DNA from: Catellatospora vulcania
GTDB lineage: Bacteria > Actinomycetota > Actinomycetes > Mycobacteriales > Micromonosporaceae
Direction: 5' to 3'
DNA length: 64,000 nucleotides
NCBI RefSeq assembly: GCF_009720385.1
Contig: NZ_WARX01000001.1
Span: 496,001-560,000, forward strand
Made by a program: the position numbers and the translations under genes. The notes beneath the pieces were generated by a model. That model was not told the DNA's origin. It saw only the letters and a list, made by a program, of their open reading frames with translations, and searched no databases. This document shows, piece by piece, positions 1 to 64,000 of the stretch (the first letter of the stretch is position 1; each line of letters begins with the position of its first letter).

Positions 1-769
1 CGACCAGGGCGGCACCGGCCGCGCCGAGCACGGCGGGTCCCCAGCTCGGTAGCACCGCGTGCGCGGGGTCGGGGTTGTACAGGCCGACCACGCACAGGCC
101 GAGCACGAGGGCGAGCAGCAGCCCGCCGACGACGTCGACGCGGCGCGGGGGAGCGTCCGGGTCGGGGCGGTGCGGGGGCACCAGCAGCCAGACCGCGACG
201 CCGATGAGCACGGCCAGCGGTATGTTGATCCAGAAGATGCCGCGCCAGCCGATCCAGAGCGCCACGGCCGCGCCGAACAGCGGGCCGAGCACAGCCCCGA
301 GTTCCTGGGCCGCGCCGACCCAGCCGAGGGCGGCGGGCCGGGTGGCGGGCGGGAACAGGTCGGCGATCAGCGCCATGGTCACCGGCAGCAGCGCGCCGCC
401 GGCCATGCCCTGCAGCGCCCGTCCCGCGACCAGCGGGACCAGGTCGGTGGCGGTGGCGGTGACGACGGAGCCGACGGCGAAGGCGGCCAGGCAGGAGAGG
501 ATGAGGACGCGGCGGCCGTACCGGTCGGACAGGCTGCCCAGCAGTGGCATCGCCGCCACGTAGCCGAGCAGGTAGCCGGTGACCAGCGGGGTGGCCCGCT
601 CGAGGTGGTTGATCGGGATGCCGAGGTCGTTGACGATGTCGATCAGGACCGAGACCAGCACGTACGCGTCGAGCGCGCCGAGCAGCACGGCCAGTCCGCC
701 CATGCCGACGGCGAGGCGGTGCTTGCCCAGGACCGCCCCGCCGCCCGTGGCGTCGTGATCAGGGTGCAC
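1..769 (-). CDS. MFS efflux transporter, P55-like (3' end outside window)
   Basis: The reading frame translated from the minus strand gives a typical major facilitator N-terminal half: several hydrophobic helices, the loop 2-3 signature [11 protein letters not shown] and the helix 5 region G-x-A-x-G-P-L-F-G. It starts at a GTG that overlaps the last 11 nt of the lipoprotein gene, so the two are one operon. In mycobacteria the lipoprotein LprG and the MFS protein P55 (Rv1410c) form the same pair and export triacylglycerol-type lipids and drugs; a matching role here is inference from the pairing. The gene runs off the left edge after about 256 codons, so the number of helices (12 or 14) cannot be seen. 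Confidence 0.85.
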
Positions 770-1457
770 TGATCGTCACCGGCTCGTTGTACTTGGTGAA
801 GGTCACGGTGACCGTGCCGGCCGGGTCGCTGCCCTTGGCCGGGATGTTGAACTCGCCCTTGACGAGCTGCTTGCTGGCGGCGTCGAGCCAGACGTGCCCG
901 GTGACGCCGGTGCCGATGCCGGGGATCAGCGCGGCCAGCGCGACCGGGTCGGGTTCGACCTGGATCTTGTAGGTGTCCTTGCCGTCGACCGTCTCCTTGG
1001 CCTGCGTGGTCGCCGTCTTCACGCTGCTGAGCAGCTTCGCGACGCCGCGGTTCGGGTCGAGGATGGCGGAGGGGTCGTACACGGTGGCGGCGGCGGCCAG
1101 CGGCAGCTTCTGGTAGCCGCCGGTGGCGGCCTTGAGCCAGAGGTCGCTGCCGACGATGACGAACTGGGCCTCGATCGCGGTGCCGAACTGCTCGATCGTG
1201 GCGGTGCCCTGGGCGGAGCCCGCCTGGGTGAGGTCGCCCTCGGCGCGCTTGAGGGTCAAACCACTGATCTTGCCGTTGACGTCGATGACGAAGTGCGCGG
1301 ACTTGACCTCGGCCATCGCCTTGGCTCCGTCGACCAGCAGGGTCTGCGCGGCGGGCAGTTCGGTGGGCGGGGTGGGTGCGTCCGCCTTGGAGGTGCACCC
1401 GGTGAGGGTGAGGGCTAGTGCGGCGAGCGCGGCGAGCGCGTACGAGGTGCGGGACAT
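759..1457 (-). CDS. lprG: LppX/LprAFG-family lipoprotein (LprG-like)
   Basis: The 232-residue product begins with a short lipoprotein signal peptide ending in the lipobox L-T-G-C, so Cys21 would be lipidated. The rest has the LppX/LprAFG pattern, with the segment [11 protein letters not shown] near residue 60 and a C-terminal V-T-V-T-F-T-K-Y strand. Family members form a half-barrel with a lipid pocket and hand acylated lipids across the envelope. It lies directly upstream of, and overlaps, an MFS exporter, as lprG does in mycobacteria. The start codon is preceded by TAACAT at 6 nt, fitting a leaderless transcript. The family call is firm; the exact lipid cargo is unknown. Confidence 0.85.
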
Positions 1458-1578
1458 ACGCGCATGTTAGTGCGGCCCGCCACGCCGGGCCCGACACGCC
1501 GCTGACGAGGGCGCTGACCTGCGGTTTCGTATACCAGTTTCGCGAATTGCGGCGCAGGCGTCCGGACCGGAATCCGCT

Positions 1579-1601
1579 GTCCGGTCCATAGCAGACCGGA
1601 C
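1579..1601. repeat. Inverted repeat, 8-bp arms
   Basis: GTCCGGTC and GACCGGAC are separated by 7 nt. It could be an operator or a small hairpin; it sits about 180 nt upstream of the aminotransferase. Confidence 0.4.
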
Positions 1602-1660
1602 GAACCTTCTGAAATCCGGAGCAAGTGATCAGCCGATCGGTAGCATCACGGAGGGTGAGC

Positions 1661-1685
1661 TAACGATTTCATTTGGTAATCGTTA
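1661..1685. promoter_or_regulatory. Candidate operator, TAACGATT-N9-AATCGTTA
   Basis: A perfect 8-bp inverted repeat with a 9-nt centre lies about 95 nt upstream of the aminotransferase start, in an A+T-rich island. Size and symmetry fit a dimeric regulator site. The regulator is not encoded in the window, and the sequence does not clearly match a box I know. Confidence 0.5.
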
Positions 1686-1778
1686 TGGCGTCGTCCTCCC
1701 CCTTCCAGGCGGAGTGCGACGGCCGCTCGTCCAGGTCGGTGCCTCCCGGCGCCACCTTGTCCTGCCTGAGGAGAACCA

Positions 1779-3200
1779 ATGACGATGCTCAGCGAGCCTG
1801 ACGCATTGACCGGGCCGTCCGTCCACTGCGACCTGCCCGGACCCCGCTCGGCCGAACTGCTGGAGCGCCAGCAGCGCCGCGAGTCGAACGCACGTACCTA
1901 TCCCCGCAACCTCCCCATCGCCATCGCCGAGGGTTCCGGCAGCTTCGTGCGCGATGTCGACGGCAATGTGTTCATCGACTTCCTGACCGGCGCTGGCGTG
2001 CTGTCGCTCGGCCACAACCATCCCGAGCTGGTCCGCGTCGTCACCGCCCAGCTCGGCCGGCTGACCCACGCGCTGGACTTCCCGACCCCCGCCAAGGACG
2101 CGTTCATCGAGGCCCAGCTGTCCATGCTGGCCCCTGGCCTGCGCGAACGCATGCGTGTGCACTTCTGCGGCCCGACCGGCGCGAACGCCATCGAGGCCGC
2201 GATCAAGCTGTGCAAGACCGCCACCGGGCGCGGCGACATCGTCTCGTTCCAGGGCGGCTACCACGGTGGCAGCCATGCCGCGATGGCGATGTCCGGCCTG
2301 GTCTCGCAGAAGCGGCCGATCGCCAACGGCATGCCGGGCGTGCACTTCTTCCCGTACTCCTACTGCGGCCGCTGCCCGGTGGGCCTGCGGCCGGACAGCT
2401 GCGAGACCAACTGCGCCGGGCTGCTGGAGAAGTCGCTGCTCGACCCGAACGGCGGCATCGCCCGCCCGGCCGCGGTCATCCTGGAGCTGGTGCAGGGCGA
2501 GGGCGGGGTCATCCCGGCCACCCGCGACTTCGTCCGGCGGATCCGGGCGCTGACCCGGTCCCTGGACATCCCGCTGATCGTCGATGAGGTGCAGACCGGC
2601 TGCGGCCGCACCGGCACCTGGTTCGCGTTCGAGCAGTACGACATCGAGCCTGACGTGATCGTCGCGTCGAAGGCGCTGTCGGGCATCGGCACGCCCGTCG
2701 CGCTGATCATGTACGACGAGCGGCTGGACGTGTGGCAGCCCGGCGCGCACACCGGCACGTTCCGGGGCAACCAGCTCGCCTTCGCCGCGGGGGCGGAGGC
2801 GGTCCGGATCCTGCACCGCGACCAGATCCTGGCCAACGTACGCGAGCGCGGGGCGCAGGTGGCCGACCGGCTCGGCGAGCTGCAGGGCCACCCCGTGGTG
2901 CGCGAGGTGCGCGGCCAGGGCCTGATGTGGGGCGTTGAACTGGCCGATCCCGGCGACGGGCGCTCGGCCGGGCAGCTGGCCCGCCAGGTGCAGAGCCGCG
3001 CCCTGCGCAGCGGCCTGATCATCGAACTCGGCGGGCGTGACGACTGCGTCATCCGGATCCTGCCGCCGCTGAACGTGACCGCCGAGGTCGTCGACATCGC
3101 CTGCGGCATCGTCATCGACGCCATCGAGGAGTCCGCCCGCGCCGCCACCGCGGTGGGCGAGCCGGCCGCTTCGCACGCACGGGCGGACGGCATGGGCTGA
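1779..3200 (+). CDS. Class III aminotransferase, diaminobutyrate--2-oxoglutarate type
   Basis: The 473-residue protein is a PLP fold-type I aminotransferase: G-G-Y-H-G-G-S-H-A-A-M near residue 165, the cofactor aspartate in I-V-D-E-V-Q-T-G-C-G-R-T-G, and the Schiff-base lysine in V-A-S-K-A-L-S-G (K298). It resembles diaminobutyrate aminotransferases (EctB/Dat), which convert aspartate semialdehyde and glutamate to L-2,4-diaminobutyrate. Four cysteines (C196, C199, C208, C212) form a Cx2Cx8Cx3C group in an insertion, a possible metal site. AGGAG lies 5' of the ATG. There is no ectA or ectC beside it, so ectoine synthesis is unlikely. Its neighbour is a Pls-type synthetase, suggesting that it supplies that enzyme's monomer. 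Confidence 0.85.
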   Translation: MTMLSEPDALTGPSVHCDLPGPRSAELLERQQRRESNARTYPRNLPIAIAEGSGSFVRDVDGNVFIDFLTGAGVLSLGHNHPELVRVVTAQLGRLTHALDFPTPAKDAFIEAQLSMLAPGLRERMRVHFCGPTGANAIEAAIKLCKTATGRGDIVSFQGGYHGGSHAAMAMSGLVSQKRPIANGMPGVHFFPYSYCGRCPVGLRPDSCETNCAGLLEKSLLDPNGGIARPAAVILELVQGEGGVIPATRDFVRRIRALTRSLDIPLIVDEVQTGCGRTGTWFAFEQYDIEPDVIVASKALSGIGTPVALIMYDERLDVWQPGAHTGTFRGNQLAFAAGAEAVRILHRDQILANVRERGAQVADRLGELQGHPVVREVRGQGLMWGVELADPGDGRSAGQLARQVQSRALRSGLIIELGGRDDCVIRILPPLNVTAEVVDIACGIVIDAIEESARAATAVGEPAASHARADGMG

Positions 3201-3228
3201 GCAGCGGCGCGCCGCGAGGCGCCCCGTC

Positions 3229-3288
3229 CGAATGCGGCTGTCCGGCGCGCCGCCCCGCGGCGACGCGCCGGACCGGCCGCCGCATTCG
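3229..3288 (+). repeat. Long hairpin between aminotransferase and synthetase
   Basis: Two 10-bp perfect stems stack: 3229-3238 with 3279-3288, and 3240-3249 with 3264-3273, around a 14-nt loop. No T-tract follows. It could be a partial terminator that sets the ratio of the two products, or an mRNA stabiliser. Confidence 0.55.
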
Positions 3289-3367
3289 CCGAACGCGGCC
3301 CGCCCGCCCCGTGCGGGCGCCGCCCGTTCCACTCAGCCGTCCTTGTCGTCCGCGGAGGGAGAAGCCC

Positions 3368-8413
<5,046 letters not shown>

Positions 8414-8429
8414 ACCCAGGGACATGGAT

Positions 8430-8469
8430 GTCACCGGCCGCGCCGCCGCTCACGGCGCCGGCCGGTGAC
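8430..8469 (+). terminator. Terminator of the synthetase gene
   Basis: GTCACCGGC at 8430-8438 pairs with GCCGGTGAC at 8461-8469, with a further inner stem CGCCG/CGGCG. It begins 17 nt after the stop codon. Confidence 0.75.
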
Positions 8470-8472
8470 GCC

Positions 8473-8478
8473 TAGACT
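8473..8478 (+). promoter_or_regulatory. -10 element TAGACT, leaderless start of alaX
   Basis: TAGACT ends 8 nt before the ATG at 8487 and no ribosome binding site is present, which fits a leaderless mRNA made just after the upstream terminator. Confidence 0.5.
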
Positions 8479-8486
8479 CCACGGTC

Positions 8487-9221
8487 ATGGGCGTCACACA
8501 CCACGGGCGCACCGAGCGCCTCGACCTCGCCGACCCGACCCTGCGCGACTGGACCTGCACGGTGCTGGCCGCCGATGCCGAACAGGGCATCGTGCTGGAC
8601 CGCTCGGCCTTCTACCCGGGCGGCGGCGGCCAGCCGCCGGACCACGGCGTGCTGCTCTGGCAGGGCGTGCAGACCCGGATCACCGGCACCCGCAAGGGTG
8701 ACGACCTGTGGCTGATCCCGGCCGAGGGCGACCCGCTGCCGCCGGTCGGCACGCAGGTCGCGGGCGCGGTCGAGGACACCCGGCGCACCCTGCTCATGCG
8801 CACCCACTCCGGGCTGCACGTGCTGTGCGGGGTGGTGTTCCGCGACTTCGGCGCGCTGGTCACCGGCGGCAACATGGAGCCGGGCGAGGCGCGGATGGAC
8901 TTCAACCTGCCCGAGGTGCCCGCCGACTTCAAGGCGCGGCTGGAGGAGCTGGTCAACACCGAGGTCGGCGCGGACCGCCCGGTCGTCACCCAGGTGCTGG
9001 GCCGCGCCGAGGCGCTGGCGCTGCCCGACATCATCCGCACCCAGTCGAACCTGATCCCCGCCGACGAGCAGGAGATCCGCATCGTCGACATCGTCGGCCT
9101 CGACGTGCAGGCCGACGGCGGCACCCACGTCGCCTCCACCGCCCAGATCGGCAAACTCCAGGTCGTCAAGGTCGAATCCAAGGGCAAAGCCAACCGCCGC
9201 GTCCGCGTCCGCCTGGCCTGA
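8487..9221 (+). CDS. alaX: Alanyl-tRNA editing protein, AlaX family
   Basis: The 244-residue protein matches the free-standing editing domain of alanyl-tRNA synthetase, which hydrolyses mischarged Ser- or Gly-tRNA(Ala). Visible features are S-A-F-Y-P-G-G-G-G-Q-P near residue 36, the zinc motif H-x3-H in R-T-H-S-G-L-H-V near residue 108, and the late motif G-G-T-H-V near residue 213. In the usual form this late motif is C-G-G-T-H; here the first position is Asp (Q-A-D-G-G-T-H), so one expected zinc ligand is changed. It lies between the synthetase terminator and a convergent DUF3099 gene and seems to be a single-gene unit. Confidence 0.85.
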   Translation: MGVTHHGRTERLDLADPTLRDWTCTVLAADAEQGIVLDRSAFYPGGGGQPPDHGVLLWQGVQTRITGTRKGDDLWLIPAEGDPLPPVGTQVAGAVEDTRRTLLMRTHSGLHVLCGVVFRDFGALVTGGNMEPGEARMDFNLPEVPADFKARLEELVNTEVGADRPVVTQVLGRAEALALPDIIRTQSNLIPADEQEIRIVDIVGLDVQADGGTHVASTAQIGKLQVVKVESKGKANRRVRVRLA

Positions 9222-9236
9222 CCCCGCGACCTCGTT

Positions 9237-9301
9237 CCGCAACTCTTGAAGAGTCGCGCCTTCCGGACTCCCGGGATGCCGCGACTCTTCAAGAGTTGCG
9301 G
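9237..9301. terminator. Bidirectional terminator with perfect 22-bp arms
   Basis: Arms at 9237-9258 and 9280-9301 are exact inverted repeats around a 21-nt loop, between convergent genes. Each arm is itself nearly palindromic around ACTCTT-G-AAGAGT. Confidence 0.8.
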
Positions 9302-9322
9302 CAGGGTGGGGTGGGGGGTCGG

Positions 9323-9685
9323 TCAGGGGCGGGGGTCGTCGTCGATGGTGCCCTCGTAGACGGGGCCGGCGGGTTGGGCGGGAAGGGCGTTGGTGGGGAT
9401 CGTCTGGTGGCCGCGGTTGCGCTTGAAGCGGTGCTCGTCCTTGGGTGGGCGGTCGTTGACCAGGATCACCGCCATCCAGGGCAGCAGGAGCATGCCGAGG
9501 CCGCACAGGGTCAGCCACAGCCAGAGCAGGGGCACCTGCAGCATGGCCAGCACCGAGCCCAGGATCAGGCAGCCCGCGCGCAGCAGCATCATGAAGATGT
9601 AGCGCCGCTCGCGCCGCTTCAGCTCCTCCTCCGGGCTCATCGGCGCGTCGGTGATCAGCACCGGCTGGTCGGCCTGCCGTTTCAC
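9323..9685 (-). CDS. DUF3099 membrane protein
   Basis: A 120-residue protein with the DUF3099 layout: a short N-terminal part with L-I-T-D-A-P and R-R-E-R-R-Y, two transmembrane helices (about 33-52 and 57-77, the second ending L-P-W-M-A-V-I-L-V-N-D), and a basic then acidic C-terminal tail. The GTG start is preceded by AGGAGGCAGC. The family is widespread in actinobacteria and its function is not known. It is transcribed towards alaX and shares the terminator at 9237-9301. Confidence 0.8.
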   Translation of the reverse strand: MKRQADQPVLITDAPMSPEEELKRRERRYIFMMLLRAGCLILGSVLAMLQVPLLWLWLTLCGLGMLLLPWMAVILVNDRPPKDEHRFKRNRGHQTIPTNALPAQPAGPVYEGTIDDDPRP

Positions 9686-9807
9686 GCTGCCTCCTGATCG
9701 CCGAGGAACACTTCCATCCTGCCCCTCCGGTCCGTCGCGCCGACAGGGGGCCCGCGCAGTGCGTCGGTTGCGGCTCGTCAGGCCGCGCGGGCAGCGGCAG
9801 CCGGGCC

Positions 9808-9861
9808 GGTCAGTTCCGTCGGCAACGCCCCGCCGGTCAGGTCCGCTGGCAACGTTCCGCC
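9808..9861. repeat. Two copies of a 27-bp direct repeat
   Basis: Units at 9808-9834 and 9835-9861 begin GGTCAG and share CCG, GGCAACG and CCGCC blocks. A third copy begins at 9862 and runs into the psuK stop codon region. Confidence 0.5.
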
Positions 9862-9863
9862 GG

Positions 9864-10778
9864 TCAGGCCGACGGCAGCGGTGGTCGGGCGCCGACGATG
9901 CCCACCGCGCGGGCGCCCAGGCGGCAGCCCGCCAGCAGCGCGTCGTGCCGCCCGGCCCCCGCGGACCAGGCCGCGAGCAGGCCCGCGGCGAAGGCGTCGC
10001 CCGCGCCGGTGGCGTCCACGATCGGGACCGGTTCGCCGGTGACGTGCACCACGCCGGATGGGCCCGCCCACAGCGCGCCGTGCGCGCCGAGCTTGACCAC
10101 CACGTCGCCGCCGATCGCGTACGACATCCGCAGCGCCTGGTCGGCCGGGTCGCCGGGGCCCGCCAGCGCGGTCGCCTCGTCGGCGTTGGCCAGCAGCAGG
10201 TCGACCCCGCGCACCCAGTCCAGGAACGGGTGGCCGGTGGCCCCGTCCTCGATCAGCTCGGTGGTCACCGCGTACAGCGGCGCGGCCGAGGCGGCGTCGA
10301 CGCAGGTGCGCAGACCCGCGGCGCGGGCCGAGGCGAGCGCGTACCGCCCGGCGGGCCGCGACGGCTGGTCCAGCAGCGTGTACCCGGACAGGTGCAGCAG
10401 GGACGCGCCCTGGGCGATGGCGGCGTCCACGTCGGCGGAGGCGAGCAGCAGGTTCGCGCCCCGATCGCTGATCATGGTGCGCTCGCCGCCGTGCGTCAGC
10501 ACCACGATGCTGCCGGTGCTCGCCCCGGGGCGCACGCTCACCTGGGTGCGTACGCCCGCCTGGTGCAGTTCGGCCAGCCGGTCGCGACCGGCCTGGTCGT
10601 CGCCGACCGCGCCCACGAAGGTCACCGGCACGCCCAGCGCGGCCAACCAGGCGGCGGTGTTCGCGGCCTGGCCGCCCCCGGCGACGTGCACCGTCGCCGG
10701 GGTGTCCGAGCCCTGCGCCAGCGGCGCCCGCAGCACCGCCAGCACGTCGGTGACCAAGTCTCCGACAGAGAGGATCAC
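9864..10778 (-). CDS. psuK: PfkB-family kinase, predicted pseudouridine kinase
   Basis: The 304-residue protein is a ribokinase-like sugar/nucleoside kinase with the N-terminal G-G-G-Q-A-A-N-T-A sugar-binding motif and the C-terminal D-A-T-G-A-G-D-A-F-A-A-G anion hole and catalytic base. Its start codon overlaps the stop of the pseudouridine-5'-phosphate glycosidase gene by 4 nt (ATGA), so the two are translated together. PsuK phosphorylates pseudouridine, and PsuG then splits the product to uracil and ribose 5-phosphate. The substrate assignment rests on this pairing; the PfkB family call is firm. Confidence 0.85.
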   Translation of the reverse strand: MILSVGDLVTDVLAVLRAPLAQGSDTPATVHVAGGGQAANTAAWLAALGVPVTFVGAVGDDQAGRDRLAELHQAGVRTQVSVRPGASTGSIVVLTHGGERTMISDRGANLLLASADVDAAIAQGASLLHLSGYTLLDQPSRPAGRYALASARAAGLRTCVDAASAAPLYAVTTELIEDGATGHPFLDWVRGVDLLLANADEATALAGPGDPADQALRMSYAIGGDVVVKLGAHGALWAGPSGVVHVTGEPVPIVDATGAGDAFAAGLLAAWSAGAGRHDALLAGCRLGARAVGIVGARPPLPSA

Positions 10779-11701
10779 TGGCTGCCGGCCGCGACGGCGA
10801 TCTGCGCGGCCAGCGCGGCGTTGCGCAGGATGATGCGAACGTTGACCGCCAGGCTCCGCCCCTGCGTCGCCGCGTGGAAGTGCGACAGCAGCACCGGCGT
10901 CACCCGCTTGCCGGTCACCCCGTCCCGCTCCACGATCGCCAGGCCCTCGGCCAGGGTGCGGTCGTGCAGCTCGCGGTCGAGCTGCTCGTCCTCCGGCAGC
11001 GGGTTGGCCACCACCAGCGCGCCGCGGTGCACGCCCTGGTCGCGCTGCGCGCGCATTGCCGCCGCGATCTGCTCGGGGGTGTCGACCCGCCAGTCCACGC
11101 CGAACCCGCTGTCGCGGATGAAGAAACCCGGGAAGCGGTCCGTCTGGTACCCGGCCACGCCGACGCCCAGCGTTTCCAGCCGCTCCAGGGTCGCGCCCAC
11201 GTCAAGGATCGACTTGACCCCGGCGCAGACCACCACGATCGGCGTCTGGGCGAGCGTCCACAGGTCCGCGGACTCGTCGAAGGTCTGCGCCGCCTCGCGG
11301 TGCACCCCGCCCAGGCCGCCGGTCGCGAACACGCCGATGCCCGCCGCGGCGGCGACCGCCGAGGTGCTGGCGACCGTGGTCGCGCCGTCGACGCCGAGCG
11401 CGGACGCGATGGCCAGGTCGCGGACCGACAGCTTGGCCACGTTCTCGCCGAAGGCCAGGCGGGTGAGCGCGTCGTCGTCGAGCCCGGCGACCAGCCGGCC
11501 GCCGAGCATGCCGATCGTCGCCGGGACCGCGCCGTTGTCGCGTACCACCTGCTCGATCTCGCGGGCCACGCGCAGGTTGTCCGGGCGCGGCAGCCCGTGC
11601 GAGACGATCGTGCTCTCCAGCGCCACCACCGGCTGCCCGGCCGCCAGCGCCGCCTTCACCTCGCCACCCAGGTGGATGCTGCTCACGTCAGTCACGATCA
11701 T
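10775..11701 (-). CDS. psuG: Pseudouridine-5'-phosphate glycosidase
   Basis: The 308-residue sequence matches PsuG: A-L-E-S-T-I-V-S-H-G-L-P-R-P near residue 27, F-A-T-G-G-L-G-G-V-H-R near 126, C-A-G-V-K-S-I-L-D near 159 (catalytic lysine region) and A-N-P-L-P near 229. It breaks the C-C glycosidic bond of pseudouridine monophosphate in RNA salvage. It is first in the psuG-psuK operon. Start: the frame opens with ATG at 11701, but TATTCT at 11703-11708 lies 7 nt before an in-frame GTG at 11695, so a leaderless start at 11695 is quite possible. Confidence 0.9.
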   Translation of the reverse strand: MIVTDVSSIHLGGEVKAALAAGQPVVALESTIVSHGLPRPDNLRVAREIEQVVRDNGAVPATIGMLGGRLVAGLDDDALTRLAFGENVAKLSVRDLAIASALGVDGATTVASTSAVAAAAGIGVFATGGLGGVHREAAQTFDESADLWTLAQTPIVVVCAGVKSILDVGATLERLETLGVGVAGYQTDRFPGFFIRDSGFGVDWRVDTPEQIAAAMRAQRDQGVHRGALVVANPLPEDEQLDRELHDRTLAEGLAIVERDGVTGKRVTPVLLSHFHAATQGRSLAVNVRIILRNAALAAQIAVAAGSQ

Positions 11702-11740
11702 GAGAATACTGGGTTGCCGGCACCCGCCTCCGCGGGTGCG

Positions 11741-11830
11741 GCGTTCGGCCTCTCAGCCGACGTCACGCGCCAGTCGTCGGCTTCGCTTCGCTCACCTCCT
11801 TGGTGGCGCGTGACGTCGGCGGCCGAACGC
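11741..11830. repeat. 90-bp inverted repeat in the psuG/DUF3039 divergent region
   Basis: Arms 11741-11750 plus 11756-11772 pair exactly with 11821-11830 plus 11804-11820, giving 27 bp with one 5-nt bulge and a 31-nt loop. The loop, read on the minus strand, contains AGGAGGTGAGCGAAGCGAAG. The structure resembles a small non-coding palindromic element rather than a terminator, since both neighbours point away from it. Confidence 0.6.
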
Positions 11831-11908
11831 GGGTGCGGGTCAGGGCTCCTACCAGCGTGGCGGGATATCAGACTGGGCTGCCAGCCGGTGACCTGAGACA
11901 ATGTTCGG

Positions 11909-12154
11909 GTGACCACACCAGTGACGAACCCCAGCACCATCCTTGATGAGCGCGTTGCCACGGACTACCGCCTTGACGAGGGCGACCACGAGCGCCTGTC
12001 GCACTACGCGCCCAAGGACAAACTGCTCGAAGCGATGATCGAAGGCACGCCGGTGCGTGCCCTGTGCGGCAAGGTCTGGGTGCCCACCCGGGACCCCAAC
12101 CGCTTCCCGGTGTGCCCGGAGTGCAAAGAGATCTACGAGAACCTCTCCGAATGA
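11909..12154 (+). CDS. DUF3039 protein
   Basis: An 81-residue protein with the DUF3039 features: D-H-E-R-L-S-H-Y-A, the central G-T-P-V-R-A-L-C-G-K-V-W-V-P-T-R-D-P and the C-terminal C-P-E-C-K-E-I-Y, giving three cysteines that may bind a metal. The family is common in actinobacteria and has no known role. The GTG start has GACAAT 6 nt upstream and no ribosome binding site. It is followed by rbsK, and an SF2 helicase lies two genes further. Confidence 0.8.
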   Translation: MTTPVTNPSTILDERVATDYRLDEGDHERLSHYAPKDKLLEAMIEGTPVRALCGKVWVPTRDPNRFPVCPECKEIYENLSE

Positions 12155-12244
12155 TCCGGCTTGCGCGCCGACGCACGGCCGGCACGGTCGTGCGGCACGG
12201 GGGTCTCGGCGCGCCCCGGGCTCTTTCCTGAGGAGTCGGGCAGA

Positions 12245-12266
12245 GCGCAGCGAGGAGCAGGCATGA
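12245..12266 (+). promoter_or_regulatory. GCGCAGCGAGGAG start module before rbsK
   Basis: The 13-nt core at 12245-12257 contains the ribosome binding site. In another frame it encodes the tail E-R-S-E-E-Q-A that stops in an ATGA overlap with the rbsK start. The same core precedes the genes at 24451 and 30266. Confidence 0.55.
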
Positions 12267-13207
12267 CCGCGAGCGTGGTCGTCGTGGGCAGCGCGAACAT
12301 GGACCTGGTGGTGGCGACGCCCACCCTGCCCCGCCCCGGCGAGACCGTGCTCGGCGAAGGCTTCACGACAGTTCCCGGCGGCAAGGGCGCCAACCAGGCC
12401 GTCGCGGCCGCCCGTGCCGGTGCCCGGTGTCACTTCCTGGGCGCCGTGGGCCTGGACGCCTTCGGTGACGAGCTCAAGGGCTGCCTGGCCGCATCCGGCG
12501 TGGAGCTGGACGGGCTACGCCGGGTGGCGGGCCACCCCTCCGGCGTGGCGCTGATCGCCGTCGACGCGGCCGCCGAAAACCTCATCGTCGTCGCTCCCGG
12601 CGCGAACGCGCAGCTCACCGAGCTGGACGCGGTCGACCGGGAGCTGATCGGGAGCTGCGACGTGCTGCTCTGCCAGCTGGAGATCCCGCTGGAGACGGTC
12701 GTCCAGGCCGCCGTGGCGGCCCGTGCGGGGCACACGGCCTTCATCCTCAACGCCGCCCCCGCCCGCGCCCTGCCGGACGAGCTGATGGCCCTGGTGGACG
12801 TGCTGGTGGTGAACCAGACCGAGGCCGCCGTGCTGGCCGGGCTCGACGGCGGACGCGACGCGTCCCGGGCCGGCAACGTGCCCGAACTGCTGGCCAACCT
12901 GCTGGCCTCGGTGCCGCGGGTGGTGCTGACGCTCGGCGCGGCCGGGGCCGCCTACGCCGACCGCGACGGCACCCGGCTGGAGGTGGGCGCGCCGCCTGTC
13001 GCCGCGGTGGACACCACGGCCGCCGGGGACGCCTTCACCGGCGCATTCGCCGTGGCCTGGGCGCAGGGCCGCCCCGTCGAGGAGGCGCTGCGCTGGGCCT
13101 GCGCCGCGGGCGCGGCCTGTGCTCAGCACTGGGGCGCGTCGACCTCGCTGCCCCTGCAACCCGACATCGACGCCCTCTACGAGCGCGCCTACCAACCCCA
13201 GACCTGA
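12263..13207 (+). CDS. rbsK: Ribokinase
   Basis: The 314-residue protein is a typical ribokinase: V-G-S-A-N-M-D-L-V at the N-terminus, G-G-K-G-A-N-Q-A-V-A-A-A-R near residue 39 (ribose binding), L-T-L-G-A-A-G near 219 and D-T-T-A-A-G-D-A-F-T-G near 252 (anion hole and catalytic Asp). It converts D-ribose to ribose 5-phosphate. The ATG at 12263 follows GAGGAGCAGGC; longer upstream frames lack such a site. It is near the pseudouridine operon, which also yields ribose 5-phosphate, but is on the other strand. Confidence 0.9.
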   Translation: MTASVVVVGSANMDLVVATPTLPRPGETVLGEGFTTVPGGKGANQAVAAARAGARCHFLGAVGLDAFGDELKGCLAASGVELDGLRRVAGHPSGVALIAVDAAAENLIVVAPGANAQLTELDAVDRELIGSCDVLLCQLEIPLETVVQAAVAARAGHTAFILNAAPARALPDELMALVDVLVVNQTEAAVLAGLDGGRDASRAGNVPELLANLLASVPRVVLTLGAAGAAYADRDGTRLEVGAPPVAAVDTTAAGDAFTGAFAVAWAQGRPVEEALRWACAAGAACAQHWGASTSLPLQPDIDALYERAYQPQT

Positions 13208-13263
13208 CGGTCCCGGTGGGCGGTCGGCGGCGAGGCGGCGCGGGCGTACGGCACGCCGCGTCG

Positions 13264-13269
13264 TAGCCT
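13264..13269 (+). promoter_or_regulatory. -10 element TAGCCT, leaderless TRIC gene
   Basis: TAGCCT ends 6 nt before the GTG at 13276; no Shine-Dalgarno sequence is visible. Confidence 0.45.
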
Positions 13270-13275
13270 GCGCCG

Positions 13276-13917
13276 GTGGACAGTTCGTCGGCCCTGCTGA
13301 TCGGGGACCTCACCGGGGTCGCCGTCTTCGCTGCCTCGGGCGGCTCCGCCGCGGTCGGCAAGCGGCTCGACCTGTTCGGCGTGGTCTTCGTCGGCTTCGT
13401 CGCCTCCCTGGGCGGCGGCATCCTGCGCGACCTGGTGATCAACCAGGTGCCGCCGCTGGCGTTCGCCGACTGGCAGTACCCGCTGACCGCCGTCGTCGCC
13501 TCGCTGGCCGTGTTCTGGCTGCACCCGCACCTGGACCGGCTGCGGCGCACCGTGCTCGGCCTGGATGCGGCCGGGCTGGGCCTGTTCACGGTCACCAGCA
13601 CGCTCAAGGCGTTCGACGCCGGGGTTCCCGCGGTGGGCGCGTGCCTGCTCGGCATGCTCACCGGCATCGGCGGGGGGCTGGTGCGCGATCTGCTGCTCAA
13701 CGAGATCCCGGTGGTGCTGCGCCGGGAGATCTACGCGGTGGCGTCGCTGCTGGGCGCGATCGCGGTGGCGGTCCTGGTACGCCTCGGCTGGGGCAGCGTG
13801 CTCACGTTCACCGGTGCGGCGCTGCTGGTGTTCGTGGTGCGTATCACGGCCCTCTACCGTCACTGGTCCGCACCGCGCCCGCGACTCGGCGGAGGTGCGA
13901 CGACGGAGCCCGGCTGA
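13276..13917 (+). CDS. TRIC-family (UPF0126) cation channel
   Basis: The 213-residue membrane protein has the internal duplication of this family: A-A-S-G-G-S-A-A-V-G with G-G-G-I-L-R-D-L-V near residue 50, and T-S-T-L-K-A-F-D-A-G with G-G-G-L-V-R-D-L-L near 135. About seven transmembrane helices are apparent. Bacterial TRIC proteins form homotrimeric potassium-selective channels with one pore per subunit. The gene stands alone between rbsK and a helicase gene, with a leaderless-type start. Confidence 0.88.
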   Translation: MDSSSALLIGDLTGVAVFAASGGSAAVGKRLDLFGVVFVGFVASLGGGILRDLVINQVPPLAFADWQYPLTAVVASLAVFWLHPHLDRLRRTVLGLDAAGLGLFTVTSTLKAFDAGVPAVGACLLGMLTGIGGGLVRDLLLNEIPVVLRREIYAVASLLGAIAVAVLVRLGWGSVLTFTGAALLVFVVRITALYRHWSAPRPRLGGGATTEPG

Positions 13918-14097
13918 GCGCCGTGGCGTGCCGGATCGGGTGGTGTGCAAGGCGACTCACCAAGTTCCGCCCGACAGTGGCGCGGACCTGTCCTGACGAG
14001 CCGATAGACTCAGGGCTCGCCTTCGTGGTCCCGCCGGCCGTGGCCGACCCGAGGGCTCTTTCGTGCGATTCCCCCTTGAAGAGCTGGAGGCTGCCGC

Positions 14098-15816
14098 GTG
14101 GCGCTGGCCCGCCCCGTCCCCGAGTCGTTCCCGTCGCTGCGCGCCTGGCAGCGCAAGGCGCTGGTCGAATACCTTCGCCGGCGTTCGCCCGACTTCCTGG
14201 CGGTCGCCACGCCCGGCGCCGGCAAGACGACGTTCGCCCTGCGCATCGCGGCCGAGCTGCTGGCCGACGGGAGCGTGGACGCGGTCACCGTGGTCGCCCC
14301 GACCGAGCACCTGAAGTTGCAGTGGGCGCAGGCGGCGGCCCGGGTCGGCATCCAGCTCGACGCCATGTTCCGCAACGCCGACGTGCACACCAGCAGCGAC
14401 TTCCACGGCGTCGTGGTGACGTACGCGCAGGTCGGCATGGCGCCGCAGGTGCACCTGCGGCGCACGCTCACCCGCAAGACGCTGGTCATCCTGGACGAGA
14501 TCCATCACGCGGGCGACTCGCGCAGCTGGGGCGACGGCGTGAAGGGGGCGTTCGAGCCCGCCGTGCGGCGGCTGATGCTGACCGGGACCCCGTTCCGCTC
14601 CGACGAGAACCCGATCCCGTTCGTGACCTACGAGCGGGTGGGCGAGGTGCAGCGCTCGCGGGCCGACTCGGTGTACGGCTACGCCGACGCGCTCGCCGAC
14701 GGCGTCGTCCGGCCTGTGATCTTCCTCGCCTACTCGGGCGAGACCCGCTGGCGCACCAGCGCCGGCGACGAGCTGGCGGTGCGCCTCGGCGAGCCGCTCA
14801 CCCAGGACCTGATCGCCCACGCCTGGCGCACCGCGCTGGACCCCAAGGGCGACTGGATGCCGCAGGTGCTGCGGGCCGCCGACGCGCGCCTGCAGGTGCT
14901 GCGATCGGGGGGCATCCCGGACGCCGGGGGCCTGATCATCGCCTCGGACCAGCAGACCGCCCGCGCGTACGCGAAGCTGATCGAGGTCATCTCCGGCGAG
15001 AAGGCCGTGGTCGTGCTCTCCGACGACACCGGGGCGTCGGCCAAGATCGCCGAGTTCGCGGGCTCCCAGCAGCGCTGGATGGTCGCGGTGCGCATGGTGT
15101 CCGAGGGCGTCGACATCCCGCGGCTGGCCGTCGGCGTGTACGCCACCAGCGCCTCCACCCCGCTCTACTTCGCCCAGGCCATCGGCCGCTTCGTGCGGGC
15201 CCGCCGCCCGGGGGAGACGGCCAGCGTCTTCGTGCCCAGCGTGCCGACGCTGCTCGGGCTGGCCAGCGAGATGGAGCTGGAGCGCGACCACGTGCTCGGC
15301 GGCCCCAAGGTCAAGGACGGGTTCGACGACGAGCTGCTGGAGCGGGCGCAGCAGTCGGAGAAGGCCAGCGGTGAGCTGACCAAGTCGTTCGAGGCGCTGT
15401 CCGCCACCGCCGAACTCGATCAGGTGATCTTCGACGGGGCCACCTTCGGGCTGCCCGCCCAGGCCGGCACGCCCGAGGAGGAGGACTTCCTGGGCCTGCC
15501 CGGCCTGCTCAGCGCCGATCAGGTGGCCGCCCTGCTGACCAAGCGCCAGGCTGAGCAGGCGGCCGCCGTACGCCGCAACCGGGCCGAGCAGACCCCAACC
15601 CAGCGCGAGCCCGTGGCCCGGGACATGTCCGCCACGGAACGCCGCATCCACCTCCGCCGCCAGCTCAACGCCCTGGTCGCCGCCCACCACCACCGCACCA
15701 ACCTGCCCCACGGCAAGATCCACGCCGAACTCCGCTCCAAGTGCGGCGGCCCTCCCAGCGCCCAGGCGACGATCGAGCAACTCGAAGAGCGCATCGCGAC
15801 GATCCAGAGCTTCTGA
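14098..15816 (+). CDS. DEAD/DEAH-type superfamily 2 helicase
   Basis: The 572-residue protein carries SF2 motifs: Q-R-K-A-L near residue 18, Walker A A-T-P-G-A-G-K-T-T near 38, D-E-I-H-H at 133-137, L-T-G-T-P-F-R near 159, the ATP-responsive G-V-D-I-P-R near 338 and Q-A-I-G-R-F-V-R-A-R near 360. A charged C-terminal region with likely helices follows. It belongs to a family conserved in actinobacteria, whose substrate is not known. The start is a GTG 7 nt after GGAGG. Its product could act on DNA or RNA; no nuclease domain is seen. Confidence 0.85.
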   Translation: MALARPVPESFPSLRAWQRKALVEYLRRRSPDFLAVATPGAGKTTFALRIAAELLADGSVDAVTVVAPTEHLKLQWAQAAARVGIQLDAMFRNADVHTSSDFHGVVVTYAQVGMAPQVHLRRTLTRKTLVILDEIHHAGDSRSWGDGVKGAFEPAVRRLMLTGTPFRSDENPIPFVTYERVGEVQRSRADSVYGYADALADGVVRPVIFLAYSGETRWRTSAGDELAVRLGEPLTQDLIAHAWRTALDPKGDWMPQVLRAADARLQVLRSGGIPDAGGLIIASDQQTARAYAKLIEVISGEKAVVVLSDDTGASAKIAEFAGSQQRWMVAVRMVSEGVDIPRLAVGVYATSASTPLYFAQAIGRFVRARRPGETASVFVPSVPTLLGLASEMELERDHVLGGPKVKDGFDDELLERAQQSEKASGELTKSFEALSATAELDQVIFDGATFGLPAQAGTPEEEDFLGLPGLLSADQVAALLTKRQAEQAAAVRRNRAEQTPTQREPVARDMSATERRIHLRRQLNALVAAHHHRTNLPHGKIHAELRSKCGGPPSAQATIEQLEERIATIQSF

Positions 15817-15850
15817 CCGAATCATCCCGGCACATCCCACCCGACGGGCA

Positions 15851-15972
15851 GCCCCGGCTCCGGCCCGGCCCCGGCCCCGGCCCCGGCTCCGGCCCCGGCT
15901 CCGCCCCGGCCCCGGCTCCGCCCCGGCCCCGGCTCCGGCCCGGCCCCGGCTCCGGCCCCGGCCCGGCTCCGG
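15851..15972. repeat. C/G-only tandem repeat (CCCCGGCTCCGG-like units)
   Basis: About 120 nt are built from CCCCGG, CTCCGG and CCCCGGC units in varying order, with no A until the end. It lies between convergent genes and codes for nothing plausible. Slippage-prone sequence of this kind varies between strains. Confidence 0.7.
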
Positions 15973-15982
15973 TCACGGCTCG

Positions 15983-16045
15983 TGATCGCTGTTTGTGGTC
16001 AGAAAGTGCGGTCGGACCGCACTTTCTGACCACAAACAGCGATCA
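15983..16045. repeat. Perfect 31-bp palindrome, GATCGCTGTTT family copy 1
   Basis: Arms 15983-16013 and 16015-16045 are exact reverse complements around a single G. It sits between convergent genes and probably ends transcription from both sides. Related copies are at 41401-41469 and 53901-53962. Confidence 0.8.
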
Positions 16046-16114
16046 AGGCCAGCGGCGCCCCCTGGCAAGTGCGCCTCGGCCGTGGGCGGCGCTGCGTGGA
16101 GGGTTCCGGATACG

Positions 16115-16149
16115 CCGAAGGGGCACCGCTGGTTGCGGTGCCCCTTCGG
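16115..16149 (-). terminator. Terminator of the DUF7455 gene
   Basis: A perfect 15-bp stem (16115-16129 with 16135-16149) and a 5-nt loop lie 16 nt beyond the minus-strand stop codon. Confidence 0.8.
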
Positions 16150-16164
16150 GTCAAGCCTGTGGTG

Positions 16165-16398
16165 TTACTTGGTCGTCATGTCGGCGCCCCGCCAGGTGAA
16201 CTCGGGGTCCGCCGCCACTTCCACGGCAATCTTGACAAGGTCGTCGGCGTACTTGTTGGCGTGGTGTCCGCAGAACACCAGCTCGCCCCCACCGGCCAGC
16301 TTCACACGCAATTTGCCCGCCGCGTTACAGCGGTCGCACCGTTCATCGGCGGCTGGGGCAGCCACCGTTTCCGGCGGCGGCGTGAGGGTCTGGGTCAT
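16165..16398 (-). CDS. DUF7455 small zinc-ribbon-like protein
   Basis: The 77-residue product has a C-D-R-C pair near residue 21, an L-V-F-C-G-H-H motif near residue 42, and a helix K-Y-A-D-D-L-V-K-I-A, the pattern of small actinobacterial proteins annotated DUF7455. The start at 16398 was chosen because AGGAGGA lies 5 nt upstream; an open frame continues further upstream without such a site. It lies downstream of the principal sigma factor gene, in the same direction, but a 380-nt gap suggests its own promoter. Confidence 0.75.
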   Translation of the reverse strand: MTQTLTPPPETVAAPAADERCDRCNAAGKLRVKLAGGGELVFCGHHANKYADDLVKIAVEVAADPEFTWRGADMTTK

Positions 16399-16779
16399 CG
16401 CCTTCCTCCTCTGGTCGTCACCGATGCTGATATCCATCGTCGATCCGCCGAGTCCAGCAGCGCCGAACCCGCCATTGTCATTCAGCTCGTTGCCCATGTA
16501 AGCCTCCAACATCGGCCGTGCCTGAGGGCTTCCCGGATGGGGCCTCGGGGGGACCGGGGTCACAGCCGTTGGGCGGTCGAGCCTACCTGGTCAGACGGGC
16601 TATCGGGGAGATGACCCGTCCTGCACAGTGTGCCGTCCCCCCAGAGTGCCACGTCAACGATCGCGCGTCGAACAGAAACAGAGCGCCTACCCGTCTATGT
16701 ACGCACGGTGAGTATCTCTGTACGTTCGGTGGATACCAAACGTCCGATTCGCGAAGAATGTCGACTTGACCTACTGGCT
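16399..16779. other. Intergenic region downstream of sigA
   Basis: This 381-nt stretch should hold the promoter of the DUF7455 gene. No clear hairpin follows the sigma factor stop codon. Two direct repeats are present: TGTACG-N2-CGGTG at 16698 and again at 16719, exactly 21 bp apart, both continuing as AGTA/GATA. This is the spacing of two DNA turns and could be a pair of regulator half sites. Confidence 0.4.
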
Positions 16780-18456
<1,677 letters not shown>

Positions 18457-18585
18457 GGACGACCTTCCGGAGGCGAGTATCAAACAAGAATCTGCGGCAT
18501 CGGCCGCGTCGCATGGCGCGTCGCGGTGGGTCAGCCAGTGTGATGTGTGGATGCGCCTCGCGCCTTCGGCACGTGGCAGGCGTGA

Positions 18586-18591
18586 ATTGTA
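18586..18591 (-). promoter_or_regulatory. Candidate sigA promoter -10 (TACAAT)
   Basis: On the minus strand TACAAT lies 130 nt upstream of the sigA start. The expected -35 position has no good match, so this is tentative. Confidence 0.35.
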
Positions 18592-18692
18592 GCGCCGTAC
18601 CCGGCGATCATCTCGGCGCGCACGCCGCAGGAGGTCCGCGAGCGGGCTCCGGGGCCTTGGCAGGATGGCACCAGGTGACGAGGAGGACGGTC

Positions 18693-19493
18693 GTGAACGA
18701 GCTGGAACTGCTGGATATCGCGGTGCAGGTGGCCGCTGACGCGGCCGACACCGCCCGCCGTATGCGTAACGAGGCGATCAACGATGTCGGCACGAAATCC
18801 ACCGCCACGGACGTCGTGACGGCCGCGGATCGCGCGGTCGAGCAACAGGTGATCGCCGCGCTGGCGGCACGGCGCCCGGGTGACACGGTACTCGGCGAGG
18901 AGTTCGGCGGCGCGGGAATTGCCGAGCAGGGCGCTGTCCGCTGGATCGTGGATCCGATCGACGGGACGGTGAACTACCTCTACGGGCTGCCCCAGTACGC
19001 CGTGTCCATCGCGGCGGAGGTGGACGGGGAGGTCGTGGCCGGAGTGGTGCGCAACGCTGCGACGGGGGAGACGTGGACGGCGGCACGGGGCCACGGGGCG
19101 TGGCGGGACGGGCGGCGGTTGACCGGCTCGCCCGCCACCGAGCTGGCCCTGTCGCTGGTCGGCACCGGGTTCGGGTACGCCCGGGAGCGGCGGGTCCACC
19201 AGGCCGCGGTGGTGGCCCAGGTGCTGCCGCTGGTACGCGACATCCGGCGGATGGGGGCTGCGGCGCTGGACCTGTGCGCGGCGGCCGAGGGGCTGCTCGA
19301 CGCCTACTACGAGAAGGGCCTGGCCGAGTGGGACATGGCCGCGGGCGGCCTGATCGCGCGCGAGGCAGGTCTGCTGGTCACCGGGCTGTCCGGCCGCCCG
19401 GCCGGCGGGGACATGGTGCTGGCGGCGCCGCCGGCCCTGCACGCCCCGCTGGACGCCCTGCTCAGCGAGCTGGTCGCCGACGGCGGCCCCTAG
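18693..19493 (+). CDS. suhB: Inositol monophosphatase family protein (SuhB-like)
   Basis: The 266-residue protein has the lithium-sensitive phosphatase motifs: G-E-E-F near residue 69, D-P-I-D-G-T-V-N-Y near 88 and E-W-D-M-A-A-G near 211, which supply the magnesium ligands. It dephosphorylates inositol 1-phosphate or a related sugar phosphate; in actinobacteria this feeds phosphatidylinositol and mycothiol. The GTG start follows AGGAGG. It is divergent from sigA, as suhB is next to sigA in M. tuberculosis. Confidence 0.9.
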
Positions 19494-19538
19494 CCCCCGG
19501 ACGCCCCCAGGCCCCGCTGGCCGGGCCGCATGCGCATC

Positions 19539-19603
19539 GAGGCCCCGCTCCCGCCGCTCGTGGCGGCGGGAGCGGGGCCTCGTGGCGGCGGGAGCGGGGC
19601 CTC
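19539..19603. terminator. 19-bp hairpin with duplicated right arm
   Basis: 19539-19557 pairs exactly with 19563-19581. The 22-nt right-arm unit (19560-19581) is then repeated at once at 19582-19603. It separates two convergent genes. Confidence 0.75.
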
Positions 19604-19627
19604 GTGGCGACTCGCGAGACGGCCGGG

Positions 19628-20158
19628 TCAGGGCTTCTCGGCGCAGGTGCCCTCGGGCAGGTCGGGGCGGCCCAGCGCGGCGACCGCCTGGCGCATCTCG
19701 GTGGGCGTGGCGAGCTGCTTGAACTGCCCGCCGATGATCACGTCGATGGTGTCGTTGTCGCGCTTGATGTCGAACACCGGCTCGACGTCGTTGAGGAAGT
19801 ACGCCTTCAGCAGCTGGGCCGCGCCGACCGTCTGCGGGCCGTAGCGCAGCTCCGCGACGATGTCGGGCTGGGCCTTCTTCTCGTTGCCCGTCTTCTCCAC
19901 CTTGAACTTGCGGTTGGTGAAGTCCGCGGCCACGTTGCGGGCGAGATCCACCGTGGTCGTGGCGTTGTAGACGTTGATCTTCACTTCGCTCTCGGAGTCC
20001 GGCAGCGTGTTGTCGACGGGCACCCAGCCCGCCGGACAGCTCTGGACCACCGGGGCGTCACTCTGCGTGTCACGATTGAGCGTGATCACGGCCAGGGTGA
20101 TGCCGATGATCGCCAGGGTGCTGATGATGGCGATCGCCCGAATTCGTGCCAGTTGCAT
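19628..20158 (-). CDS. LytR C-terminal domain envelope protein (Cei-like)
   Basis: A 176-residue protein with one N-terminal membrane helix (about 7-27) and an extracytoplasmic LytR_C domain (I-N-V-Y-N-A-T-T-T near residue 61; D-I-V-A-E-L-R-Y-G near 99; V-D-V-I-I-G near 140). Its position between suhB and the DUF4193 gene equals that of M. tuberculosis Rv2700 (cei), needed for envelope integrity. A related role in the cell wall is inferred. GGGGAG lies 10 nt before the ATG. Two cysteines (C-P-A-G-W and the C-terminal T-C-A-E) could form a disulfide. Confidence 0.85.
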   Translation of the reverse strand: MQLARIRAIAIISTLAIIGITLAVITLNRDTQSDAPVVQSCPAGWVPVDNTLPDSESEVKINVYNATTTVDLARNVAADFTNRKFKVEKTGNEKKAQPDIVAELRYGPQTVGAAQLLKAYFLNDVEPVFDIKRDNDTIDVIIGGQFKQLATPTEMRQAVAALGRPDLPEGTCAEKP

Positions 20159-20499
20159 ATCGGTGCCGCTCCCCGTGAGCCAGAGGTCCGCTGCCGCCGC
20201 TTTGACGGTATGGGCCAGAGGTTATCGGTTGACCGGCCCGCTGGGGGCCGCGACCCGACAGACGGCCGGAATTGGCCGGACGTTCCCGGCGCGCCGACCG
20301 TGATCGGCGGGCGGCTGCCCCTACCTTGGTCTCGCCTGACCCGACGGCCCCATATCGCTGTCGGCTCAGTCACATCGGGAACAACTTCGCGTGCAGGAGC
20401 GTACAACTCCCACACGGGCGCGCTAAAGTACCGCGCTCGTTGAGAGTGACAACGTGCGTACGGATACGGACAAGACACAAATTGGGAGTGTGACAATCG
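20159..20499. other. Divergent promoter region, Cei-like gene / DUF4193
   Basis: This 341-nt stretch has no gene. A TAAAGT hexamer at 20423-20428 is a possible -10 element for the DUF4193 gene, and GGGAGTGTGACAATCG just before 20500 may hold a ribosome binding site. Confidence 0.4.
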
Positions 20500-20796
20500 A
20501 TGGCCACCGACTACGACGCCCCGCGCCGTGACGAGGCCGACCTCGGTGAGGACAGCCTCGAGGAGCTGAAGGCCCGGCGTGTCGACACACAGTCGGGCAG
20601 CGTGGACGTGGACGAGACCGACCTCGCCGAGAACTTCGAACTGCCCGGCGGCGACCTGGCCGACGAGGAGCTCACGGTGAAGGTCGTGCCGATGCAGGCC
20701 GACGAGTTCCGCTGCTCGCGGTGCTTCCTGGTGCATCACCGCAGCCAGCTGGCAGGCGAGCGCAACGGCGAGCCGATCTGCCGCGAGTGCGCCTGA
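20500..20796 (+). CDS. DUF4193 protein with C-terminal zinc ribbon
   Basis: A 98-residue acidic protein: N-terminal M-A-T-D-Y-D-A-P-R, a run of acidic residues with E-E-L-K-A-R-R, and a C-terminal C-S-R-C-F-L-V-H-H...C-R-E-C zinc ribbon. This is the DUF4193 pattern, a small family found in nearly all actinobacteria and placed next to cei/Rv2700 (as Rv2699c). The function is not known; the metal site suggests a nucleic acid or protein contact. Confidence 0.88.
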   Translation: MATDYDAPRRDEADLGEDSLEELKARRVDTQSGSVDVDETDLAENFELPGGDLADEELTVKVVPMQADEFRCSRCFLVHHRSQLAGERNGEPICRECA

Positions 20797-20978
20797 CCGC
20801 GTGCGCCCATCGGACATTTCCGGGGCTTGACGCGATGGGGTGAGATGGCGCAGAACTTCTGGGTACACGGATCGAGGCACGCCGCAACGGACGCGGCGTG
20901 CCGCACGCGGGCCGGGTCCTTCGGCGGCCCCGAAGACCGCCGTGGACCGGATGCCGTCTCAGCCGACAGGAGCCCCTC

Positions 20979-21815
20979 ATGACCACCAGCCCCGAACCGG
21001 TGCCCGGCGACGCTGCGTCAGCGACAGGCGCGTCGGGCACTGCCGCGCCCGGCGCCGGCCGGCCGGACGAACTGGCGCTGGCCGTGGCGGGGCTCGCCGA
21101 CGAGGACCTGGACAAGGCCGGACGGCGCAAGTTGCTCGGGCGGATGCTGGTGGGCCTGCGCGAGCGCGGCGTCAAAGAAGTCTTCATGCCCCGCAAGGCG
21201 ATCAACTGGATCACCGAGGCGGTCTCGGATCTCGCCCCGCACGTGCCGGTGCGCAACCTGGAGACGTTGCGGCGGCACTACCCGGGCCTGGATGACGAGG
21301 CGCTGGCCGAGCGGCTGATCCGCAACGCGGCCCGCGCTGCGGCGGGCGTCGGCGCGGTCGGCGGCGGCATGGCCTCCATCGAGTGGGCGGTGCCGCCGAC
21401 CCTGCTGTCCACCCCGGTGCTGCTGGCGACCGAGACGGTCGGCGTGGTCGGCATCGAGCTCAAGCTCATCGGCGAGCTGCACGAGGTGTACGGCCAGCCG
21501 GTGGTCGGCACGTCGTCCCAGCGGGCGATCAGCCTGATGCAGGCCTGGGCCAGCCACCGGGGCATCAGCCCGATGCTGCCCGGGGCCGCCGCGGCCACCG
21601 TGCTCGGCACGGCCACCCGCAAGCAGCTGCGCGACATGGTCCTCAAGCGGTTCGGGCGCAACCTGACCACGCTGGGGCCGCTGCTGACCGGGGCGGCCAT
21701 CGCCAGCTACCTCAACCGCAAGGCCACCCGCCGCCTCGGCGACGACATCCGCAACGACCTGCGGGGCAAGCGGCGCGGTCCGGCACTGCCGCCGGGGTCA
21801 GCCGGCGCGGAGTAG
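20979..21815 (+). CDS. Conserved actinobacterial membrane-associated protein of unknown function
   Basis: The 278-residue product has a disordered Ala/Pro-rich N-terminus, a conserved core (R-R-K-L-L-G-R-M-L-V-G-L-R-E-R-G-V-K-E near residue 45; I-N-W-I-T-E-A near 77), then hydrophobic glycine-rich segments (about 125-180 and 205-245) that may span the membrane, and a basic tail. I do not recognise a named domain. The ATG follows ACAGGAG and starts later than the longest open frame. Its 3' end overlaps the convergent DUF3093 gene by 18 nt, so no terminator separates them. Confidence 0.7.
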   Translation: MTTSPEPVPGDAASATGASGTAAPGAGRPDELALAVAGLADEDLDKAGRRKLLGRMLVGLRERGVKEVFMPRKAINWITEAVSDLAPHVPVRNLETLRRHYPGLDDEALAERLIRNAARAAAGVGAVGGGMASIEWAVPPTLLSTPVLLATETVGVVGIELKLIGELHEVYGQPVVGTSSQRAISLMQAWASHRGISPMLPGAAAATVLGTATRKQLRDMVLKRFGRNLTTLGPLLTGAAIASYLNRKATRRLGDDIRNDLRGKRRGPALPPGSAGAE

Positions 21816-22310
21816 CGCGCGGGCCAGGTCCTCGGGCCGGCGGCTGCTGATCACCCAGTACGGCGTGACGTCGTCGGGGTCGTCGAGCACCACCTGCACG
21901 GCGCCGGGGACCCACGGCCGCTGCACGACGAACGCCATCGGGTCGGCGTGCACCCCGAGCAGGTCGCGCTTGGTGGCGGCGTCCAGCGGGATCGCCTGCG
22001 CCACGTGGCGCAGCGGCAGCCGGGCGTCGTCGACCACGAACTCGTCGGCCGTCACGCTGATCCTGATCCGGCCCAGCCGCCACAGGCCCACCGCGACCAG
22101 CGTCAGCACCACGGGGTAGGCCACCCAGCCGCGCGGGCCCGCTGCGCCTAATCCGACCTGAGCCGCCAAAATGGCTCCGACCAGCAACGACGGCAACCAC
22201 AGCCACCACGGCACGGACAGGCGCTCGGTGTGACTGGGCACAGGCCGTGCCGCGCCGCCCCCTGTCGCCGTTGTGCCTGAGGATGCCGTGCCGCTGCCTG
22301 GATGTGTCAC
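21798..22310 (-). CDS. DUF3093 membrane protein
   Basis: A 170-residue protein with two helices (about 33-51 and 59-76), then I-S-V-T-A-D-E-F-V-V-D-D-A-R-L-P, H-A-D-P-M-A-F and V-V-L-D-D-P-D-D-V-T-P-Y-W-V-I-S-S-R-R-P, all typical of DUF3093. Its role is unknown. As in M. tuberculosis (Rv2698) it is transcribed against dut. The GTG start has TACCCT 7 nt upstream and no ribosome binding site, so a leaderless mRNA is likely. Confidence 0.85.
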   Translation of the reverse strand: MTHPGSGTASSGTTATGGGAARPVPSHTERLSVPWWLWLPSLLVGAILAAQVGLGAAGPRGWVAYPVVLTLVAVGLWRLGRIRISVTADEFVVDDARLPLRHVAQAIPLDAATKRDLLGVHADPMAFVVQRPWVPGAVQVVLDDPDDVTPYWVISSRRPEDLARALLRAG

Positions 22311-22421
22311 AGCATCGAGGGTAGGGCCCGCCGGGTCCACCGGGCGCGGCAGGATAGAGGCAAGGAGACGCAGCTCCCGTCGCGGGCGCGCGTTCAAGCA
22401 CTTCCCCCGGAGGTTTGACCG

Positions 22422-22877
22422 TTGTATCCCCCTGCGACCCCACCCGTCGTGGTGCCGATCCGCCGGCTCGACCCGGACCTGCCCCCGCCGTCGTACGCCC
22501 ATCCGGGCGACGCGGGCGCCGACCTGTACACCGCCGAGGACGTCGTGCTCGCCCCGGGCGAGCACCGGCTGGTGCGCACGGGCGTGGCGATAGCCCTGCC
22601 GGACGGGTTCGTGGGTTTGGTCCACCCCAGGTCCGGTCTGGCCGCCAAACTGGGGGTGACCGTGCTCAACGCTCCCGGCACCGTGGACGCGGGCTACCGG
22701 GGCGAGATCCTGGTTCAACTGATCAACCACGACCGGGCGAACACCGCCAAGATCTCTCGCGGCGACCGCATCGCGCAACTTGTCGTGCAGCGGGTGGAGC
22801 GGGCACACTTCCACGACGTCGCCGAACTGCCGGAGTCCGTACGGGGCACCGGTGGGCACGGCTCGACGGGGAAATGA
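22422..22877 (+). CDS. dut: dUTP diphosphatase
   Basis: The 151-residue trimeric dUTPase has the five family motifs: D-A-G-A-D-L (residue 30 region), P-R-S-G-L-A-A-K (69 region), [10 protein letters not shown] (86 region), G-D-R-I-A-Q-L (113 region) and the flexible C-terminal R-G-T-G-G-H-G-S-T. It hydrolyses dUTP to dUMP and keeps uracil out of DNA. The start is TTG, supported by GGAGG 8 nt upstream; alternative GTG codons inside the frame lack a site. Confidence 0.93.
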
Positions 22878-22886
22878 GGAGGAACA

Positions 22887-23864
22887 GTGATCTTCTCGCG
22901 ACGACGTGCGGCCAGCGGTGGCCGGCACGCCAAGGCGGAGGAGCCGAAGTTCGTGGACGCCCGCGCCGCCCGGCGCGCCGCTCTGCTCGGCGAGGACTGG
23001 CAGCCCGAGGAGGCTGACACCCCCGCCGCTCCGGCCGCCAACGGTTTGAACGGCTCCCACCTCCCCGAACCGTCGATCTTCGGCGACGACGGCCCGTACG
23101 ACCTCGACGACGCGCCCGACGCGCCGCGGCTTGACCTGGGCAGCCTGCTGCTGCCCGCGGTCGACGGGGTCGAGATCCGGGTGCAGGCCGGTGAGCAGGG
23201 CGTGATCCAGCAGATCGCGCTCGTGCACGGCCCGAACGCGCTCCAGCTCGGCGTCTTCGCGGCGCCGCGCACCGAAGGCATCTGGGACGAGGTGCGGGAG
23301 GAGATCCGCAAGTCCCTGTTCGCCGACGGGGTGGGCGCCGAGGAGGTTAACGGGCGTTGGGGCATCGAGCTGCGCGCCCGCATCCGTACCCCCGAGGGCT
23401 TCAACGACCTGCGCTTCATCGGCGTCGACGGGCCGCGCTGGATGGTCCGCGCGGTGTTCCAGGGCCCGGCCGCGATCGACGTGACCGAGGCCGGCCCGCT
23501 CACGCTGGTGCTGACCGGCCTGGCCGTGCGCCGCGACGACACCGCCCGCCCGGTCCGCGAGGCGCTGCCGCTGCGCCTGCCGGCCAGCATGGCCGAGGAG
23601 GCCGCCGCCCGGCAGGCCGCCGCCGCGCAGCCGCAACCCGAGCCGCCCGTCGAGCAGCCCCGCCAGTCGCAGTACGGCGACGGCGGCTACGGCGGCGAGC
23701 CGTACGGCGGCTCGGGTAACCAGCTGGTGCCCGGCCGGGTGCCGCCGCCGCCCGCGCCGACGCCGTTCGGCTCGATCGCACCGGCGGGCGCCAACGGCAC
23801 CGCGGCTCCCGCCATCGGCGACGTGCCGCGCCGCAAGCCCTCCCCGCGCCCGCGCCGCGACTGA
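22887..23864 (+). CDS. DUF3710 protein
   Basis: A 325-residue protein. Residues about 80-230 form the DUF3710 core (R-L-D-L-G-S-L-L-L-P, L-Q-L-G-V-F-A-A-P-R-T-E-G-I-W-D-E-V-R, I-G-V-D-G-P-R-W-M-V-R). The ends are low complexity: a basic N-terminus and a Pro/Gly/Gln-rich tail from about 235. It lies 9 nt after dut with AGGAGG before its GTG, and the same order dut-DUF3710 is found across actinobacteria. The function is not established. Confidence 0.88.
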   Translation: MIFSRRRAASGGRHAKAEEPKFVDARAARRAALLGEDWQPEEADTPAAPAANGLNGSHLPEPSIFGDDGPYDLDDAPDAPRLDLGSLLLPAVDGVEIRVQAGEQGVIQQIALVHGPNALQLGVFAAPRTEGIWDEVREEIRKSLFADGVGAEEVNGRWGIELRARIRTPEGFNDLRFIGVDGPRWMVRAVFQGPAAIDVTEAGPLTLVLTGLAVRRDDTARPVREALPLRLPASMAEEAAARQAAAAQPQPEPPVEQPRQSQYGDGGYGGEPYGGSGNQLVPGRVPPPPAPTPFGSIAPAGANGTAAPAIGDVPRRKPSPRPRRD

Positions 23865-24029
23865 CCTCGGCAGACCACGGTTCGTCCTCGGCGCGCCGTC
23901 GCAGACGCGGCGCGCCGAGGCCGTCCCATGTTCGGGCCCGGGGTGTCCCCAGCCGGGGCGCCCCGCAGTAGGCTGGCTGATACGCGCCGCTCGGGGACCT
24001 CGCCCCGGCGGGGAAGGATGAAGCAGGTC

Positions 24030-24419
24030 ATGTCGACCGACGACGCCCGACCACGACATAAAGGGCTGCGTGGCATGCTCCACCGGCTCACCGCCACCGA
24101 TTCCGAGCTCGAGTCGGAGGAGTTGCGGCGGGACACCGAACTCGCGGGCTGCGTCTGTGCGGACACCGTGCACCGCGGCGATCTCGTGAACGTCAGCGGC
24201 CGCCTGCGTACGGTCGTCTACACCCCGCGCACCAACCTGCCGACGCTGGAAGCCGACCTCTACGACGGCACCGACCTGATCACCCTGGTGTTCCTCGGCC
24301 GCCGGCACATCAACGGCATCGAACCGGGCCGCGGGCTGCACGTGCGCGGCCGGGTGGCGGTACGCGACGGTCGCAAGGTCATCTACAACCCTTACTACGA
24401 GCTGGAAGCGGCCGCGTGA
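24030..24419 (+). CDS. OB-fold nucleic-acid-binding domain protein
   Basis: The 129-residue product contains an OB fold: G-D-L-V-N-V-S-G-R-L-R-T-V near residue 48, E-A-D-L-Y-D-G-T-D-L-I-T-L-V-F-L-G-R, then G-R-G-L-H-V-R-G-R-V near 100. It is the counterpart of the small OB-fold protein found between DUF3710 and DUF3159 in actinobacteria. Binding to single-stranded DNA or RNA is likely but unproven. Two in-frame ATGs exist (24018 and 24030); the second has room for the GGAAGG site. Confidence 0.8.
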   Translation: MSTDDARPRHKGLRGMLHRLTATDSELESEELRRDTELAGCVCADTVHRGDLVNVSGRLRTVVYTPRTNLPTLEADLYDGTDLITLVFLGRRHINGIEPGRGLHVRGRVAVRDGRKVIYNPYYELEAAA

Positions 24420-24454
24420 GCGAGCGATCCGCGCGCAGCGAGGAGCAGTCATGA
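24416..24454 (+). CDS. Mini-ORF coupling OB-fold gene to DUF3159 gene
   Basis: A 12-codon frame (V-S-E-R-S-A-R-S-E-E-Q-S) starts at a GTG overlapping the stop of the OB-fold gene and stops in an ATGA overlap with the DUF3159 start. It contains the GCGCAGCGAGGAG core at 24433-24445. It may serve only to carry ribosomes across the gap; whether the peptide is made is unknown. Confidence 0.35.
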   Translation: MSERSARSEEQS

Positions 24455-25155
24455 GCGAACCTGTCACCGACCGTAACCGGCCCCTGGCGGCGGACGGGGA
24501 TCCCGAGGAGCTCCCGCCCTTCGCGGAGCAGGTGGCGCAGCAGCTGGGCGGCTGGCGCGGGATGACCGAGGCGGCCGTCCCGGTCATCGTCTTCGTGCTG
24601 ACCAACATCGTGCTGGGCTTCTGGTTCCCGGCGGAGGAGTCGCGCATCGCGCTGCAGAGCGCCATCGGCGCGTCCGCGGCGGTCGCGATCGGGGTCGCCG
24701 TGGTCCGGCTGGCCCAGAAGCGGCCCGTGCGCTTCGCGCTGAACGGCCTGTTCGGCATCGGCCTGGGCGCGTGGATGGCCTGGGACTCCGGCAAGGAGGT
24801 CGACTTCTACCTGCCGGGCATCTGGATCACCATGGGCCAGATCGTGGTGCTGCTGGGGTCGATCGCGCTGCGCCATCCGATGGTGGGCTGGTTCTGGTCG
24901 GTGATCGCCAACGGCGGGCGTAACGACTGGCGTGAGGACGACCGGCTGGTGCGGGTCTTCTCCCAGTTGACCGCGCTGTGGGCGGCGGTGTTCGCGATCA
25001 AGGTGGTGGTCCAGGGCGGGCTGTGGATGGCCGAGCAGGGCACCGCGCTGGGCATCGCCCGCATCGTGATGGGCACGCCGCTGTTCGCACTGCTGGTCGT
25101 GATCAGCTTCGGCGTCGTCCGCCGGGTCCGCCGCGAGAACCCGCAGCCGGCCTGA
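24451..25155 (+). CDS. DUF3159 membrane protein
   Basis: The 234-residue protein has about five to six transmembrane helices and the DUF3159 signatures L-G-G-W-R-G-M-T-E-A-A-V-P near residue 32, N-G-L-F-G-I near 97, and G-N/W-x-W-S-V-I-A-N-G-G-R-N-D-W-R near 150. It is conserved in actinobacteria next to the TrkA pair (M. tuberculosis Rv2693c). The activity is not known; its genomic link suggests membrane physiology. Confidence 0.88.
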   Translation: MSEPVTDRNRPLAADGDPEELPPFAEQVAQQLGGWRGMTEAAVPVIVFVLTNIVLGFWFPAEESRIALQSAIGASAAVAIGVAVVRLAQKRPVRFALNGLFGIGLGAWMAWDSGKEVDFYLPGIWITMGQIVVLLGSIALRHPMVGWFWSVIANGGRNDWREDDRLVRVFSQLTALWAAVFAIKVVVQGGLWMAEQGTALGIARIVMGTPLFALLVVISFGVVRRVRRENPQPA

Positions 25156-25183
25156 CGCAGGCTAGCCCGACCCCGTTTTAATC

Positions 25184-25242
25184 GACGTTGGCCTATCTGG
25201 ATGAAGTCGATCGCGATTTTGTCATCCAGATAGGCCAACGTC
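25184..25242. terminator. Bidirectional terminator with perfect 21-bp arms
   Basis: Arms 25184-25204 and 25222-25242 are exact inverted repeats around a 17-nt loop and are flanked by T/A-rich tracts (GTTTTAAT on the left, CTATTTTAG on the right). The site is between convergent genes. Confidence 0.85.
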
Positions 25243-25263
25243 TATTTTAGGCGCGTGGGTGGG

Positions 25264-25956
25264 TCAGCGGCGGCGGGAGCGGGTTTTTTCGACGCTGTCG
25301 GCGCCGAGCATGACCGAGCGGACCTGCTCCTCGACCTCGACGGTGCAGACGAAGACCAGCTCGTCGCCGGCCTCGACCGGGTCGTCGGGGGTCGGCGTGA
25401 GCACGCGGCGGCCGCGCACGATGGCGACCAGGGCGCTGTCGGGCGGCAGCGGGATGGAGCGGATCGGCAGGCCGACGTGCGGGGCGTCCTCGGGCAGGGT
25501 GATCTCCACGAGGTTGGCCTCGCCGTGCCGGAAGGTCATCAGCCGGACCAGGTCGCCCACCGTGACCGCCTCCTCGACCAGGGCCGCCATCACGCGCGGC
25601 TTGGAGACGGAGACGTCCACGCCCCACTGCTCGGTGAACAGCCACTCGTTCTCGGCCCGGTTGACCCGGGCGACCACCCGCGGCACCGCGAACTCGGTCT
25701 TGGCGAGCAGTGACACCACCAGGTTGACCTTGTCGTCGCCGGTGGCGGCGACGACCACGTCGCAGGCGGCCAGGTTGATCTCCTGGAGGCTGGACAGCTC
25801 GCAGGCGTCGGCGAGCACCCAGTCCGCGGCGGGCACCCGCTCGGGGCGCAGCATGCGCGGCTGGCGCTCCAGCAGCATGACCTGGTGGCCGTTCTCGATG
25901 AGCTCCTGGGCGATGGAGCGCCCGACGTTGCCCGCCCCGGCGATGGCGACCCGCAT
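25264..25956 (-). CDS. TrkA-family potassium regulatory protein (CeoC-like)
   Basis: The 230-residue protein has an N-terminal RCK/TrkA-N Rossmann fold (V-A-I-A-G-A-G-N-V-G at the start; A-D-A-C-E near residue 50; V-V-A-A-T-G-D-D near 68) and a C-terminal TrkA-C domain (about 135-215). Such proteins bind NAD(H) or nucleotides and gate potassium uptake. It is the second gene of a pair, 11 nt after the other TrkA protein. No membrane subunit is in the pair; the adjacent divergent APC-type permease is a possible partner. Confidence 0.88.
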   Translation of the reverse strand: MRVAIAGAGNVGRSIAQELIENGHQVMLLERQPRMLRPERVPAADWVLADACELSSLQEINLAACDVVVAATGDDKVNLVVSLLAKTEFAVPRVVARVNRAENEWLFTEQWGVDVSVSKPRVMAALVEEAVTVGDLVRLMTFRHGEANLVEITLPEDAPHVGLPIRSIPLPPDSALVAIVRGRRVLTPTPDDPVEAGDELVFVCTVEVEEQVRSVMLGADSVEKTRSRRR

Positions 25957-25967
25957 GGTGACTCCTC

Positions 25968-26630
25968 CTAGGCCGCGGCCGGCGGCGCGGCAGCGATCTT
26001 GGTGACGGTTTCCGCGATGTCGTCGGTGACGAGCATGAAGACCTGGTCGCCGTCCTGCAGCACGGTGGAGGCCGTGGTCAGCGTGCCCAGGCCGAAGCGC
26101 ATGAGGAAGGCGGTCCGGGTGCCGGTCGCGTCCTCCAGCGTGTGCAGCGGATGGCCGATCCAGGCGGGGTTCACCGGGATCTCGATGATGGCGACGGTGC
26201 TGGTGGGGTCGCGGTAGAGCTCGGTGGCGCCCTCGGGCACCAGGTGCCGCACGATGCGGTCGGCGGTCCAGCGCACGGTCGCGACGGTGGGGATGCCCAG
26301 CCGCTCGTACACCTCGGCGCGGCGCTGGTCGTAGATGCGGGCCACGACGCGCTGCACGCCGAACGTCTCGCGCGCCAGCCGGGCGGAGATGATGTTGGAG
26401 TTGTCACCGCTGGAGACCGCGGCGAAGGCGTCGGCGCGTTCGACACCGGCCTGGATGAGCACCTCGCGGTCGAAGCCGACGCCGGTGACGGTGGTGCCCG
26501 CGAAATCGGGGGAGAGCCGCCGGAAGGCGTCGGCGTCCTGATCGATGATCGAGACGGAGTGGCCGCGCGCCTCCAGGCTGTGCGCCAGCGTCGAGCCGAC
26601 CCGGCCGCACCCCATGATCACAACGTGCAC
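25968..26630 (-). CDS. TrkA-family potassium regulatory protein (CeoB-like)
   Basis: The 220-residue product begins with the nucleotide-binding G-C-G-R-V-G-S, has the acidic residue after the second strand (I-I-D-Q-D), V-S-S-G-D-N-S-N near residue 75 and a C-terminal TrkA-C domain with V-L-Q-D-G-D-Q-V-F-M. The GTG start at 26630 follows GGGAGGG. With the next gene it equals the ceoB-ceoC pair of M. tuberculosis and is divergent from an APC permease, an arrangement kept across actinobacteria. Confidence 0.88.
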   Translation of the reverse strand: MHVVIMGCGRVGSTLAHSLEARGHSVSIIDQDADAFRRLSPDFAGTTVTGVGFDREVLIQAGVERADAFAAVSSGDNSNIISARLARETFGVQRVVARIYDQRRAEVYERLGIPTVATVRWTADRIVRHLVPEGATELYRDPTSTVAIIEIPVNPAWIGHPLHTLEDATGTRTAFLMRFGLGTLTTASTVLQDGDQVFMLVTDDIAETVTKIAAAPPAAA

Positions 26631-26796
26631 GTCATGCCCTCCCGACAATGCCGTCGTCCCGGCCCCCGCGAAAGCGGCTCGTCCCGGCGTGCGGACGCCG
26701 AACGGCGCACGGGGACTCCCCACCTTCGCCCAGCCTGCCATGCGCGCGTACGGCGCGCGACATCAGAGTGCCACGTGTGTTCGCGCCGGGGCGTCG

Positions 26797-26802
26797 TAGG
26801 CT
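26797..26802 (+). promoter_or_regulatory. -10 element TAGGCT, leaderless permease gene
   Basis: TAGGCT ends 7 nt before the GTG at 26810. Longer upstream open frame is therefore not favoured as coding. Confidence 0.5.
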
Positions 26803-26809
26803 CCCACAT

Positions 26810-28816
26810 GTGGCGAGACCTACCTCCCTGCTGAAGCGCCTCCTGCTCGGCAGGCCGTTCCGTTCCGACCGACTGCAGCACACCCTGCTGCCCAAGCGCA
26901 TCGCACTACCGATCTTCGCTTCCGACGCGCTGTCCAGCGTCGCCTACGCGCCGGGCGAGATCCTGCTGACCCTGTCGATCGCGGGCGCGGCCGCCTACGC
27001 GTACTCCCCGTGGGTGGCGCTGGCGGTCGTGGTGGTGATGCTGACCGTCGTCGCCAGTTACCGGCAGAACGTGCATGCCTACCCTTCGGGCGGCGGCGAC
27101 TACGAGGTCGCCACGGTCAACCTGGGCTCCAAGTCGGGACTCGCCGTGGCCAGCGCGCTGCTGGTGGACTACGTGCTAACGGTGGCCGTGTCGATCTCGT
27201 CGGGCGTGGAGAACCTCGGGGCCGCGATCCCGCTGATCGGCCGGCACGAGGTGATCACCGCGGTGCTGCTGATCGCGCTGCTCGCCGCCCTCAATCTGCG
27301 CGGCCTGCGCGAGTCGGGCTTCATGTTCGCCATCCCGACCTACCTGTTCATGCTCGCCATGCTCGGCCTGATCGGCTGGGGCGTGATCCGGATCTTCGTG
27401 CTGGGCGAGGACCTGCAGGCCCCGAGCGCGGGTCTGACCATCCTGCCCGAGCACGGCCTGCAGGTCGGCACGAGCTTCGCCTTCGCCTTCCTGCTGGTGC
27501 GCGCGTTCTCCTCGGGTTGTGCGGCGCTGACGGGCGTCGAGGCCATCTCCAACGGCGTGCCCGCGTTCAAGCCGCCCAAGAGCAAGAACGCCGCGACCAC
27601 GCTGCTGATGCTCGGCCTGCTGTCGATCATCATGCTGGTCTCGATCGTGGCGCTGAGCCTCAAGACCGGCCTGCAGTACGTCGAGGACCCGGCCGAGCAG
27701 ATCGTGGGCGTCGCCCCGAACTACGTGCAGCCGACGGTCACCGCGCAGCTGGCGCAGACCATCTTCGACCACTTCCCGCCGGGCTTCTACCTGGTCATCG
27801 CGATGACCGCGCTCATCCTGGTGCTGGCCGCGAACACCGCGTTCAACGGCTTCCCGGTGCTGGGCTCGATCCTGGCGCAGGACCGCTACCTGCCGCGCCA
27901 GCTGCACACCCGGGGCGACCGGCTGGCCTTCTCCAACGGCATCCTGCTGCTGGCCTTCTTCGCGGCGGTGCTGGTCATCGCGTTCCAGGCGGAGACCACC
28001 CGGTTGATCCAGCTCTACATCGTCGGCGTGTTCGTGTCGTTCACGCTGTCGCAGATCGGCATGCTGCGGCACTGGAACCGGCTGCTGCGCACCGAGCGCG
28101 ACCAGGCGGCGCGGCGCCGGATGATGCGGGCCCGTCTGATCAACGGGTTCGGCGCGGTGCTGACCGGCTTCGTGCTGATCCTGGTGCTGGCGACGAAGTT
28201 CACCCACGGCGCGTGGATCTCGATCGCGGCGATGGCGGTCATCTACGCGATCATGGTGGGCATCCGCAAGCATTACGACACGGTCGCCCGTGAGCTGGTG
28301 CCGTCGGAGGAGCGGCCGGTGCTGCCGGCCCGCAACCACGCGATCGTGCTGGTCAGCAAGCTGCACCTGCCGACCATGCGGGCGCTGGCGTACGCGAAGG
28401 CGACCCGGCCGGACACGCTGACCGCGCTGACCGTCAACGTCGACGTCGCGGACACCCGGGCCATCCAGGCCGAGTGGGAGCGCCGCGGCATCAACACCCC
28501 GCTGACCGTGGTCGACTCGCCCTACCGGGAGATCAGCCGGCCCATCATCGAGTACGTGAAGTCGCTGCGCCGGGCCTCGCCGCGCGACGTGGTGACGGTC
28601 TACATCCCCGAGTACGTGGTGGGCCGCTGGTGGGAGCACATCCTGCACAACCAGTCCGCGCTGCGGATCAAGGGCCGGCTGCTGTACGAGCCGGGCGTCA
28701 TGGTCACCAGCGTGCCGTGGCAGCTCGCCTCGACGAACAGCACCGACCTGGACCGGATCGACCGGTCCCTGGTCCGCTCGCCGGCCCGCGGCCCGCGTGC
28801 GGGGGAGGACTCCTGA
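26810..28816 (+). CDS. APC-superfamily permease with C-terminal cytosolic domain
   Basis: A 668-residue protein with about 12 transmembrane helices in residues 45-490, including A-S-D-A-L-S-S-V-A-Y-A-P-G-E near residue 37 and the helix 6 motif A-L-T-G-V-E-A-I-S-N-G-V-P near 240, then a hydrophilic domain of about 170 residues. This is the Rv2690c family, related to amino acid and KUP-type potassium transporters. Its neighbours are two TrkA proteins, so a regulated ion or amino acid symporter is plausible; the substrate is unknown. It overlaps the next gene by one base (TGATG). Confidence 0.85.
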   Translation: MARPTSLLKRLLLGRPFRSDRLQHTLLPKRIALPIFASDALSSVAYAPGEILLTLSIAGAAAYAYSPWVALAVVVVMLTVVASYRQNVHAYPSGGGDYEVATVNLGSKSGLAVASALLVDYVLTVAVSISSGVENLGAAIPLIGRHEVITAVLLIALLAALNLRGLRESGFMFAIPTYLFMLAMLGLIGWGVIRIFVLGEDLQAPSAGLTILPEHGLQVGTSFAFAFLLVRAFSSGCAALTGVEAISNGVPAFKPPKSKNAATTLLMLGLLSIIMLVSIVALSLKTGLQYVEDPAEQIVGVAPNYVQPTVTAQLAQTIFDHFPPGFYLVIAMTALILVLAANTAFNGFPVLGSILAQDRYLPRQLHTRGDRLAFSNGILLLAFFAAVLVIAFQAETTRLIQLYIVGVFVSFTLSQIGMLRHWNRLLRTERDQAARRRMMRARLINGFGAVLTGFVLILVLATKFTHGAWISIAAMAVIYAIMVGIRKHYDTVARELVPSEERPVLPARNHAIVLVSKLHLPTMRALAYAKATRPDTLTALTVNVDVADTRAIQAEWERRGINTPLTVVDSPYREISRPIIEYVKSLRRASPRDVVTVYIPEYVVGRWWEHILHNQSALRIKGRLLYEPGVMVTSVPWQLASTNSTDLDRIDRSLVRSPARGPRAGEDS

Positions 28817-30021
28817 TGACCGCCGTGACGGAGCTGTACGAGGGCGACAAGGTCGAGGTGACCGTCGGGCCGATCGCGCACGGCGGGCACTGCGTGGCCC
28901 GGCACGAGGGTCAGGTGATCTTCGTGCGGCACGCGCTGCCCGGCGAGCGGGTGATCGTGGAGATCACCGAGTTGCACAAGGCGTACCTGCGCGGCGACTG
29001 CGTCGAGGTGATCGAGGCGTCCGCCGACCGGATCACGCCGCGCTGCCCGTACGCCCATGCCAATGGTTGTGGTGGTTGCGACCTGCAGCATGTCGCGTCC
29101 CCGGCGCAGCGGGAGTGGAAGGCGGCCGTGGTGCGCGAGCAGCTCGTCCGGCTGGGCAGGCTGGACGCCGCCGAGGTCGACGCGCTGGGTGTCACGGTCG
29201 CGGCGCTGCCCGGCGGGGACGAGGGCTGGCGCACCCGGGTCCGCTACCGCGCGGACGCGTTGGGCCGTCCGGGGCTGCTCAAGCACCGCTCGAACGAGGT
29301 GGTGGCGATCAGCCGCTGCCGGATCGCGCACCCGGAGATCCAGGCGCTGGACGTGCTGGACCGGCGCTGGCCGGACACCGACCTGATCGACGTGGTCAAG
29401 CCGTCCACCGGCCCGGCGCAGCTGGTCCAGGATCCGCCGCAGCAGATCGTCGAGCGGGCCGCCGGGCACGACTTCACCATCTCCGCGGGCGGGTTCTGGC
29501 AGGTCCATCCCGCCTCGGCGGACACCCTGGTGCAGGCGGTGCTGGAGTTGCTGGACCCGCGGCCCGGCGAGCACGCCTGGGACCTGTACGGCGGCGCGGG
29601 GCTGTTCGCCGCGGCGCTGGCCGACCGGGTCGGGGTCACCGGCGCGGTGACCGTGGTCGAGTCGGCGCGCGACGGCGTCGTGGCGGCCCGGGGCAACCTG
29701 GCGGCCCTGCCGGTGCGCGTCGTGGACATGACAGTGGAACGGGCGCTGCACCGCGACCGGCGGCCCAAGGAGCGGCTGCCGCACCCCGATGTGGTGGTGC
29801 TGGACCCGCCGCGCACCGGGGCCGGGGCCGCGGTGGTCAAGGCGATCACGGCGGCCGGCCCGCGTGCCGTCGCCTACGTCGCCTGCGACCCGGCCGCGCT
29901 CGGCCGTGACGTGCGCACCTTCGGCGAGCAAGGCTGGGAGTTGCGGGCACTGCGGGCGTACGACTGCTTCCCGCAGACCCACCACGTGGAGTGCGTGGCG
30001 CTGCTGGCCCCGCGCGGGTGA
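28816..30021 (+). CDS. TrmA/RlmCD-type class I SAM-dependent RNA uridine methyltransferase
   Basis: The 401-residue protein has an N-terminal TRAM RNA-binding domain (about 8-65), a likely iron-sulfur site (C-P-Y-A-H-A-N-G-C-G-G-C near residue 78), the SAM-binding W-D-L-Y-G-G-A-G-L-F near 255, and the catalytic V-A-C-D-P-A-A-L-G-R-D near 356, where the cysteine attacks C6 of uridine. It makes 5-methyluridine in rRNA or tRNA; which RNA cannot be told. The start overlaps the permease stop, and GGGGGAGG precedes it. Confidence 0.88.
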   Translation: MTAVTELYEGDKVEVTVGPIAHGGHCVARHEGQVIFVRHALPGERVIVEITELHKAYLRGDCVEVIEASADRITPRCPYAHANGCGGCDLQHVASPAQREWKAAVVREQLVRLGRLDAAEVDALGVTVAALPGGDEGWRTRVRYRADALGRPGLLKHRSNEVVAISRCRIAHPEIQALDVLDRRWPDTDLIDVVKPSTGPAQLVQDPPQQIVERAAGHDFTISAGGFWQVHPASADTLVQAVLELLDPRPGEHAWDLYGGAGLFAAALADRVGVTGAVTVVESARDGVVAARGNLAALPVRVVDMTVERALHRDRRPKERLPHPDVVVLDPPRTGAGAAVVKAITAAGPRAVAYVACDPAALGRDVRTFGEQGWELRALRAYDCFPQTHHVECVALLAPRG

Positions 30022-30106
30022 CCGCGGGCGGCGCCACGGCGAGCAGGGGTGAGTGAAGGTCTCGTGAAGGGGTGGCGAGCCGGTGAGCGGCCGTGCGTGC
30101 TGCCGA

Positions 30107-30112
30107 TAGACT
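30107..30112 (+). promoter_or_regulatory. -10 element TAGACT upstream of the dxs leader ORFs
   Basis: TAGACT ends 8 nt before an ATG at 30121. This is the probable promoter of the dxs transcript, which would then start at or near the first small ORF. Confidence 0.45.
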
Positions 30113-30120
30113 TCCCCGAC

Positions 30121-30195
30121 ATGGGTAAGCGGAACGTAGGGCACCCCCACCGGAGTGCCGTGCGGAACGCCGGCGAGAGCGAGGCGAAGGCATGA
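30121..30195 (+). CDS. Leader ORF 1 upstream of dxs (24 codons)
   Basis: A leaderless-type ATG opens a 24-residue frame rich in Arg, Gly and Glu (begins [10 protein letters not shown], ends E-S-E-A-K-A). Its stop overlaps the start of a second small frame (ATGA at 30192). It may be a coupling or leader peptide. There is no similarity to a protein I know. Confidence 0.35.
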
Positions 30196-30269
30196 GCAGG
30201 CGAAGCGAGCAAGTCGTGACGTTCTGCGCCGTTCATGTCGCCGACCAGCGCAGCGAGGAGAAGGTATGA
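30192..30269 (+). CDS. Leader ORF 2 upstream of dxs (25 codons)
   Basis: This frame starts inside the ATGA of leader ORF 1 ([10 protein letters not shown]) and ends D-Q-R-S-E-E-K-V with a stop overlapping the dxs ATG. The GCGCAGCGAGGAG core at 30248-30260 lies within it and supplies the dxs ribosome binding site. Three frames are thus chained by two ATGA overlaps. Confidence 0.35.
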
Positions 30270-32203
30270 ACGAGGGTGCGACCCTGCTGGGTTCCGTGAA
30301 GGGGCCGCAGGACCTCAAGACCCTGTCCCCGGAGCAGCTGACCGGCCTGGCGGCCGAGATCCGCGACTTCCTGATCGCCAAGGTCGCGCGCACCGGCGGG
30401 CACATCGGCCCGAACCTCGGTGTGGTGGAACTCACCCTGGCCATGCACCGGGTCTTCGACTCGCCGGCCGACCGCTTCATCTTCGACACGGGCCACCAGG
30501 CGTACGTGCACAAGATGGTCACCGGCCGGATGGACGGCTTCGACCAGCTCCGCCAGCGCGGCGGCCTCACCGGCTACCCGAACCAGGCCGAGAGCGAGCA
30601 CGACCTGGTCGAGAACTGCCACGCCTCGACCGCGCTGTCCTGGGCCGACGGCATCGCCAAGGGCTACGCGCTGCGCGGCGAGAAGCGCCACGTGGTCGCG
30701 GTCGTCGGTGACGGCGCGCTGACCGGCGGCATGTGCTGGGAGGCGCTGAACAACATCGCCGCCACGGACAACCCGCTGGTGATCATCGTCAACGACAACG
30801 GCCGCTCCTACGCGCCGACCATCGGCGGGCTCGCCGACCACCTCGCCACGCTGCGCCTGAACCCGGGCTACGAGAAGGTCCTGGACCTGGTCAAGGACGC
30901 GCTGGAGAAGACCCCGCTGGTCGGCAAGCCGCTGTTCGACGCGCTGCACGCGGTCAAGAAGGGCATCAAGGACGCGGTCGCCCCGCAGGCGATGTTCGAG
31001 GACCTGGGCCTGAAGTACATCGGGCCGGTCGACGGGCACGACCAGGCCGCCATCGAGTCCGCGCTGGGCCGCGCCCGCCGCTTCGGCGGCCCGGTCATCG
31101 TGCACGCGGTCACCGCCAAGGGCTACGGCTACCAGCCGGCCCTCAACGACGAGGCCGACCGGTTCCACGCGCCCAGCGCGTTCGACCCGGAGACCGGCCG
31201 GCTGCTGGCCGCGCCCAGTCTCAAGTGGACCAAGGTGTTCGCCGAGGAGCTGGTCGAGATCGCCGGCGAGCGGCCCGACGTCGTCGGCATCACCGCCGCG
31301 ATGCCCGAGTCCACCGGCATCGACAAGCTCGCCGCGGCGTACCCGGGCCGGGCGTACGACGTGGGCATCGCCGAGCAGCACGCGACCACCTCGGCGGCGG
31401 GCCTGGCCCTGGCCGGGCTGCACCCCGTGGTCGCCATCTACGCGACGTTCCTCAACCGCGCCTTCGACCAGGTCCTGCTGGACGTGGCGCTGCACAAGCT
31501 GCCGGTCACGTTCGTGCTGGACCGGGCCGGCATCACCGGCCCCGACGGCCCGAGCCACTACGGCATCTGGGACATGTCGGTGTTCGGCGTGGTGCCGGGC
31601 CTGCGCATCGCCGCCCCGCGCGACGCGGAGACGCTGCGCGAGGAGCTGCGCGAGGCGATCGGCGTCGACGACGGCCCGACCATCGTGCGCTTCCCGACCG
31701 GCTCGGTGCCCGCGGCGCTGCCCGCGCTGCGGCGCGTCGGCGGCTCGGACGGCCTGGGCGGCCTGGACGTGCTGGCCGAGGCCGAGCGCAAGGACGTGCT
31801 GCTGGTGTCGGTCGGCGCGTTCGCGCACCTGTCGGTGCAGGTCGCCGCGAAGCTCGCCGAGCGCGGCTACGGGGTGACCGTGGTCGACCCGCGCTGGGTG
31901 CGCCCCGCCCCGGTGGACCTGGTGCCGCTGGCCCGCGAGCACAAGCTGGTGGTGACGCTGGAGGACGGCGTACGGGCCGGCGGTGTCGGCGACGCGGTCT
32001 CCAAGCTGCTGCGTGACAACGAGGTGGACGTGCCGCTGCGCGACCTGGGCGTGCCCTCGACGTGGATCGACCACGGCACCCGCGCCGAGATCCTCGCCGA
32101 GATCGGGCTCACCGTCCCGGAGATCACCGAGCGGGTCACCAAGTGGGCCGCCGCGGTGACCCCCGCCGCGCCGTCGCCGCTGGCGAGCTCGGTGCGCGGC
32201 TGA
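30266..32203 (+). CDS. dxs: 1-deoxy-D-xylulose-5-phosphate synthase
   Basis: The 645-residue thiamine-diphosphate enzyme condenses pyruvate and glyceraldehyde 3-phosphate, the first step of the MEP isoprenoid pathway. Visible features: [11 protein letters not shown] near residue 43, [10 protein letters not shown] near 74, the cofactor motif G-D-G-A-L-T-G-G...N-N near 148, D-G-H-D near 256, and the transketolase pyrimidine domain with G-I-A-E-Q-H-A-T-T near 368. The ATG follows GAGGAGAAGGT and overlaps a leader ORF by 4 nt. A strong hairpin follows at 32228-32267. Confidence 0.95.
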
Positions 32204-32227
32204 CCACGACCGCGCGACAAGCACTGC

Positions 32228-32267
32228 CGCCGGAGCCGCCGACGACAACCCGTCGGCGGCTCCGGCG
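32228..32267 (+). terminator. Terminator of dxs
   Basis: A perfect 17-bp stem (32228-32244 with 32251-32267) and a 6-nt loop lie 25 nt after the dxs stop. Confidence 0.85.
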
Positions 32268-32360
32268 CGTCTGAGCACGCGAAGCCCCGCGGGTCGCGCC
32301 GGGCGGCCGCCGCCCGGCGGAGCGGCGGACCCGCGGACCGACGGTTGAGGTGGTGCTGGC

Positions 32361-33662
32361 GTGGTGCGTGAGCCGGACGGCGTCGGGGTCATCGACCTCG
32401 GGGTGCTGCCCGCCGACGAGCCGGACGAGCCCGCCGTGCCGCTGGGCGTGTCGCGCTGGGGACGGCGGCTGGTGGCGGGCCTCGCCTTGGCGGCCGTGCT
32501 GACCGGCGTGACCGCGGCGGAGCGGCTGCCGCAGCCCGGGGTGTCCACCCTGGCCGTCCTCCCCTCGTCGACCGGCACCGCATGGGTGGTCGACGCCGGC
32601 CTCGTCATGGTGTTCGAGAACCAGCGTGCCGTCGCCTACGACCCCGACGGCTGGCGTGAGCTGTGGTCCGTGCCCGGTGCCGCGCTGGTGCACGCGGTCG
32701 CGTACGACGACCTGGTGGTGCTGTTCCGCGGCGACGCGATGAACGAGCCGGCCGGGGAGAAGCCCGAGTGGGCCGTCGCCGTGGACCGGGCGACCGGGCA
32801 GCGGCGCTGGAGCAGCGACCGCCAGGTGGAGGTGCGCGGCGGCGTCATGGTCTCCTACCTGCCCGCCGTGCTGATGCAGGACGTGGAGTTCCGCGACACC
32901 GCCACCAACCGGTTGCGCTGGAAGCTGCCGGCCTCGCTCGCCTGGGCGGCCGACGAGCAGCGGTCGGCGCTGTGGCGCATCGCCCCGGACGGCGGGCTGG
33001 TCGAGCATGATCTGGAGACGGGGGTCGTGCGCCGTACCGTCCGGGTGCTGCTGCCCGACACGGGCCGGAACCTGAACCTGACCATCGGCCGTGGCACGGT
33101 GGGCATCACCGCGTTCGGCAACGGTGACTGGCGCGACGACAGCAAGACGCTCTGGTACGAGGTCGCCGGCCTCACCGGGGTCAGCGGGGCCGGCCAGTGG
33201 GCCTGGGAGCAGGACTGCGGCCGCGGCCTGTCATGCGCCCACACGCTCGGCGGCGATCAGGTGTTCCTGGTCGACCCGGCCACCGGGGTCACCCTGCGCA
33301 CCGCCCCCGAGGGCCGGCTGATGGGCAGCCCCCTCGGCCTGCTGCAGCTCGGCCAGGAGGGCGGGACCGACTTCAGCCTGCCGACCGTGCAGGCCGTGCT
33401 GGACCCGCGGACCGGCTACCTGCGGACGGAGCTGAAGGGCTGGCGGGTGCTCGGCATGAGCGACGGCCTGGTGCGCGTGCTCGCCCATTACGACGTGCCG
33501 CGCAAGCTCACCTACCTGGCCGAGCTGACCGAGCGGGAGGCGGTGCGGCTCGACGCCGTGCCGCACCTGCTGCGGGAGTGCACGGCGGCCGGGCGGACCC
33601 TGGTCTGCGCCACTATGGCGGGCGACATCGTGGTGCTGCGGATCGCCCGGGAGCACCGATGA
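32361..33662 (+). CDS. Single-pass membrane beta-propeller protein, PQQ-like repeats (paralogue 1 of 4)
   Basis: The 433-residue protein has a short cytoplasmic N-terminus with G-V-I-D-L-G, one membrane helix (about 38-56) and an outer part of PQQ/BamB-like propeller blades (A-Y-D-P-D-G-W-R-E-L-W-S; D-R-A-T-G-Q-R-R-W-S; V-D-P-A-T-G-V-T-L-R). A cysteine pair D-C-G-R-G-L-S-C (residue 293 region) and a C-terminal pair E-C-T...L-V-C likely form disulfides. It is the first of four tandem paralogues and overlaps the next by 4 nt. No enzyme motif is visible; a binding or assembly role outside the membrane is a guess. Confidence 0.75.
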   Translation: MVREPDGVGVIDLGVLPADEPDEPAVPLGVSRWGRRLVAGLALAAVLTGVTAAERLPQPGVSTLAVLPSSTGTAWVVDAGLVMVFENQRAVAYDPDGWRELWSVPGAALVHAVAYDDLVVLFRGDAMNEPAGEKPEWAVAVDRATGQRRWSSDRQVEVRGGVMVSYLPAVLMQDVEFRDTATNRLRWKLPASLAWAADEQRSALWRIAPDGGLVEHDLETGVVRRTVRVLLPDTGRNLNLTIGRGTVGITAFGNGDWRDDSKTLWYEVAGLTGVSGAGQWAWEQDCGRGLSCAHTLGGDQVFLVDPATGVTLRTAPEGRLMGSPLGLLQLGQEGGTDFSLPTVQAVLDPRTGYLRTELKGWRVLGMSDGLVRVLAHYDVPRKLTYLAELTEREAVRLDAVPHLLRECTAAGRTLVCATMAGDIVVLRIAREHR

Positions 33663-34969
33663 CGGCGACCGGGCCGGGCCCGTCGGACGCCGCCGTGATC
33701 GACCTCGGTGACGGCTGGGCCGACGACCCGGTCCCGCAGCCGGGCCGGCCGGCCGCGCGCCGCGGACCGGCCGTGCTCGCCGCCCTGGTGGTATGCGGTG
33801 TGCTGCTCGCGACCGCGGTGATCGGCGACGCGCCCCGGCCGCAGCCCCGGTTGACCGAGCTGGCCCGCTGGTCCGCGTTGCAGGTGCTGATGCTCTCCAC
33901 GGCCGGGACCGACACGCTCCTGGTGCACACCCCGGGCGAGGTCACGGCGTACGACGCGGCCGACGGCCGGCGACGCTGGCGCATGCCCGGCTCGACCAGC
34001 TGGATCCACGACGCCGGTGACCTCGTCCTGATGGGATTCGACCAGCCGGAGAGCACGTCGTCCGTGCCGCAGTTCACCGACGCGGTGGCCGTGGACCGGC
34101 TCACCGGGCAGGTGCGCTGGCGCACGCAGGCCTATCTGGAACAGCTCGGGGACGTGCTGCTCAGCTACGCCGGGGATGCGCGGCACCCGGTCGTCGCGGT
34201 GCACGACCCGGCGACCTTCGCGCTGCGCTGGCGCGTGGCGGTGGCCAGGTCGTTCGTGGTGGACCGCTGGGGGTCGGCGCTGTGGGAGCTGACGACGGAC
34301 GGACGGCTGGTCGAGCACGACCTCGGCACGGGCACGGTGCGCCGCAGCGCCCGGGTGCCGGTGCCGGCCGGGACTCGGGTGGCCGTGCTGGCCAGCCGCG
34401 ACGCGGTAGGGATCGTCGGGTACCGGTTCGACGGGAACGGGTTCGAGGAGCGCACCGGGGCGACGTGGTACGCCCGGGACGGCCTGGCCGTGGTGAGCGC
34501 GGACAACCGATGGCCCTGGGAGACCGACTGCGGCGCAGGGACGTCCTGCGCCTACCCGTACGACGAGAGCCCGAAGTACCTGATCGACACCGCGACCGGT
34601 GCGCCGATCCGCCCCCTGGACGGCCCGCAGCACGTCGGCAGTGCCGCCGGGCTGCTGCTGTTCGAGGGCGACGGCGGTGAGCCCGGGAGCACGCTGCGCG
34701 CCCGCCTGGAGCCGGTCGGCGGTCGGCCGCGCACCGACGTGGCGGGCTGGCGGATCCTGTCCACGACCGGCCAGGTGGCACGCCTGCTCGGCCACGAGGA
34801 TCAGGACCCGTTCGCCACCCATCTCGGCGAGCTGACCGGCGAGGGGCTGCGCCCGCTCGGCCGGGTGCCGTACGGGCTGGTGCAGTGCGCGTCCGTGCCG
34901 CGGGCGGCGATCTGCACGACCACGGGCGGCGAAGTCGTCATCTGGCGTACCGGACAGGAGCGGCCGTGA
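33659..34969 (+). CDS. Single-pass membrane beta-propeller protein (paralogue 2 of 4)
   Basis: A 436-residue paralogue with A-V-I-D-L-G-D-G-W at residue 13, a helix at about 37-58, propeller blades (A-Y-D-A-A-D-G-R-R-R-W-R; D-R-L-T-G-Q-V-R-W-R; H-D-P-A-T-F-A-L-R-W) and the same cysteine positions (D-C-G-A-G-T-S-C; Q-C-A...A-I-C). Its ATG overlaps the previous stop (ATGA), and its own stop overlaps the next start (GTGA). The tight overlaps point to coordinated production, perhaps of a complex of unlike propellers. Confidence 0.75.
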   Translation: MTATGPGPSDAAVIDLGDGWADDPVPQPGRPAARRGPAVLAALVVCGVLLATAVIGDAPRPQPRLTELARWSALQVLMLSTAGTDTLLVHTPGEVTAYDAADGRRRWRMPGSTSWIHDAGDLVLMGFDQPESTSSVPQFTDAVAVDRLTGQVRWRTQAYLEQLGDVLLSYAGDARHPVVAVHDPATFALRWRVAVARSFVVDRWGSALWELTTDGRLVEHDLGTGTVRRSARVPVPAGTRVAVLASRDAVGIVGYRFDGNGFEERTGATWYARDGLAVVSADNRWPWETDCGAGTSCAYPYDESPKYLIDTATGAPIRPLDGPQHVGSAAGLLLFEGDGGEPGSTLRARLEPVGGRPRTDVAGWRILSTTGQVARLLGHEDQDPFATHLGELTGEGLRPLGRVPYGLVQCASVPRAAICTTTGGEVVIWRTGQERP

Positions 34970-36243
34970 ACATCGCCACCGGGGGACAGGACGCAGCCAT
35001 GATCGAACTGGGCGGTGGCTGGCGGGATCCGCTGCCCGAGCCCGGTCGGCCGCGCCGGTTCCCGCGCGTGGCCGCGCCGGTGCTCGTCGCGGTCCTGCTG
35101 CTGGCGCTCGGCGGCGCGGCGCCGGTGCCGGTGCGGCTGGTCGAACTCACGCGGGTGCCGGTGGCCGACACGGAGCGCGCCGACCTGTCCTTCGTGGGTG
35201 ACGCGGTGCTGTTGCGGGGGCAGGGGCGGCTCACCGCGTACGAACTGGGCGACGGCACGCCGCGATGGAGCGTTGAGCTGCCGGACACACCGGACCTGAG
35301 CACCGTAGGGGTCTCACCGGCGGTGCCGGGGATCGCCGTGGTCACCCAGCTCGACGGGGACCGGCCGCTGTCCGTCGCGCTGGACCTGGCGACCGGGCAG
35401 CAGCTGTGGCGCTCGGACGAACTGCTGCAGCCCAACGGCGACGTCGTGTACACGATGAACGCGCTCCTCGGGCCGGACGGGGCACCCGTCGTCCACGTCA
35501 ACGATCTGCGGACCGGGGCCCGGCTGTGGACCATGCCGGACGCGGCGAACAGCGCGTACGACGCCGCGGGCGGCCGGGCCTGGACGGTGAGCCCGGCCGG
35601 GGAGGTGACGGCCTACGGCCTGCGTGACGGCCGGGTGCTGCACGCCGGCACGGTGCAGGTGCCCGCCATGGTCGAATCGGTATGGGCCGTCGACGGCGAG
35701 CTCGCCGTGCAGTACACCGCCGGGGAGGACCCCCAGACGGCCTGGTTTGACGGCACGACGCTGGCGGCGGTGCCCAGACCCGGCCAGGACGCGCGGAGCG
35801 TCGACTGCGGCCTGCTGTTCCGATGTGTACAGGTGACCGAGCCGGTCGCCGGGCTCGAGGTGATCGACCGGGCGACCGGCGCGGTGGCGCACCGGCTGCG
35901 CGCGGAGGAGTACCTGGCCAGGGAGTCCCACCTGATGGTTTTCGCGCTGGACCGGGACCTGGACGGTGGGCTCGGCCCACGCCCGCACACCGTGATCGAC
36001 CTGGGCTCGGGGCGCGTGATCGACGTCGCGGGCTGGGAGGTGCTGTGGCAGCAGACGCGGATCGAGGTGCTGGTGCGGCTCGTCGAGCACGGGACCGTGC
36101 TGCAGGTCGCGCGGCTCGGCCCGGACGGCCTGGAGATCCTGGCGCAGCTGCCCGGTGATGTGCGACGGTGTGCGTTCGAGCAGCGGACCCTTGTCTGCAC
36201 GCGGGAGGGCGACCAGGCGATCCTCTGGCGGCTCCGCGACTGA
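34966..36243 (+). CDS. Single-pass membrane beta-propeller protein (paralogue 3 of 4)
   Basis: This 425-residue member starts at a GTG overlapping the previous stop. It has A-M-I-E-L-G-G-G-W at residue 11, a helix at about 34-52, and blades such as A-Y-E-L-G-D-G-T-P-R-W-S and D-L-A-T-G-Q-Q-L-W-R. The internal pair is D-C-G-L-L-F-R-C and the C-terminal pair R-C-A...L-V-C. The close match of the last 15 residues among paralogues (T-L-V-C-T-R-E-G-D-Q-A-I-L-W-R) marks the final strand of the propeller. Confidence 0.75.
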   Translation: MNIATGGQDAAMIELGGGWRDPLPEPGRPRRFPRVAAPVLVAVLLLALGGAAPVPVRLVELTRVPVADTERADLSFVGDAVLLRGQGRLTAYELGDGTPRWSVELPDTPDLSTVGVSPAVPGIAVVTQLDGDRPLSVALDLATGQQLWRSDELLQPNGDVVYTMNALLGPDGAPVVHVNDLRTGARLWTMPDAANSAYDAAGGRAWTVSPAGEVTAYGLRDGRVLHAGTVQVPAMVESVWAVDGELAVQYTAGEDPQTAWFDGTTLAAVPRPGQDARSVDCGLLFRCVQVTEPVAGLEVIDRATGAVAHRLRAEEYLARESHLMVFALDRDLDGGLGPRPHTVIDLGSGRVIDVAGWEVLWQQTRIEVLVRLVEHGTVLQVARLGPDGLEILAQLPGDVRRCAFEQRTLVCTREGDQAILWRLRD

Positions 36244-36265
36244 TCCGGCCCGGCGGGGAGGCAGG

Positions 36266-37552
36266 GTGACCGTGCTCATCGACCTCGGTGACCCGCGCGG
36301 GACCGCCGAGGACGCCGACGACGGACCGCGGCTGTCCCGGACCGGCCGACGGGTCGCGGCGCTGCTGACCGTCGTGCTCGCCGCGCTGCTGGCCTGCGCC
36401 GGATCCGCTCCGGTGCCGCCCGCGCCGCTGCGGTGGGTCACCCAGCTCACCGCGCCGCTCGCCGCGCCCGTCGTGTTCGCCGGTGAGCTGGTGCTGGTGG
36501 TGCACCGCGGCGAGACCACGCGGGACCTGGTCGCCGTCGGGAACGCCGACGGGGCGGAGCGCTGGCGGGTGCGGCTGGACGGCCGCTCCACCGAGGTGCA
36601 CGAGGCCCGGCAGGTCGGCGGGACGCTGCTGGTCTCGGTGCTGGACAGCGCCGCGCCGTCCGACGCGTGGACCACGTACGCGCTGGACGCGGCCACCGGA
36701 GCGCGGCTGTGGCAGGAGCACGCCTACCTGGTGGGCGTCGCGCCCCGGGCGGGCGGCCAGACCGTCGCGCTGGTCGGCATGTCGCCCCCGGTCGACTGGT
36801 ACGGCGGCTGGGACGTGCGGACCGGACGTCCGCTGTGGCGGCACACCCTCGACAACTCGTACTGGCTGGCCCCGTACCTGGCGGACGGGCAGCTGGCGGG
36901 GATGGTGCTGGTCGAGGACGACGACCGGGACCGGGTCCGGCTGGTCGGCCTCGACGGCGCGCTGGGCCCGCTGCACGAGATGCCCGCGCAGACGGCCGCC
37001 GTGCAGGTGGTCGGCGGCCTGGTGGTGGCGGCCTACGAGCGGGACGGGCGGCGCCGGGTCGCGGCGCTGCGGCTGCCGGCGCTGGAGACCGCGTGGGACG
37101 TCGCGCCATCGTTCGGCAGCCGCCACGTCTACCTGACCGAATGCGCGCCGCTGGTCTGCGCCAGCGCCGCCGACGAGGTCTGGCTGCTCGACTCCGCCGA
37201 CGGCGCGGTGCGCTGGCAGGGCCGGGTCGGCGGATTCACGCCGCTCGGGCCGGGCCGGGTGCTGACCGGCACCGATGACCGCCCGCTGGCCGGGGCTCTG
37301 CGCGACGTCGCGACCGGCGACCTGCTGTTGCGGCTCGACGGCTGGACGCCGGCCGGGGCCGACGGCAGCAGGCTGGTGGTGACCCGGACCGACGGGGACC
37401 GGACCTGGTTCGGGATGGTGGACCTGGCCCGGCCGGAGCGGGTCCGGCTGGTCGGCATCGGCGGGATCACCCTGGACCGGTGCTGGCTGGGCGGCGCGAC
37501 GCTGGTCTGCCAGTCACTGGTCGGCCTGGACCTCTACCGCATAGCGGGCTGA
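36266..37552 (+). CDS. Single-pass membrane beta-propeller protein (paralogue 4 of 4)
   Basis: A 428-residue member with V-L-I-D-L-G at residue 3, a helix at about 28-46, and blades including N-A-D-G-A-E-R-W-R-V and D-A-A-T-G-A-R-L-W-Q. It differs from the others by a shorter cysteine loop (E-C-A-P-L-V-C). GGGGAGG lies 5 nt before the GTG, and 22 nt separate it from paralogue 3, so it may be translated on its own. No terminator is obvious after it; a 51-bp duplicated block lies downstream. Confidence 0.72.
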   Translation: MTVLIDLGDPRGTAEDADDGPRLSRTGRRVAALLTVVLAALLACAGSAPVPPAPLRWVTQLTAPLAAPVVFAGELVLVVHRGETTRDLVAVGNADGAERWRVRLDGRSTEVHEARQVGGTLLVSVLDSAAPSDAWTTYALDAATGARLWQEHAYLVGVAPRAGGQTVALVGMSPPVDWYGGWDVRTGRPLWRHTLDNSYWLAPYLADGQLAGMVLVEDDDRDRVRLVGLDGALGPLHEMPAQTAAVQVVGGLVVAAYERDGRRRVAALRLPALETAWDVAPSFGSRHVYLTECAPLVCASAADEVWLLDSADGAVRWQGRVGGFTPLGPGRVLTGTDDRPLAGALRDVATGDLLLRLDGWTPAGADGSRLVVTRTDGDRTWFGMVDLARPERVRLVGIGGITLDRCWLGGATLVCQSLVGLDLYRIAG

Positions 37553-37570
37553 CCCGCCGGCGCGCCGCCC

Positions 37571-37663
37571 GGCCGTCACCGGTTGGCCTGGCCCGGCGGG
37601 GTGGGCAGCGGCTCGGCGGCCGGCCGTCACCAGTTGGCCTGGCCTGGCGGGGTGGGCAGCGGC
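37571..37663. repeat. Direct repeat of 42 bp, period 51 bp
   Basis: 37571-37612 and 37622-37663 differ at two bases. The second copy codes for the C-terminus and stop of the C39-like gene; the first lies just beyond its stop. The period is 17 codons, so it looks like a recent tandem duplication of the gene's 3' end. Confidence 0.75.
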
Positions 37664-38874
37664 ACGGACGCCGGGTGGATCACGTAGACCACGCCGCGGC
37701 TGGTGTCGAGCCAGGCCGACTCCCACTCGGCCCGGCCGACGGGTTTGCGCACCTGCGCGTTGCTCGGCGAGTTCGGGTCGTTGAGCACCGGGTCGCCGTC
37801 GGCGGTGAACCCGACCAGCGCCACCAGGTGGCCCTTGGTGTCGTAGTCCAGCCCGGGGATCTGGCCCTTGCGGTACGACGCCGACACGATCAGCGGGATG
37901 CCGGCGGCGATGAACCGCTCCGCCTCGTTCAGCGAGCGCAGCCGGGTGACGAAGGCGCGCAGCCCGAACCGGCCGGCGTAGGCGGTGTTGAAGGGCCAGT
38001 TGCCGCAGCCGGAGAAGCCATGGTCGTAGGTGTGCCGGGCGGCGAAGTCGACCCACGGGTCGGTGTGGCCCGGCTCGACCCAGGCGTAGTCGGCCGGGGA
38101 CGGGCCGGCCCCCCAGTAGGCCAGCACCATCGAGGTCGAGGTCGGGCTGCACCAGGCCTCGCCGCCGTTGTCCCACTGCGGGTGCTCGCCCTTGTGGAGC
38201 TGCTGCGAGTAGGGCGGCACGTCGAGCACCAGGCCCTGTGCCGCGAGCGGGACGCTCGGTGCGAGCCCGCCGGGCGCGGGCAGCGCGGAGGCGACCGCGC
38301 CGAGGGTACGCAGCACCGGCGCATCGGTGCTGCCGACCGGCCGCAGCAGCGTCGCCCGCAGCCGCCAGGTGGTCAGGGCGCGCCCGTCGGCCGCGGCGTA
38401 GGCGTCGGCGTGCACGGTCCCGTCCGCGTCGCCCTGGCCGCGTACGGAGGTGCGTTGCAGGGCGGTGTCGTCGGCGGCCCAGTCGCCGAGCTGGAACCAC
38501 TTCGTGGTGGTGCCCGCCGCCGTCATGCCGCTCAGCTCGATGCGGACGAAGCTGCCGCCGGGGGTGTCGGCGGTCCAGGACGGGATCACCTCGGTGGCGG
38601 CGAAGCCGACAGCCGTCTCCGGGCCGGTCCAGACCGCGGACTCGTAGTCCGTGCGCAAACCGGTGGCCGGGTCGGTGCGCGACAGCGTCCCGGTCGCGGC
38701 GGTGAAGGCGAGACCCGCGGTGCCGGCGAAGACGCCGCTGCCGGCGCCCTCCGCCCAGCGCTGTGGCGAGTCCCAGCGGCGGAAGGCTATGTCACGACCG
38801 GCGGACGGCTGCCCGGCATCCGCGGTGAGCCGGCTCCCGGCCGGGGCTGCGGGCAGCGCTTCGCGTCCGTTCAT
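37627..38874 (-). CDS. C39-like cysteine peptidase
   Basis: The 415-residue protein has an N-terminal region (about 25-190) that looks like a beta-rich binding domain (S-V-W-T-G-P-E; W-F-Q-L-G-D-W) and a C-terminal C39_2 peptidase domain with the catalytic cysteine in E-A-W-C-S-P-T-S-T-S-M-V-L (C242), the histidine in G-H-L-V-A-L-V-G-F and the aspartate/asparagine in V-L-N-D-P-N. Related proteins are usually exported, but no signal peptide follows the ATG chosen after GGGAGGCACCG. It is divergent from a two-component system. Confidence 0.82.
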   Translation of the reverse strand: MNGREALPAAPAGSRLTADAGQPSAGRDIAFRRWDSPQRWAEGAGSGVFAGTAGLAFTAATGTLSRTDPATGLRTDYESAVWTGPETAVGFAATEVIPSWTADTPGGSFVRIELSGMTAAGTTTKWFQLGDWAADDTALQRTSVRGQGDADGTVHADAYAAADGRALTTWRLRATLLRPVGSTDAPVLRTLGAVASALPAPGGLAPSVPLAAQGLVLDVPPYSQQLHKGEHPQWDNGGEAWCSPTSTSMVLAYWGAGPSPADYAWVEPGHTDPWVDFAARHTYDHGFSGCGNWPFNTAYAGRFGLRAFVTRLRSLNEAERFIAAGIPLIVSASYRKGQIPGLDYDTKGHLVALVGFTADGDPVLNDPNSPSNAQVRKPVGRAEWESAWLDTSRGVVYVIHPASVPLPTPPGQANW

Positions 38875-39026
38875 CGGTGCCTCCCGTGCGTCGCCCGACC
38901 GATGGCGAATCTCTGCGATGAGATTTCTATACGCGAAGATTTTTTGCAATGGCCCGGGGGCTCTATCTTCGTGGCAGACACGCTCGCCGACTGGCGATGG
39001 TAGGCGGTCGGCAGAGAGGCGGAGAC

Positions 39027-39707
39027 GTGCGGGTGCTGGTGGTGGAGGACGAGCGGCACTTGGCCGATGCGATCGCCCGGGGGCTGCGCCGGCACGGGCT
39101 GGCCGTGGACGTGGCCTACGACGGCAGCGTGGGCCACGAGATGGCCTTCGTCACCCGGTACGACGTGGTGGTGCTGGACCGTGACCTGCCCGGCATGCAC
39201 GGCGACCAGCTGTGCGCGGCGCTGGTCGGCTCCGGGGCGCTGACCCGGGTGCTGATGCTGACCGCCAGCGGCAGCGTCGCCGAGCGGGTGGAGGGCCTGC
39301 GCCTGGGCGCGGACGACTACCTGCCCAAGCCGTTCGCCTTCGACGAGCTGGTGGCGCGGGTGCAGGCGCTGGGCCGCCGGGCGACCCCGGTCACCCCGCC
39401 CGTGCTGCGCGCCGGCGACCTCGAACTCGACCCGGCCAAGCGCTCGGTGACCCGGGGCGGCGTGCTGATCGACCTGACCAACAAGGAGTTCGGCGTACTG
39501 GAGGAGCTGCTGCGGGCCCGCGGCGGCGTGGTCTCCACCGAGGAGCTGCTGGAGCGCGTCTGGGACGCCAACACCGACCCGTTCACGACCATAGTGCGGG
39601 TCACCATGCGCACGCTGCGGATGAAGATCGGCCAGCCCGCGCTCATCGAGACGCTGGTCGGCGCCGGCTACCGCATCCCGTCGGCGGCGCAGGACGGTGC
39701 CGCGTGA
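39027..39707 (+). CDS. OmpR/PhoB-family response regulator
   Basis: A 226-residue protein with a receiver domain (E-D-E at 7-9, phosphoacceptor in V-V-L-D-R-D-L-P-G near residue 51, L-T-A-S near 79, K-P-F near 101) and a C-terminal winged helix (about 130-220) ending V-G-A-G-Y-R-I-P. It would be phosphorylated by the kinase encoded next, with which it overlaps by 4 nt. The signal and targets are unknown; the divergent C39-like gene and the propeller genes are candidates. Confidence 0.92.
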   Translation: MRVLVVEDERHLADAIARGLRRHGLAVDVAYDGSVGHEMAFVTRYDVVVLDRDLPGMHGDQLCAALVGSGALTRVLMLTASGSVAERVEGLRLGADDYLPKPFAFDELVARVQALGRRATPVTPPVLRAGDLELDPAKRSVTRGGVLIDLTNKEFGVLEELLRARGGVVSTEELLERVWDANTDPFTTIVRVTMRTLRMKIGQPALIETLVGAGYRIPSAAQDGAA

Positions 39708-40867
39708 TCTCCCGGCCGGTGCGCGTGCCCGCCCGCCGCGGGCTGCGGCCCACCCTGCGCCTGCGGCTCACCCTGCTCAACGGGGTGCTGCTGGTCGGCG
39801 CGGGGGTCCTGCTGATGCTGGTCGCCTGGCTGGTGGTCAACGCCGTGCTGCATCCCGCCGACGACCTGGCCCCGGGCACCATGGTCCGGATGGCGGACGG
39901 GCAGCAGCTCGACGCGCGGGCGTGGCAGGAGTCGGTGCTGTCCGCCGCGCGCACCGAGCTGACCGTCAAGGGCCTGGTCGCCGTGCTGGCGATCAGCATC
40001 GTCGGCATCCTCGGGGCGTACGCCGTCGTCGGCCGCGCCCTGCGCCCGCTGCACCACGTCACCGCGACCGCCCGCAAGCTCGGCGGGGAGACCCTCGACC
40101 AGCGCATCCGCTACACCGGGGCGGACGACGAGGTGGCCGAACTGGCCGACACCTTCGACGCGATGCTGGACCGGCTCGGGGCTGCCTTCACCGCGCAGCA
40201 GCGCTTCGTCGCCAACGCCTCGCACGAGCTGCGCACCCCGCTGGCGGTGATGCGCACCGAGATCGACGTGACGCTGTCCGACCCGGCGGTCGACACCCCG
40301 GAGCTGAAGCGGATGGCGACCGTGGTGCGCGACGCGTCCGAGCGGGCCAACGCCCTCGTCGACGCGCTGCTGATGCTGGCCCGCAGCGAGGGCCGCACCG
40401 GGCTGCGCAACGAACCGGTGGACCTCGGTGCGGGCGTGCTGGGCGCGCTGTCGGCGATGGAGCACGAGGTGCGCCGCATCAAGATCGCGGTCGACACCCA
40501 GCTGCACCCGGCCCCGGTCATCGGCGACCCGAGCCTGCTGGACCGGCTGGCGGGCAACCTCATCGAGAACGCGGTGCGCTACAACCACCTGGGCGGGCAC
40601 ATCTGGGTGGAGAGCCGCCACGACGGCGAGTACGCCCGGCTGATGGTCGGCAACACGGGCTTCAAGGTGGACCAGTCCGACGTGCCCGGCCTGTTCGAGC
40701 CGTTCCGCCGCGGCGGCCGCGAGCGCACCGGCGCCCGGGGCTCCGGCCTGGGGCTGTCCATCGTGCGCGCGGTCTGCGTCGCCCACGGCGGTACGGTCGG
40801 CGCGGTGGCACTGCCCGGTGGAGGTATGGAGGTCACCATCGCGCTGCCTCTAGCATCGGTGAAATGA
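39704..40867 (+). CDS. Sensor histidine kinase
   Basis: The 387-residue protein has two membrane helices (about 25-48 and 90-110) around a short outer loop, a HAMP segment, a HisKA domain with the phosphoacceptor in A-S-H-E-L-R-T-P-L, an N box N-L-I-E-N-A-V-R-Y-N and a G box G-S-G-L-G-L-S-I-V. The outer loop is only about 45 residues, so the sensed cue is probably in the membrane or from a partner. Its GTG overlaps the regulator stop, and its stop overlaps the VOC gene (ATGA). Confidence 0.92.
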   Translation: MISRPVRVPARRGLRPTLRLRLTLLNGVLLVGAGVLLMLVAWLVVNAVLHPADDLAPGTMVRMADGQQLDARAWQESVLSAARTELTVKGLVAVLAISIVGILGAYAVVGRALRPLHHVTATARKLGGETLDQRIRYTGADDEVAELADTFDAMLDRLGAAFTAQQRFVANASHELRTPLAVMRTEIDVTLSDPAVDTPELKRMATVVRDASERANALVDALLMLARSEGRTGLRNEPVDLGAGVLGALSAMEHEVRRIKIAVDTQLHPAPVIGDPSLLDRLAGNLIENAVRYNHLGGHIWVESRHDGEYARLMVGNTGFKVDQSDVPGLFEPFRRGGRERTGARGSGLGLSIVRAVCVAHGGTVGAVALPGGGMEVTIALPLASVK

Positions 40868-41253
40868 CCTCCCTCATCCGGCACCTCACCGTGGACTGCA
40901 CCGACCCCTACACGCTGGCGGGCTTCTGGAGCGAGGTCACCGGCAACCCGAGGCACCCCGACGACAAGCCCGACGACACGGCGGCGCTGGTGATGTCACC
41001 CGACGACGGGCCGAGCATGCTGTTCATCGCCGTGCCGGAGGGCAAGAGCACCAAGAATCGGCTGCACCTGGACCTGCAGCCGAGCGACTGCACCCGCGAC
41101 GAGGAGGTCGAGCGGCTGCTCGCCCTCGGCGCGAGGCTGGTCAACGACCTGCGCAACCCCGACGGCACCGGCTGGGCGGTCATGGCCGACCCCGAGGGCA
41201 ACGAGTTCTGCGTCGAACGCTCCGCCGCCGAACGCACCACCGCCGCCGTGTGA
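40864..41253 (+). CDS. VOC-family (glyoxalase-like) protein
   Basis: The 129-residue protein has one VOC unit: L-T-V-D-C-T-D-P-Y-T-L-A-G-F-W at the N-terminus, H-L-D-L-Q-P near residue 68, and M-A-D-P-E-G-N-E-F-C-V near 107. The histidine and glutamate are possible metal ligands. The pattern is that of the actinobacterial 'glyoxalase-like' group, whose substrates are not known. It overlaps the kinase stop. TAGCAT lies 7 nt before the ATG inside the kinase gene, so an internal promoter is possible. Confidence 0.82.
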   Translation: MTSLIRHLTVDCTDPYTLAGFWSEVTGNPRHPDDKPDDTAALVMSPDDGPSMLFIAVPEGKSTKNRLHLDLQPSDCTRDEEVERLLALGARLVNDLRNPDGTGWAVMADPEGNEFCVERSAAERTTAAV

Positions 41254-41450
41254 CCACGGAACGGTTGCGGGCACTGCTCAAGGAAACGGCGGATATCCCG
41301 ATCATCGCCGAGCCCGAGGAGCACTACCGATCTGCGCAGCCGCTGCCGGCCGGTTCGCCGGAGCGGCGGCACGATCGCCGCGAATCCGTCCCTGAACCGA
41401 CGATGATCGCTGTTTCGGGTCAGGAAGTCGGGTCCGACTCCACAATCTGA
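41250..41450 (+). CDS. Possible small ORF after the VOC gene
   Basis: A GTG overlapping the VOC stop opens a 66-codon frame (T-T-E-R-L-R-A-L-L-K-E-T-A-D-I-P-I). Its second half is low complexity, and it ends inside the palindrome at 41401-41469. It may be a true coupled small protein or a chance frame; no family is recognised. Confidence 0.3.
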   Translation: MTTERLRALLKETADIPIIAEPEEHYRSAQPLPAGSPERRHDRRESVPEPTMIAVSGQEVGSDSTI

Positions 41451-41469
41451 CACGAAACAGCGATCATCG
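41401..41469. terminator. Palindrome, GATCGCTGTTT family copy 2
   Basis: Outer arms 41401-41416 and 41454-41469 match exactly (16 bp) and the inner part pairs imperfectly. It sits between convergent genes. Confidence 0.75.
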
Positions 41470-41476
41470 CTGCCCG

Positions 41477-43504
41477 TTAGGCGAACCGGCGGCCGGTGAC
41501 GGCCTCGGAGACGCCGGCGCGGTCCAGGTACGGGGTGATGCCGCCCAGGTGGAACGGCCAGCCGGCGCCCAGGATCATGCACAGGTCGATGTCGGCGGCC
41601 TCGGCCACCACACCCTCGTCCAGCATCAGCCGGATCTCCTGCGCGAGCGCGGCCAGCGCCTTCTCCCGGACCTGCTCGCCGGTAAGCGGCGCGTCGCCCT
41701 GCACGAGCAGCGCCTCCACCTCCGGGTTGAGCCGCTCGTCGACGAGCAGCGGCAGGCCCGACTTGGCGATCGCGACCAGATTCGGGCTGGCCGAGAAGCG
41801 GTCCGGGAACGCCTCGTGCAGGGTGCCGCCCACGTGCGCGGCGACGGCCGGGCCGACCAGGGCCAGCAGCGCCATCGGGCGCATCGGCAGGCCCAGCGGG
41901 TCCAGCGCGCGGTCGGCGGTCTTGAGCGGGGTGCCCGCGTCGACGGCGTTCCAGATCTCGCCCAGGAATCGGGTCAGGATCCGGTTGACCACGAACGCCG
42001 GGGCGTCCTTGACCAGCACGCAGCTCTTCTTCAGCTGCCTGCCGACGGCGAACGCGGTGGCCAGCGTGGCGTCGTCGGTGGCCTCGCCCCGGACGATCTC
42101 CAGCAGCGGCATCATCGCGACCGGGTTGAAGAAGTGGAAGCCCACCACCCGCTCGGGGTGTGCCAGGTCGGCGGCCATCGCGGTGACCGACAGCGAGGAG
42201 GTGTTGGTGGCCAGCACCGTCTCCGGCTTGACGATCTGCTCCAGCTCTGCCCAGACCGCCTTCTTGACCGACAGCTCCTCGAACACGGCCTCGATGACGA
42301 GGTCGGCGTCGGCGAACACGGTCTTGTCGACCGATCCGCTGACCAGGCCGCGCAGCTTGGCCGCGGTGCCCACCGACATGCGGCCCTTGGACACGGCCTT
42401 GTCGATCTCGGCGTGCACGTAGCCCACGCCCTTGTCGACCCGGGCCTGGTCGAGGTCGGTCAGCACGACCGGCACCTCAAGGCGCTTGGCGAACAGCAGC
42501 GCCAGCTGCGAGGCCATCAGGCCCGCGCCGACGACGCCGACCTTCGTGATCTTGCGGGCCAGCGACTTGTCCGGCGCGCCCGCGGGGCGCTTGGCCCGGC
42601 GCTGCACCAGGTCGAAGGCGTACAGGCCGCTGCGCAGCTCCGGGGTCACGGCGAGGTCGGCCAGGGCCTGGATCTCGGTCTCGATGCCCTCGGCGGTGAC
42701 GCCGTTCTTGGCCAGCAGCAGCAGGTCCAGCGCCTTAGAGGCGGCCGGGACCGCACCGTGCAGGCGCTTGTCCAGCTCGCCGCGGGCGAAGCCGACGACC
42801 GCGTCCCACATCTCCGAGCGGTCCACCTCGGCCCGGTTCACCGTGACGGTGCCGTTGACGACGCCGGCGGCCCACTCCAGCGAGCGCTCCAGGAAGTCGG
42901 CCGGCTCCAGCAGGGCGTCGGCGACGCCCATCTCGAAGGCCTGCTTCGGCTTGAGCATCTTGTTCATCATGAGCGGGTTCTGCACGACGACCTGGGCCGC
43001 CGGCACGATGCCGATCAGGTTCGGCAGCACCTGCGAGCCGCCCCAGCCGGGGATGAGGCCCAGCGAGACCTCGGGCAGGGCGAGGGCGGCCGCGCCGGTG
43101 GACAGGGTCCGGTAGTGGCAGTGCAGCGCCACTTCCAGGCCGCCGCCCATCGCCGCGCCGTTCACGAAGGCGAACGTCGGCACGCTGCTCTCGCGCAGCT
43201 TCGCGAAGGTGGCGTGGCCCAGCCGGCCGATCTGCACGACCTGCTCGCGCGAGGTCATCGCGGAGAAGCCAGTGAGGTCCGCGCCGACGCAGAAGATGTA
43301 CGGCTTGCCGGTGACCGCGATGAACGACGGCTGGGCTGCGTGCGCCTCGTCGATCGCCTGCGACAGCGAGGTCAGGCCGCCGGGGCCGAACGTATTGGGC
43401 TTGGTGTGGTCCAGCCCGTTGTCCAGGGTGATCAGCGCGGCGGGCCGGTCCAGCCCGGGTACGGCGACCAGCCGCAGCTTGGCGTGGGTGACGATCTCGC
43501 TCAC
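41477..43504 (-). CDS. fadB: Bifunctional enoyl-CoA hydratase / 3-hydroxyacyl-CoA dehydrogenase
   Basis: The 675-residue protein joins an N-terminal crotonase domain (residues about 10-230; C-V-G-A-D-L-T-G and the oxyanion hole G-A-A-M-G-G-G-L-E-V-A), an NAD-binding domain (V-G-V-V-G-A-G-L-M-A near 318) and a C-terminal 3HCDH domain with G-F-H-F-F-N-P-V. It carries out the hydration and oxidation steps of fatty acid beta-oxidation. Its GTG overlaps the thiolase stop (GTGA). The typical G-A-G-x-M-G-x-G of the dehydrogenase is G-A-G-L-M-A-S-Q here, a mild change. Confidence 0.92.
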   Translation of the reverse strand: MSEIVTHAKLRLVAVPGLDRPAALITLDNGLDHTKPNTFGPGGLTSLSQAIDEAHAAQPSFIAVTGKPYIFCVGADLTGFSAMTSREQVVQIGRLGHATFAKLRESSVPTFAFVNGAAMGGGLEVALHCHYRTLSTGAAALALPEVSLGLIPGWGGSQVLPNLIGIVPAAQVVVQNPLMMNKMLKPKQAFEMGVADALLEPADFLERSLEWAAGVVNGTVTVNRAEVDRSEMWDAVVGFARGELDKRLHGAVPAASKALDLLLLAKNGVTAEGIETEIQALADLAVTPELRSGLYAFDLVQRRAKRPAGAPDKSLARKITKVGVVGAGLMASQLALLFAKRLEVPVVLTDLDQARVDKGVGYVHAEIDKAVSKGRMSVGTAAKLRGLVSGSVDKTVFADADLVIEAVFEELSVKKAVWAELEQIVKPETVLATNTSSLSVTAMAADLAHPERVVGFHFFNPVAMMPLLEIVRGEATDDATLATAFAVGRQLKKSCVLVKDAPAFVVNRILTRFLGEIWNAVDAGTPLKTADRALDPLGLPMRPMALLALVGPAVAAHVGGTLHEAFPDRFSASPNLVAIAKSGLPLLVDERLNPEVEALLVQGDAPLTGEQVREKALAALAQEIRLMLDEGVVAEAADIDLCMILGAGWPFHLGGITPYLDRAGVSEAVTGRRFA

Positions 43505-44697
43505 TTCGCACCTTCCCAGTTCGGGTTCTCCCAGATCACAGTGCCGCCCATGCCGATGCCGATGCACATGGCGGTCAGGCCGTAACGCACCTCGGGGTGC
43601 TCGGCGAACTGGCGTGCCAGCTGCGTCATCAGCCGTACGCCGGAGGAGGCCAGCGGGTGGCCCACGGCGATCGCACCGCCCCACGGGTTGACCCGCGGGT
43701 CGTCGTCGGCGATGCCGAAGTGGTCGAGGAACGCCAGCACCTGCACCGCGAACGCCTCGTTCAGCTCGAACAGGCCGATGTCGTCGATGGTCAGCCCGCC
43801 CAGGCGCAGCGCCCGCTCGGTCGACGGGATCGGGCCGACGCCCATCACCTCGGGCTCGACGCCCACGAAGCCGTAGGAGACCAGCCGCATCGCGATGGGC
43901 AGGCCCAGCTCGCGGGCGGTGTCCTCGGCGGCCAGCAGGCAGCTCGTCGCGCCGTCGTTGAGGCCCGCCGCGTTGCCCGCGGTGACCTTGCCGTGCGGGC
44001 GGAACGGGGTCTTCAGCCCGGCCAGCTTCTCCAGCGTGGTCTCGCGCGGCGCCTCGTCGGCGGTGGCCAGGCCCCAGCCGGTCTCCGGGTCGCGGGTGGC
44101 CACGGTGACCAGGTCGCCCTGCAGCTTGCCGGCGGCGTACGCGGCCGCGGTCTTCTGCTGGCTGGCCAGGCCGAATGCGTCGGCCCGCTGCTTGGTCAGG
44201 TGCGGCAGCCGGTCGTGCAGGTTCTCCGCGGTCGCGCCCATGACCAGCGCGGACGGGTCGACGATGCGCTCGGCGAGGAAGCGCGGGTTCGGGTCGACAC
44301 CCTCGCCCATCGGGTGGCGGCCCATGTGCTCGACCCCGCCCGCGATCGCGACGTCGTACGCGCCGACCGCGATGCCGGAGGCGACGGTCGTGACGGCCGT
44401 CATCGCGCCCGCGCACATGCGGTCGATCGCGAAACCGGGGACCGTCTTGGGCAGGCCGGCCAGCAGGGCGGCGGTGCGGCCGATGGTCAGGCCCTGGTCG
44501 CCGATCTGGGTGGTGGCGGCGATGGCCACCTCGTCGACGCGCTCCGGCGGCAGCTGAGGGTTGCGGCGCAGCAGCTCGCGGATGCAGCGCACGACGAGAT
44601 CGTCGGCGCGGGTGTTCGCGTAGATGCCTCCGTTCGCCTTGCCGAACGGGGTGCGCACGCCGTCGACGAAGACGACGTCGCGGACTTCACGGGGCAC
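43501..44697 (-). CDS. fadA: Acetyl-CoA C-acyltransferase (thiolase)
   Basis: The 398-residue thiolase has the nucleophile in D-R-M-C-A-G-A (C95), the G-H-P-L-A-S-S-G histidine near residue 357 and the second cysteine in T-A-M-C-I-G-I-G-M-G near 387. It cleaves 3-ketoacyl-CoA in the last step of beta-oxidation. The GTG start has GGAGG upstream. It leads the fadA-fadB operon, and a palindrome about 40 nt upstream may bind a TetR-type repressor. Confidence 0.94.
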   Translation of the reverse strand: MPREVRDVVFVDGVRTPFGKANGGIYANTRADDLVVRCIRELLRRNPQLPPERVDEVAIAATTQIGDQGLTIGRTAALLAGLPKTVPGFAIDRMCAGAMTAVTTVASGIAVGAYDVAIAGGVEHMGRHPMGEGVDPNPRFLAERIVDPSALVMGATAENLHDRLPHLTKQRADAFGLASQQKTAAAYAAGKLQGDLVTVATRDPETGWGLATADEAPRETTLEKLAGLKTPFRPHGKVTAGNAAGLNDGATSCLLAAEDTARELGLPIAMRLVSYGFVGVEPEVMGVGPIPSTERALRLGGLTIDDIGLFELNEAFAVQVLAFLDHFGIADDDPRVNPWGGAIAVGHPLASSGVRLMTQLARQFAEHPEVRYGLTAMCIGIGMGGTVIWENPNWEGAK

Positions 44698-44735
44698 GGT
44701 CTGCCTCCTTGCAGATAGGGAGCTGCCCCGGATGC

Positions 44736-44747
44736 TACTCGCGAGTA
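44736..44747. promoter_or_regulatory. Candidate operator TACTCGCGAGTA upstream of fadA
   Basis: A perfect 12-bp palindrome lies 39-50 nt upstream of the fadA start. Position and symmetry suit a TetR-type fatty acid regulator; the regulator is not in the window. Confidence 0.45.
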
Positions 44748-44760
44748 ACTAGTCCGGTGA

Positions 44761-44800
44761 AGGGAACTGCTGTGGCTTGACTCACAGCAGTCCGCTCCCT
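44761..44800 (-). terminator. Terminator of the RNase D gene
   Basis: ACTGCTGTG (44766-44774) pairs with CACAGCAGT (44783-44791), with AGGGA/TCCCT outside it. It follows the minus-strand stop at 44844. Confidence 0.6.
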
Positions 44801-44843
44801 CATCTGCCTGGCGGCAAACGCCGTCGCGCGGGACACGCCCGGA

Positions 44844-46280
44844 TCAGGTGTCCGCGCCGTCCGGCTTGCCCTGCGGCCCGGACGGTTCCGCGGACGAACC
44901 GTCCGGCTCGGCCTCCGCGGGCGCGGCTCCAGCAGGCTCAGCCTCCGCAGTCGCGCCCTCCGCAGTCGCGCCCCGCGCAGGATCGGCCTCCGCGGGCACG
45001 GCGACCAGCGCCTGCGCCAGCTCCTCGGCCAGCAGCCCGCACTGCCACGCGCGGGCGCCGAGCTCACTGAGCACCTTGGTGACCGTGGCCGCGTCGGGGT
45101 CGGCGGGCGGCTCCCAGGCCATCCGCCGGATGAACTCCGGCGTGATCAGATTCTCCGGCGGCAGGTGGTGCTGCTCGGCGGTCTTGGTGACGACCTCACG
45201 GCAGCGGGCCAGCCGCGCGGCGGCCTCGGGATCCTTGTCGGCCCACCGGTGCGGCGGGGGCGGCCCGTCGAACACCGGGGTGGTCGGCAGGGCGTCGTCG
45301 GGCAGGGCGCGGGCCTCGTCGAGCGCCTCCAGCCAGGTCGGCGCCAGGCGGCGCACCGACCGGCCCCCGAAGCCCGGCAGCAGCAGCAGCTCGCGCTCGG
45401 TCTTGGGGTTCATCTCCGCGGCCGCGACGATCGCGGCGTCGGGCAGCACCCGACCGGGCGCGGTGTCCCGGCGGATCGCGATGGTGTCCCGGGCGTACCA
45501 CAGCGCGCGCACCCGCGACTGGGCACGCGCCCCGCGCACCCGGTGCATGCCCGAGGTGCGCCGCCACGGATCGGTCCGCTGCCTGGGCGGGCGGGCGCCG
45601 TTGGCGACCAGCGCGGCGAACTCCTGCGCGGCCCAGGCCGTCTTGCCCTGGCGGTCGAGTTCGTCGGCGAGCGCGTCGCGCAGCTCCACGAGCAGCTCCA
45701 CGTCCAGCGCGGCGTAGGTCAGCCAGTCCTGGGGGAGTGGACGGGTGGACCAGTCCGCGGCAGAGTGATGCTTCTCCAGGGTGCGTCCCAGTAGCTGTTC
45801 GGTCAGCGCGGCCAGGCCGACCCGCTCGAAGTCGGCCAGGCGGGCGGCCAATTCCGTGTCGAACAACCGCCGCGGCCGCAGGCCCACTTCGGCCAGGCAC
45901 GGCAGATCCTGACTCGCGGCGTGCAGCACCCACTCGGTGTCGGCCAGCGCCTCGTCCAAGGCGGACAGATCACCCAGCGGCACCGGGTCGATGAGTGCCG
46001 TGCCGGCCCCGCGGCGGCGCAGCTGGACCAGGTACGCCCGCTGGCTGTACCGGAAGCCGGAGGCCCGCTCGGCGTCCACGGCGACCGGGCCGGTGCCCGC
46101 GGCGAATCTGGCCACGACCTCGGCGAACTCCGCCGGGGAGACCACCGGTTCAGGGGTGCCGTCAGCCGGCTCGGTCAGCAGCGTCGGCCCACCGCCGTTC
46201 GGTGATCCGTCCGGCGCGCCGTCGCCCGTCGGCGTGCGATGGCGGGTCCGACGGCGCAGTGGTGCGTCCTCGTCGGTCAT
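44844..46280 (-). CDS. Ribonuclease D family protein with HRDC domain
   Basis: The 478-residue protein has a DEDD 3'-5' exonuclease domain (A-V-D-A-E-R near residue 66; H-A-A-S-Q-D-L near 120; F-D-T-E-L-A-A-R-L near 140; Y-A-A-L-D-V near 190) and an HRDC domain (about 235-310). The C-terminal 45 residues are a low-complexity Ala/Glu/Pro tail. It probably trims structured RNA ends. The start has TACGGT 6 nt upstream and no ribosome binding site. In M. tuberculosis the homologue (Rv2681) is directly next to dxs; here about 12 kb is placed between them. Confidence 0.87.
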   Translation of the reverse strand: MTDEDAPLRRRTRHRTPTGDGAPDGSPNGGGPTLLTEPADGTPEPVVSPAEFAEVVARFAAGTGPVAVDAERASGFRYSQRAYLVQLRRRGAGTALIDPVPLGDLSALDEALADTEWVLHAASQDLPCLAEVGLRPRRLFDTELAARLADFERVGLAALTEQLLGRTLEKHHSAADWSTRPLPQDWLTYAALDVELLVELRDALADELDRQGKTAWAAQEFAALVANGARPPRQRTDPWRRTSGMHRVRGARAQSRVRALWYARDTIAIRRDTAPGRVLPDAAIVAAAEMNPKTERELLLLPGFGGRSVRRLAPTWLEALDEARALPDDALPTTPVFDGPPPPHRWADKDPEAAARLARCREVVTKTAEQHHLPPENLITPEFIRRMAWEPPADPDAATVTKVLSELGARAWQCGLLAEELAQALVAVPAEADPARGATAEGATAEAEPAGAAPAEAEPDGSSAEPSGPQGKPDGADT

Positions 46281-46476
46281 GGTCACACCGTACGGCCAGC
46301 CGGTCGGCGATGACGGCAGCACCCCGGGTATGGCGCGTCGGTGACCGGTGGGACAGATGTGACAAACCTGTGAACGGCGTGCGAAAGCGGCCTCGATCGG
46401 GGGTGATGTGAGTCGACAGCACCCAGTATGGTGTGCCAGCCGATCCGCGCATGATCGGTCGCACGGGGAGGAACAC

Positions 46477-47706
46477 ATGAGCACGAGCCCTCAGCCCGAC
46501 ACGTCCCAGGGCGCTGTCCCGCAGGGCGTGCCCGCACCGCACCCGGGCGCCCTGATTCCGGCGCAGCCGGGCCCGGCGCACCCGCTGCCGCCGCAGCAGT
46601 TCCCGGCGCACCCGGTCCCGCCGCAGGTTCCGGCGCAGCACATCCCGGCACAGCCCGGTCCGGCGCACGCCCCGGGCGCATACCCGCCCGCCCCGGCGGG
46701 CCACCCCGGCGCGGTGCCCGCGGGTCCGTACCAGGCCGGCCCCGTGCCCGGCCCGTTCCCGCCGGCCCCGGCGCCCGGCCCGTTCCCGCCCGCCACCGTC
46801 GGGCACCCGCCGCAGCCGTGGCCCGCGCAGGCGGTGCCGCCCGTGCCGATGGCGTACCCGCTGCCTCCGCACCCGGCCTCGGCCCTGCCGGTGTCGCCCG
46901 GCGGACCCGCGCGGCAGGGCCGCCTGCGCCGGATCCTGCGCTTCAACACGGTGCTCGCCGTGCTGCTGGCCGTGCTGATCGGTCTGGTGGCCTGGCAGAA
47001 CGTGCGGATCGGCGACCTGAGCGAGGCGCTGGCCGGTGCCGACCAGCGCCTGTCCGACCTCCAGCGCGCGGACGCCGGCCGGCTGGAGGAGGCCGAGTCG
47101 CGGCTCGGCGCGCTGGAGAAGGAGGTCGGTGGGGCCTTCAATGTGGAGAAGCTCGCCGCGGCCGTGCTGCCCAGCGTCTTCCGGGTGGATGCGGGCCCCT
47201 TCTCGGGCACCGCGTTCGCGGTCGGGCCGAAGGCCTCCGACGGCGGCACCAACCTGTTCACCAACTTCCACGTGGTCGAGGCGCTGTACAAGGACGGCGG
47301 CCGCACCGTGAAAATCACGCGTGACGGCAAGCGGTTCGATGCGAAGATCGTCGGCGTCAACAAGCTCCGTGATGTGGCGCATCTGCACACCACGGCGAAG
47401 TTCACCGGTCTCACGGTCGCCAAGACGCCCGCGAAGCCCGGTCAGCAGATCATCGCGGTGGGCGCCCCGCTGGGCCTCACCGACACCGTCACCAGCGGTG
47501 TCGTCAGCGCCATCCGGGAGTCCGGATACGAGGAGGGCCCGATGGTGCAGTTCGACGCCGCCATCAACCCCGGCAACTCCGGCGGGCCGGTGATCAACGG
47601 CCAGCAGCAGGTGGTCGGCATCACCGTCGCCGGATACCTCAACGCCGAGGGCCTCGGCCTGGCCATCCCGATCGCGGACGCCTGCAAGCTCTTCACCATC
47701 TGCTGA
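46477..47706 (+). CDS. Membrane-tethered trypsin-like serine protease with Pro-rich cytoplasmic tail
   Basis: The 409-residue protein has about 140 N-terminal residues rich in Pro, Ala and His (repeats such as P-A-Q-P-G-P-A-H), one membrane helix (about 155-173), a short coiled-coil stalk (to about 215) and an outer S1C/HtrA-like protease domain with H265 (N-F-H-V-V-E), D299 (L-R-D-V-A-H) and S368 (G-N-S-G-G-P). No PDZ domain follows. GGGGAGGAACAC precedes the ATG. It is paired with another Pro-rich tethered protein downstream, and together they suggest an envelope quality-control or signalling pair. Confidence 0.85.
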   Translation: MSTSPQPDTSQGAVPQGVPAPHPGALIPAQPGPAHPLPPQQFPAHPVPPQVPAQHIPAQPGPAHAPGAYPPAPAGHPGAVPAGPYQAGPVPGPFPPAPAPGPFPPATVGHPPQPWPAQAVPPVPMAYPLPPHPASALPVSPGGPARQGRLRRILRFNTVLAVLLAVLIGLVAWQNVRIGDLSEALAGADQRLSDLQRADAGRLEEAESRLGALEKEVGGAFNVEKLAAAVLPSVFRVDAGPFSGTAFAVGPKASDGGTNLFTNFHVVEALYKDGGRTVKITRDGKRFDAKIVGVNKLRDVAHLHTTAKFTGLTVAKTPAKPGQQIIAVGAPLGLTDTVTSGVVSAIRESGYEEGPMVQFDAAINPGNSGGPVINGQQQVVGITVAGYLNAEGLGLAIPIADACKLFTIC

Positions 47707-47756
47707 CCGGAACCCCCTTCGGTTCGGCACGCACGACCATCACGGAGGAAACAGAT

Positions 47757-48644
47757 ATGACCCACCCCGCGTCCCCGGCCGACGAGGCTCCTACGACGGC
47801 GTTGCCCGCGCAGGCGCCCGTTCTGCCGGAGGCCGCTCCTGCCACGGAGCCCGTCGCGGCCGCGCCCGCCCCGGTCTACCCCGCCGCTCCGGCAGCCGCC
47901 GCGTACCCCGCCGCCGCGCAGCCGACCGCCGGTTACCCGGCCACTCCCGCGCAGCCGACCGCCGGTTACCCGGCCGTCCCCGCGCAGCCGACCGCCGGTT
48001 ACCCCGCTGTTCCCGCGCAGCCGACCGCCGGTTACCCGGCGACCGCGCCGCAGCCCGTCGCGGGTTACCCGGCCGCCGCGCCGCAGCCGGTCGCGGGTTA
48101 CCCGGCCACGGCCCCGCAGCCGGTCGCCGGTTACCCGGCCGCCGCGCAGCCCGCCGGCTACCCGGCCGGCTACGCCGCGATCCCGGCGCAGCCGGAGGGC
48201 TACCCGGTGTCGGCGGTGCCGGTGTCGGCGTACCCGACCTCGGGCTACGGCTACCCGACCGCGCCCGTGCCGGCGCCGGTCAAGAAGTCCAAGGCCACGC
48301 TGCTGCTGGCGATCGCCACCGGCGTGCTCGTGCTGGTCGCCGGCGTGATGACCACGCTGTTCGTGCTGAAGTCGGGTGAGCTCGCCGACACCAGGACGAC
48401 GCTGACCCAGCAGGTCGACGAGCGGGACAAGAGCATCAAGTCCAAGGACAGCGAGATCGCCTCGGGCAAGTCCCAGCTGGAGACCACCAAGGACGAGCTG
48501 GAGAAGTCCAAGCAGGACCTCGAGGGCGTGCAGAACGAGAACAAGGCGATGGTGACCTGCCTCGACAAGCTCGACGCGTTCTTCAGCTCGCCGACCGAGG
48601 CGCGCGCGAAGGCGCTGGACAAGGCCTGCAAGGCCTACCTCTGA
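47757..48644 (+). CDS. Pro/Ala-rich repeat membrane protein with coiled coil
   Basis: The 295-residue protein opens with about 175 cytoplasmic residues holding eight or so repeats of the form A-Q-P-T-A-G-Y-P-A-V-P, then one membrane helix (about 183-205) and an outer helical coiled coil (about 210-265, L-E-T-T-K-D-E-L-E-K-S-K). Two cysteines lie near the C-terminus. GGAGGAAACAGAT precedes the ATG. Pro/Tyr-rich tails of this type often act as low-affinity scaffolds. It shares its topology with the protease upstream, 50 nt away, and is probably co-transcribed. Confidence 0.8.
   Translation: MTHPASPADEAPTTALPAQAPVLPEAAPATEPVAAAPAPVYPAAPAAAAYPAAAQPTAGYPATPAQPTAGYPAVPAQPTAGYPAVPAQPTAGYPATAPQPVAGYPAAAPQPVAGYPATAPQPVAGYPAAAQPAGYPAGYAAIPAQPEGYPVSAVPVSAYPTSGYGYPTAPVPAPVKKSKATLLLAIATGVLVLVAGVMTTLFVLKSGELADTRTTLTQQVDERDKSIKSKDSEIASGKSQLETTKDELEKSKQDLEGVQNENKAMVTCLDKLDAFFSSPTEARAKALDKACKAYL
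47925..48155 (+). repeat. 33-bp coding tandem repeats
   Basis: About seven near-identical units, each ending in GGTTACCC(G/C)G, encode 10-11-residue repeats with a central Gly-Tyr-Pro. The first four (with ACCGCCGGTTACC) and the last three (with GTCGCGGGTTACC) form two sub-families. Confidence 0.75.
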
Positions 48645-48702
48645 CGCTCCGCCACGGGTGGGACGGTCCGCGCACGGGCGCGTGACCGGGTGAACAGCTG
48701 AC

Positions 48703-48730
48703 AGGGGCGGCCGGTGCTCCGGCCGCCCCT
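48703..48730. terminator. Bidirectional terminator
   Basis: A perfect 12-bp stem (48703-48714 with 48719-48730) and a 4-nt loop lie between convergent genes. Confidence 0.85.
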
Positions 48731-48764
48731 GGTCGTCGTCGGGTCGCCTGCCGGCGACACCGGG

Positions 48765-49337
48765 TCAGTGCTGTTCGGTGCGGCGCAGCGGCAGCGCGGA
48801 CACGCCGACCGGCGGCAGGCCCGCGGTCGAGGCGAGCAGCGCGCACCAGGCCGCGACATGGCCCTCGAGGTCCAGGTCCAGCGGTGTCCAGGAAGCGCGC
48901 AGCTCCAGGTCCGTGGTCGCCGGCCCGTCGGCCGCCAGCGCGCCGAAGCGGCTGGAGATGGTCTGCGTCACCGTGCCGCCGATCGCGGCGTATCCGGAGC
49001 TGTGCGCGTCGAGCGCGTCCACCAGCCAGCTCCAGCCCACCTGGGGCAGCAGCGGGTCGGTGGCCAGCTCCGGCTCCAGTTCCGCGGTGACGTACGTGAC
49101 GAGCCGGGTGTCGCCCTCCCACGCCTCGTGGCCGGCCGGGTCGTGCAGCAGGATGAGCCGCCCGGTGGTGACCTCCTCGCCGCGGCGCAGCACGGTCGCG
49201 CCGAGGGCGAAGGCGTACGGGGCGAGCCGGCTGGGCGCCGGCACCTCTTCCAGCGCTATCTCGCTCCGGGGGTGGGCGGCACGCAGCGCGGTGACGGCGC
49301 GCGTGAACGTCTCGGGGAGTGCCGTCGTGAGCGCCAT
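48765..49337 (-). CDS. DUF3000 protein
   Basis: A 190-residue protein typical of DUF3000: E-I-A-L-E-E-V-P-A-P-S-R-L-A-P-Y-A near residue 25, G-R-L-I-L-L-H-D-P-A-G, V-G-W-S-W-L-V-D-A-L near 100 and the late S-W-T-P-L-D-L-D-L-E-G-H-V-A-A-W-C. It is found in nearly all actinobacteria next to RNase D and hemE (M. tuberculosis Rv2680). The function is unknown. TAGGGT lies 6 nt upstream of the ATG, so the mRNA may be leaderless. Confidence 0.85.
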   Translation of the reverse strand: MALTTALPETFTRAVTALRAAHPRSEIALEEVPAPSRLAPYAFALGATVLRRGEEVTTGRLILLHDPAGHEAWEGDTRLVTYVTAELEPELATDPLLPQVGWSWLVDALDAHSSGYAAIGGTVTQTISSRFGALAADGPATTDLELRASWTPLDLDLEGHVAAWCALLASTAGLPPVGVSALPLRRTEQH

Positions 49338-49441
49338 AGCCGTACCCTAGGGGGCGTCGGGACCGTTGTGGTGGTTCGGCGCGCCGATACGGCTCACATC
49401 AGCCCCACCCGTTCGGAGATCGTTATCTGACCGGTGGCACG

Positions 49442-50509
49442 ATGGCTTTGATGAGCAGCGTTACTGACACCAGTCCCGCGGGCCGCACGGCGGGCTCCGC
49501 ATTCGTCCGGGCGAGTCGCGGGCAGTCCGTGCCGCATACGCCGGTGTGGTTCATGCGGCAGGCGGGGCGTTCGCTGCCGGAGTACCGCGCGCTGCGGGCC
49601 GGGGTCCGCATGCTGGAGTCCTGCCGGCAGCCCGACCTGGTCACCGAGATCACCCTGCAGCCGGTGCGCCGCCACGGCGTGGACGCGGCCATCTTCTTCA
49701 GCGACATCATGGTGCCGCTGGACGCGGCCGGGGTGGACCTGGACATCGTGGCCGGCACCGGCCCGGTCGTCGCCGAGCCGGTCCGCACGCTCGCCGACCT
49801 GGACCGGGTGCGCCCGCTGGACCCGGCCGCCGTGTCCTACGTGGACGAAGCGGTCCGGATGCTCACCGCGGAGCTGCTCGACAAGCCGCTGATCGGCTTC
49901 GCCGGCGCGCCTTTCACGCTGGCCAGCTACCTGGTCGAGGGCGGCCCGTCGCGCAACCACACCAAGACCAAGGCCATGATGTACGGCGATCCGCAGCTGT
50001 GGCACGCGCTGCTGGACCGCCTGGCCGACATCACGCTGACCTTCCTCAAGGTGCAGATCGCGGCGGGCGTCAGCGCGGTGCAGCTGTTCGACTCCTGGGT
50101 CGGCGCGCTGTCCGAAGCGGACTACCGCCAGTACGTGCAACCGCACTCGCGCAAGGTGCTGGCGGGCCTGGCCGACGCCGGGCTGCCGCGCATCCACTTC
50201 GGCGTCGGCACCGGCCTGCTGCTGCCCGCGATGGCCGAGGCGGGCGCGGACGTGGTCGGCGTCGACTGGCGCACCCCGCTGGACCAGGCCGCCAAGCTCG
50301 TGCCGGGGCGCCCGGTGCAGGGCAACCTCGACCCGGCGGTGCTGTTCGCGCCGTGGGAGGTCGTCGAGCGCGAGGTGCGCCGGGTGCTCGCCGAGGGCCG
50401 CACCGCCCCCGGGCACGTGTTCAACCTCGGGCACGGCGTGCTCCCCGAGACCGACCCCACCGTGCTCACCCGCGTCGTGGAGCTGGTGCACACGCTCAGC
50501 GCCCGATGA
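49442..50509 (+). CDS. hemE: Uroporphyrinogen decarboxylase
   Basis: The 355-residue protein has the family signatures [15 protein letters not shown] (residue 33 region), F-F-S-D-I-M-V-P near 85 (catalytic Asp), [11 protein letters not shown] near 153 and N-L-G-H-G-V near 325. It converts uroporphyrinogen III to coproporphyrinogen III. Two in-frame ATGs (49442 and 49451) are possible starts and neither has a strong ribosome site. It leads the hemE-hemG-hemQ operon. Confidence 0.93.
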
Positions 50510-50562
50510 GCGGGCGAATCATGGTGCTCGGTGCCATGCCTGCACGCAGCGAAGCGGAGTGA
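50506..50562 (+). CDS. Mini-ORF between hemE and hemG (18 codons)
   Basis: An ATG overlapping the hemE stop (ATGA) opens a frame [18 protein letters not shown] that stops 4 nt before the hemG ATG. The end resembles the R-S-E-E tails of the other start modules in this window. It may carry ribosomes from hemE to hemG. Confidence 0.35.
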
Positions 50563-50566
50563 CGGC

Positions 50567-51967
50567 ATGACGGGGCACACCGTTGTCGTCGGCGGGGGCA
50601 TCGCCGGGCTGGCGGCCGCGCTGCGGCTGTCCGGGGCGGGCGGCCGGGTGACCGTGGTGGAGCAGTCCGCGCGGCTGGGCGGGCGGATCAGCACCCGGGC
50701 CGACGGCATCGACACCGGCGCGGAGCAGTTCCTGATGCGCGACCCGGCCGGCGGCCCGAGCGGCGCGAAGCGCCTGGTCGACGAGCTGGGGCTGGGGGAC
50801 CGGCTGGTCCACCCGGCGATCACCGGGGCCGGGCTGTGGCTCGACGGCACGCTGCGGCCGCTGCCCGGCGGCACCGTGATGGGCGTGCCCGGCCCGCAGG
50901 CCGTGCTCGACGGCGTGGCCGCGATCGAAGACCACGACCCGGACCGCGGCGTGCCCGTGCTGCCCGGCGGCGAGGACCGGTCGGTCGGCGCGCTGGTGCG
51001 CGAGCGGCTCGGCGGTGAGGTGGTCACGCACCTGGTCGACCCGCTGCTCGGCGGCGTGTACGCGGGCAGCGCCGACGGCCTGTCGCTGGCCGCCACGGTG
51101 CCCGCCCTGTACCGGCTGCTCGGCACCGAGCACACCCTGCGCGGCGCGGTGGCGCTGACCGCGGCCGCGAGCCGGGCCCACCAGCCGGGCAGCCCCGTCT
51201 TCGGCACCCTGCGCGGCGGCCTGGGCGCTCTGATCGACGCCGCCGCCGCGGAACTGGCGCGTCGCGGTGTCCAGGTGCTGACCGGCGTGCCGGTGCGCAT
51301 GCTGGAGCGCCACGGGACCGGCTGGACGCTGTCGGTCGGCGCGGCCGCGCCCGACGCCCCGGAGAGCGTGCGCGCGCGGCAGATCGACTGCGACGCGGTG
51401 GTGCTGGCCTGCCCGGCCCGCCCTGCCTCTCGGCTGCTGCACGACGTGTCGCCGGACGCGGCGGCGCTGGTCGGCGCGCTCGACTACGCCAGCGTCGGGC
51501 TGGTGACGCTGGAGCTGGCGGGCGTCGAGCTGCCGTCGCTGACCGGCTTCCTGGTCCCCGCCGACCAGGGCCTGACCATCAAGGCCGCCACGTTCTTCAG
51601 CACCAAGTGGGCCCACCACGCCCGGCCGGGCGGCCGCGTGCTGCTGCGCGCCAGTGTCGGCCGGTACGGCGAGCAGGCGGTGCTGCAACGCCCGGACGCG
51701 GAGCTGGTGCGCACGGTGCTCGCCGATCTGGGCACGGTGCTCGGCACGGCGCTGCCCGCGCCCGTCGCGGCGGAGGTGACCCGCTGGGGCGGGGGACTGC
51801 CGCAGTACGCCCCCGGTCACGTGGACCGGATCACGCAGGCCCGCGCGCTGCTGGCCGACCTGCCGCTGGGCCTGGCGGGCGCGGCCTTCGACGGCGTGGG
51901 CATCCCCGCCTGCGTCACCTCCGCGGAGCAGGCGGCAGACCGCATTCTGAAAGGATGGACGGCATGA
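50567..51967 (+). CDS. hemG: Coproporphyrinogen III oxidase (HemG/HemY-type flavoprotein)
   Basis: The 466-residue flavoprotein has the FAD motif [12 protein letters not shown] at the start, G-G-R-I-S-T near residue 40, D-T-G-A-E-Q-F near 50, and the C-terminal [10 protein letters not shown]. In actinobacteria this enzyme oxidises coproporphyrinogen III to coproporphyrin III rather than protoporphyrinogen; the presence of hemQ next to it supports that route. Its stop overlaps the hemQ start (ATGA). Confidence 0.92.
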
Positions 51968-52665
51968 CCGAACAGACCAACGCGGCCCGGCTGCGAGAGC
52001 TCAACGACACCATCCGCTACACGATGTGGTCGGTGTTCCGGGTCAAGGGCCCGCTGCCCTCGATCCGCTCGGAAGTGTCTGGCGAGGTCGAGGCGCTGTT
52101 CGGCCAGCTCGCCGAGAAGGACGTCACGGTGCGCGGCGTCTACGACGTGGCGGGCCTGCGGGCCGACGCGGACGTGATGATCTGGTGGCACTCCGGGTCC
52201 TCCGACGCGCTCCAGGACGCGTACGGGCTGTTCCGCCGTACGGCGCTGGGCAAGTGTCTGACCCCGGTCTGGTCGCAGGCGGCGCTGCACCGCCCGGCCG
52301 AGTTCAACAAGAGCCACATCCCGGCGTTCCTGGCCGGCGAGGAAGCGCGGCAGTACATCTGCGTGTACCCGTTCGTGCGCTCGTACGAGTGGTACCTGCT
52401 GCCCGACGAGGAGCGCCGGGAGATGCTGGCCGAGCACGGCAAGATGGCGCGCGGCTACCCGGACGTGCGGGCCAATACGGTCGCCTCGTTCGCGCTGGGC
52501 GACTACGAGTGGATGCTCGCGTTCGAGGCCGACGAGCTGCACCGGATCGTGGACCTGATGCGTGACCTGCGCGCCTCGTCCGCCCGGCGGCACGTGCGCG
52601 AGGAGGTCCCGTTCTACACGGGCCGCCGCCGCTCGGTGGAGGACCTGGTCGCCGCCCTGCCGTAG
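51964..52665 (+). CDS. hemQ: Coproheme decarboxylase HemQ (chlorite dismutase family)
   Basis: The 233-residue protein shows the HemQ pattern: [12 protein letters not shown] near residue 15, [11 protein letters not shown] near 139 (tyrosine in the active site) and L-A-E-H-G-K-M-A-R near 156, where the histidine is the likely heme ligand, followed by [11 protein letters not shown]. It decarboxylates coproheme to heme b with peroxide. It completes a hemE-hemG-hemQ set; ferrochelatase is not in the window. Confidence 0.92.
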
Positions 52666-52773
52666 GGGAGCGCTCCCAGCGTTCGGCGAGTCGTTACGTC
52701 CCATCAAGAGGGGCGAAGAGAAGTTCTGCAAACTGTAGGGCAACCCATGCAACTGATTTGCACGATCGTGCCC

Positions 52774-52779
52774 TACACT
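52774..52779 (+). promoter_or_regulatory. -10 element TACACT, leaderless lacI-type gene
   Basis: TACACT ends 8 nt before the ATG at 52788. Upstream, CTGCAAACTG, ATGCAACTGA and TTTGCACG give several TGCA-centred half sites that could serve autoregulation. Confidence 0.5.
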
Positions 52780-52787
52780 TGCGTACT

Positions 52788-53807
52788 ATGACGCGCAGAC
52801 TCGCCGAAGTGGCGAAGTACGTGGGAGTGAGCACGGCGACCGTGAGCAGGGTGCTCAACGGGCGCCCCGGCATCTCCGAGGCCACCCGAACGGCCGTGCT
52901 CACCGCGCTGGACGTGCTCGGCTACGAGCGCCCCACCAAGCTGCGCGGCGAACGGGCCCGGCTGGTCGGCCTGGTGCTGCCCGAGTTGCAGAACCCGATC
53001 TTCCCGGCCTTCGCCGAGGTCGTGGCCGGCGCCCTGGCCAAGCGCGGGTTCACCCCCGTGCTGTGCACCCGCACCGCCGACGGCGTGGCCGAGTCCGACT
53101 ACGTGGACATGCTGCTGGAGCAGCAGGTGTCCGGCGTCATCTTCGCGGGCGGCAACTACGCCCAGGCCGACGCCGACCACGAGCACTACCGCCGCCTGCT
53201 CGACCGGGGGCTGCCCGCGATACTGGTCAACGCCGGCATCGACGACCTGGGCTTCCCCCGGGTGTCGGCCGACGACGCGGTCGCCACCGAGCAGGCGTAC
53301 AACCACCTGGTCTCGCTGGGCCACGACCGGATCGGCCTGATCCTGGGCCCGCCCGACCACATGCCGTCCTCGCGCAAGCGCCAGGCCTTCCCCGGCGCCG
53401 ACGACATGGTCGAGCGCACCATCTTCTCGATGGAGGGCGGCCACGCCGCCGCGGCGCGGCTCATCTCGCGGGGCGTCACCGGCCTGATCTGCGCCTCCGA
53501 CGTGCTGGCCCTGGGGGCGGTGCGCGGCGCGCGCCGGCTGGGCCTGAACGTGCCCGGCGACGTGTCGCTGGTCGGCTACGACGACTCGGCCGTGATGACC
53601 TGCACCGACCCGCCGCTGACCACGGTGCGCCAGCCGATCGAGGCGATGGGCCAGGCTGCGGTGGCGCTGCTGGTCAGCGAGATCGCGGGCAACGTGGTCC
53701 CGGCCGACGAGCTGCTGTTCGAGACCGAGCTGGTGGTACGCGGCTCGACCGCCGCCGTCCCCGCGAGTGCCCGCCTCATCCCCGCCCAGGCCCGCGCCAC
53801 CGCCTGA
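52788..53807 (+). CDS. LacI-family transcriptional regulator 1
   Basis: The 339-residue protein has the LacI helix-turn-helix at residues 4-25 (L-A-E-V-A-K-Y-V-G-V-S-T-A-T-V-S-R-V-L-N-G), the hinge, and a periplasmic-binding-like effector domain (V-G-L-V-L-P-E-L-Q-N-P-I-F onward). It is next to, and probably controls, the alpha-glucan genes that follow. It is a close paralogue of the regulator at the right edge. Compared with that one, the stretch after S-S-R-K-R-Q-A-F is short before V-E-R-T-I-F-S-M-E-G-G, suggesting a small deletion in the effector domain. Confidence 0.9.
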   Translation: MTRRLAEVAKYVGVSTATVSRVLNGRPGISEATRTAVLTALDVLGYERPTKLRGERARLVGLVLPELQNPIFPAFAEVVAGALAKRGFTPVLCTRTADGVAESDYVDMLLEQQVSGVIFAGGNYAQADADHEHYRRLLDRGLPAILVNAGIDDLGFPRVSADDAVATEQAYNHLVSLGHDRIGLILGPPDHMPSSRKRQAFPGADDMVERTIFSMEGGHAAAARLISRGVTGLICASDVLALGAVRGARRLGLNVPGDVSLVGYDDSAVMTCTDPPLTTVRQPIEAMGQAAVALLVSEIAGNVVPADELLFETELVVRGSTAAVPASARLIPAQARATA

Positions 53808-53820
53808 CCCTCCCTGCCCG

Positions 53821-53862
53821 ACGGCTCCGTCCACCCCGTGCAAACGGTGTGCACGGAGCCGT
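53821..53862 (+). terminator. Terminator of LacI regulator 1 gene
   Basis: ACGGCTCCGT (53821-53830) pairs with ACGGAGCCGT (53853-53862). The loop holds GTGCAAACGGTGTGCAC, itself a near-palindrome. Confidence 0.7.
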
Positions 53863-53900
53863 TTCGCGTTCCCGCCGCGCTGGGCGGCGACGCGGGCGAA

Positions 53901-53962
53901 GATCGCTGTCTCGTGTCTAGATCTGCGGTCTGACCTCACTTTTTTCACCTCAAACAGCGATC
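53901..53962. repeat. Palindrome, GATCGCTGTTT family copy 3 (degenerate)
   Basis: GATCGCTGTCT at the left and AAACAGCGATC at the right form the outer arms, with GCGGTCTGACC in the centre. Unlike copies 1 and 2 it lies between two genes in the same direction. Confidence 0.6.
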
Positions 53963-54531
53963 ACCACGCGCGGCTCGCCACCGACCGCCGCGCGGCTGCC
54001 CGTCCGAGCGCCGCCGGCTGGCGGCACCGGTTCCGTGCGGGTGCCGTGTGGGCGATGAAACGTTGCGTAAACGTGACCGCCGTCGGGCGTCGTCGATGCC
54101 TGGCCGCCGCTGCCCGTCGCCGCCGCGGCGCAGCTCGCCCCATGTCGACCCGGCCGCTGCCGGGTTTGCAGCCTTGAGCTGCACATTTATGACATCGTCG
54201 CGATCATCGTGCACACCGCACCGCAAAGACATGACCGTCTGCAGACCAGATTGCGAAACGGTATCGACACATGACCTGTGAACCATGCCACAGGTATTCC
54301 TTGCTGCGCAGACGCTGACCCACGCGCGACAGCGTTCGGTCGAAAAATTGCGTAACTATCTCGACACCTTGCGGACATGAGTCGCCATCGCTACAGTGAC
54401 TTCACCTAAGCCTGACCTTGGAAAGTGCGAGGCAGGTCACAGCGGAAGTCAGCGCAACAACAAGAGGCCGCCGCGGCGATCCGTCCTCGCGGCTCCGTAG
54501 ATCAAGAACTTTTTCCCGAAGGGATGGACAG
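53963..54531 (+). other. Long upstream control region of the glucan ABC operon
   Basis: About 570 nt without a convincing gene. It has repeated TTGCG(T/A)AA elements at 54063, 54251 and 54348, a hairpin ACCTGTG-N8-CACAGGT at 54274-54295 and the promoter at 54369-54397. A 5' leader of about 130 nt precedes the binding-protein gene. Confidence 0.5.
54369..54397 (+). promoter_or_regulatory. Promoter TTGCGG-N17-TACAGT of the binding-protein operon
   Basis: Both hexamers and the 17-nt spacing suit the housekeeping sigma factor. The -35 hexamer is part of one of the TTGCG elements, so a LacI-type repressor bound there would block polymerase. Confidence 0.6.
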
Positions 54532-55911
54532 ATGTCCGTACCGCACTTCCGGAAGGTCGCGGCGATCGCGCTCGCGACCGGCCTGGGACTGGGCCTCGCG
54601 GCCTGCTCCACCAAGAGCGACGATGACACGGATGCTGCCGGCAAGACGATCATCACGGTCGACTGCCAGCCGGTCGGCGCGCAGAAGAACCTGCTGCAGG
54701 CGTGGAACGACGACGTCAAGGCGTTCGAGGCGGCCAACCCGAGCATCAAGATTAAGAGCGTTTCGGTCGGCACCCAGTGCGCCAACCCGCCGGACTTCAC
54801 CGCCCGCCTGCAGGGCGGCTCGATGACCGACATCTTCTACGGCTACATGACCGACGTGCAGCAGGTCATCGACTCCGGTCAGGCGATCGACATCACCGCC
54901 TACGCGAACAAGGAGAACATCCCGACCTGGGACGACGTGCTCCCCGACGCGAAGAACACGTTCACCAAGGACGGCAAGGTCTGGGGCATCCCGACCAAGA
55001 ACTACTCGATGGGCCTGGTCTACAACAAGACCCTGTTCACCAAGGCCGGTCTGGACCCGAAGACCCCGCCGAAGACCTGGGCCGAGGTTCGCGAGGCCGC
55101 CAAGAAGATCTCGGCGCTCGGTGACGGCATCGCCGGCTTCGGCGAGTACAGCTCGGGCAACACCGGTGGCTGGCACTTCACCGCGGAGCTGTTCTCGCAG
55201 GGCGGCGCCCCGGTGTCGGCCGACGGCAAGAAGGCCGACTTCAACAACGACCTTGGCAAGAAGGTTCTGCAGAACCTCAAGGACATGCGTTACGGCGACA
55301 ACAGCATGGGCGCCCGCCAGCTGCTCGGCTGGGGCGACCTGCTGACCATCGCGGGTGCCGGCAAGGTCGGCATGTTCATCGGCGCGCCCGACGCGACCAC
55401 CGCGATCGTCACCCAGTTCCAGGGCAAGTACGAGGACTGGGCGATGGGCGCCATGCCGGGCCAGGACGGCGCGGCCAAGGGCACCCTCGGCGGCGGTGAG
55501 GGCTACTTCTTCAAGAAGGGCCTGACCGACGACCAGATCAAGGCCGGTCTGAAGTGGCTCGCCTTCGAGAAGCTCACCCCGGGCAAGGGCCAGTTCGACT
55601 ACGCCCGGGCCAAGGCCCAGGGCGAGCAGGTCGGCCTGCCGCAGCCGCAGCTGTTCACGCCGGGCAGCGCGTCGCAGAAGTCGGAGTTCGACCTGCGCAA
55701 GGCGAACGGCAACATCGCTCCCGAGGACTTCGCCGCCTTCGAGAACAACCCGGTCGCGATCAAGTTCGAGCCGGCCAACGCGCAGGGCATCTACGCGATC
55801 CTCGACGGTGCCATGTCGGCGATCCTGACGAACCCGAACGCGTCCGTCGACGCCGAGCTCAAGAAGGCCGAGGAGAAGGTCAACCAGCTCCTCGCTCAGG
55901 CCGCCAAGTGA
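54532..55911 (+). CDS. ABC sugar transporter, extracellular binding lipoprotein
   Basis: The 459-residue protein has a lipoprotein signal with L-A-A-C (C25 region) and a MalE-like type 1 binding protein fold (N-Y-S-M-G-L-V-Y-N-K-T-L-F near residue 160; G-K-V-G-M-F-I-G-A near 280). It would capture alpha-gluco-oligosaccharides released outside the cell and pass them to the two permeases encoded next. GAAGGGATGGACAG precedes the ATG. Codon use is that of a highly expressed gene, with few rare codons. Confidence 0.9.
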   Translation: MSVPHFRKVAAIALATGLGLGLAACSTKSDDDTDAAGKTIITVDCQPVGAQKNLLQAWNDDVKAFEAANPSIKIKSVSVGTQCANPPDFTARLQGGSMTDIFYGYMTDVQQVIDSGQAIDITAYANKENIPTWDDVLPDAKNTFTKDGKVWGIPTKNYSMGLVYNKTLFTKAGLDPKTPPKTWAEVREAAKKISALGDGIAGFGEYSSGNTGGWHFTAELFSQGGAPVSADGKKADFNNDLGKKVLQNLKDMRYGDNSMGARQLLGWGDLLTIAGAGKVGMFIGAPDATTAIVTQFQGKYEDWAMGAMPGQDGAAKGTLGGGEGYFFKKGLTDDQIKAGLKWLAFEKLTPGKGQFDYARAKAQGEQVGLPQPQLFTPGSASQKSEFDLRKANGNIAPEDFAAFENNPVAIKFEPANAQGIYAILDGAMSAILTNPNASVDAELKKAEEKVNQLLAQAAK

Positions 55912-55994
55912 GTCAGGGACGGGGAGCCGGGCACCACGCCGGCTCCCCGTCCTCGCGCGGACCTGACCCCGCACTTTCCCCCAGGAGTGATGAC

Positions 55995-56948
55995 ATGGCG
56001 ATCGCCACCGTCCCGGGCGCCGGCATCGACGTCGGCAGCCAAGCGCCAGTACCCGTCGATCCGCGACGCGCCCGGCGCAACCGCCGCATCAAGGACAACC
56101 TGACCGGTTACGCGTTCCTGATCGGCGCGGTCATCTGCTTCGCGTTCTTCTCGTGGTATCCGATGATCCGCGGCGTGGTGATGAGCTTCCAGCGCACCCG
56201 CGCCGGCGAGACCACGTGGGTGGGCTGGGCCAACTACGAGCGGATCATCAACGACCCGAGCTTCTGGACGGCCTGGCAGAACACCCTGTACTTCACGGTG
56301 CTCGCGCTGGTCGCCGGCTACGCGATCCCCTTCTTCCTGGCGGTGCTGCTCAACGAGTTCCGGCACGCCAAGGGCTACCTGCGCATCCTGATCTACCTGC
56401 CGGTGATGCTGCCCCCGGCGTCGGCGCTGTTCCTGTTCAAGTACCTCGCCTACGACCCCAGCGACGCCGGTCTGTTCAACTCGATCCTCAAGGGGCTCGG
56501 GCTGCCGACCTCGCAGTGGATGCAGTCGACGGACATGACGATGCCGGCCATGGTGCTCGCCTCGACCTGGATGAACATGGGCGGGGCGGTGCTGATCTAC
56601 CTGGCGTCGCTGCAGAACATCCCCGGCGAGCTGTACGAGGCCGCCGAACTCGACGGCGCGGGCCTGTGGCGGCGCATCACCAACGTGACCATCCCGCAGA
56701 CCAGGCTGATCCTGTCGCTGATGGCGATGCTCCAGGTCGTGGCGACCATGCAGCTGTTCATCGAGCCGCTGATCCTGGCCAACGGCGCCGGCTCGGAGGA
56801 TTCGGCCACCTCGGTCGTGTACCTCATCTACCAGCACGGCTTCTTCCAGAACGACCTCAACGGCGCGGCGGCGCTCGGCGTGATCATGCTCGTGGCGCTG
56901 ATCGGCTTCTCCGCCGTGTACGCCCGACTGAACGCGCAACAGGACTAG
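55995..56948 (+). CDS. ABC sugar transporter permease (MalF type)
   Basis: The 317-residue protein has six transmembrane helices and the permease loop E-A-A-E-L-D-G-A-G-L-W-R-R-I-T near residue 216 that contacts the ATPase. CCAGGAG lies before the ATG. It forms the channel with the next gene's product. There is no ATPase gene in the cluster, so a shared MsiK-type ATPase encoded elsewhere is expected, as in streptomycete sugar importers. Confidence 0.92.
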   Translation: MAIATVPGAGIDVGSQAPVPVDPRRARRNRRIKDNLTGYAFLIGAVICFAFFSWYPMIRGVVMSFQRTRAGETTWVGWANYERIINDPSFWTAWQNTLYFTVLALVAGYAIPFFLAVLLNEFRHAKGYLRILIYLPVMLPPASALFLFKYLAYDPSDAGLFNSILKGLGLPTSQWMQSTDMTMPAMVLASTWMNMGGAVLIYLASLQNIPGELYEAAELDGAGLWRRITNVTIPQTRLILSLMAMLQVVATMQLFIEPLILANGAGSEDSATSVVYLIYQHGFFQNDLNGAAALGVIMLVALIGFSAVYARLNAQQD

Positions 56949-56959
56949 GGGAACGAGTC

Positions 56960-57847
56960 ATGGCGCACCAATCCGAGACGCGGTCGCTGGTCTCCTTCGC
57001 GCAGCTCCAGCGGGGCCGCGGCAAGGTGATCTACTGGACCCTCCTCACCGTCGTGGTCATCGCGTTCACGCTCGTCTTCATCGGGCCGCTGTACTGGATG
57101 ATCACCGGCGCGCTGAAGTCCAGCCCCGAGCTGGCGCAGACCCCGCCGACCCTGTGGCCGGCCGACCCGCAGCCGGCGAACTACTCCGACGCGTGGGAGC
57201 GGCTGGACCTGGCCAAGCTGCTGTTCAACACCTTCTACTACGCGGTCGGCGCGCTGGTGTTCCAGCTCGTGCTGGACACGGCGGCGGCGTACGCGCTGTC
57301 GAAGCTGCGGCCGAAGCTGGGCAACCTGATCCTCGGCATGATGCTGGCGACGCTGATGATCCCGGCGATGGTGCTGATCATCCCGCAGTACGTGACGGTG
57401 ATCGACCTGCCGATCCTGCACATCAGCCTCATCGACTCGCCGTTCTCGATCTGGCTGCCGGCGGTGGCGAACGCGTTCAACATCTTCCTGCTGAAGCGGT
57501 TCTTCGACTCCATCCCCGAGGACCTGATGTCGGCGGCGCGGATGGACGGGGCCGGCTCGATGCGCACGCTCTGGTCGATCGTGCTGCCGATCTCCCGGCC
57601 GATCCTCGGCGTGGTCTCCATCTTCGCGGTGACCGCGGTGTGGAAGGACTTCCTCTGGCCCAAGCTGGTCATGCCCTCGCCGGAGACCCGCACCATCAGC
57701 GTCGGCATCTACGCCTTCTCCGGCGGCACGCCGCAGAACGTGGTCGTCGCCGCGGCCGTCATCGCCGCGATCCCGACCATCGTGTTCTTCCTGATCTTCC
57801 AGCGCAGCATCATGTCCGGCCTGACCGCCGGCGGTCTCAAGGAGTAG
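56960..57847 (+). CDS. ABC sugar transporter permease (MalG type)
   Basis: A 295-residue second permease subunit with six helices and the ATPase-contact loop S-A-A-R-M-D-G-A-G-S-M-R-T-L near residue 195. It begins 12 nt after the first permease and is followed, after 88 nt, by the GH13 gene in the same direction. Confidence 0.92.
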   Translation: MAHQSETRSLVSFAQLQRGRGKVIYWTLLTVVVIAFTLVFIGPLYWMITGALKSSPELAQTPPTLWPADPQPANYSDAWERLDLAKLLFNTFYYAVGALVFQLVLDTAAAYALSKLRPKLGNLILGMMLATLMIPAMVLIIPQYVTVIDLPILHISLIDSPFSIWLPAVANAFNIFLLKRFFDSIPEDLMSAARMDGAGSMRTLWSIVLPISRPILGVVSIFAVTAVWKDFLWPKLVMPSPETRTISVGIYAFSGGTPQNVVVAAAVIAAIPTIVFFLIFQRSIMSGLTAGGLKE

Positions 57848-57934
57848 CCGGCCGGGGGCCCGTGCCGCAGCGCGCGGGCCCGCCCGCCGTGCCCCACGTC
57901 CAGTTCGTGTTCCGTAACAGGAAGCAGGTATCTC

Positions 57935-59584
57935 GTGGTTGACATCGGAGCCCCCGCGCCGCAGGGGGTGCGCTCGGCGACGGACGCCTGGTGGCGCGAT
58001 GCCGCCATCTACCAGGTGTACGTCCGCAGCTTCGCCGACGGCAACGGCGACGGCGTCGGCGACCTGGCCGGTGTCCGGGCGCATCTGCAGTACCTGAGGG
58101 ACCTGGGCATCGACGCCATCTGGTTCAACCCCTTCTACGTCTCGCCGCAGGCGGACGGCGGGTACGACGTGAGCGACTACCGCAACATCGACCCGATCTT
58201 CGGCGACCTGGCCGAGTGCGAGGAGATGATCCGGGAGGCGCACGCGCTGGGCATCCGCGTCATCGTCGACGTGGTCCCCAACCACTGCTCCGACCAGCAC
58301 CCCTGGTTCCAGGCCGCGCTGGCGGCCGGGCCGGGCTCGCCGGAACGCGAGCTGTTCTGGTTCCGCCCCGGCAAGGGCGAAAACGGCGAGCTGCCGCCGA
58401 CCGACTGGACGTCGAACTTCGGCGGCGGCACCTGGACCCGGGTGGCCGACGGCGAGTGGTACCTGCACCTGTTCGACGGCGCGCAGCCCGACTGGAACTG
58501 GGACCACCCCGCGGTCCGTGAGGAGCACGAGAACGTGCTGCGGTTCTGGTTCGACCGGGGCGCCGACGGCATCCGCATCGACTCGGCGGGCCTGCTGGTC
58601 AAGGACCCGACGCTGCCCGAGGTCGGCACCACCGAGCGGCACCCGTTCGAGGACCTGGACGAGGTGCACGACGTGTACCGGGCCTGGCGGCGCATCGCCG
58701 ACGAGTACGGCGGCCGCGCGCTGATCGGCGAGGTGTGGATGCCTGACGTGCAGCGCTTCACCAACTACCTGCGCCCGGACGAGATGCACACCGCGTTCAA
58801 CATGAACTTCCTGTGCTCGCCCTGGGATGCCGCGCTGCTGCGCGACGTCATCGACGAGACGCTGAGCTCGCACGCGCCGGTGGACGCGCCCGCGACCTGG
58901 GTGCTGTCCAACCACGACGTGACCCGCCACGTCAGCCGGTACGGCCGCGCCGACAGCTCGTTCAGCTTCAAGGGCCGCACCTTCGACACCCCGGTCGACC
59001 TGGAACTCGGCACCCGCCGCGCCCGTGCGGCGATCATGCTGGCGCTGGCCCTGCCCGGCTCCGCCTACCTGTACCAGGGCGAGGAGCTGGGCCTGTGGGA
59101 GGTCGAGGACATCCCGGCCGAGCTGAAGCAGGATCCGATGTGGCACCGCACCGCCGGAGCCGACCCGGGCCGCGACGGCTGCCGGGTGCCGCTGCCCTGG
59201 TCGGGGGCGGAGGCGCCGTTCGGGTTCAGCCCCGAGGACGCGCCGGTCAAGCCGTGGCTGCCGCAGCCCGCGGCGTGGAAGGTGTACACCGCCGAGGCGC
59301 AGACCGGTGACCCGGGTTCGATGCTGGAGCTGTACCGCCGCTGCCTGAGCCTGCGCCACAGCGAGCCCGCGCTCGGCGACGGCCCGATGTCGTGGCTGGA
59401 CAGCTCCGCGCAGGTGCTGTCGTTCCGCCGACCCGCCCCGGACGGCCTCGACCTGATCTGCGTGGTCAACCTCTCCGACTCCGCCGTCGACGTGCCGGCG
59501 TACGCGCAGGTGCTCGTCTCCAGCGGCCCGCTGGACGGCAACCGCCTGCCCGCCGACACCGCGGTCTGGATCCGTCCCTCCTGA
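57935..59584 (+). CDS. GH13 alpha-glucosidase (alpha-amylase family)
   Basis: The 549-residue enzyme has the GH13 barrel motifs D-V-V-P-N-H near residue 112, G-I-R-I-D-S with the nucleophile D216, I-G-E-V-W with the acid/base E266 and S-N-H-D-V with D328. The start W-W-R-D-A-A-I-Y-Q-V-Y-V-R-S-F and Q-E-E-L-G-L-type ending of the barrel resemble actinobacterial alpha-glucosidases. It has no signal peptide, so it would cleave imported oligosaccharides to glucose. The GTG follows AGGAAGCAGG. Confidence 0.9.
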   Translation: MVDIGAPAPQGVRSATDAWWRDAAIYQVYVRSFADGNGDGVGDLAGVRAHLQYLRDLGIDAIWFNPFYVSPQADGGYDVSDYRNIDPIFGDLAECEEMIREAHALGIRVIVDVVPNHCSDQHPWFQAALAAGPGSPERELFWFRPGKGENGELPPTDWTSNFGGGTWTRVADGEWYLHLFDGAQPDWNWDHPAVREEHENVLRFWFDRGADGIRIDSAGLLVKDPTLPEVGTTERHPFEDLDEVHDVYRAWRRIADEYGGRALIGEVWMPDVQRFTNYLRPDEMHTAFNMNFLCSPWDAALLRDVIDETLSSHAPVDAPATWVLSNHDVTRHVSRYGRADSSFSFKGRTFDTPVDLELGTRRARAAIMLALALPGSAYLYQGEELGLWEVEDIPAELKQDPMWHRTAGADPGRDGCRVPLPWSGAEAPFGFSPEDAPVKPWLPQPAAWKVYTAEAQTGDPGSMLELYRRCLSLRHSEPALGDGPMSWLDSSAQVLSFRRPAPDGLDLICVVNLSDSAVDVPAYAQVLVSSGPLDGNRLPADTAVWIRPS

Positions 59585-59706
59585 CCCGTCGAACCGGGCC
59601 CGAAGGGAGCCCGTCGCTCAGCATCGCCACGGCCGTGGCGGCGCGCCCCCTCGCGCCGCCTCACTCCGCTCCGGTCAACCGTCCCCACCGGAAGGCAGCA
59701 CAGGCA

Positions 59707-62700
59707 ATGAACGAGCTCAGCAACCCACCCGCACCGACGGGCCGCGCGCCGGCGCCCCGCCGCCGCACCGGGCTGGCCGCCGCGGCCGCCAGCTCGATGC
59801 TGGCCGGCGTGGCGCTGGTCGCGATCACCGCTTTCGGTTCCCCGAGCCCGGACCTGCAGCAGGTCGCGTCGATCTCCCCGTTCTCGATCGCCGGGCGCGG
59901 CGCGACCGTCGCGTTCAAGGAGTTCGAGGCCGAGGAGCAGCCGACCAACGGCACGGTCCTGGCCCACACCCGCTACTACGGCCAGCTGGCCTCGGAGGCG
60001 TCCGGCCGCCAAGCCGTCGTCCTCGACGCCGTCGGCGAGTACGTCGAGTTCACCCTCTCCGCGCCCGCCGACTCGATCAACTTCCGGTACAGCCTGCCGG
60101 ACAACAGCGCGGGCACCGGCCGTGACGCCACCATCGACCTGCGGGTCAACGGGTCGCTGCTGAAGACCGTCCCGGTGACCTCCAAGTACGGCTGGTACTA
60201 CGGCGGCTACCCGTTCAACAACAACCCGAACGACACCAACCCGCACCACTTCTACGACGAGCAGCGCAGCCTGCTCGGCAGCACGTACCCGGCCGGCACG
60301 AAGATCCGCCTGCAGGTGAACTCGACCGCGCAGTCGCCGACGTTCACCATCGACCTGGCCGACTTCGAGGTCGTCGGCGGGCCGAAGACCAAGCCCGCCA
60401 ACGCGATCGACGTGGTGGCCGACTTCGGCGCGGACCCGAACGGCGGCACCGCCGACAACACGGCCAAGTTCCAGGCCGCGGTCGACGCGGGCAAGGCGCA
60501 GGGCCGGGTCGTCTGGATCCCCGCGGGCACCTACACCGTCTGGGACCACATCGTGGTCGACGGGGTGACCCTGCAGGGGGCCGGCATGTGGCACTCGGTG
60601 CTCACCGGCCGCCACCCCACCAACCGCAACCGGGCGGTCGGCGTCTACGGCAAGTACGTGTCGGGCGGCGGCTACGGCGGCGAGATCCGGTCGCACGAGG
60701 CGGGCGGCCCGAGCCGCAACGTCACCCTCAAGGACTTCGCCATCATCGGCGACATCCGCGAGCGCGAGGACAACGACCAGGTCAACGCCATGGGCGGGGC
60801 CATGACCAACTCGGTGGTCGACCACGTGTGGATGCAGCACACGAAGGTCGGCGCCTGGATGGACGGCCCGATGGACAACTTCACCATCAAGAACAGCGTG
60901 ATCCTGGACCAGACCGCCGACGGCGTGAACTTCCACACCGGCGTCACCAACTCGACGGTCACCAACACGTTCGTCCGCAACACCGGTGACGACGGCCTGG
61001 CCATGTGGCCCGAGCGCATCCCGAACGTCAACAACACGTTCTCGTTCAACACGGTCGGCGTCACGGTCCTGGCGAACAACATCGTGTCGTACGGCGGCCG
61101 CGACATCAAGATCACGGACAACGTGGTCGCGGACACCATCACCAACGGCGGCGGCATCCACATCGGCAACCGCTACCCGGGCGTCAACTCGGGCCAGGGC
61201 ACGGCTGTCGCGGGCACCTTCACCATCGCCCGCAACACCCTGATCCGCACCGGCAACTCCGACTACAACTGGAACTTCGGCGTCGGCGCGATCTGGTTCT
61301 CCGGCCTCAACGAGCCGATCAACGGCGCGACGATCAACATCACCGACACCGACATCCTGGACAGCTCGTACGCGGCGCTGCACTGGATCGAGGGCGGGGC
61401 CACCGGCATCCACTTCAAGAACGTACGCATCATCGGGGCCGGCACGTACGCGCTGCAGGTGCAGTCGCAGGCCCAGGTCACGTTCGAGAACGTCACCGCG
61501 ACCGGCATCGCGCAGTCCAACCCGATCCACAACTGCGTCGGCCCGTCGTTCCAGATCACCCAGCTCGGCACCAACTCCGGCTGGTACGCCAACCCGCCGG
61601 CCTGCACCGGTGTCTGGCCGACCCCGGTCTGGACCAGCGGCTCCACCCCGCCGAGCAACAGCCCGCCGCCGCCCAGCTCGCCTCCGCCGCCCTCGGCGCA
61701 GCTGAGCCTGAGCACGTCGAACCTGGTGTTCGGCACGCAGAACGTGGGCACCACCAGCGCAGCGCAGACGGTCACGGTCAGCAACCCGGGTTCGATCACC
61801 GCAAACCTGAGCGGCGTCGCCGTCAGCGGTGACTTCGCCCGGACCACGAACTGCGGCACGACCCTGGCGCCCGGCGCGAGCTGCACCGCCTCGGTGACGT
61901 TCACGCCGACCGCGACCGGAACCCGCAACGGGCAGCTGTCCGTGGGCAGCAACGCGCAGGGCAACCCGCACGTGGTGAACCTGACCGGCTCGGGCTTCAA
62001 CCCCAACGGCAACCTCGCCGCGGGCCGCCCGACCACCGAGACCAGCCACACCCAGTCGTACGGGTCGGGCAACGCGGTCGACGGCGACGTGAACACGTAC
62101 TGGGAGAGCGTCAACAACGCCTTCCCGCAGTCGATCACGGTGGACCTCGGCGCGAACGCGAACGTCAACCAGGTCGTGCTGAAGCTGCCGCCGTCGTGGG
62201 GCACCCGGACGGAGACCCTGCAGGTGCTGGGCTCGACGGACGGCTCGAACTTCAGCAGCCTGGCGGGTTCGGCCGGCTACACCTTCAACCCGGCCACCGG
62301 CAACAGCGCGACGATCAACTTCACCGCCGCGTCGCGCCGCCACATCCGGGTGACGGTCACCGGCAACACCGGCTGGCCCGCGGCGCAGTTCAGCGAGTTC
62401 GAGGTCTACGGGGGCGGCACCCCGCCCGTGCAGACCCCGGCCATCGGCCTGTCCTCGTCGAGCCTGTCGTTCGCGAACCAGACCGTCGGCAGCACCAGCG
62501 GCGCGCAGGCGGTGACGGTGACCAACACCGGCACGGCGTCGGCGACGCTGGGCTCGGTGAACGTCAGCGGCGACTACGCCCGCACCACCACCTGCGGTTC
62601 CTCGCTGGCGGCGGGCGCGTCCTGCACCATCTCGGTGACGTTCACGCCGACCACGTCCGGGGCCCGCTCCGGCACGGTCAGCTTCACCAGCAACGCGCCG

Positions 62701-63165
62701 GGCAGCCCGCACACGATCAACCTGGCCGGCAACGGCGTCACCGCGAACACGAACCTGGCGCTCAACCGCCCGGTGACCGAGAGCGGCCACGCCGACGTGT
62801 ACGGCGCGGGCAACGCGGTCGACGGCAACGCCAACTCGTACTGGGAGTCGCTGAACAACGCCTGGCCGCAGACCATCACGGTGGACCTCGGCGCGACGAC
62901 CTCGGTCTCCCGCATCGTGCTCAAGCTGCCGCCCGCGGCGGCCTGGGCCACACGTACCCAGACCCTGTCGGTCCTGGGCAGCACCAACAACACGTCCTAC
63001 ACCACGGTCAAGGCCTCGGCGGGCTACGTGTTCAACCCGTCCTCGGCCAACACCGTCACCATCACGTTCCCGGCGACCAGCCAGCGCTACCTGCGCCTGA
63101 GTGTCACCGGGAACACGGGCTGGCCCGCGGGTCAGCTCTCGGAGTACGAGGTATACGCCTCGTAA
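59707..63165 (+). CDS. Secreted GH87 alpha-1,3-glucanase (mycodextranase family), modular
   Basis: The 1152-residue protein has an Arg-rich signal peptide (about 1-45), an N-terminal CBM35-like module (about 70-235), a right-handed beta-helix catalytic domain of GH87 (about 235-635), a Pro/Ser linker, then two repeats of a choice-of-anchor D domain (about 664-765, 910-1012) each followed by an F5/8 type C (discoidin-like) module (768-905, 1014-1152). The catalytic acids appear as T-A-D-G-V-N (D405) and G-D-D-G-L (D428, D429), with the 23-residue spacing seen in characterised GH87 enzymes. It would hydrolyse alpha-1,3-linked glucan of fungi or biofilms. GGAAGG lies upstream of the ATG. Confidence 0.88.
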   Translation: MNELSNPPAPTGRAPAPRRRTGLAAAAASSMLAGVALVAITAFGSPSPDLQQVASISPFSIAGRGATVAFKEFEAEEQPTNGTVLAHTRYYGQLASEASGRQAVVLDAVGEYVEFTLSAPADSINFRYSLPDNSAGTGRDATIDLRVNGSLLKTVPVTSKYGWYYGGYPFNNNPNDTNPHHFYDEQRSLLGSTYPAGTKIRLQVNSTAQSPTFTIDLADFEVVGGPKTKPANAIDVVADFGADPNGGTADNTAKFQAAVDAGKAQGRVVWIPAGTYTVWDHIVVDGVTLQGAGMWHSVLTGRHPTNRNRAVGVYGKYVSGGGYGGEIRSHEAGGPSRNVTLKDFAIIGDIREREDNDQVNAMGGAMTNSVVDHVWMQHTKVGAWMDGPMDNFTIKNSVILDQTADGVNFHTGVTNSTVTNTFVRNTGDDGLAMWPERIPNVNNTFSFNTVGVTVLANNIVSYGGRDIKITDNVVADTITNGGGIHIGNRYPGVNSGQGTAVAGTFTIARNTLIRTGNSDYNWNFGVGAIWFSGLNEPINGATINITDTDILDSSYAALHWIEGGATGIHFKNVRIIGAGTYALQVQSQAQVTFENVTATGIAQSNPIHNCVGPSFQITQLGTNSGWYANPPACTGVWPTPVWTSGSTPPSNSPPPPSSPPPPSAQLSLSTSNLVFGTQNVGTTSAAQTVTVSNPGSITANLSGVAVSGDFARTTNCGTTLAPGASCTASVTFTPTATGTRNGQLSVGSNAQGNPHVVNLTGSGFNPNGNLAAGRPTTETSHTQSYGSGNAVDGDVNTYWESVNNAFPQSITVDLGANANVNQVVLKLPPSWGTRTETLQVLGSTDGSNFSSLAGSAGYTFNPATGNSATINFTAASRRHIRVTVTGNTGWPAAQFSEFEVYGGGTPPVQTPAIGLSSSSLSFANQTVGSTSGAQAVTVTNTGTASATLGSVNVSGDYARTTTCGSSLAAGASCTISVTFTPTTSGARSGTVSFTSNAPGSPHTINLAGNGVTANTNLALNRPVTESGHADVYGAGNAVDGNANSYWESLNNAWPQTITVDLGATTSVSRIVLKLPPAAAWATRTQTLSVLGSTNNTSYTTVKASAGYVFNPSSANTVTITFPATSQRYLRLSVTGNTGWPAGQLSEYEVYAS

Positions 63166-63177
63166 TCCACCCCGGCC

Positions 63178-63210
63178 CCGGTGGAGAGGGTGAGCGGCCC
63201 TCTCCACCGG
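63178..63210 (+). terminator. First terminator after the GH87 gene
   Basis: A perfect 13-bp stem (63178-63190 with 63198-63210) with a 7-nt loop. Confidence 0.8.
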
Positions 63211-63221
63211 TTGAGTGAAAG

Positions 63222-63265
63222 GAAGGGCACCTTCACAACGCTCCGCGTTGTAGAAGGTGCCCTTC
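63222..63265 (+). terminator. Second terminator after the GH87 gene
   Basis: A 19-bp stem with one bulged A (63222-63240 with 63246-63265) and a 5-nt loop follows 11 nt after the first. The double structure closes the operon firmly. Confidence 0.8.
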
Positions 63266-63349
63266 TTAACACCGGCAGGAGGGTCGGCCCTGGCCGATGC
63301 GTGATCCGGTTTACCGGTTCGCCCGGCAACCGTCACGCGGCCGACCGGT

Positions 63350-63355
63350 TACAGT
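63350..63355 (+). promoter_or_regulatory. -10 element TACAGT, leaderless second lacI-type gene
   Basis: TACAGT ends 7 nt before the GTG at 63363. Confidence 0.5.
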
Positions 63356-63362
63356 GACCGGC

Positions 63363-64000
63363 GTGACGCGCAGACTCGCCGAAGTGGCGAAGTACGTGGG
63401 GGTGAGCGAGGCGACCGTGAGCCGTGTGCTCAACGGCAAGCCCGGCATCTCCGAAGCGACCCGAACCGCCGTACTGACCGCCCTGGACGTGCTCGGCTAC
63501 GAGCGGCCCACCAAGCTGCGCGGGGAACGGGCGCGCCTGGTCGGCCTGGTGCTGCCCGAACTCCAGAACCCGATCTTCCCGGCGTTCGCCGAGATCGTGG
63601 CGGGGGCGCTGGCGCAGCGGGGCTTCACCCCGGTGCTGTGCACCCGCACCGAGGAGGGCGTGGCCGAGTCGGCGTACGTCGACATCATGATGGAGCAGCA
63701 GGTCTCCGGCGTGATCTTCGCGGGCGGGCTGTACGCGCAGGCCGACGCCGAGCACGAGCACTACCACCGGCTGCGCCAGCGCGGCCTGCCCGTGGTGCTG
63801 GTCAACGCCGCCATAGACGGACTCGGCTTCCCGGTCGTGGCCGCCGACGACGCGGTCGCGGTGGACCAGGCGTACGGGCACCTGTCGTCGCTGGGCCACA
63901 CGAAGATCGGCCTGCTGCTCGGGCCGGTCGACCACGTGCCGTCGGCGCGCAAGCTCGCCGCGTTCCGCAAGCGCACCGGGCAGAAGAACCCGCCGGTCGC
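63363..64000 (+). CDS. LacI-family transcriptional regulator 2 (3' end outside window)
   Basis: The visible 212 residues match regulator 1 almost throughout. The DNA-binding helices differ at one position (V-S-E-A-T-V-S-R versus V-S-T-A-T-V-S-R), and the hinge T-A-L-D-V-L-G-Y-E-R-P-T-K-L is identical. The two therefore probably read the same or very similar operators while sensing related sugars. This copy keeps a full stretch after A-R-K-L-A-A-F (R-K-R-T-G-Q-K-N-P-P) that is shortened in regulator 1. The gene continues past the right edge. Confidence 0.9.
   Translation, partial: MTRRLAEVAKYVGVSEATVSRVLNGKPGISEATRTAVLTALDVLGYERPTKLRGERARLVGLVLPELQNPIFPAFAEIVAGALAQRGFTPVLCTRTEEGVAESAYVDIMMEQQVSGVIFAGGLYAQADAEHEHYHRLRQRGLPVVLVNAAIDGLGFPVVAADDAVAVDQAYGHLSSLGHTKIGLLLGPVDHVPSARKLAAFRKRTGQKNPPV

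Follow-up and report, generated by a model that had tools for sequence, protein, structure and literature searches.

Does a synthetase of the Pls/PosA family that carries a phosphopantetheinyl transferase (PPTase) domain at its own C-terminus prime its own carrier domain? The question is raised by a gene pair within a 64,000-nucleotide stretch of an 8.8-Mb Catellatospora genome (G000:C1:496001-560000; hereafter, the window), which a sequence-only reading had interpreted as a self-priming synthetase paired with an enzyme that supplies its monomer. An answer requires consideration of what the pair would produce, of how the PPTase domain came to be fused, and of how its active site has fared among related bacteria.

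The gene pair and its predicted product

The two genes are arranged head-to-tail on the + strand, at positions 1779-3200 and 3368-8413. The first encodes a class-III aminotransferase of 473 amino acids belonging to the diaminobutyrate (Dab)--2-oxoglutarate aminotransferase family (TIGR00709, dat; 434 bits vs. a cut-off of 401.6), a putative supplier of L-Dab and the sole match over that cut-off genome-wide, in agreement with the diaminobutyrate-type partner proposed earlier. The second is an unbroken reading frame of 1681 amino acids (ATG at 3368, stop at 8411-8413), the start of which agrees with the residue numbering in prior use, and is assigned by profiles as a Pls/PosA-family synthetase with a C-terminal PPTase domain. 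Those flanking genes scanned with Pfam are ordinary, consisting of an LppX_LprAFG lipoprotein gene on the opposite strand 5' of the pair and of alanyl-tRNA-synthetase-like (tRNA_SAD), PfkB-family and Indigoidine_A-family genes 3' of it, and a promoter and terminator scan detected no signal.

Within the synthetase, Pfam profiles and alignment place an adenylation (A) domain at residues 62-540 (3551..4987; AMP-binding profile at 62-396, its C-terminal part at 458-534), followed by a thiolation (T), or carrier, domain at 567-629 (5066..5254; PP-binding profile). The acceptor of the latter, S592 (5141-5143), is invariant, with serine present in 17/17 aligned rows, some of which are duplicates. Residues 658-1354 (5339..7429) compose a Pls/PosA terminal domain of hydrophobic segments and acyltransferase/hexapeptide-like units, the TIGR02353 score of which (631.8 bits vs. 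a curated cut-off of 423.1), together with the A and T domains upstream, bears out the earlier assignment to the Pls type; no condensation or thioesterase domain was found in the synthetase by a Pfam scan at E 0.001. Of the three transmembrane, acyltransferase-like units described earlier, three clusters of hydrophobic segments are recovered by simple hydropathy only (661-723, 899-969 and 1153-1210), a single hexapeptide stretch exceeds the Pfam cut-off (1304-1337), and the count of three thus rests on the Pls/PosA family match. A linker (1355-1405; 7430..7582), the second half of which aligns with the N-terminus of P0011, leads into the PPTase domain (1406-1612; 7583..8203). The chain closes with a basic tail (8204..8410) that has low AlphaFold confidence where modelled and ends in a segment, ILAxGxVxAR, kept across Catellatospora.

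The identity of the monomer is addressed by the specificity pocket of the A domain. Using positions placed from what we take to be the PheA motif anchors, alignment yields the code DFECLSVVTK and so reproduces the pocket read previously by eye, D-F-E-C-L-S-V-V-T. The code was then compared with gene neighborhood in 40 Pls loci (chosen, not random) and the window; loci with an aminotransferase (phmmer score >150 bits) were counted if their frame included an A domain. The code DFECLSVV(T/S)K was observed in 18/18 loci with an adjacent aminotransferase (DFECLSVVTK in 17 and DFECLSVVSK in one, L077) and in 0/22 without one. The 18 represent four genera, and because the loci are related the counts are not fully independent. 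The 22 loci lacking an aminotransferase in the fetched stretch display the codes DAESIGTVVK, DFEY(L/I)GTVTK, DGESVSVVNK and DSECYGGVTK. The last of these, found in the Pls protein at L098:3947-8200, is the code of a Bdellovibrionales enzyme for which modest arginine activity is reported (PMC10522769). A search of the literature for the letters DFECLS returned no match.

Two further loci displayed irregular frames. L096, excluded from the code count since an aminotransferase is present in the stretch and the frame is without an A domain, contains the T-C half of a synthetase (L096:5882-10126) with a C-terminal extension of 577 amino acids that includes a repeated segment, GGGGSDALA...VEGGPTERAPVG. 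At L084:3066-4624, the aminotransferase beside the synthetase of genome G350 is split over two frames that overlap, apparently through a frameshift or an error of assembly.

As described by Patel and Gulick in the portion of their paper available, a glutamate holds the side-chain amine in the pocket, and at the second code position Ala goes with Lys, Met with Orn and Phe with the PDAP synthetase, the short-side-chain case (PMC10522769). Phe at this position combined with a Dab aminotransferase as neighbor therefore indicates Dab, the monomer named as likely in the sequence-only reading, and the co-occurrence of code and adjacent aminotransferase makes poly-Dab a well supported prediction for the product. 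That the monomer is instead a different short diamino acid (L-Dap or D-Dab rather than L-Dab) is quite improbable: the same Phe is reported for the PDAP synthetase (PMC10522769), and poly-D-Dab synthetases are known from what is accessible of a second study (PMC8225329), but it is a Dab-type aminotransferase that adjoins all 18 loci with the DFECLSVV(T/S)K code, and no Dab racemase was present among the four neighboring genes scanned with Pfam. No polymer from Catellatospora was found among the open-access literature matches listed.

Identity and distribution of the fused domain

Several lines of evidence confirm that the C-terminal domain is a real Sfp-type PPTase domain. Firstly, PF01648 (ACPS) matches residues 1511-1595 with 27.8 bits against a cut-off of 25, and with 33.5 bits in the genome search. 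Secondly, phmmer against PDB sequences matches the domain to Sfp (E 2e-4). Additionally, an AlphaFold model of residues 1370-1635 (mean pLDDT 83.9, pTM 0.82; 23 sequences) displays the two-lobe PPTase fold, and 34/37 Foldseek matches at E <= 0.001 are named PPTase or AcpS, the remaining three being 'Transferase from Mycobacterium'; the matches are led by human AASDHPPT (2cg5, 2c43) and Sfp (1qr0, 4mrt), with PptT and PptAb also found. Profile search and structure prediction, the two checks proposed in advance for this region, thus agree on its identity.

The fused gene and the adjoining aminotransferase are present in 11/11 Catellatospora genomes (the window and 10/10 further loci), and because the frame is uninterrupted in all of them the fusion is not an assembly artefact; the frameshift between the third acyltransferase-like unit and the PPTase part, named beforehand as grounds for abandoning the idea, is absent. 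A profile built on the fused PPTase and applied to 354 genomes from the family scored 405-469 bits in the 11 Catellatospora; the only further matches at E 1e-20, of 77-80 bits, came from frames of 489 and 539 amino acids in two other genera. Similarly, a contig scan of 84,980 species returned seven relatives of the domain, all in Catellatospora.

Surveys of Pls homologs point in the same direction. No fused PPTase was detected with one PPTase query (E 1e-5) in any of 30 other Pls loci, 29 of them from other genera and one, L083, being a second, unfused Pls of Catellatospora genome G003, nor in the eight of these that were re-searched with six PPTase queries. A survey of the class, a sample in which most places were judged by frame length only, identified 15 places with long or odd frames, and none (0/15) contained a fused PPTase, the extra length being accounted for by an upstream frame or an unrelated extension. 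The survey of homologs suggested by the earlier reading therefore adds 45 further Pls loci without the fused domain. In other genera, the closest synthetases (G360-G363, G366, G018 and G350) share the code, with Ser for Thr in one, as well as the aminotransferase, and end 3-53 residues past the C domain.

Sequences from outside these genomes speak to the age of the fusion. P0015 (ena) and P0016 (jgi), both short fragments, hold the end of a C domain and a PPTase in one chain and branch outside the Catellatospora clade (clade support 99%), which suggests, as far as sequence relationships can indicate, that the fusion predates Catellatospora. The nearest separate-looking protein is P0011, of 244 amino acids and about 50% identical to the fused domain. 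Capture of the PPTase from a neighboring gene was considered and set aside: only one of the seven unfused genomes, G018, has a free PPTase beside the pair, and that enzyme belongs to a different class and shows only weak similarity (27% to P0016, E 0.003). It is encoded divergently from the aminotransferase-synthetase pair at L079:12694-13371 and has a 4PPT_N domain.

PPTase-like sequences were also noted elsewhere. Weakly PPTase-like frames lie near the Pls genes in L162 and L163. In another genus, PPTase matches at G361:C20:5987-6259 and G362:C3:102171-102437 fall in frames of 1827 and 1787 amino acids on contigs other than that of the Pls locus, possibly representing another large enzyme with a built-in PPTase. 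A separate observation concerns two of the fused synthetases, L065:4813-9993 and L070:4989-10238, which are 99% identical in the A domain, 97% in the PPTase and 59% over the whole C domain. The pattern resembles that left by a natural exchange of the membrane polymerase cassette, the breakpoints lying around residues 580-640 and 1360; the donor is absent from the sequences compared.

Active-site residues and selection on the domain

The residues on which catalysis would depend are present in the window copy with one exception. The Mg and base residues of Sfp, which we take to be D107, E109, E151 and H90, correspond to D1514 and E1516 in the motif GVDLE (7907..7915), E1556 in the motif WTLKE, and H1496 in the motif SHS (7853..7855), and all four are found, including the D1514, E1516 and E1556 identified in the sequence-only reading. 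The place of the catalytic lysine, presumably K155 in Sfp, is four residues beyond E1556 and is occupied by arginine, R1560 (8033..8047 for E1556 and R1560).

Conservation of these residues was assessed in 14 distinct sequences of the Catellatospora clade, comprising the window, the 10 loci, P0003, P0004 and P0010; P0005-P0009 duplicate loci and were counted once, and the tree excludes P0012, P0013, P0020 and P0021. Four sequences (the window, L064, L067 and P0010) retain the whole His-Asp-Glu-Glu set, and the other 10 do not. Specifically, H1496 is replaced in seven, by Gln in L066, L068, L071, L072 and L073 and by Leu in L069 and P0003; D1514 is Asn in L065 and L070; E1516 is Gly in L068, L071 and L072; and E1556 is Ala in L068 and L072 and Gln in P0004. 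Loss of the two glutamates and the aspartate in orthologs, which the earlier reading had itself listed as evidence against it, is thus what the clade displays, in two (D1514), three (E1516) and three (E1556) of the 14 sequences. Since inner branches of the clade are weakly supported (48-52% in places), the number of independent losses is uncertain. In human PPTase the position equivalent to E1516 is Met in the alignment, for which reason loss of E1516 alone may matter less.

Outside the clade the active site is intact. The full set of His, Asp, Glu, Glu and Lys is present in the outside relatives P0011, P0015, P0016 and P0017 and in the more distant P0014, P0018 and P0019. It is likewise kept in 16/16 free Sfp-type PPTases checked in the same genomes, at least one having been read in each of the 11 (L114, L124, L127 and L129, as well as the short AcpS loci, were left out of this count). 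With a full set in four outside relatives, two of them visibly fused, priming in cis is a plausible ancestral function of the domain.

The consequences of such changes can be gauged from the human enzyme, for which, in the passages available, Lys185 is described as the catalytic residue and general acid, and the kcat/Km for Mg falls from 32.7 in the wild type to 0.21 in H111A, 0.016 in K185A and 0.001 in both D129A and E181A, with the Km for CoA almost unaffected by changes at D129 and E181 (PMC2148441). As a general statement, then, self-priming is not supported for the genus: the His-Asp-Glu-Glu set is broken in most copies, and arginine replaces the catalytic lysine in 14/14. For the window copy itself, the four intact residues mean that the domain may be active, and some activity may be kept, Arg perhaps replacing Lys in part, because Lys to Arg is not among the mutants reported in those passages. 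Active self-priming in this species, with S592 primed in cis, Arg1560 standing in for the lysine and the activity lost in other species, is nevertheless unlikely. It would draw on the intact residues of the window, L064, L067 and P0010, on the PF01648 match and on the intact relatives outside the clade. The general-acid position, however, is Arg throughout the clade vs. Lys in 7/7 outgroup rows and 16/16 free PPTases; replacement of that lysine by alanine in the human enzyme lowers kcat/Km for Mg ~2000-fold (PMC2148441); and L066, L069 and L073, 91-92% identical in the domain, are without the histidine.

A domain that no longer catalyzes might be expected to decay, and measures of selection bear upon this point. 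Pooled pN/pS was calculated over 28 pairs drawn from eight genomes having one class of free PPTase. It was 0.395 for the fused domain, 0.346 for the free, intact PPTase and 0.259 for the A domain, so that purifying selection acts on the fused domain almost as strongly as on the free enzyme. The difference between the first two values implies a slight relaxation of constraint, and as the fused domain exceeds the free enzyme in 21/28 pairs (and the A domain in 20/28), some relaxation in the absence of a new role is possible. Within the clade, 94/207 sites of the domain are invariant. Six outgroup PPTases share 23 invariant sites; the clade preserves 15 of these throughout, and the eight that changed are H1496, D1514, E1516, E1556, K/R1560, S1495, E1431 and G1565. 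Parsimony assigns eight steps to the four catalytic sites, or 2.0 per site vs. a domain mean of 1.14, yet random foursomes of sites match eight steps in 14% of cases, so that no excess of catalytic-site loss is demonstrated and the idea that catalytic sites evolve faster than the rest is unsupported. From these alignments, the catalytic sites appear to vary at least as readily as ordinary ones, a behavior unexpected for an active enzyme. Among the residues that do not vary in the clade are the motif WFHQEQW, R1443, R1444, R1451 and R1455; the four arginines, along with F1595, H1596, Q1597 and W1600, are identical in P0011, P0015 and P0016. These conserved residues may serve CoA or carrier binding.

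Neutral decay, in which free PPTases have taken over and a useless domain has yet to be deleted, is distinctly unlikely on this evidence. Such a course would fit the losses scattered across the clade, a pN/pS somewhat higher than the free enzyme's, and the PF01648 scores, which are 23-38 bits for the 11 fused copies vs. 55-60 for P0011, P0015 and P0016, but pN/pS remains far below 1 and close to that of an intact PPTase, many sites are held constant, and the frame is open in every genome of the genus.

Taken together, these data lead us to favor, with moderate confidence, the proposal that a once cis-acting PPTase is becoming a pseudo-PPTase, with a non-catalytic role retained and the carrier primed mainly in trans. 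Under this proposal, which builds on the demonstrated architecture, distribution among the genomes searched, residue losses and purifying selection, and for which we infer the product, the trans priming and the retained role, the gene pair would make a cationic polymer of the gamma-poly-diaminobutyrate type: the aminotransferase would make L-Dab, the A domain would adenylate it, the activated monomer would be loaded onto the phosphopantetheine arm of S592, and the membrane terminal domain would link monomers via isopeptide bonds. The fusion of an Sfp-type PPTase to the synthetase would predate the divergence of Catellatospora, and the PPTase would presumably then have primed the carrier in cis; its catalysis would subsequently have been lost lineage by lineage within Catellatospora, the fold and part of the sequence being kept. 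S592 is invariant even where catalytic residues are broken, which implies that in the broken lineages, at the least, the carrier is primed by another enzyme. Other PPTases are present in each of the 11 Catellatospora genomes, and free PPTases encoded in the same genome would now do most of the priming. The domain itself would be maintained by selection for a non-catalytic role, most likely, if conjecturally, docking to the carrier or terminal domain. More specifically, and only tentatively, the pseudo-PPTase may dock on the carrier or bind CoA without transfer and so serve as a built-in regulator or scaffold of the membrane polymerase, for example by setting chain length or by gating priming by free PPTases. 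If so, one enzyme domain could be followed from an intact active site, in fusions outside the clade, to partial erosion and finally breakage inside a single genus.

Relation to known synthetases and PPTases

Chain release and length control are described as unknown for the PDAP synthetase in the part of that study available (PMC4668381), and a retained, non-catalytic, carrier-binding domain, if true, would offer a handle on both. Given the natural series of intact to broken active sites within a soil genus, existing strains could be used to test whether the domain is a pseudoenzyme, and the association of code and aminotransferase provides a simple marker by which candidate poly-Dab synthetases can be mined from genomes. 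No Pls-type synthetase with a fused PPTase is reported among the open-access literature matches listed.

The window enzyme shares with the Pls/PosA synthetases (those of epsilon-polylysine, PosA, PDAP and poly-Dab) an A-T pair, a terminal domain of hydrophobic segments and acyltransferase-like units over the TIGR02353 cut-off, and a Glu at the diamino position of the pocket. Unlike them, it adds a PPTase-derived domain of about 210 amino acids and a tail; PosA, in the passages available, was primed with added Sfp (PMC10522769). It likewise resembles, by description, the PddA/PddB system for gamma-Poly-D-Dab of Streptoalloteichus, a single-module membrane NRPS-like enzyme in which PddA polymerizes Dab according to the accessible portion of that work (PMC8225329), but differs in its fused PPTase domain and in scanned neighbors without a Dab racemase. 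Built-in PPTases are known in yeast type I FAS and in bacterial PKSs such as CalE8, and there too, as far as the available text describes, the PPTase domain resides in the chain that holds the carrier (PMC3909215, PMC3107222); the window enzyme, in contrast, is an NRPS-like polymerase, and the active site of its PPTase domain is eroding. Finally, the domain agrees with Sfp, human AASDHPPT and PptT in fold and order of motifs, and departs from Sfp-type PPTases in being fused, in bearing Arg for the catalytic Lys, and in a His, Asp, Glu and Glu that are not conserved genus-wide.
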